From a virus, in the IMG/VR virus record IMGVR_UViG_3300008267_000321, positions 1 through 25,751 of that record: a DNA stretch of 25,751 bases; one strand, 5' to 3'. The notes under the pieces were generated by a model, which saw only the letters and a program-made list of their open reading frames with translations, did not search any database and had not been told where the DNA came from. Shown here piece by piece: positions 1-25,751 of this stretch. Both the position numbers and the translations under genes were made by a program. Within the stretch, counting starts at the first letter, position 1. Each line of letters begins with the position of its first letter.

Positions 1-29
1 CATAGTTTATAATTTATAGTTTAAAAGAA

Positions 30-452
30 TTAACAAGGATCAACATTGGTTATTACACCGTTAACAACAGTAAAGTATCCTGGAACATTACCAGGAAGAG
101 TTGTTGTATAGTCTCCATCTGGTGCATTATCATATGTTAAAACATTATCTTTTGACTGTGTAGGAACAAATACTTCACATCCATTTTCAGGATCTGCATC
201 ACATTCTGCTGTCATGTATACGGTTACATCACCACCTCTTCCTACGCAAGTTCCACCAACTCCTGCATATCCTTTATTAAAAGGAAGATATACAAGAGGG
301 TCTGAGCCAGTGGGTGGTTCACAACAAAGATCTACAGGAACTTCTCCATAGAGACCTCCTGTTGGGTAACCTCCTTTAGTAGTTACTATTAAACTACCTG
401 GCACTATATTGCCACCTTTAGTATATCTAATAAATGCTCTTTTCTTTGACAT
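30..452 (-). CDS. Cys-rich tail-associated protein, 140 aa (hypothetical)
   Basis: Function is not known from sequence alone. Residues 1-47 closely match the first 46 residues of the adjacent 209-aa protein: a basic start (SKKR), an R/K-Y-T-K segment, P-G-S-L-I-V-T-T, G-G-Y-P, then D-L-C-C. The rest, about 75-140, holds one copy of the module VTVYMT-x-EC ... GC-x-V, ending in a C-terminal Cys; the 209-aa neighbour has two. No signal peptide or membrane helix is visible. It is the last complete gene of a leftward run that also encodes a beta-helix spike candidate, so a small tail-tip, fibre or receptor-binding accessory is the best guess. The ATG lies 21 nt after the previous stop. The reading frame is secure because of the paralogy; the role is inferred. 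Confidence 0.72.
   Translation of the reverse strand: MSKKRAFIRYTKGGNIVPGSLIVTTKGGYPTGGLYGEVPVDLCCEPPTGSDPLVYLPFNKGYAGVGGTCVGRGGDVTVYMTAECDADPENGCEVFVPTQSKDNVLTYDNAPDGDYTTTLPGNVPGYFTVVNGVITNVDPC
312..452 (-). repeat. Duplicated N-terminal module, copy in the 140-aa gene
   Basis: This stretch encodes residues 1-47 of the 140-aa protein. It is paralogous to positions 966-1103 in the neighbouring gene; both encode P-G-S-L-I-V-T-T, G-G-Y-P and D-L-C-C in the same order. It reflects gene or module duplication within the tail cluster. Confidence 0.75.
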
Positions 453-473
453 ATCTTTTTTGTATTATTAAGT

Positions 474-1103
474 TTAAGGAGTACAAGCAACACCATTATC
501 TGCTACTATACCGTTAGAATCAATTGTGTATTTTAAAGAACCTAATTGGTAGTAACTTCCAGGTGTTGGACTAAATGGAATTGTTCCAGTTGGTTCAGAA
601 TAAACTTGACACCCTAGTTCAAAAACAAGTAAACAACCTTGACGAATATATACTTCAATAAAACTTCCAGATAAACAAGTCAAGTCTGTACTATCTAACA
701 AGCTTATTTTGTAAACAGTGTCAGTAGGATCACATGGCTGCCCTAAATCAAATATAGAACCATCTTGTGTTATTTGATATCTAAAAGTTCCTAATTGAAT
801 ATATCCAAGTTCTAAAGGAACTGTACCAGCAGCATCTTCATAAACTTTACATCCTATAGTAGGATTATTAAAACACTCGTTTGTCATATACACAGTAATG
901 ACAGATTGAGGAGAAAAACAAGAAAGTGTACTTGTTCTAGCTACAGATCTTGGAAGTAATACATCTCCGCAGCACAAATCAGGAGTCACTTCTACATAGA
1001 GACCATCCACTGGATAACCTCCACTTGTAGTGACAATAAGACTTCCTGGTATTATTTTACCAGACTTAGTATATTTTACAAAACCTCTTTGTTTCTTTCC
1101 CAT
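474..1103 (-). CDS. Cys-rich tandem-repeat tail-associated protein, 209 aa
   Basis: This is a paralogue of the 140-aa protein downstream of it. Residues 1-46 form the shared N-terminal module ending D-L-C-C. Two tandem copies of a roughly 70-residue Cys module follow, about 57-124 and 137-207. Each has C ... VY-M/I-x(3)-C ... GC-x-VY ... T-x-P ... LG-x(2)-KY/RY-x-I ... G-x-I ... C. The spaced cysteines could form disulphides or bind metal. No transmembrane segment or signal peptide is seen. The start codon follows the stop of the beta-helix gene in the arrangement TAA-T-ATG, so the two are probably translated together. The shared N-terminus could be a docking module to a common virion part and the Cys repeats a surface-exposed tip; this is inference from position and repeat structure. 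Confidence 0.75.
   Translation of the reverse strand: MGKKQRGFVKYTKSGKIIPGSLIVTTSGGYPVDGLYVEVTPDLCCGDVLLPRSVARTSTLSCFSPQSVITVYMTNECFNNPTIGCKVYEDAAGTVPLELGYIQLGTFRYQITQDGSIFDLGQPCDPTDTVYKISLLDSTDLTCLSGSFIEVYIRQGCLLVFELGCQVYSEPTGTIPFSPTPGSYYQLGSLKYTIDSNGIVADNGVACTP
483..695 (-). repeat. Cys module, second copy within the 209-aa protein
   Basis: Residues about 137-207, with the same Cys spacing and the same LG-x-L-K-Y and N-G-I ... C elements as the first copy. Confidence 0.65.
732..935 (-). repeat. Cys module, first copy within the 209-aa protein
   Basis: Residues about 57-124. The pattern is C, then VYMT-x-EC, then GC-x-VY, then LG-x-F-R-Y, then G-S-I and a final C. It matches positions 483-695 and the C-terminal half of the 140-aa protein. 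Confidence 0.65.
966..1103 (-). repeat. Duplicated N-terminal module, copy in the 209-aa gene
   Basis: This stretch encodes residues 1-46 of the 209-aa protein and pairs with positions 312-452. Identity is clear at protein level and diverged at DNA level, so the duplication is not recent. Confidence 0.75.
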
Positions 1104-1104
1104 A

Positions 1105-2772
1105 TTAGCAAGATATTATTGTTACTGTGCAGTTAGACGATACTATAGTATTTGGATCTTCTACACAGATTTGTAAATTAAATATTCCAGTTCTAGTTAA
1201 ACTTCTACCACTACAATCTACCCAAGCTAAACTACCTAAAGAAGATGTAGAAAAAGCAGTGTACAAACAACCCTGACCTCTTTCGTATAAACCAATAGAA
1301 GGAGTTGTTACACTTACAGGTGCTCCAGAATAATCTAAAGGCTGACTAACAGGTGTACCTATTTCAATTAGATTACCATTTATAGTTGGTCTAAAGTTCC
1401 ATGTTTCTGGTGTAGGAGGTGTTTGATCTTCAAACATATCTTCTGAAGTTACATTTTCAGTTGATCCTATTGTATGACCAAGATTAGGACCTAAAGCACT
1501 ATATGTATTGTTTGAAAAACTAATTCTAGGTAATGCTTGGAAAGCAATTCTATTAAACGTTTGTGGTGTTGTACAAGCTACTCCACCATAACTCCAACTT
1601 GTAGAATTAACATAAGAAATAAATGCGTTATTTCTAATATTAAAAAGAACACTTGTTAATTGTGTACAGCTTGTTGTTGATGTATTATAATTCCATAAAT
1701 AAGTAGAAGGATAAGGAAGTTTTGGACAACTTGCAGGTTGATAAGTTGGAAAGTTTTCAGCTCCTACTCCAAAGTTTGGTCCTACATATCTAGATTCTGA
1801 ATTTTCTATAATAACATTGTTATAGAACTTTATATCACTTGCTGCTATTGCGAAAGATCCGCAACTATTTACATAAGAAACACTACTACAATTTACAATT
1901 TTGTTATAGCAGAATGTAATATTAGATACAACTTGACCAGATGTATTAGATCCAAATTCTGCAACACCAGGACAATCTATAAATGTATTATATCTTACAA
2001 CACTATTGCTATTAGAATTAATAAATTCAACAGCTCCACCATTCCATGAAAAGGTTTCTGCCCAAGACCAAGCTCCTTTAATTGTGTTACGTTCAATAAT
2101 ATTATTTGTTCCTCTTACTTCAACACCTACAGATCCATAAGATCCGTTTGTGTAAGGGTAGCAGTTACCAAAATTTTCTAAATAGTTATTACTAAACAAG
2201 TTATTACTACCTGCTGATATGATTCCATATCCTACATTATTCATGTAGCAGTTTCTAACAATCATATTATTACATGTGTTAGCACCAGATCCTTCACCTA
2301 GTTGAAGAGGTTTACCAGTAACAGCACCTCCAACCTTACGTCCTGTCAAAGGATACCCTGGTGTTGAAACAGGATCCCTTGGATCATTAAACTGTAAGTT
2401 TTCTATAATAATATACTCTGCACCTAAAAATTGTAAGACAATTCTGTTCCAAGAATCTATAACACTTCCTGTAGGGTAGAGAAAGTTTGGAAGCTCAGCT
2501 GTAGTATCTCCATATGCAGTAAATGTAATTGGAGCAGTGGCTGTTCCTTTAGGACAAGTTCCTCCATATGCTACAGACCACCATCTAAATCCTCCAAAGG
2601 TTCTATCTACACAGTAGAAAGTATCACCTCTTTTAAAGAAGATGGTATCACCTGCTCTAATAGTTCCAGCACTAGCTGCACTTTGTAATTGAGCAAGAGT
2701 TTTCCAAGGAGTGTTTAATCCACCATTAGAAGTAGTTCCTGTATAGGAGGACGATACGTAAAAAAATGCCAT
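1105..2772 (-). CDS. Right-handed parallel beta-helix protein, tail spike or fibre candidate, 555 aa
   Basis: The protein starts with FYVSSSYTGTTSNGGLNTPWKT, the typical opening of secreted or viral pectate-lyase-like folds ('Y-V-s ... G-t-x(2)-P-w-k-T-l-a'). From about 120 to 345 it carries repeated Asn/Ser/Val rungs such as NNMIVRNCYMNN, NNLFSNNYLENF, NNIIERNTIKGA and NSVVRYNTFIDC, the signature of a right-handed parallel beta-helix. Phage spikes with this fold often bind or cut surface polysaccharide; no catalytic site can be assigned here. The last 60 residues form a Cys-containing tail (WVDCSG ... QICV ... SSNC ... SC) separate from the helix, perhaps for trimerisation or attachment. Its ATG overlaps by 1 nt the stop of a 21-codon micro-ORF (TAATG), and its stop leads into the 209-aa gene by TAA-T-ATG. 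The fold call is firm; the spike role is inferred. Confidence 0.85.
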   Translation of the reverse strand: MAFFYVSSSYTGTTSNGGLNTPWKTLAQLQSAASAGTIRAGDTIFFKRGDTFYCVDRTFGGFRWWSVAYGGTCPKGTATAPITFTAYGDTTAELPNFLYPTGSVIDSWNRIVLQFLGAEYIIIENLQFNDPRDPVSTPGYPLTGRKVGGAVTGKPLQLGEGSGANTCNNMIVRNCYMNNVGYGIISAGSNNLFSNNYLENFGNCYPYTNGSYGSVGVEVRGTNNIIERNTIKGAWSWAETFSWNGGAVEFINSNSNSVVRYNTFIDCPGVAEFGSNTSGQVVSNITFCYNKIVNCSSVSYVNSCGSFAIAASDIKFYNNVIIENSESRYVGPNFGVGAENFPTYQPASCPKLPYPSTYLWNYNTSTTSCTQLTSVLFNIRNNAFISYVNSTSWSYGGVACTTPQTFNRIAFQALPRISFSNNTYSALGPNLGHTIGSTENVTSEDMFEDQTPPTPETWNFRPTINGNLIEIGTPVSQPLDYSGAPVSVTTPSIGLYERGQGCLYTAFSTSSLGSLAWVDCSGRSLTRTGIFNLQICVEDPNTIVSSNCTVTIISC

Positions 2773-2837
2773 TATTTTTTAGGTTTGGGTTTAGGTTTAC
2801 CACAGCCACAGCCGTAGATGTTTGTATTCTTTGTCAT
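2772..2837 (-). CDS. 21-aa Cys-Gly and Lys-Pro micro-ORF
   Basis: This short reading frame fills the gap between the M15 peptidase and beta-helix genes. It has an ATG at 2837-2835 and a TAA at 2774-2772 whose last base is the first base of the beta-helix ATG. The peptide contains GCGCG followed by KPKPKPKK, so it is cysteine-paired and strongly basic at its end. Evidence for translation is its exact fit in the gap and the TAATG overlap, which matches other junctions in the same operon. It may be a real microprotein or only a leader that delivers ribosomes to the spike gene. No family is recognised. Confidence 0.45.
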   Translation of the reverse strand: MTKNTNIYGCGCGKPKPKPKK

Positions 2838-2839
2838 TT

Positions 2840-3259
2840 TTATATAGTTTTAAGTTGGAAATGCATACCATCAGGTTTTCTCCAAGTTCCTCCCCAATCA
2901 AATCCCACATCTGTAAAACATTTTACAAAACCTGGAGAAAGTTTAGGACTGCATCCAAAACAGTTTGCATAAGCATTTAAGTCTATAGCTACACCCCAAG
3001 AGTGTAAAGACATTGTAGAACCGCCACGTTTTTTACGTATATTAAAGCAACCATCCCAAGTTTTAAGTTCATTTACATGTCCTGTAGCTATTAAATTTTG
3101 AAAAGCTTTAGACAAAGGAATTACTAAATCTTTGTTACAATAGATTCTTTTAGGAATCATACCTATTTCTAAAATACTAGGAACATCCCACATAATCATA
3201 TGAGGATTAGAATCACTAGGAGGTCCGTATTTTCTAAGACATTGTGCTGACGTAAGCAT
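2840..3259 (-). CDS. M15 family zinc peptidase, endolysin candidate, 139 aa
   Basis: The C-terminal half carries the M15 (VanY / L-Ala-D-Glu or D-Ala-D-Ala peptidase) pattern. S-x-H-x(2)-G-x-A-x-D-L-N places zinc ligands at His86 and Asp93, followed by a conserved G-F-x-W-G-G-x-W and then D-G-M-H-F with the third ligand, His133. Such enzymes cut peptide cross-links in peptidoglycan and are common phage endolysins. There is no signal peptide, so release would need a holin; a two-helix holin candidate and two membrane coiled-coil proteins sit just upstream, which supports a lysis role. At 139 aa it is a single catalytic domain without a cell-wall-binding module, usual for phages of Gram-negative hosts. 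A virion-associated hydrolase is the main alternative. Confidence 0.87.
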   Translation of the reverse strand: MLTSAQCLRKYGPPSDSNPHMIMWDVPSILEIGMIPKRIYCNKDLVIPLSKAFQNLIATGHVNELKTWDGCFNIRKKRGGSTMSLHSWGVAIDLNAYANCFGCSPKLSPGFVKCFTDVGFDWGGTWRKPDGMHFQLKTI

Positions 3260-3265
3260 AAACTA

Positions 3266-3691
3266 TTATTTAGAGATTAGTATTGTTACTAAAGCTATCA
3301 GTCCTGTTCCAAGTAACACGTCTGTAAACTTCTTCTTCACCTTGTATTTTCTATACTCCTTAGCTAGTGTAGCATATTGCTTCTTAGAGTCTTCATATAA
3401 AGCATTATAAGCCTCACCCTTTTTCTTCTCATTACGAAGTTGATCGTTGAGATTAATCTCTTTTAGCTTACCTGTAAGAATCAAGCTATCTTTAAAAGAA
3501 AGCTTTTCCTTAGTAATTGTAAGTTCTTCTTCTGTAAGAGCAAGAAGGGCTTTAGCTGAATCTCCTACAATAAGATCTTCAGCTATTTGTTTAGCTACAT
3601 CTGTAGGCATGCAGATAGCGTCAGATGTATCCTGACTATATACAGTTATACTAAAGAGTATAATACCAAAGAGTATAATTAATTGTTTCAT
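3266..3691 (-). CDS. Exported coiled-coil protein with C-terminal membrane helix, spanin-like, 141 aa
   Basis: Residues 1-20 form a signal peptide with a Lys start, a hydrophobic core (LIILFGIILFSI) and a Y-S-Q cleavage site, a form common in Bacteroidota. Residues about 50-120 are charged and helix-forming, rich in E, K and L heptads. Residues about 122-140 are a hydrophobic helix (VLLGTGLIALVTILI). The protein would span the periplasm with its C-terminus in a membrane. With the neighbouring membrane coiled-coil protein and the M15 peptidase it fits a lysis cassette, and a spanin-type role is possible, but there is no lipobox and no family was recognised. The start follows the upstream stop as TAA-T-ATG. 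Confidence 0.68.
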   Translation of the reverse strand: MKQLIILFGIILFSITVYSQDTSDAICMPTDVAKQIAEDLIVGDSAKALLALTEEELTITKEKLSFKDSLILTGKLKEINLNDQLRNEKKKGEAYNALYEDSKKQYATLAKEYRKYKVKKKFTDVLLGTGLIALVTILISK

Positions 3692-3692
3692 A

Positions 3693-4091
3693 TTAGTAGT
3701 TGTATCTGTCTTTAAAGAAGTTATCTAACTGAGTGGGAGTGTACTTTTTAGTTTTCTCCTTTTTCTCGTGGTAGTATTCTTTTATAATTGTTTTACTCTG
3801 TCCTACGTTCTGTAGTTTCCAATCTAATTCAATGATGACATTCTCAAATTTCTTAGATGACTCAGCTAGAGAGTCTTGTTTAGCCTTAAGCTCAAGATTC
3901 ACTTTATTAATACTGTCAATCTGAGCTTTGATATACTCCTGCTCTTTCATCTTTTCTTTCTTGGTAAAGATGTTTAGAAGTATAAATAATAGCACCATAG
4001 CTCCTACTACAGCAGCTATGGTGAAGATTTTCCATTTACTAGATTTCTCATGTTCTGGAAAGTAAATAGGTTCTTGGGTTGTTTCTTCCAT
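3693..4091 (-). CDS. N-terminally membrane-anchored coiled-coil protein, Rz/i-spanin-like, 132 aa
   Basis: The open frame extends upstream to 4148, but the ATG at 4091-4089 is preferred because it follows the stop of the holin-like gene by one base (TAA-T-ATG), the same junction used elsewhere in this operon. Residues 1-19 are soluble and acidic. About 21-42 is a strong transmembrane helix (FTIAAVVGAMVLLFILLNIF). The rest is a long charged coiled coil ending in K-Y-T-P-T-Q-L-D-N-F-F-K-D-R-Y. This architecture resembles Rz-type inner-membrane spanins: one N-terminal helix and a periplasmic coiled coil. It sits between a holin candidate and an exported coiled-coil protein. The role is inferred from topology and context, not from homology. 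Confidence 0.68.
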   Translation of the reverse strand: MEETTQEPIYFPEHEKSSKWKIFTIAAVVGAMVLLFILLNIFTKKEKMKEQEYIKAQIDSINKVNLELKAKQDSLAESSKKFENVIIELDWKLQNVGQSKTIIKEYYHEKKEKTKKYTPTQLDNFFKDRYNY

Positions 4092-4092
4092 A

Positions 4093-4359
4093 TTAATCAG
4101 ATTCAGTTTCAGATTCCCCTTCTTGTATATAGACAGGTTCTTCTGCAAAAAAGTTAGAAAGTATTTTACCTATAACACCTATAATCAAAGAAGTAACTGC
4201 CATAGGTTTATAATCCATTATCATAGTAGACATAGAAGTGATAGAAAAAATACCAAGTAAAGAATCTCCAATCTTCCTAGCTTTCTTAGGAGTAGGAGCC
4301 CAGTATGACTTAATACTAAACTTGGTTTTTCTTGACTTATTTTTCTTCTTAGTCTTCAT
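4093..4359 (-). CDS. Small two-helix membrane protein, holin candidate, 88 aa
   Basis: The N-terminal 30 residues are very basic (MKTKKKNKSRKTK) and include S-x-W-A-P-T-P-K-K-x-R-K-I-G-D-S. Two hydrophobic stretches follow, about 31-47 and 52-70, and an acidic tail ends E-S-E-T-E-S-D. Size, two helices and location directly before spanin-like and M15 peptidase genes fit a holin. The ATG overlaps the upstream stop by one base (TAATG). Holins are too diverse to confirm by eye, so an unrelated small membrane protein remains possible. Confidence 0.62.
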   Translation of the reverse strand: MKTKKKNKSRKTKFSIKSYWAPTPKKARKIGDSLLGIFSITSMSTMIMDYKPMAVTSLIIGVIGKILSNFFAEEPVYIQEGESETESD

Positions 4360-4832
4360 TAAACAATATTAGGATACATTTTAAATCCTCTCCATATCAA
4401 ACCAGGTGCTCCAAAAGGTGTACCATCTACAGATATTAATTGCCAAACTTCAGTAGGTGCTATATCAGGCATTGGCGTTCCTGTTTCTCCACCAAGTAAA
4501 GGTCTATCTGCTGGAGATAAACCAGCAGTTACTAATGTATTACCACCAGCATTTATTATATACATAATTTGTCCAGCAGATGTAGGATAGGCATAGTTTA
4601 TAGTAATTCCTGAACCTAATCCACCATAAAACTGATATATACCACCTTCTGTTATATCATAACCTGGTCCACCTTCGTAAGGAACTGTATCAATAGTAAA
4701 CTGTTGAAAAGCTCCTATTTGTATTTCAGTTTGTATTTCTGTTATATTTTTTATAGCATCTTCTATAGCACAACAGAGTCTTTTCACTTTAGTTGTCAAC
4801 CATGCTAATTGTTCAAATATTCCCATTGCCAT
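4359..4832 (-). CDS. Putative virion/tail protein, 157 aa
   Basis: No family is recognised. Residues 1-35 look like an amphipathic helix with a Cys pair (VKRLCCAIEDAIKNITEIQTEI). The rest is rich in Gly, Pro, Ile and Thr with short beta-strand patterns (GGIYQFYGGLGSGITINY) and ends W-R-G-F-K-M-Y-P. That mix suggests a beta-structured virion part, perhaps a tail or neck decoration. There is no signal peptide. It is preceded by the coiled-coil gene with a TAA-T-ATG junction and overlaps the holin candidate by one base, so it is in the same transcription unit. Confidence 0.62.
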   Translation of the reverse strand: MAMGIFEQLAWLTTKVKRLCCAIEDAIKNITEIQTEIQIGAFQQFTIDTVPYEGGPGYDITEGGIYQFYGGLGSGITINYAYPTSAGQIMYIINAGGNTLVTAGLSPADRPLLGGETGTPMPDIAPTEVWQLISVDGTPFGAPGLIWRGFKMYPNIV

Positions 4833-4833
4833 A

Positions 4834-5148
4834 TTAAATGTTTTTAAGGTATTTTTTTACATCGTATTCTTCTTCTGGTTTGTACCAGGGATCATGCTCA
4901 GGAAGATGAAAAGAAGTATTATTTGTCATCTTTCTATTATAAATAATTATCTCTAACGCTTTAACATCATTTGTTAGATTATCAATTCTAGTCTTGTCTA
5001 TATTAGACTGAGCCAGTAGAGATTTTACATCTGCTCTGAGTTCGGAGATGTCTCTCCAAATAAGCATAGAAATTACAGTTACTAGGGCAGGAAAAAGATA
5101 AAGTTTTATGGTTGTCACCATACTGCCTTTAGGAGCTGATCCATTCAT
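4834..5148 (-). CDS. Membrane-anchored coiled-coil protein, first gene of the leftward operon, 104 aa
   Basis: The open frame reaches a TTG at 5154, but the ATG at 5148-5146 (protein begins M-N-G-S-A-P-K-G) is the likelier start. Residues about 13-30 are a hydrophobic helix (IKLYLFPALVTVISMLIW). Residues about 34-68 form a heptad-like coiled coil (DISELRADVKSLLAQ ... IDNLTNDVKALEII). The tail is polar with H-L-P-E-H-D-P-W-Y-K-P-E-E-E. It could belong to the lysis or membrane-associated set downstream; no family is recognised. As the first gene after the divergent intergenic region it should be closest to the leftward promoter. Confidence 0.6.
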   Translation of the reverse strand: MNGSAPKGSMVTTIKLYLFPALVTVISMLIWRDISELRADVKSLLAQSNIDKTRIDNLTNDVKALEIIIYNRKMTNNTSFHLPEHDPWYKPEEEYDVKKYLKNI

Positions 5149-5268
5149 TATCAATCAGTTATAAAGTAAATTAAATAAATTAAACAGTGAGTAGGTAAAT
5201 TCCTACAATATAATATACAAAAATTTTAAGCATTTTCCTTATTTTTAACACCCTAAAATCAAAAAAGT
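5149..5268. promoter_or_regulatory. Divergent intergenic region, presumed promoters and possible origin
   Basis: This AT-rich gap separates the leftward operon from the rightward replication genes and is the only place where both major transcripts can begin. It contains an imperfect palindrome, GTAGGTAAATTCCTAC, at 5191-5206, with 5-bp perfect arms. A TATAAT hexamer lies at 5209-5214 without a good -35. A TATTTTTA near 5249-5256 is one base short of the Bacteroidota -7 pattern TAnnTTTG. The adjacent gene encodes a DnaA-type DNA-binding domain, so an origin here is plausible, but no consensus DnaA box was seen. The promoter position is not resolved. Confidence 0.45.
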
Positions 5269-5754
5269 ATGATAGAAAACGAGTACGAGAAGCTCAAGTT
5301 TCAAAAGAAACTGATAGATCAGTTTACAGAAGAGTTTAATAGACATCTGGGATATAGACCCATTGTTGTTACAAAAACTACTCAAAAAGCAAGTGGTCCT
5401 TTAGAGCTTATGAGTTTAACAGAACTTAAGGATTATTTTGAACCGTTCTTACCAACACTGTATGATAAAAAGGTTCCATTAGATGCTAAATGCAGAATAC
5501 GTGAAATTATAGAACTAAGGCAGATGTATTTCTACTTAGCTAGGTCTATGGGATATAAGCTAGTGTTTATAGCATATTCTTTAGGTAAAAAAGACCACAC
5601 TACAGTTGTACATGCATTAAACACCTTTCATAACTTATTGGAAGTAGATGAAGGATACAAAAACAGATTTCTAACCATATTAAATTACATTAAATCCTTA
5701 AAAAATGGGTCACCAGCTTTGGCAGACAGCGATAAAGTACAAGATAACGCCTAA
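5269..5754 (+). CDS. DnaA domain IV-like DNA-binding protein, 161 aa
   Basis: The C-terminal half matches the DnaA DNA-binding domain (domain IV, Bac_DnaA_C). R-Q-M-Y-F-Y-L-A-R at 84-92 corresponds to the usual R-Q-x-A-M-Y-L-A-R. I-A-Y-S-L-G-K-K-D-H-T-T-V-V-H-A at 101-116 is the DnaA signature; DHTTV, at 109-113, contacts the DnaA box major groove in bacterial DnaA. The AAA+ ATPase domain and domain I are absent: the first 70 residues are a short helical region followed by a linker. It should therefore bind DNA without ATP-driven assembly. It is the first rightward gene, two genes before DnaB, so origin marking, helicase recruitment or competition with host DnaA are the plausible roles. The domain call is strong; the biological role is inferred. 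Confidence 0.85.
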   Translation: MIENEYEKLKFQKKLIDQFTEEFNRHLGYRPIVVTKTTQKASGPLELMSLTELKDYFEPFLPTLYDKKVPLDAKCRIREIIELRQMYFYLARSMGYKLVFIAYSLGKKDHTTVVHALNTFHNLLEVDEGYKNRFLTILNYIKSLKNGSPALADSDKVQDNA

Positions 5755-6286
5755 TCAGCTTTACTTTCTGGACTGCTGCAGGGAGAAGATTAAGCCTAGT
5801 CCTATTATTAATACAGAAGCAGAAGCTAATATCTGTAAACTTAAGGGGTTTATAACAGATGAAGGAGAAATTACAAACTTAGGAAGTGTAATACTAAACG
5901 AGTTTGAAACCTATCTTGTTAAAACCAAGAAGAAAGTCACTGCAGAAGTGTTGGGTGAAGACTTCTTAGATAGAGTTAAAGAATACAGAGAATCTTGGCC
6001 AGGTAAACGTCTTCCCAGTGGTGAGCTAGCTAGACAGAGCGTACAAGAACTTAAAGATAAGTTCGTATGGTTCTTCAAGACCTACCCTGAATATGACTGG
6101 GATTTGGTATTGGATGCTACAGATTACTATAACATTGTATACGAGCGTAAAAGGTATCAGTATATGGTGACCAGTAGTTATTTTATCAAGAAGAGTAACC
6201 CACAGACTAAGGAAACAACGTCTAAACTAGCAGATTATTGTCAGGAACTTCTAGATAATCCAAACATTTTGAACGAAATAAGATAG
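5705..6286 (+). CDS. Hypothetical replication-associated protein, 193 aa
   Basis: No named family is recognised. Its start lies 50 nt inside the DnaA-like gene in another frame. No other ATG occurs before the deep M-V-T-S-S-Y-F, and the early sequence (KITPNQLYFLDCC) looks like a folded N-terminus, so this start is preferred. The protein has an N-terminal part resembling a small winged-helix or helical domain (to about 75), a charged linker, and a C-terminal region with L-K-D-K-F-V-W-F-F-K-T-Y-P and Y-M-V-T-S-S-Y-F-I-K-K followed by L-A-D-Y-C. It lies between the DnaA-like and DnaB genes. Helicase loaders or adaptors often sit there, so a helicase-loading or origin role is a reasonable but unproven guess. 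Confidence 0.7.
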   Translation: MGHQLWQTAIKYKITPNQLYFLDCCREKIKPSPIINTEAEANICKLKGFITDEGEITNLGSVILNEFETYLVKTKKKVTAEVLGEDFLDRVKEYRESWPGKRLPSGELARQSVQELKDKFVWFFKTYPEYDWDLVLDATDYYNIVYERKRYQYMVTSSYFIKKSNPQTKETTSKLADYCQELLDNPNILNEIR

Positions 6287-6307
6287 AAAGAAAAACTTTT
6301 TTCTTTC
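6286..6307. repeat. A/T-rich inverted repeat between the 193-aa gene and the helicase gene
   Basis: GAAAGAAAAA at 6286-6295 and TTTTTCTTTC at 6298-6307 are perfect reverse complements with a 2-nt centre, giving a stem of about 9 bp once a loop is allowed. It starts at the last base of the preceding stop codon. It has no downstream T-run and little G/C, so it is a weak terminator at best and may instead be an mRNA-processing or regulatory hairpin. Confidence 0.4.
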
Positions 6308-6348
6308 AAAAAATCTTCTTATATTTACATTCCAAAGAGACACTACGT

Positions 6349-7404
6349 ATGGAGAAGATAGAAAGGCCTTTTGGTGCTAGAACCTATTCAGAGATTCTTA
6401 AAGAAGGTCTCCAATATATAAATGACAGAAGACTAGGGAAAATCAAATCTTTTAAGACCCCATGGCCAACACTGAACTCAGCGGGTGTTGGTGGTTTAGA
6501 ATGGGGGAGTATGCTAACTATAGGTGCAAGACCTGGTGCTGGTAAGACCATGTTTGTTTCTCAACTTATAAGAGAAGCTCGTCACTTAAATCCTGGACAA
6601 GATTTTAATGTTTTAGAATTCCAGTTTGAGATGGGTGCTAAGCAATCAGCTTCAAGAGCTTTTGCTGCACACGTTGGACTGGACTATGACATTATCCTTA
6701 GTACAAGAGAACAGGTGGACGAATTCTCCTTAAAGATAATGAAAGAACACATGGAGGAAACAGCTATACTAGAGGGTCACGGCATCCATAGATTGCAGAT
6801 AAATAATCCGCTGACACATAAGGATATGGAGAAAGCTATTCACACCTACTATAATGCATTAGGTGGTAAGCCAATGGTTGTATCCGTAGACCATAGCTGG
6901 TTGATTAAGAAATCACCAGACGAGAAAGAAAAGCTTAACACTTTGTATAACACTGTAGAGATGTTAATGAGAGTGAAGAACGAGCTTCCTATCATCGTCC
7001 TAATGATCACCCAGCTTAATAGAAGTATAGATGAACCAGCTAGAAAGACACCAGGCTCTATAGCCAACTTTCCTACTAGTTCAGATATATTTGGTGGTGA
7101 CGCTCTTATGCAGGGCTCAGACATGGTGCTAGTATTAACTAGACCCTATAAAGCTGACATCCCTGTGTATGGACCAAAAGAATATGTATGTAACAAGGAA
7201 GACTTGTTCATGCATATTATAAAGTCACGTAATGGTTCTGACGACACTAATCTTATCTTTATAAGAGGTGACTTTAACAAACAAAAGATGTCTGAGACTA
7301 TCGAACCAGCTTCTAATAATCCCACTGGTAGATTTGTACCAAGAAGAGCTGGTGGTTCTGGTAGAGGAAGACAAGCTGAATCCGCAGATCTTAATATTTC
7401 ATAA
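6349..7404 (+). CDS. dnaB: Replicative DNA helicase, DnaB-type RecA-fold domain, 351 aa
   Basis: The protein has the motor domain of hexameric DnaB helicases, which unwind DNA 5'-3' at the fork. Walker A is G-A-R-P-G-A-G-K-T at 59-67, the DnaB form 'R-P-x-x-G-K-T'. F-Q-F-E-M at 91-95 corresponds to F-S-L-E-M with the catalytic Glu at 94. Walker B is V-S-V-D-H at 178-182. T-Q-L-N-R at 221-225 is DnaB motif H3. The usual N-terminal primase-binding domain is missing, since the ATPase core begins within the first 50 residues; this explains the length of 351 versus about 450-470 for bacterial DnaB. The tail is rich in Gly, Arg and Ser. It probably forms the replisome with the primase and PolB encoded downstream. 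Confidence 0.93.
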   Translation: MEKIERPFGARTYSEILKEGLQYINDRRLGKIKSFKTPWPTLNSAGVGGLEWGSMLTIGARPGAGKTMFVSQLIREARHLNPGQDFNVLEFQFEMGAKQSASRAFAAHVGLDYDIILSTREQVDEFSLKIMKEHMEETAILEGHGIHRLQINNPLTHKDMEKAIHTYYNALGGKPMVVSVDHSWLIKKSPDEKEKLNTLYNTVEMLMRVKNELPIIVLMITQLNRSIDEPARKTPGSIANFPTSSDIFGGDALMQGSDMVLVLTRPYKADIPVYGPKEYVCNKEDLFMHIIKSRNGSDDTNLIFIRGDFNKQKMSETIEPASNNPTGRFVPRRAGGSGRGRQAESADLNIS

Positions 7405-7423
7405 CTACAAAATCACAACAAAC

Positions 7424-7996
7424 ATGTCAACATTTCAACTGTCAGATCAAGTATCACAGGACGCTTGGAAAAAAGGAAAATTAGAAGCTATTCGTAGCTA
7501 TCATCAAGAACTCATTAATGATCTTGGTGTAGCTAAGACAGACTTCAACATGAAAATGCCATTCTATGATGATCAAGGTAGAATGGTGGTAGGTATCTTT
7601 GCCTCAGAGTTTAAGAAAGAAAAAGGTTTCTTCTTTGAACTAATCACTAGAAGCTTAGATCCTATTGACTCTGAACGTAAAGTGTATAGAGTACCACCAA
7701 GTAGTTCTTTTGACGAAGAGTATGAACTTAACGAAAAAGGATCTTATCTTGTACCACTAGACGAACTCAGAGTAGTAAACGAACAATCTGTTGCTATTAG
7801 TAAAGCTTCTGCTGTAACTAGCAGTGACAAAATGTTAACTAAATCTTTTACGCCTGAGCCTAAGTACAAAGCTCCTGCTCCTATGGAAGATGCACCATAT
7901 AGTGAAATGACTATAAGAGACTACTTTGCCATACAAACAGGTAGACCCGTTAGTGCTAAGACTTGGTTAAATGATTTGATTAAAAATAATAAATAA
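7424..7996 (+). CDS. Hypothetical early protein between helicase and Sak4-like ATPase, 190 aa
   Basis: The open frame starts upstream at 7268 inside the helicase gene, but the first 52 codons are a helicase shadow. The ATG at 7424, after the A-rich leader AACAAAC, gives M-S-T-F-Q-L-S and is the likely start. About 1-120 is a mixed alpha/beta region with a cluster of aromatic residues (KKEKGFFFELITRSLD). About 125-155 is a low-complexity linker with Ser, Lys and Pro. The C-terminal 35 residues are compact (PYSEMTIRDYFAIQTGRPVS followed by W-L-N-D-L-I) and look like a short interaction motif. No enzyme motif is seen. Position suggests a replication or recombination accessory, perhaps a partner of the Sak4-like ATPase, whose gene starts 5 nt later. 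Confidence 0.75.
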   Translation: MSTFQLSDQVSQDAWKKGKLEAIRSYHQELINDLGVAKTDFNMKMPFYDDQGRMVVGIFASEFKKEKGFFFELITRSLDPIDSERKVYRVPPSSSFDEEYELNEKGSYLVPLDELRVVNEQSVAISKASAVTSSDKMLTKSFTPEPKYKAPAPMEDAPYSEMTIRDYFAIQTGRPVSAKTWLNDLIKNNK

Positions 7997-8001
7997 CACA
8001 T

Positions 8002-8685
8002 ATGGCACAAGGGATCTTAATCATTGCTGAGTCCGGTGCTGGGAAATCCACCAGTATTGAGACGTTAAACCCCAAAGAAACGTTTATTGTAAACGTTGCG
8101 AACAAACCCCTTCCTTTTAGAGGTTGGAAGAGTAAGTACACACTATGGAGTAAAGAAAACCCAGGTGGTAACATGTACGACAAGTGTAATCCTGAAAGCA
8201 TTGAAGCTTGTCTAAAGTATGTAAGTGAGAAACGTCCTGAAATCAAAAACATTGTAGTGGATGATTTTCAGTATATGTCTTCATTTGAATTCTTTGACAA
8301 AGCTGATGAGAAAGGATATGAGAAGTTCACTAAGATTGGTGCACACTTAGCTAGAATAGCTAGGATGCCAAAAGATCTAAGAGAAGATCTTATGATTTTC
8401 TTCTTGACACATGCTGAAGAAGCTACGGATTTAGAAGGTAAGCGTAAGTTTAAAGCAAAAACTATTGGAAGAATGGTTGATGAAAAACTTACGTTGGAAG
8501 GACTTTTTTCCATAGTTTTGTTTGGTAAAGCCAAGAAGAACAAAGATGGTGTGATACGTTATGTATTTGAAACCCAGACTAATGGTGAAAATACATGTAA
8601 GAGTCCTAAGGATATGTTTCCCACCTTTGAGATCATGAATGATCTAGAGTATGTAAGACAAGCAATTATAAACTACGAGAATTAA
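8002..8685 (+). CDS. Sak4-like RecA-fold ATPase (AAA_24-type), 227 aa
   Basis: This is a compact P-loop ATPase. Walker A is A-E-S-G-A-G-K-S-T at 9-17. Walker B is I-V-V-D-D-F-Q at 84-90, followed by an aromatic Y-M. A sensor-like strand runs I-F-F-L-T-H-A-E-E at 132-140. About 145-200 resembles the T-I-G-R-M-V-D-E-K ... F region of phage Sak4 proteins (G-R-M-x-x-E-K). Sak4 proteins are minimal Rad51/RecA relatives that anneal single strands and work with an SSB, and the next gene encodes an SSB candidate. A PD-(D/E)XK nuclease downstream could complete a recombination set. The ATPase is certain; the assignment to Sak4 rather than another AAA_24 subgroup is likely. Confidence 0.85.
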   Translation: MAQGILIIAESGAGKSTSIETLNPKETFIVNVANKPLPFRGWKSKYTLWSKENPGGNMYDKCNPESIEACLKYVSEKRPEIKNIVVDDFQYMSSFEFFDKADEKGYEKFTKIGAHLARIARMPKDLREDLMIFFLTHAEEATDLEGKRKFKAKTIGRMVDEKLTLEGLFSIVLFGKAKKNKDGVIRYVFETQTNGENTCKSPKDMFPTFEIMNDLEYVRQAIINYEN

Positions 8686-8707
8686 TAACAATTTAAATTT
8701 AAAACAC

Positions 8708-9322
8708 ATGTTTAGTACACAAGGACAAGATGTCAAACAAGGAGGAGGAATTCCTAAGTCATTACAAGCTGGAGTAGTTTATGCTCACATCCACAGTGCA
8801 CAAGTTAGAGAATCTAAAAACACTGGAAAGAAAGCATTAGAACTGGTTCTAGAAGGACCAGAGTTGGAGAACTTTGAAGGTTGGTTGGTAGATCGTAACG
8901 AAGAGAACGGACCTAAGTTTAAAGGTCAGTCTTCTAAAGTTATGGCAACTACATGGACAGATCAACATAACGAACCAAACGTTATGAAGAATGAAATCAT
9001 GTATAAGCTCACTGTTATTGCAGACCAACTGGGTGTAAGAGAAGATGTTAATAAAGTATCTGCTGAAAGTCTAGAAGAGTGGGTTGCAAAAACTGTAGCT
9101 ATTCTTAAAGGACAAGACGCTTATTTCTTCTTGAAAGGTCAGGAAGAAGAGTATAATGGAAAAACAATCATTAAACTTTCTTTGCCAAAGTATAAGTTTG
9201 TATCTTTGGACGAAAGTAAAATTGATAAGTTTGACAAGAACAACAAGTATCATTACAAAGCATTAGAAAACAAAACTATTTCTGGTTTTGAACCAGCTGG
9301 TAATGATGATTTCAGCATGTAA
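8708..9322 (+). CDS. Single-stranded DNA-binding protein candidate, 204 aa
   Basis: The protein directly follows the Sak4-like ATPase and looks like an OB-fold SSB. It has a beta-rich first 120 residues (AGVVYAHIHSAQVRES ... KALELVLEGPELENFEGWLVDR), a helical segment 'VMKNEIMYKLTVIADQLGV', then a strand-rich part (AYFFLKGQEEEYNGKTIIKL). It ends in an acidic/hydrophobic tip with D-D-F, the kind of tail SSBs use to recruit partners. It lacks close similarity by eye to bacterial SSB, so the call rests on architecture, tail and neighbours. It would coat ssDNA for the fork and for Sak4-mediated annealing. A generic phage structural protein is unlikely because it sits in the replication operon and is followed by a terminator. 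Confidence 0.68.
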   Translation: MFSTQGQDVKQGGGIPKSLQAGVVYAHIHSAQVRESKNTGKKALELVLEGPELENFEGWLVDRNEENGPKFKGQSSKVMATTWTDQHNEPNVMKNEIMYKLTVIADQLGVREDVNKVSAESLEEWVAKTVAILKGQDAYFFLKGQEEEYNGKTIIKLSLPKYKFVSLDESKIDKFDKNNKYHYKALENKTISGFEPAGNDDFSM

Positions 9323-9348
9323 ACCTTTTTCTCATACGTAGGTAAATC

Positions 9349-9376
9349 GGGGGGTGTTTCTACACTCCCCTCTTTT
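9349..9376 (+). terminator. Intrinsic terminator after the SSB candidate
   Basis: GGGGGGTGT (9349-9357), a TTCT loop and ACACTCCCC (9362-9370) make a 9-bp stem containing one G-T wobble, followed by TCTTTT. It lies 26 nt after the SSB stop and before the primase gene, so it closes the first rightward operon. Confidence 0.85.
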
Positions 9377-9389
9377 AATTTAGATATGT

Positions 9390-10361
9390 ATGTTTAAAAT
9401 TAAAAATTTAGTCCACGATGTAAAAGATGTACCTACGTCCTTTATATTTGAGCATTTCTGTCCTCTTAGAGAAAAACTAACAGGTCAGGATGTAAAAATA
9501 AAAAGTATGTTCAACCCTAAGGAACGTACACCAAGTATGTGCATTTATGTAGATGGACAGAAGATATATAAATTCAAAGATTTCTCTACAGGGAAGGGAG
9601 GATCTGGTATAGAGATGGTTAAACTACTTCATGGTATTTCTTATCACCAAGCTTGTAAACTAGTTGTAGAAAAGTATAATGATTATGTTCTCCATAACAA
9701 CGGAGGCTATGACATTAAAGAATTCAAACAGGCTAGCAAGTATAAGGTGACAAGCTTTAAGATTAGGAAGTGGTCTACCCAGGACCAGTATTTCTGGACT
9801 CAGTTCAATATTGGTTCAAAGCTTCTAGAAGAGCATCATGTAAAACCTTTGGAAAGTTACTCTATGGCAAAGGATGATAATGAGCTCTGCATAAAAGGAC
9901 TTTATCTTTATGGTTATTTCAAAGAAGATGGTACTCTCTATAAGATATATCAACCCAAAACTCTTGATAAGAAATTTATTAAAGTGGTTAGTTATGTCCA
10001 GGGGATGGAACAGCTTCAGAAACATCCTAACTTAGTCATCACATCTAGTCTTAAAGATGCAATGTCTATTAAATCTCTTAAGCTTGATATAGACGTTATA
10101 GCTCCTGATAGTGAAAACACTATGCTAAAGGAGGATGTAATAAATGATCTATCTGAGAAGTTTAAAAACATCATTCTACTTTTTGATAATGATGATGCAG
10201 GTTTGGAGTCTATGAAAAAATATAAAGAGAAGTATCCTTTTGTAAAAATAGCTGTTCTACCTATGAGTAAAGACGTGTCGGATTCTATAAAAGACTATGG
10301 AGCTAAAGAAGTTCGTAACAGATTAGTTCCTATCTTAGATAAAAAAATACAGAATGGCTAA
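9390..10361 (+). CDS. Toprim-domain DNA primase, 323 aa
   Basis: The protein appears to be a DnaG-type primase reduced for phage use. Residues about 15-95 resemble the N-terminal DnaG region without a CHC2 zinc finger: F-N-P-K-E-R-T-P-S at 41-49, F-K-D-F-S-T-G-K-G-G at 62-71, and A-C-K-L-V-V at 88-93. The Toprim core follows: the first motif at 217-226 (I-T-S-S-L-K-D-A-M-S), F-D-N-D-D-A-G at 265-271 for metal binding, and a further D-V-S-D at 295-298. In ordinary Toprims the first motif carries a catalytic Glu (E-G-x-x-D), which here is replaced by Ser-Ser-Leu-Lys. It would lay RNA primers for PolB beside the DnaB helicase. It overlaps the HNH gene by 8 nt. Confidence 0.87.
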   Translation: MFKIKNLVHDVKDVPTSFIFEHFCPLREKLTGQDVKIKSMFNPKERTPSMCIYVDGQKIYKFKDFSTGKGGSGIEMVKLLHGISYHQACKLVVEKYNDYVLHNNGGYDIKEFKQASKYKVTSFKIRKWSTQDQYFWTQFNIGSKLLEEHHVKPLESYSMAKDDNELCIKGLYLYGYFKEDGTLYKIYQPKTLDKKFIKVVSYVQGMEQLQKHPNLVITSSLKDAMSIKSLKLDIDVIAPDSENTMLKEDVINDLSEKFKNIILLFDNDDAGLESMKKYKEKYPFVKIAVLPMSKDVSDSIKDYGAKEVRNRLVPILDKKIQNG

Positions 10362-10752
10362 GAAGAAAGCTACAAGAAAAACCCAAACACCAAAAACTCG
10401 GAATGCAGGTACCATGACGGAATCTGCATTCTGGAGTTTTATACGATCTGCACTTAGACAAAAGTCTAGATGGTGGAAACCTATAGGTCAGGCTAAAGCA
10501 AAAGCTAAAAGATCTTATAAGGGTCCGCTTAAAAGACAGAAGTTTGAGTATCAGTGTGCAGAATGTCTCAACTGGTTTCCTGATAAGGAAATTAATGTTG
10601 ATCATAGAATACCTGCAGGTACACTAAGATGTGCTAATGATCTTCCGGGTTTTGTAGAAAGACTCTTCTGTGAAGTGGATAATCTTCAAGTGCTCTGTAC
10701 AACATGTCACGATAGAAAAACACAAAATGAAAAAACTAAAACCGTTAAGTAG
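10354..10752 (+). CDS. HNH endonuclease, 132 aa
   Basis: A zinc-ribbon type HNH nuclease. C-A-E-C at 68-71 and C-T-T-C-H at 115-119 hold the structural zinc. D-H-R-I-P-A-G at 83-89 carries the catalytic His in the beta-beta-alpha-metal fold. N110 and the final H-D-R-K-T complete the motif. Residues 1-60 are strongly basic and would bind DNA. Its 8-nt overlap with the primase and 26-nt overlap with the ThyX fusion show it is built into this operon and not a recently inserted homing element. Possible roles are host-genome cutting, replication-intermediate processing or packaging; sequence alone does not decide. Confidence 0.88.
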   Translation: MAKKKATRKTQTPKTRNAGTMTESAFWSFIRSALRQKSRWWKPIGQAKAKAKRSYKGPLKRQKFEYQCAECLNWFPDKEINVDHRIPAGTLRCANDLPGFVERLFCEVDNLQVLCTTCHDRKTQNEKTKTVK

Positions 10753-11434
10753 AGAGTTTCTTCTAAAGAGAGGATTCTGTTGTCATAACGGTTGTTTAAA
10801 CTGTCCTTATAAAATGAATAACACCGTAGAATTATTAGGCTACTATGGATCTGATGAGATTATAGCTTGCTCAGCATGGACCAGTACATCCAGAGAGCTT
10901 ACAGATGATAAGAAAGAACGTATCCCAAAACTTATAAACATGCTTTGGTCAGAAGGACATGAAACACCATTTGAGAAGGGATCCGTACACTTCTTAGTAA
11001 ACTGTGACATAGCTTCACACATTCATCTTCTTAAGCATAGGATAGCTAGTATCAATGCAGAGTCTGCTAGATATAAAGAGCTAAAGGAAGATAAAATGTA
11101 TATTCCTGAAGATTGGCCTATATCATTAGGAATGAAGTTATTACAACACACAAGATTAAGTGATGTCTTATACCATGAGGCATTAGAAGAACTCACTCCT
11201 ATATTGGGGCGCAAGAGAGCTAAAGAGTCTGCTAGGTTCTTTAAGACTTACAACTCTCAGATACAAGCTGATGTACAGTTTAACATGAGAAGCTTTGCTA
11301 ATTTCTTAAAGCTAAGAATGTCAGAACATGCTCAGGTGGAAATCAGAGAGATAGCTAGTCAGATGTTAAAATTAGTCCAGGATATTCCTGGATCACCATT
11401 TCAAGAAACATTAAAAGCATGGGGTTATGAGTAA
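10727..11434 (+). CDS. thyX: Flavin-dependent thymidylate synthase ThyX with extra Cys-rich N-terminal module, 235 aa
   Basis: ThyX makes dTMP from dUMP with methylene-tetrahydrofolate, FAD and NADPH. The ThyX part starts at the internal M29 (10814): G-H-E-T-P-F-E, then K-H-R-I-A-S-I-N-A-E-S, the signature RHR-x7-S with its first Arg as Lys, then Y, and the C-terminal F-A-N-F-L-K-L-R-M with E-H-A-Q-V-E-I-R-E. The family's usual length is about 200-250 aa. Upstream and in frame, without a stop, is a 28-residue module, L-S-R-E-F-L-L-K-R-G-F-C-C-x-N-G-C-x-N-C-P-Y (C18, C19, C23, C26), resembling the small DUF5522-type Cys domain. The ATG at 10727 includes it; translation could instead begin at 10814 and give plain ThyX of 206 aa. 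The open frame continues upstream to 10670, but that part is an HNH shadow. It overlaps the HNH gene by 26 nt and the next gene by 8 nt. Confidence 0.9.
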   Translation: MKKLKPLSREFLLKRGFCCHNGCLNCPYKMNNTVELLGYYGSDEIIACSAWTSTSRELTDDKKERIPKLINMLWSEGHETPFEKGSVHFLVNCDIASHIHLLKHRIASINAESARYKELKEDKMYIPEDWPISLGMKLLQHTRLSDVLYHEALEELTPILGRKRAKESARFFKTYNSQIQADVQFNMRSFANFLKLRMSEHAQVEIREIASQMLKLVQDIPGSPFQETLKAWGYE

Positions 11435-11609
11435 AGAGATAACCAAAGATGATTTAAAACAAGAAGTCTTAGATCAAATTAAACTTGATATAGATTGTGG
11501 TGAATATGAAGCTCTTGAAACTTTATTAGAATTCTGTTCTATGGAGTCTCTTATAGCATATTTACCAGAAAGCGTATGGAAAAAGTATAAACATTTAATT
11601 CAACAATAA
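11427..11609 (+). CDS. Small acidic hypothetical protein, 60 aa
   Basis: An all-helical, acidic protein without a recognised domain. It contains D-I-D-C-G-E-Y-E-A-L-E-T-L-L-E-F and ends in Y-L-P-E-S-V-W-K-K-Y, with no membrane segment or signal peptide. Translation is supported by an 8-nt overlap with ThyX upstream and a 1-nt overlap (TAATGG) with the next gene. Its place among replication genes suggests an early regulatory or accessory role, but the sequence gives no direct function. Confidence 0.68.
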   Translation: MSKEITKDDLKQEVLDQIKLDIDCGEYEALETLLEFCSMESLIAYLPESVWKKYKHLIQQ

Positions 11610-11812
11610 TGGCAGAACTACACAACACCATAATGGGAAAGAAACTTATAGAACATACTCTTCCTGAGATAGCTAGACAGCTAGAACGTATTGCTAATAA
11701 TTTAGAGCCAAAAAAGTTTTCAGAATCAATGATGTCATCATTAAATAGTTTTGTTAAACACTATCCAAATGATGAAGAACTTGGAAAAGAAATCAGAAAA
11801 TTATGTCAATAG
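11609..11812 (+). CDS. Small helical hypothetical protein, 67 aa
   Basis: A helical protein whose first half (I-M-G-K-K-L-I-E-H-T-L-P-E-I-A-R-Q-L-E-R-I-A-N-N split by short breaks) looks like an amphipathic oligomerisation helix. An internal M9 is an alternative start. The C-terminal part is polar and ends near K-L-C-Q. It overlaps its upstream neighbour by 1 nt and the next small gene by 10 nt, so it is in a tightly coupled set. No family is recognised. Confidence 0.65.
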   Translation: MAELHNTIMGKKLIEHTLPEIARQLERIANNLEPKKFSESMMSSLNSFVKHYPNDEELGKEIRKLCQ

Positions 11813-11973
11813 AACACACCCATAGTGATAAGCTCACTAAAGAAAAAAATGAGGACATTATTAGTTCTCATAAACTTATAGAATTTCTTGAGTATGAAGA
11901 AGCTCTTACTAAAGACAAGGAGACTGCTAAAAGAATTAGAAAGTTACTAAAAGATTTAAAGATATGGAGTTAG
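11803..11973 (+). CDS. Small charged hypothetical protein, 56 aa
   Basis: An ATG at 11803 opens a frame that ends with TAG at 11971-11973, filling the gap between the 67-aa gene and the nuclease gene. It overlaps both neighbours by 10 nt, which supports translation in a coupled operon. The protein is helical and highly charged, with H-K-L-I-E-F-L-E-Y-E-E-A-L-T-K-D-K and a basic end R-I-R-K-L-L-K-D-L-K. No family is recognised; an accessory or nucleic-acid-associated role is possible. Confidence 0.6.
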   Translation: MSIEHTHSDKLTKEKNEDIISSHKLIEFLEYEEALTKDKETAKRIRKLLKDLKIWS

Positions 11974-12992
11974 AAGATTTAATGAATGAGTCTGTAGAAA
12001 TCCTAGAACAAGGATTCTATAGTAGACAATTTGAGTTTTCCTACAGTAGTCTTAATAAGCTACTTTGGAATCCTGTAGTTTTCTATCAACTTTATATTCT
12101 TGGTAATAAAGAAGAAAGACTGGACCAGCATCTCGTAAATGGGAAGCTGGTTCATAATCTTCTTTTAGAACCAGAGAAGTTTGATGAGCAGTTTATGGTT
12201 AGCCCGGCTAATCTGCCTACAGGTAATCCAAGAATGGTTATAGATAGAGTGTTTACTCACTATCAAGAGTTGGTTAAAAACGGTGATCAAAGAACAGAGC
12301 TTAGAGAGTTTGATAATGCTATACTAGACATTATGAAAGACATGTCTTACCATCAAGCTTTGAAGACAGACCAGCAAAGACTGGACAAAATCTTTACAGC
12401 AGAGTGTGAAAACTATTGGAACTTTCTTAAAGCTAAGGGTGGTAAAACATTATTAGATCAAGAGACTTATGACTTCTGTCATAACGCTGTAGAACTAATT
12501 AAAACCGACTCTCAGATATGTAAACTTATAGGATGTAACCCATCTGAGTTTGACAACATAGAAGTTTTAAACGAGATACCATTAAGTTGTAAGATTAATA
12601 ACAAACCTTTTGGTCTTAAAGGAATTATAGATAATTTAGTTATTGACCATGACAAAAAAGTTTTGTATATTAATGATGTAAAGACCACTAGTAAAGACTT
12701 AAAAGATTTTCCAGAGTCAGTTGATTATTATAACTATTGGCTACAAGCAGCTATATATGTAAGCTTAGTAGTTACTAAATATTCATACTTGATTGATCAA
12801 GATTACGACTTAAAATTTAACTTTGTAGTGATAGACAAAAACTATTCTGTCTATCCTTTTGAAGTTTCTGAGCAGACGTTAAATCTATGGCTGACAAAAC
12901 TTGAAGAGTCTTTAAATAAAGCAGAGTGGCATTATATAAACAAAAGGTATGATCTTCCTTATGAGTTTGCAATAGGTAGGGTCCGCCTGTAA
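11964..12992 (+). CDS. PD-(D/E)XK nuclease, RecB/Cas4/ExoVIII-like, 342 aa
   Basis: An N-terminal region (about 26-70) has Y-S-S-L-N-K-L-L-W-N-P-x-x-F-Y and G-K-L-V-H at 60-64, the entry motif of the RecB/Cas4 nuclease superfamily. The catalytic set follows: Glu204 in N-E-I-P-L, Asp223 in G-I-I-D-N-L, and D-V-K at 238-240, the (D/E)-x-K core on a strand K-K-V-L-Y-I-N-D-V-K-T-T. A later Q-A-A-I-Y at 261-265 region is typical of the family (W-L-Q-A-A-I-Y-V). No Cys cluster for an Fe-S centre is evident, so it is nearer to lambda-exonuclease/RecE (DUF3799) than to Cas4. With the Sak4-like ATPase and SSB candidate it could supply 5'-3' resection for recombination. Confidence 0.86.
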   Translation: MELEDLMNESVEILEQGFYSRQFEFSYSSLNKLLWNPVVFYQLYILGNKEERLDQHLVNGKLVHNLLLEPEKFDEQFMVSPANLPTGNPRMVIDRVFTHYQELVKNGDQRTELREFDNAILDIMKDMSYHQALKTDQQRLDKIFTAECENYWNFLKAKGGKTLLDQETYDFCHNAVELIKTDSQICKLIGCNPSEFDNIEVLNEIPLSCKINNKPFGLKGIIDNLVIDHDKKVLYINDVKTTSKDLKDFPESVDYYNYWLQAAIYVSLVVTKYSYLIDQDYDLKFNFVVIDKNYSVYPFEVSEQTLNLWLTKLEESLNKAEWHYINKRYDLPYEFAIGRVRL

Positions 12993-13003
12993 ATAAAAAA
13001 GTC

Positions 13004-13561
13004 ATGATAGATAAACTATACAACAAGTACTTTCAGAAGTCTAAGTCGTTTCTCTATCCAGCATTGGGTATTAAAAAATCCAGTTATGGACCAGAAAATA
13101 CATATCTATCTATAGATGGTCTCATAACTCCAGAAGAGATGAAGCTAATATGTGTTTTCAAAAAGTCTGACACTGAGAAGTTTAAAGTGTTTGAAGAGCA
13201 GCAGATTCTCACCAATCCCTTGTACGTGAAAAAGATAGATGCAGAAAGTAAAAACATATATGTGTTTGATCTTTATCTGTACAAGGATGATTGGATGTAT
13301 TTTATGCTCGGAAAGTATTCTAAGTTTTCCACCGTGCTGAGACGTGCTATAAGAATGTATTATGGAGAAACATCAGGAGAATATAAGTATTTACATACCT
13401 TTTTAAATCCTGATGAGTATTTCAATAAGTATGCAGATCTCTTACAAATGGATGTAGATATCCTTAAAAATGTAGGAGAGTTATGTAATCCTTGCAATAA
13501 AGACAAAGAAACTTTAAAAATTTCTTTAGAAAATTTGGAAGTTTTGCAAGAAAACCAATAA
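13004..13561 (+). CDS. Hypothetical protein, 185 aa
   Basis: No family is recognised. It begins Y-N-K-Y-F-Q-K-S-K-S-F-L-Y-P-A-L-G-I, rich in aromatic residues, followed by an alternating strand/helix region to about 125 that includes I-Y-V-F-D-L-Y-L-Y-K-D-D-W. A helical region contains Y-S-K-F-S-T-V-L-R-R-A-I. A C-N-P-C pair near 161-164 could be a metal site but is alone. No membrane segment is seen. It starts 11 nt after the nuclease stop and belongs to the same operon. A replication or takeover role is likely only by association. Confidence 0.72.
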   Translation: MIDKLYNKYFQKSKSFLYPALGIKKSSYGPENTYLSIDGLITPEEMKLICVFKKSDTEKFKVFEEQQILTNPLYVKKIDAESKNIYVFDLYLYKDDWMYFMLGKYSKFSTVLRRAIRMYYGETSGEYKYLHTFLNPDEYFNKYADLLQMDVDILKNVGELCNPCNKDKETLKISLENLEVLQENQ

Positions 13562-13583
13562 TTTTGTTATTAAACTAATTAGT

Positions 13584-13991
13584 ATGAACAAATCAATGAT
13601 TCTTATCACCTCTACATGGGGTAATAGAAAGACTTTTAAAATGATGCCAGCTTCACAAGATGCTCCTTATAATGAGTGTATTTTTGATCTGGATAGTAAA
13701 GTGTTAGCTGTAATTGGAAAAGAAAAGAAACAGTCTATGCACATGGTTGCTAAGCTCACCGAAATGGGTGATGTACAAAGAATGAAAATTGGTAAGAGAG
13801 AAAACGGTAAAGATTACGCAGAAGAGCGTAAGACTTTAGAAACGTTTTACGAATACTATATTGAAGAAATGTCTGAAGTAGAAAGCTTTATTAAAATGTT
13901 TGCTATTAACTCTGATGAGTTTAATACCAAAGAATTTTTTACAGCTGCTACCCAAGCCCCACAAACCAGCAACCTCCTAACTAGTATCTAG
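13584..13991 (+). CDS. Hypothetical protein, 135 aa
   Basis: An unrecognised soluble protein, probably alpha/beta in its first 50 residues (MILITSTWGNRKTFKMMPAS, then a strand A-V-I-G-K-E-K-K) and mostly helical and acidic after 85 (T-F-Y-E-Y-Y-I-E-E-M-S-E-V-E-S-F). The last 18 residues are Ala, Thr, Pro and Gln-rich and look disordered. Its gene is the last before an intrinsic terminator, so it is the end of the primase-to-here operon. No catalytic motif is visible. Confidence 0.7.
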   Translation: MNKSMILITSTWGNRKTFKMMPASQDAPYNECIFDLDSKVLAVIGKEKKQSMHMVAKLTEMGDVQRMKIGKRENGKDYAEERKTLETFYEYYIEEMSEVESFIKMFAINSDEFNTKEFFTAATQAPQTSNLLTSI

Positions 13992-14016
13992 TCCTTTTTT
14001 GTGTGATCCAAAAATT

Positions 14017-14041
14017 AGCAGATTTTATATCTGCTTTTTTT
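14017..14041 (+). terminator. Intrinsic terminator before the polymerase gene
   Basis: AGCAGAT (14017-14023), a TTTAT loop and ATCTGCT (14029-14035) form a 7-bp perfect stem running into a T-tract that ends at 14041. It closes the 9390-13991 operon 26 nt after its last stop. Confidence 0.8.
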
Positions 14042-14085
14042 GGCTTTAGTAAAAGGGGGAACAGCTTAACTGAACGTATAGACAT

Positions 14086-16026
14086 ATGAATCAACAAGAA
14101 AGAGCTCACTGGGTGATGGACTATGAAACTATTTGCAACTGTTTCATAGCAGTTTTTCAACACTACAAAGACCCTGGTGTAAGAAAAGTGTTCGTTGTTT
14201 CCGAACAGAGAACAGACTTTCTAGAATATATAAAGTTTCTAAACACATGTGTTGCCAAAAAAGAGTGGCATATATCCTACAACGGTATAAACTTTGATGC
14301 TCAAATTACAGAGCAGATTCTTAAGGAGCAGTCTAAGCTTCTTAAAATGGAAGCTAAAGACTTGGCTGCTTACATCTATTCTTATGCACAGTCTGTTATA
14401 GATAAGTCTAACAAAGGTACCTTCTTGGATTATGCTCCCTATAAGATGAAGGTTAAGCAGATAGATCTGTTTAAGCTTAATCACTGGGATAATAAAGCTA
14501 AGATGTCTAGCCTGAAGTGGATACAGTATTCCATGGACTGGGGTAATGTAGAAGAGATGCCTCATCCGCATTATGAACCTATCCATACCGAGCAGCAGCT
14601 TGAAATGGTTGTTAACTATTGTATTAATGACGTACTCTCTACTAAAGAAATACTTCATCACTCCAAAGAACAGATAGCACTTAGACAGACTCTCACTAAA
14701 GAGTATGGTATAGATTTATATTCAGCTTCTGAGCCTAGAATATCTAAAGAACTATTTCTTTATTTTCTACAAGAACGCCTTGGTTGGGAGAAGGCCCATA
14801 TCAAAACGCTTAGAACTAAGCGGGATTATATTGTACTAGCAGATTGTATCCTTCCTTATGTTCAGTTTAATACACCGGAGTTTAACAAGGTGCTAGATTA
14901 TTTCCGTACAAAGGTGATTACATCTACTAAAGACGGATTTAAATACAGCATTGACTTTAAAGGTGTTAAGACTGACTACGGACTAGGTGGCATCCATGGT
15001 GCAGCTAGTTCTGGAGTGTATGAAGCTAAACCAGGCTGGACTATTATGACCAGTGACGTTACTAGTTTCTATCCCAATCTAGCTATTAAGAATGGTTTTC
15101 ATCCTGAACATCTACCTGCTAAAGAGTTTAATCATTTGTATGAGTGGTTCTTTGAAGAGAGGAAAAAGATTCCTAAGACAGACCCAAAGAACTACGTGTA
15201 CAAGATTATTCTGAATAGTACCTATGGTCTAACAGGTGACGAGAATAGTTTCCTGTATGATCCTAGAATGACTATGCAGATTACTATCAACGGTCAGCTA
15301 CTATTATCAAAACTTGCAGAAATGTTAAGTTTTGCTATTCCAGAGTGTCAGCCTTTAATGCTAAACACAGATGGTTTGGAGATGATGATACCAGACTCTA
15401 GAGTGGACGACTATATGAAAGTGTGCTCTGAATGGGAAAAGCTAACACAGCTAGCCCTTGAGCATGACCAGTATAGTAAGATGGTTATTAGAGATGTTAA
15501 CAACTACATGGCTATTACTCAGAAGGGTAAGGTAAAGTGTAAAGGAGCTTTTGAATGGGAAGATTTGTCTAAGAAAAAGGTAGCAACCTTCCACAAGAAT
15601 AAGTCTTTCCTTATTATACCAAAAGCTATCTATGCCTATTTCGTGAACGGAACCAAGCCTGAAGATTTTCTAGATGCTAATACAGATATTTACGACTACT
15701 GCGGTGGTGTTAAAGCTAAATCTGGTTGGCATTTTGAAGAACGTAAGATAGTTGATGGTGAAGTGTTTAACAACAAGCTACAGAAAATCATTAGATATTA
15801 TATATCTAACAATGGAAGTAAATTAGTAAAGTGTCATCAAGACGGACGTGAGATCCAGGTAGAATCTGGAGAGTGGTTACAGACCACAGTTAATCAATTA
15901 GATCCTTCTAAAGCTTTTGATTCTTATGATATTAACAAGAAGTATTATCTACAAGAAATCTATAAAGAAATAGAAGGAATACAAGCTGTAACTTTTAATA
16001 AGTTTACACAGCTATCTTTATTTTAA
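14086..16026 (+). CDS. Family B DNA polymerase with 3'-5' exonuclease, 646 aa
   Basis: This is the replicative polymerase. Proofreading motifs come first: Exo I D-Y-E at 12-14, Exo II Y-N-G-I-N-F-D at 65-71, and Exo III Y-C-I-N-D at 178-182. The polymerase motifs follow: motif A S-D-V-T-S-F-Y-P-N at 323-331 (metal Asp324), motif B K-I-I-L-N-S-T-Y-G at 373-381, and motif C L-N-T-D-G at 426-430 (metal Asp429; the usual first Asp of DTD is Asn). Only about 50 residues lie between A and B, far fewer than in phi29 (about 135) or RB69 (about 150), so phi29-type TPR2 is absent and the palm/fingers are very compact. Priming should therefore come from the Toprim primase rather than a terminal protein. 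It is preceded by its own terminator-isolated leader and forms an operon with the DUF932-like gene. Confidence 0.94.
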   Translation: MNQQERAHWVMDYETICNCFIAVFQHYKDPGVRKVFVVSEQRTDFLEYIKFLNTCVAKKEWHISYNGINFDAQITEQILKEQSKLLKMEAKDLAAYIYSYAQSVIDKSNKGTFLDYAPYKMKVKQIDLFKLNHWDNKAKMSSLKWIQYSMDWGNVEEMPHPHYEPIHTEQQLEMVVNYCINDVLSTKEILHHSKEQIALRQTLTKEYGIDLYSASEPRISKELFLYFLQERLGWEKAHIKTLRTKRDYIVLADCILPYVQFNTPEFNKVLDYFRTKVITSTKDGFKYSIDFKGVKTDYGLGGIHGAASSGVYEAKPGWTIMTSDVTSFYPNLAIKNGFHPEHLPAKEFNHLYEWFFEERKKIPKTDPKNYVYKIILNSTYGLTGDENSFLYDPRMTMQITINGQLLLSKLAEMLSFAIPECQPLMLNTDGLEMMIPDSRVDDYMKVCSEWEKLTQLALEHDQYSKMVIRDVNNYMAITQKGKVKCKGAFEWEDLSKKKVATFHKNKSFLIIPKAIYAYFVNGTKPEDFLDANTDIYDYCGGVKAKSGWHFEERKIVDGEVFNNKLQKIIRYYISNNGSKLVKCHQDGREIQVESGEWLQTTVNQLDPSKAFDSYDINKKYYLQEIYKEIEGIQAVTFNKFTQLSLF

Positions 16027-16044
16027 AATTTTAAACCAACAACA

Positions 16045-16854
16045 ATGCCTCCTAAAGTTCCTTTTTATACAGAGTACCAAGTTAGAAGTGCTAGTCTCCC
16101 TAATCATGGGGGACGTTATGCCGTGGTACCACACGGTGATGTTATAGATAATGTAAAGTATGAATTAAAAGCAGCTGGTTTTAATATAATGAGTGAGCAG
16201 TATAAGCTCAGCAACGAAGGTAATATAGCTCAAGGTGTATATCACCTAGACTATGGAAATGATCAAGACATGGGTATGATGTTTGCTTGGTCTAATAGTT
16301 ATAACAAAACTATGAGATTTAAGTGTGGCATCGGAGCCCATGTATTTGTATGTATGAACGGTGTACTAAGAGGTGACATGGGAAGCTATTCTCGTAAGCA
16401 TTCTGGTACAGCTCTTCAAGATGTGGTAGCTCAGATTAAAAATCAGATACATGCAGCTAGAGAACACTACGACAGACTGTTACAAGATAAAGCTATGCTT
16501 AAGAATGTAATGTTATCTCCTAGAGAGAAAGGTAGAATTCTTGGTGAGCTGTTTGCTCAGGATGAAATCCTCACTCTGACACAAGTGGGTATAGTTAAGC
16601 GTGAAATGGATAAACCCACTCACACTTATCACTCTCATATTGATTCAGCTTGGACTATGTATAACCATATTACATTTGCTCTAAAAGAATCTCACCCTAG
16701 TACATACATGTCTGATCATGAGAAACTTCATGACTACTTTGTAAAGTATAACGGTGTAATCACTCCAGTACAAACTGTTCAAACATCTGGGTCAGATCAT
16801 GACTTAGATATTGCTCTCACTGAGCAAGAAGAGTTTGGTGTAACATTTTTATAA
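16045..16854 (+). CDS. DUF932-like phage/plasmid protein, 269 aa
   Basis: The sequence resembles the DUF932 phage/plasmid family. A basic segment N-H-G-G-R-Y-A-V-V-P-H-G-D-V at 20-33 is followed by strands, and a core M-R-F-K-C-G-I-G-A-H-V-F-V-C-M-N-G-V holds two Cys; helices with repeated His residues follow (A-A-R-E-H-Y-D-R-L). The molecular function of the family is not established; members occur next to phage replication and recombination genes. It directly follows the polymerase with an 18-nt A-rich spacer and is closed by a strong terminator, so it is probably made with PolB. The family match is by pattern only. Confidence 0.65.
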   Translation: MPPKVPFYTEYQVRSASLPNHGGRYAVVPHGDVIDNVKYELKAAGFNIMSEQYKLSNEGNIAQGVYHLDYGNDQDMGMMFAWSNSYNKTMRFKCGIGAHVFVCMNGVLRGDMGSYSRKHSGTALQDVVAQIKNQIHAAREHYDRLLQDKAMLKNVMLSPREKGRILGELFAQDEILTLTQVGIVKREMDKPTHTYHSHIDSAWTMYNHITFALKESHPSTYMSDHEKLHDYFVKYNGVITPVQTVQTSGSDHDLDIALTEQEEFGVTFL

Positions 16855-16861
16855 TAACCAT

Positions 16862-16891
16862 GGGGGAAGATTTTTTCTTCCCCCTTTTTTT
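16862..16891 (+). terminator. Strong intrinsic terminator after the DUF932-like gene
   Basis: GGGGGAAGA (16862-16870), a TTTTT loop and TCTTCCCCC (16876-16884) form a perfect 9-bp stem followed by seven T residues. It is the strongest terminator in the window and separates the polymerase operon from the nucleotide-metabolism operon. Confidence 0.92.
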
Positions 16892-16898
16892 ATTTGTT

Positions 16899-16991
16899 AT
16901 GGAAAACTATAAAAGAAAAAACACTATCTTTGGATGGATAAAACATATTATTCTTTGTTTTATATCACTTTCTAAAAACCCCACAAAATGA
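16899..16991 (+). CDS. Possible 30-aa hydrophobic micro-ORF before the dNMP kinase
   Basis: ATG at 16899 and TGA at 16989-16991 give 30 codons with a basic start (ENYKRKN) and a hydrophobic middle (GWIKHIILCFISLS). Its stop overlaps the kinase start in the classic ATGA arrangement, which favours coupled translation. Against it, a good promoter -7 element lies inside it at 16925-16932; a transcript from there would lack its start. It could be a small membrane peptide, a leader, or chance. Confidence 0.3.
   Translation: MENYKRKNTIFGWIKHIILCFISLSKNPTK
16925..16932 (+). promoter_or_regulatory. Candidate Bacteroidota-type -7 element
   Basis: TATCTTTG is an exact match to the TAnnTTTG pattern of primary-sigma promoters in Bacteroidota. 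It lies between the strong terminator and the kinase gene, where a new promoter is expected. A TTTG at 16893-16896 is 28 nt upstream, longer than the usual spacing of about 20, so the -33 part is unconvincing. Confidence 0.4.
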
Positions 16992-17665
16992 TCATTGGAA
17001 TATCAGGATACGCAGGTTCTGGTAAAGACACCGTAGGAAAAATTATACAGTATGTAATGGGCGGTAAAAAAGACCCATTTAGCTTCTCTATAGAAGATGC
17101 AATTAATAAACCAGAAGAGTACGACTGGGTGTTAGAAGAATCTTCTGATTGGGAAATAAGAAAGTTTGCAGACAAACTTAAAGACATAGGAGCTCACCTA
17201 CTTGGTGTAGATGCTGAAGACTTTGAAGATCCAGAGTATAAAAAAAGTATTCTACCGTCAATGTGGTGGACGACTTGTGATGAAGGTTTACAACCTATGA
17301 CTGTTAGAGAGTTTCTTCAGAAACTTGGTACAGATGCTATGAGAAATGGACTACATACTAATGTATGGGTAAATGCTCTTATGGCTGACTATGAATGTGT
17401 ACCGGCAGACAGAGCTCCAGGGGGATGGGATTGCGATAACTGGGTTATTACAGACACAAGGTTTCCTAATGAAGCTAAAGCTATTAAAGAAAGAGATGGT
17501 ATTATCATCCGTATAGACAGACCAGGATGTAAACCTGTAAACGCTCACCCTAGTGAGACTAGTCTAGACAAATGGGACTTTGATTATAAGATAGCAAATG
17601 TCTCTGATTTATTTTCTTTAAAACTAACCGTTGAAACTATTCTTAAACACGCTAAACTTTTATGA
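16988..17665 (+). CDS. Deoxynucleoside monophosphate kinase, T4 gp1-like, 225 aa
   Basis: A P-loop kinase with G-Y-A-G-S-G-K-D-T at 7-15, the form found in T4 gene 1-type dNMP kinases. T-V-R-E-F-L-Q-K-L-G-T-D-A at 105-117 is the substrate-binding R-x-x-L-Q-x-x-G-T element of this family. V-I-T-D-T-R-F-P-N-E-A at 153-163 and H-P-S-E at 187-190 are the family's other hallmarks. It would phosphorylate dNMPs such as dTMP or modified dCMP to dNDPs, feeding host NDP kinase. The gene starts with a 4-nt ATGA overlap with a micro-ORF and ends with a 4-nt ATGA overlap with dcd, so kinase and deaminase are probably made in fixed ratio. ThyX in the previous operon would supply dTMP. Confidence 0.9.
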   Translation: MIIGISGYAGSGKDTVGKIIQYVMGGKKDPFSFSIEDAINKPEEYDWVLEESSDWEIRKFADKLKDIGAHLLGVDAEDFEDPEYKKSILPSMWWTTCDEGLQPMTVREFLQKLGTDAMRNGLHTNVWVNALMADYECVPADRAPGGWDCDNWVITDTRFPNEAKAIKERDGIIIRIDRPGCKPVNAHPSETSLDKWDFDYKIANVSDLFSLKLTVETILKHAKLL

Positions 17666-18195
17666 TACTATCAGACAAAACAATTTTACAAGAAATGCAA
17701 CAAGGGAATATTGTTATTGATCCCTTTAATCAAGATCATCTAAACCCTAACAGTGTAGACTTAACACTTAATCCTCACTTCAAGATTTATGAACCAGGTG
17801 TACTGGACGTTCGTAAACCTAATAAAGTTTGGGAGTTTATAGTTCCTGAAGAAGGTTTTATTCTTAAACCTAAGCAAGTTTATCTATATGCCTGTAATGA
17901 AAGAATAGGTATAAAGAAAAACATACGAGCTAAGGTGGAAGGTAAAAGCTCTTTAGGAAGACTTGGATTATTCATACATGTAACAGCTGGATTTATAGAC
18001 ACAGGTTTTGAAGGTAGTTTAGTTCTAGAACTAGTGGCTACTAGAGAAATCAGAATCTATCCAAACATGAAGATATGCCAAGTGGAGTTTGCTAGGGTGG
18101 AAGGTGAGATATTAGAAACGTACGATAAGAAATCTGGTAGTAAGTATTACGGTCAGTCTGGTGTACAAGAAAGCTTAATGCATAAAAACTTTTAA
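17662..18195 (+). CDS. dcd: dCTP deaminase, 177 aa
   Basis: The protein belongs to the dUTPase/dCTP-deaminase fold. L-N-P-N-S-V-D-L-T-L at 27-36 and E-G-K-S-S-L-G-R-L-G-L-F-I-H at 93-106 match the nucleotide-binding motif of Dcd, with Arg100 in the usual place. T-A-G-F-I-D-T-G-F-E-G at 108-118 is followed by L-V-L-E-L with Glu123, the catalytic Glu of Dcd (absent from plain dUTPases). The C-terminal Y-G-Q-S-G-V-Q-E-S-L is also typical. It turns dCTP into dUTP; some family members go on to dUMP, and the sequence does not settle which applies here. dUMP would feed ThyX. The next gene starts at the base after its stop. Confidence 0.9.
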   Translation: MILSDKTILQEMQQGNIVIDPFNQDHLNPNSVDLTLNPHFKIYEPGVLDVRKPNKVWEFIVPEEGFILKPKQVYLYACNERIGIKKNIRAKVEGKSSLGRLGLFIHVTAGFIDTGFEGSLVLELVATREIRIYPNMKICQVEFARVEGEILETYDKKSGSKYYGQSGVQESLMHKNF

Positions 18196-18645
18196 ATGAA
18201 AACAGCACTTTATTTAGATGATCAAAGAACTCCAACAGAAACCATCCCAGGTTATCATCCCTGGAACGTAGTGAGAAACTACGATGAGTTTCAGAAGTGG
18301 ATTATAGAAAATGGAATTCCTGATCTAATTAGTTTTGATCATGACTTAGCAGATGAACATGTCAATGACTATTATAACCAAGTAGCAACAGAAGGATTTC
18401 AAAATCCTAACTATGAGTCTTATAAAGAAAAGACTGGTATGGACTGTGCTAACTTTGTAGTGGAGTATTCTCAGAAGATGAATACACCTTTAAAACAATG
18501 TTGTGTACACTCACATAATCCTGTGGGTGCTAAGAATATTCAAGACTTTCTCAATGGGTTTAAAAAACACATGGGACAGGAAGAAAATTGCTTCATGATG
18601 AAGCATCCTTTTATTATAGAAACTAAAGCCAAAACTAAAAAGTAA
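18196..18645 (+). CDS. Cyclic-phosphate-processing receiver-like (cPPRD) protein, 149 aa
   Basis: The fold pattern resembles a response-regulator receiver rebuilt as a phosphate-handling enzyme. Y-L-D-D-Q-R-T-P at 6-13 supplies the acidic pair. D-L-I-S-F-D-H-D-L at 43-51 carries D-H-D at the phospho-acceptor position. V-H-S-H-N-P-V-G-A-K-N-I at 104-115 is the histidine-rich loop characteristic of the predicted cyclic-phosphate-processing receiver domains described by comparative genomics. No DNA-binding output domain is present, so it is not a normal regulator. Predicted substrates are cyclic phosphates of nucleotides or RNA ends; this prediction has little experimental backing. In a phage it might clear cyclic-nucleotide signals or repair RNA 2',3'-cyclic phosphates. 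It starts directly after dcd and overlaps the next gene by 1 nt. Confidence 0.75.
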   Translation: MKTALYLDDQRTPTETIPGYHPWNVVRNYDEFQKWIIENGIPDLISFDHDLADEHVNDYYNQVATEGFQNPNYESYKEKTGMDCANFVVEYSQKMNTPLKQCCVHSHNPVGAKNIQDFLNGFKKHMGQEENCFMMKHPFIIETKAKTKK

Positions 18646-18866
18646 TGAGTATAAACCTTCTTGGGCAAGAAGATATATGTATTAAAGTGTATGACCCTGA
18701 GAAAAAAGAGTTACTAGCTACATATGACTCTTACAAAGAAGCATCTTCTAAACTTGGTCTAAGCTACAAAGTTATAAGTGGAGCAGTTAGAAATAAGACA
18801 AGAAGATTTTCTCAGAGATTTAATAAAGAGATAGCCATAAGAGTGGCGTCATCATCTAAAAAATAA
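18645..18866 (+). CDS. NUMOD1-like small DNA-binding protein, 73 aa
   Basis: Residues about 11-55 fit the NUMOD1 pattern seen in GIY-YIG and HNH homing enzymes: I-K-V-Y-D-P-E, then T-Y-D-S-Y-K-E-A-S-S-K-L-G-L-S, then I-S-G-A-V-R-N, a small helix-turn-helix DNA-binding unit. Here it is free-standing, without a nuclease domain, and the C-terminus is basic (R-F-N-K-E ... S-S-S-K-K). It might be a relic of a homing endonuclease or a small phage DNA-binding regulator. It overlaps the upstream gene by 1 nt (TAATG), showing that it is embedded in this operon. Confidence 0.72.
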   Translation: MSINLLGQEDICIKVYDPEKKELLATYDSYKEASSKLGLSYKVISGAVRNKTRRFSQRFNKEIAIRVASSSKK

Positions 18867-18870
18867 AACT

Positions 18871-19050
18871 ATGTTTGAAATTGTAATCTATGATCCATAC
18901 TCTTGGATGTTTAACCTAGGAATATCTTTAAATAGATACCTAGAGAAAGATCACACTCACCACTGGGTGAGAAAAGAATTTGAGATAGGACTATTTTTCC
19001 TATCACTAAGATTCAACTTTATAATGAGTAAAACAAAAAGGGAAGATTAA
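18871..19050 (+). CDS. Small hypothetical protein ending in the terminator, 59 aa
   Basis: ATG at 18871 to TAA at 19050, four bases after the previous gene's stop. The peptide is rich in aromatic and aliphatic residues (M-F-E-I-V-I-Y-D-P-Y-S-W and G-L-F-F-L-S-L-R-F-N-F-I), with H-T-H-H-W in the middle and a basic tail. This may be a membrane-associated peptide. Its stop codon sits in the loop of the bidirectional terminator, so ribosomes would reach the hairpin. Close spacing and an uninterrupted frame support it, but no family is recognised. Confidence 0.55.
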   Translation: MFEIVIYDPYSWMFNLGISLNRYLEKDHTHHWVRKEFEIGLFFLSLRFNFIMSKTKRED

Positions 19051-19063
19051 ATCTTCCCTTTTT
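19035..19063. terminator. Bidirectional intrinsic terminator between convergent operons
   Basis: AAAAAGGGAAGAT (19035-19047), a TAA loop and ATCTTCCCTTTTT (19051-19063) form a perfect 13-bp stem with an A-run on the left and a T-run on the right, so it can stop transcription from both sides. It lies between the rightward gene ending at 19050 and the leftward gene whose stop begins at 19068. Confidence 0.93.
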
Positions 19064-19065
19064 TA

Positions 19066-22000
19066 TTATCTTACATCTGTAAGTTTCTTCTCGTAGTAAA
19101 CAAATCTGTTTACGTTATTTAGTATCGGTAGAGACTTTGATATTCTTAAAACATCTCTTTCAAAGTTCTGAACATTCTCATCATAATCATAACCTTCTAC
19201 ACCTGCTGCTGCTAGAGGTATATCCCACAAAGCTGTACCAACCGCTCTCTTAAGTGTAATCAATCCTTGTACAGAAGGAACAACTTGAGCAGTCAGATCA
19301 CCAAATGCAGTTGGATCACTATAGAAAGTCAAGTCACGTTGCAATAGAAATGTTTGGTTGACAATTAAGTTCCATAGTTTAGCGTCATCATCGTCATCAT
19401 CTGGAGCCATAGATTTTAAAGCAAAGTATAAAAGTGTAACACCGCCAACAGCAACCATTTCTGCAAACATCTTTCTTAAGTTTTCTCTTTCTATTTCCGA
19501 AAGATCATCCACTTCTTCAGAGAAAGCTGCTCTAATTAATGTTCTAAATCCAGAAAGACCTTCTTCTTTAAAGATTTTTCTAGCAAAGGTTCTGTAATAT
19601 CCTTCTACATCCCTTTCTAAAAACTCATCATACTTTCTACCTTCAAACCTAGTAGCAACAGTTTCAGGAAGCCATGTCTTAAATAAGAACAGCAATCTTC
19701 CCCACACTGTATCTTTACCTTTTAATCCTGTTCTATTTGTAGAAAGACCATGGAGCTTCTTAGTAATCTGACCCACCTTTAAAATAAAGTCGTTGTACAC
19801 AGTTTCAAAGTCTTCATTACCATTTAAAGAAGCATCATACTTACCAAACTTTTCTTCATTGAACTCAAGGTTTTTATCTAGCACTTCATATATATCAAAC
19901 TCCCCTTTCTCAGTTTTAATCTTTTTATTAAAAGCTGTTGCAAGAGCAGTTTGAGATTTAAATATAAAGTCGGTTCCTTTCATCAATGTAAATGCATTAG
20001 GAATCATCCTCATTATATGTTCTTTCGTAGAAGTCTTAGATATTACACTATTCTGAAGAACACCATCTACAGTTTCAATAGTACCTATATCAGCCATGAA
20101 TTTCATAAGCTTTTCAGCATCATCTGTAATTGCAGTACCCTTGCTCCAGTATTTTAAAATAGAATCTTTAACAAAGAAGGTTGCTTTTTTTATATCAGAA
20201 TATTTAAAGTCAACACCACCATAAGCATGAATCACATTGTTTATTCCGCCCACCAACAAGTTTCTTAACGCAGAGAAAGGTTGAAGAGCCAATCCTAAAA
20301 GACGAGTATAGTTAATACTACTATCTAAAGACTTATTTAAACTAAGCATTCTACCACCAAGTTTATAATACTCAGTCTTCTTTTGATCAAGCTGTTTTTC
20401 TAATTCTTCTAACTGTTTCTCTGTTAATGTATCATCCTCATTCTCAAGCTTCTTTGTTATAGCAAGAATTTCTTTCTCAAGCTCTCTACCTTTAGCATAG
20501 TTTTCAGACTTATAAAGCCCTAGAGAAAGTAGTTCAAAACCATTATAAAACTTTCTAGATTTTAATAGTATTTCTCTTTCTGTTCTCACTCCATAAAAAC
20601 TTCTCTTCACTTCAGACTCAACCATTCCCTGTAAGTTTCTAGGAGCCTTTGGATCAATTATAGTTTCTCCAAAGTCATTAATCTCTAAAGTCTTTTCAGT
20701 TTTCTGTATGATGTTGTTTATAGCATCTACGTAATCCTGAACCTGAAGTTTGTGTTTGTAAACAAGAGACATATCTGAAAACAACTTCATCATTGTAACC
20801 AGATCTTTAGACCTTTCTGATACAGGAACCTTTTCAGAAATGTACTTAGGTTTAAGAGAAAATATCTCTTTACCTGTAGCAGGATCTATAGTCTTCTTTT
20901 CTATATACTCTATAGATGTAAATGTCTTTAAGAAGAAATCACCCACACCATTTACCGTTTCTTTTAGATTAGTAAGTCCATACTCTTTTGCAATTCTTTC
21001 TGTAATAACAGGTAAGAAGTTACTCTGAAGATCGTCAACTTCCTCTTCTGGAAGATATGATAGAGAGTCTGTAATATTATTTCTAAAGAAATTATAGAAC
21101 TCAAATAGTTGAGGATCAGAAGCTATCCTAGCAAAGTTAGGATCATAGTATTCTGTAGCTTTACCGTCTACAGATTTACGAGGAACTTTAATAGTATAAT
21201 ACATACCCTTGTAAGCATAGTTTGCTACAAGACTTGGTTCTCTAAGCTGTTGAATATATCTTATTGGGTTAGTCTCACTATCCCACTTATCTACATAATT
21301 TTTTACATACTCATCTTTAGTGATACCATCAGGGAGTAATATCTTTCCCCTATCTATATCATCTTCGATATCTATCTTATATCTTTCTTTTTGTTCTAAG
21401 AATCTTTTATAAAGTCTTTCTGATTCTTTAACTACATCTGCAGCTTCCATTCTAGTAAACCCTAGATTGAGAAGTTCAGCAACAGACTGATTTCTGTCTT
21501 CATCAGTGTAGTTCTCACTATCTAGAAAAGGAACAGCATTAAACAAGAATGTATTCTTGTTAATCCATTCATTGTAAAGATCATAAGCCTTTTTTCTTTT
21601 TTCAGTGTTACTACCTGCCTCATCCAACTGAGAGTTTAAAATTCTTCTTCTGGATCTGATTATATCATAATAGGCTTGAGAATATCTACCAACAAGTCCA
21701 AAGGTAGTTTCATTAAACTTATTTGTTTGTTCTTTAATAAATATCTCAAAACCGTTTTTAGCTATTTCAGGATTGTTTTTTATTCTTTCATAAGCTTGAT
21801 CTATTGCACCATAGATTCTACCGTGTTCTTTAGAAATTTTTAAATTAGCCTCTTGTAACACTTTAGAAAGAAGATTAACAATAGGTACACCTGTTGTAGA
21901 TATATCCCTCACTTCTGACGTGAGACGACCAACATCCGGTAAAGCTTTCAAACTATTATATAGTTTCTCAGGATCTATCTCTTTATTTTCTTTGGAGAAG

Positions 22001-22875
22001 TTTAAAGCTATAAGCTTAACAGATAGATCAACCATTCTTCTATCCAAGTCAGAAGCTTTTGATTCTATCTTACCTATTCTTTCTCTGTTCTCTTCTGAAA
22101 TCTCAGACAAGTCTTTGAGTCCTAATAGGTTAACTATGTTGTTCCAAGTTTCAACAGCACGGTGAGCTACTCTCACCTCTCCCATTGTAGATTTAGTACT
22201 ATTAACTACAACGTCCTGAGCCATGTCAAGATCTGTCTCAGCTAATAAAAATATATACTCAAGCTCATTCTTTTCTTTAAGAAGAGTTTTCTTTTCTATA
22301 GAGTCTTTGATAATGTCATTATAATACTTAGACTGTTTTATCTTCTCTTCTTTAGAAAGCTTGGGGTTGTTGTTCACTTTATCTCTAAGCTGTCTAGCTT
22401 CTGTAATTCTAAGATTTAAAACTTTAACCGATTTTCTAACATAATCAGTTAATGGTTTCATTTTCTTTGCAGCTACAGAACGATAGTAGGTTTGCTTAGT
22501 TGTCTTAACAGATCCTGTATTATATATAGATCTAACCTCACCTTTAGAATTACGAAATACTTTCATTCCGTCTACAGTGTACACCTTAGGTTCTTCCCCG
22601 GTTTGAGACCAGTCTCCATACCAGGATTTAAAATCAGAAGTGTATATGTTAACGTACAATCCTAAAGCAATCTCAGAAAGATCTGTAGTATTATTAATGT
22701 ACTTTCCTACGTAAGGAGAAATAGATTGATTAACTACAACAGAAAAATCTGAAGGAACTCCATCAGAACTTTTCAGTTCTTTAAGTATTGCTGAGTATGC
22801 CTTAGAGGATTTACCGTCAGATAAATTCACTGAAGCTATACCACCATCTTTTGATCTTTTTACTAAACAAGCCAT
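19066..22875 (-). CDS. Giant phage polyvalent-type protein, possible ejected virion protein, 1269 aa
   Basis: No enzyme can be assigned. F-K-S-W-Y-G-D-W at 82-89 is a motif that recurs in very large phage 'polyvalent' proteins, next to E-P-K-V-Y. A mostly helical, charged body follows, with a coiled coil near 825-870 (E-K-E-I-L-A-I-T-K-K-L ... E-K-Q-L-E-E-L-E-K). Two more hydrophobic stretches occur: one near L-G-L-A-L-Q-P-F-S-A-L-R-N-L-L-V-G-G, and one near M-V-A-V-G-G-V-T-L-L-Y-F-A-L-K just before six consecutive Asp at 1159-1164. Proteins like this are typically packaged and ejected with the DNA, with amphipathic parts that could interact with membranes. It starts 7 nt after the stop of the protease-helicase gene, so the two form one transcript. 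The virion role is inferred from architecture and association. Confidence 0.75.
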   Translation of the reverse strand: MACLVKRSKDGGIASVNLSDGKSSKAYSAILKELKSSDGVPSDFSVVVNQSISPYVGKYINNTTDLSEIALGLYVNIYTSDFKSWYGDWSQTGEEPKVYTVDGMKVFRNSKGEVRSIYNTGSVKTTKQTYYRSVAAKKMKPLTDYVRKSVKVLNLRITEARQLRDKVNNNPKLSKEEKIKQSKYYNDIIKDSIEKKTLLKEKNELEYIFLLAETDLDMAQDVVVNSTKSTMGEVRVAHRAVETWNNIVNLLGLKDLSEISEENRERIGKIESKASDLDRRMVDLSVKLIALNFSKENKEIDPEKLYNSLKALPDVGRLTSEVRDISTTGVPIVNLLSKVLQEANLKISKEHGRIYGAIDQAYERIKNNPEIAKNGFEIFIKEQTNKFNETTFGLVGRYSQAYYDIIRSRRRILNSQLDEAGSNTEKRKKAYDLYNEWINKNTFLFNAVPFLDSENYTDEDRNQSVAELLNLGFTRMEAADVVKESERLYKRFLEQKERYKIDIEDDIDRGKILLPDGITKDEYVKNYVDKWDSETNPIRYIQQLREPSLVANYAYKGMYYTIKVPRKSVDGKATEYYDPNFARIASDPQLFEFYNFFRNNITDSLSYLPEEEVDDLQSNFLPVITERIAKEYGLTNLKETVNGVGDFFLKTFTSIEYIEKKTIDPATGKEIFSLKPKYISEKVPVSERSKDLVTMMKLFSDMSLVYKHKLQVQDYVDAINNIIQKTEKTLEINDFGETIIDPKAPRNLQGMVESEVKRSFYGVRTEREILLKSRKFYNGFELLSLGLYKSENYAKGRELEKEILAITKKLENEDDTLTEKQLEELEKQLDQKKTEYYKLGGRMLSLNKSLDSSINYTRLLGLALQPFSALRNLLVGGINNVIHAYGGVDFKYSDIKKATFFVKDSILKYWSKGTAITDDAEKLMKFMADIGTIETVDGVLQNSVISKTSTKEHIMRMIPNAFTLMKGTDFIFKSQTALATAFNKKIKTEKGEFDIYEVLDKNLEFNEEKFGKYDASLNGNEDFETVYNDFILKVGQITKKLHGLSTNRTGLKGKDTVWGRLLFLFKTWLPETVATRFEGRKYDEFLERDVEGYYRTFARKIFKEEGLSGFRTLIRAAFSEEVDDLSEIERENLRKMFAEMVAVGGVTLLYFALKSMAPDDDDDDAKLWNLIVNQTFLLQRDLTFYSDPTAFGDLTAQVVPSVQGLITLKRAVGTALWDIPLAAAGVEGYDYDENVQNFERDVLRISKSLPILNNVNRFVYYEKKLTDVR

Positions 22876-22882
22876 TGTTATA

Positions 22883-25747
22883 TTATAGTTTACATTGATT
22901 TTCTAAAGCAAGTTCATTTGGTACTTCTGTTACTAAAGCTATATTAGTTCCTATTGACCTCATTGGGTTTTTAAAATCAGCTTCTACAAATGTACCCTTT
23001 TCATCTGTAACATTCTTGGTTAACACATAAGTTTTTTCTCTAGCTCTAGATACAGCAGTGTACATTGTTTGAGAATAGTTCTTAGGTGTAAGAATTAAAT
23101 TACCATCTTGACCTGCTCTAACATGATTTCTTATGTTTTCTTCATTTACAAATGAGTGGTTGTAAGTCTGACCCTGCACTTTATGAGAAGACATTGCATA
23201 ACCATGGAAGATACCAAAGATATTTTTTTCAGAAAGAGCCATCTTGTGTTTGTATAAGAAGAAACTTCCATCGTCTAATACGTATCCTTTTTGATCTCTA
23301 CCATTTATGTTTCTTGTACTATACTTAGTACTATCGTTTATCTGTCTAGTAAAGCTCTTAGTTAAAGCTGTAAAAGAAACTAAACCATCTCCATAATAAG
23401 CAGTGATGTTATAAACAGGAACATCTACATATGCAGGATACTTAGCAGTTCCTAAATTCATGTTCTTAACTTCCTCTGATATGTTCTTTATAATAACTCT
23501 AGAGTTCTTAGCCAATTCTATGTTCTCTACTTTACCATCTTTATATAAGATCTCAGCATCTAAAATACTACCATTTAAGAATACAGCATCACCAGGTAAG
23601 AATACATTAGTTGCAGCTTGCTGTACCCCAAATAAAGTTTGTCTAATCCTAGAATTTATCTTAGCTGTTTCCGGATGGTTCTCGTTGTTATACATTATAA
23701 TAACAGCATTTCTAGAATTGTATGGGTCATTTCTAAAGACATTAATGAACTTATCTACAAATCCGTCTTTATCTGCTGTATACATTACATTCTCACTAGA
23801 GATAGTAGTGTCTTTATCTAGAATACTTACAATCTTTAAAGGATTAGCAGCTGAGGATATACCCTCTTGAAGTCCTTTATTATAGTGATCAATAGCTCTT
23901 CTAAATCTAGAACCCAGGTTTGTTATATCTTGGTTCTTAGTACGCTCCACTATATATAAACCTACACTCTTCTCAGGATTTCTTCTAAGATTGATAGCCC
24001 AACCATCTTGATCAGGAGTTTCTCCTATAGGTGGTATCTGAGCATAGTCTCCCATGAATAAAATCTTTGGTTCAGGTTGTCCAAGAACACTTGCTCTTTC
24101 AGCTATTCTTTTATTTAAAGCCTGGATTTCTCTAGATCCAATCATAGAAGACTCATCTATAATAATCCAATCAGAACGGAATATCTCAGGATACATGTCT
24201 TTACCAGTCTGTTCTGATTTTTCCATATACTCTTCAACAGGAATAAGCTCAAAGGTTTCTTCACCTGAAGGTAGTACCTTTGGTCTAGACCCTAACAAAC
24301 TAGCAAGTGTCTTAGCATCTTTATTACCTGCTCTTACCAACTCACCTTTAGCAGTGTGAGATATTGCAGTGTAAGAAATAACAGGTTTTCTTTTTGATGT
24401 ACTAACAGCAAGAGCTTTTCTAATTGCTGTAGCAGCAGAAGCTGTTTTACCAGTACCACCAGCACCATACAACAAGAAACTATTATCTTCTAAAGTTTTT
24501 CCAAGTGGTTTATTAAAGAAACCAGCTATCTTATCTATAGCTTCTTTCTGATCTTCATTAGCTTCAAACACACCATTTGGTGTAGCAAGATCATACTCTT
24601 TAAGATCTTTCTGATTTATTGTAGACGGGTCAAAGGAAGGTTCATCAGGATCTCCTGAATAGTCTTCATCATTTGAAAAGTCTTGACCACCTGTTTCAGA
24701 TATCAACCCTACAATCTTATCAATACCATTATAGAGAGTTGAGTTATCTGAAATCTTAATACCAAGAGACTTAGCTAAAGAATTAAACAAGTCTCTAAGT
24801 AATTGTTTAAATCTTTCAAGTATACTAATATTTATTCTTTCTTTGTATGGTAGAGTGTTCATAAACTGTTGGAAGACTTTATCAGTCATCAACATGCTGA
24901 CAAACTCATCCAGGTTTGTTAATCCATAGTACATAGATTTTTCAGAAGGACTAATGTTCTTTTCTTGACTTTCTGAAGCCATCTCTCCAATAACTCTAGA
25001 AAGCTTAGCACCATGTTCTTCAGAACGTAAAACGTCTTTCTGAACTTTCTCAAACATGTCTTTTAGTGCATAACCAAAAGCAAGTTGTCTTTCAGTTAAC
25101 TCTTTAGGTTTTGTCTTCAATACATTCAGAACTCCTGCTGTATAAGCATGTAATACTTCATGCATTATAACAGTTTCTAGATTTTCTAACTCACTAAGCT
25201 TAGGATTATCTCTCTTAGCAATCTCAGGATTAATACGTATTCTATTGTTTAAGTAGTCTCCCGCAGCAAAAGTCATGTTAGTATCAATCATAACATTCAC
25301 ATTCTTAACTCCTGTCTTAGAAACAATGTTAATTAGATCTTTAAAGAAAGGGTTCTTTGTGTTCTTTGCTATGTTTTTTAGTACAGTTTCCAAAGAGTTA
25401 TTTCCTATTAGATCAGGAATAAGTTTCTCTGTAACAGAATCAACTGGAGAACTAGGAGCAAACGAAGGTGTTTCTGGAAGAACAACATTATCAAGCTGTG
25501 TTATATCAATCATAGATGAATCCACTATATTGTCTTGTGAGAATATAGCAGTAGCTGGATCAAGAGTTTCCATCATCTCACTACTAGGATCTATGATTAA
25601 ACTACCCAGTCCTCCTATAGATGGAGGAGTGAGACCAATATTATTATCAGATAAGTCTGAAGATGTTATGACATTTTCAGCACTTTCTGCAGATGTTTTA
25701 GTAGATAATAAACCTGCATCAGATAACATTTTTTTTATTTGAGGCAT
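22883..25747 (-). CDS. Zinc-metallopeptidase / SF1 helicase polyvalent protein, 954 aa or longer (right-edge)
   Basis: Two enzyme domains share one chain. First comes a zincin: I-M-H-E-V-L-H-A-Y at 194-202 supplies the HExxH site and L-D-E-F-V-S near 279-284 may provide the third ligand. A disordered acidic linker (about 350-395) follows. The second is an SF1B (RecD/Dda-like) helicase: Walker A G-A-G-G-T-G-K-T at 428-435, Walker B I-I-I-D-E at 528-532, G-D-Y-A-Q-I-P-P-I at 567-575, S-S-H-K-V-Q-G-Q-T at 853-861, and Y-T-A-V-S-R-A-R at 896-903. Peptidase plus helicase in one giant phage protein fits the polyvalent-protein class thought to be injected with DNA. The ATG at 25747-25745 is only 4 nt from the window edge and the frame is open beyond it, so the true N-terminus may lie outside. 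Confidence 0.88.
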   Translation of the reverse strand: MPQIKKMLSDAGLLSTKTSAESAENVITSSDLSDNNIGLTPPSIGGLGSLIIDPSSEMMETLDPATAIFSQDNIVDSSMIDITQLDNVVLPETPSFAPSSPVDSVTEKLIPDLIGNNSLETVLKNIAKNTKNPFFKDLINIVSKTGVKNVNVMIDTNMTFAAGDYLNNRIRINPEIAKRDNPKLSELENLETVIMHEVLHAYTAGVLNVLKTKPKELTERQLAFGYALKDMFEKVQKDVLRSEEHGAKLSRVIGEMASESQEKNISPSEKSMYYGLTNLDEFVSMLMTDKVFQQFMNTLPYKERINISILERFKQLLRDLFNSLAKSLGIKISDNSTLYNGIDKIVGLISETGGQDFSNDEDYSGDPDEPSFDPSTINQKDLKEYDLATPNGVFEANEDQKEAIDKIAGFFNKPLGKTLEDNSFLLYGAGGTGKTASAATAIRKALAVSTSKRKPVISYTAISHTAKGELVRAGNKDAKTLASLLGSRPKVLPSGEETFELIPVEEYMEKSEQTGKDMYPEIFRSDWIIIDESSMIGSREIQALNKRIAERASVLGQPEPKILFMGDYAQIPPIGETPDQDGWAINLRRNPEKSVGLYIVERTKNQDITNLGSRFRRAIDHYNKGLQEGISSAANPLKIVSILDKDTTISSENVMYTADKDGFVDKFINVFRNDPYNSRNAVIIMYNNENHPETAKINSRIRQTLFGVQQAATNVFLPGDAVFLNGSILDAEILYKDGKVENIELAKNSRVIIKNISEEVKNMNLGTAKYPAYVDVPVYNITAYYGDGLVSFTALTKSFTRQINDSTKYSTRNINGRDQKGYVLDDGSFFLYKHKMALSEKNIFGIFHGYAMSSHKVQGQTYNHSFVNEENIRNHVRAGQDGNLILTPKNYSQTMYTAVSRAREKTYVLTKNVTDEKGTFVEADFKNPMRSIGTNIALVTEVPNELALENQCKL

Positions 25748-25751
25748 GTTT

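Follow-up and report, generated by a model that had tools for sequence, protein, structure and literature searches.

Protein fusions are commonly taken as functional links between the parts that they join ('Rosetta stone' logic). Domain shuffling in phages is established, with N- and C-terminal protein parts being exchanged by recombination; in one such study (Smug et al. 2023, PMC10684548) the passages on mosaicism deal with receptor-binding proteins, endolysins and core replication proteins. The case described here, a module of 25 amino acids that roves over unrelated genes, differs from what those passages cover and is absent from them. It involves ThyX (PF02511; e.g. T. maritima TM0449, PDB 1kq4) and DUF5522 (PF17653), for which no paper was found in the literature searched. 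The Oxidored-like N-terminal domain (PF09791) has a resembling four-cysteine pattern, to which our modules have weak matches of 10–20 bits; membership was rejected because all scores (10.5 bits in the window, 19.9 bits at best in locus L154) fall below the cut-off of 24. Papers on OXLD1 appear, in the parts consulted, to be disease or expression surveys.

We analysed 25,751 nt of a viral sequence (IMG/VR record IMGVR_UViG_3300008267_000321, positions 1 to 25,751; hereafter the window). As the original prediction had it, a DUF5522-type cysteine module is joined in frame to ThyX: a single plus-strand frame of 235 aa runs from ATG 10727 to the stop at 11434, and the short module and ThyX form a genuine in-frame fusion. 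The proposed search of the N-terminal residues against the DUF5522 model gave 31.8 bits for the first 29 aa alone and 30.3 bits for residues 9–32 of the 235-aa protein (profile searches, curated cut-off 25), while residues 35–219 match PF02511 (Thy1) over profile positions 1–187 of 191 (E 9e-35; 121 bits against a cut-off of 24.8). The HNH gene upstream extends at its 3' end over the module start codon and overlaps the frame by 26 bases. The features are as follows.

9390–10361, plus strand: Toprim primase-like gene (PF13155, phrog_12622), the conserved left neighbour and synteny anchor
10354–10752, plus strand: HNH endonuclease gene (PF01844, phrog_1985), its 3' end lying over the module start codon
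10727–10813, plus strand: short DUF5522 module, residues 1–29 (MKKLKPLSREFLLKRGFCCHNGCLNCPYK); PF17653, 31.8 bits, cut-off 25, model positions 25–45 of 48
10778–10810, plus strand: four-cysteine motif CCHNGCLNCPY (CC-x2-GC-x2-C), from the sequence
10814–11434, plus strand: complete ThyX from M30, 206 aa (PF02511, E 6e-35; PDB relatives 3n0b and 1kq4)
11427–11609, plus strand: O60, a small gene whose homologue bears the module in L205/L331 and L117
11609–11812, plus strand: O67, a small gene whose homologue bears the module in L104, L249 and L258

The replication genes of the window encode a DnaB-like helicase (6349–7404), a Sak4-like annealing protein (8002–8685), an exonuclease (11964–12992), a DNA polymerase (14086–16026), a dNMP kinase (16988–17665) and a Dda-like helicase (22883–25747).

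The ThyX part shares with known ThyX proteins the full-length catalytic domain and the motifs GHETPFE and NxRSxxNFLxLRxxxHAQxEI, and differs from them by its signature and by the extra N-terminal module. The signature (11029–11070) reads KHRIASINAES, i.e. KHRx7S for RHRx7S (first Arg replaced by Lys, the rest kept), with NA where NE is expected. We found 188 ThyX relatives in IMG/VR and kept the best 80. A full ThyX was readable at 74 of these loci, and KHR..S.NAESAR is present in all 74, so the Lys is a clade trait rather than a sign of decay. The window ThyX looks intact and is probably an ordinary, active ThyX that serves as a carrier. In each of the 74 relatives (31 non-redundant sequences aligned) ThyX starts at the Met equivalent to M30. 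This agrees with the earlier expectation that the internal Met, from which a complete ThyX runs, is the normal start, except that the residue is M30 and not M29 (235 − 206 = 29 residues stand ahead of it). Two products of 235 and 206 aa are possible from this frame.

A search for the same fusion in related phages had been proposed, and its outcome among the ThyX relatives is negative: the 74 readable relatives are without the module, and the cysteine pattern occurs at none of the best 80 of the 188 loci. In the nearest relative (L273, on the same contig as L002; primase 95%, HNH 94% and ThyX 86% identical) the ThyX ATG overlaps with the stop codon of HNH; when the two sequences are aligned, about 71 additional bases stand in the window immediately 5' of that ATG. 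Because HNH and ThyX abut in this relative, about 71 bp appear to have been gained before the ThyX start.

The window module corresponds to the C-terminal half of the 48-position PF17653 domain. Its alignment covers model positions 25–48 only and the first half is missing, so it is not a full DUF5522 member; the other short fusions are much the same. Common to it and to full-length DUF5522, cellular or viral, are the helix (LSREFLLKRG, compared with TExYHLKRG) and the CCxNGCxNCPY motif, whereas the full-length form also has model positions 1–24 with a predicted beta hairpin. A structural model of full-length DUF5522 (pLDDT 77, pTM 0.51) consists of a beta hairpin, a helix and a Cys loop in that order, of which the short form retains the last two. 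For this model the PDB yielded neither a fold match (best E 1.6) nor a sequence relative, and an AlphaFold2 model of the ThyX fusion was uninformative (mean pLDDT 54). Judging solely from its four conserved cysteines, the module probably binds a metal.

The two forms differ in how often they are fused. In a sample from a search pattern that demanded neither form, the short form is fused in 9 of 14 cases and the full-length form in 3 of 103 (Fisher p 5e-8, the loci not being independent). Cysteine modules of this kind had been described as normally free-standing; that is true of the full-length form (100 of 103 viral cases, and usually small open frames in hosts) but not of the short one. About seven short free-standing types (by our own grouping) compare with 27 fused tail families; they include a 39-aa VPKNTRGS type, a KTKDKDGK type and L225, which ends at CPY. 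Since a few short modules thus stand free, a carrier is not obligatory. The short module had no match at E < 0.1 in a 50,697-record collection of isolated phages (best E 0.2).

Scanning IMG/VR with the short-form pattern returned 77 viral stretches. Their architecture is M-x(1-6)-PL[ST][RK]xFLLxRGxCCxNGCxNCPY followed by the partner Met, usually within 7 residues. Grouped by BLAST, the fused tails form 27 families (i.e. ThyX and 26 others), and in 21 of the 27 a Met stands 0–7 residues after CPY, compared with about 16% expected from how often Met occurs in these tails (p about 2e-12). Partners recognized with Pfam and PHROGs are ThyX, MazG, cREC, WDGH, SET, a ResIII helicase, RusA-like and Hjc/RusA-like resolvases, and metallopeptidase-like and SSB-like proteins; membrane-like proteins also occur, many tails are unknown, and several partners are fused in more than one contig. 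Loci L110 and L211 have different partners and the same KTKN linker between module and partner Met, as if the downstream genes had been exchanged exactly at the start codon. In one MazG fusion (L357, 1454–1783), the frame of which enters masked bases, the module reads NGCKNFPY, with the fourth Cys lost. This module is possibly decaying, and the loss points to some tolerance for missing cysteines.

The module amino acids are under constraint. Across 26 modules on nearly all different partners (325 pairs), pS averages 0.82 and pN 0.14; pN never exceeds pS, and pairs that share a partner also have pN well below pS. The cysteines, G, N20, P and Y are invariant in the 26 fusions, partly by construction of the search pattern; P1, L2, F6 and R10 are nearly invariant though the pattern did not demand them. 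A purely RNA-level or translational leader is ruled out by this constraint together with synonymous saturation, and no notable RNA structure was found around either start codon of the fusion frame. The DUF5522–ThyX fusion is not a chance product because its cysteine motif scores above the curated cut-off, the module is fused in frame to numerous further phage proteins, and its amino acids are conserved while synonymous sites are near saturation.

Each record has one module. All 48 distinct records with a PF17653 match, up to 134 kb long, contain exactly one, although these records were selected for holding a module and many are fragments. They comprise 40 short-module records (about 2.2 Mb in all) and 11 matching records among the HNH kin, 3 of the 11 being among the 40. 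The module is a protein-level unit, and at least 27 unrelated phage protein families have it attached at, or immediately ahead of, their start codon, with one copy per record. We found no earlier description of a tiny module that roves over unrelated start codons as one copy per genome.

The gene order primase–HNH–O60–O67–exonuclease is common to the phages related to the window, and along it the carrier changes: ThyX in the window, O60 in L205/L331 and L117, and O67 in L104, L249 and L258. In other members of the group the module has a different genomic location, on MazG (L192 and L357) or cREC (L210 and L227), and most of the remaining members, several in records longer than 100 kb, have no DUF5522. 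In unfused kin ThyX or O60 comes directly after HNH, with the same overlap. The HNH tail covers the module start codon in L331 as in the window; in six unfused kin (L271, L278, L281, L284, L292 and L295) the overlapped gene is O60, with its start codon at the same place in the HNH tail as the module start in the window and L331. Upstream genes vary as well: a GIY-YIG-like frame replaces HNH 5' of the module in L117 (4400–5300) and a sigma-factor-like frame does so in L300 (5300–6000), both named by sequence reading and both ending in a nearly HNH-identical tail, KTQ[ND]EK..TxK.

The reading that we favour, at a probability of roughly 45%, is that the module itself has an independent, likely metal-binding phage function and that its partner is a carrier. 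The helix and four-Cys metal-binding loop would supply, mimic or compete with a host DUF5522 protein. Since it no longer has the N-terminal half by which the full-length form can exist on its own, the module would ride on a downstream folded protein, whichever is present, as carrier, stabilizer and expression partner. It would move by recombination where flanking genes (HNH, GIY-YIG-like, sigma-like, ThyX, O60 and O67) are repeatedly swapped, and would capture the translation start of the gene before which it lands. We infer that the short form requires a folded neighbour, because it is so much more often fused than the full-length form and keeps only the helix and loop of the model. It is on the strength of this requirement, the single copy per record and the lack of a theme among partners that we assign the function to the module rather than to its partner. 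More tentatively, the module may be a hitch-hiking micro-domain of about 25 aa with a stand-alone function, one copy per genome, that lands behind the translation start and ahead of the coding sequence of one unrelated gene after another and uses its carrier only for expression and stability.

Other explanations need to be weighed against this one. The module could act on the fused partner: as a tag for targeting, for regulation or for metal-dependent redox chemistry, it would recruit or tune enzymes of the phage, among them ThyX; in-frame, N-terminal fusion with close junctions would suit such a tag, as would the several partners that are nucleic-acid or nucleotide enzymes, which could reflect a theme rather than the phage base rate. 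However, one would expect to find a tag on several of a phage's proteins, SET, WDGH, membrane-like and unknown proteins among the partners offer no common theme, and the nearest ThyX relatives do without it, so that we consider this account doubtful. A ThyX-specific role is unlikely, as the module occurs on 27 unrelated tail families and once per genome and is missing from the closest ThyX phages, and for the same reasons the earlier suggestion that the module tunes ThyX is not supported.

Neutral stop-loss is likewise an improbable source, though a somewhat better one, in which a small independent gene readily loses its stop by recombination or point mutation, gains no benefit and leaves the partner's own start in use. 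The placing of most junctions at the start codon of the partner (linkers of 0–6 residues), the KTKN linker before two different partners and the recombination-rich neighbourhood with swapped flanking genes are all consistent with it; yet full-length genes should lose their stops equally, which the unequal fusion frequencies contradict, and among the loci examined no free module lies directly upstream of a partner that is fused elsewhere. Finally, no second ThyX fusion was found and the one in the window is known from a single metagenomic contig, as would fit an error of sequencing or assembly, or an open frame that arose by chance. Such an origin is nevertheless highly improbable, and in general is ruled out for sequencing errors and frameshifts by the same overlap plus module in other contigs (e.g. 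the HNH tail in L331); the occurrence of module fusions in numerous independent contigs, with several partners recurring between contigs, and purifying selection on the module codons also speak against it.

With the module on 27 unrelated families and in one copy per genome, a fusion says little about the partner, and naming such proteins by either half would mislead genome annotation. The uncharacterized peptide is conserved among phages and part of the Bacteroidota, and its many natural carriers make its function testable.

In Bacteroidota, 42 of 148 genomes have a PF17653 match (40 above the cut-off), mostly as a single copy in a small open frame, with four frames of 347–381 aa. Outside the gammaproteobacteria the sole recurring context of DUF5522 is between TrmB-like and alkyltransferase-like genes (named by sequence reading) in a few Chitinophagaceae-type genomes, too narrow for functional inference. 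In gammaproteobacterial loci such as L367 and L378, and in L397 (Saprospiraceae), DUF5522 is the C-terminus of a 110–150 aa protein with a Cys-rich N-terminal half that has a CWC motif and presumably resembles Cys_rich_CWC. In one genome each of Armatimonadota and Planctomycetota (L387 and L391) DUF5522 is fused N-terminal to a solute-binding-like protein (ISLCPSNTEI...), and it likewise precedes a surface-like protein in L421 from the Bacteroidota search, both partners being named by sequence reading.
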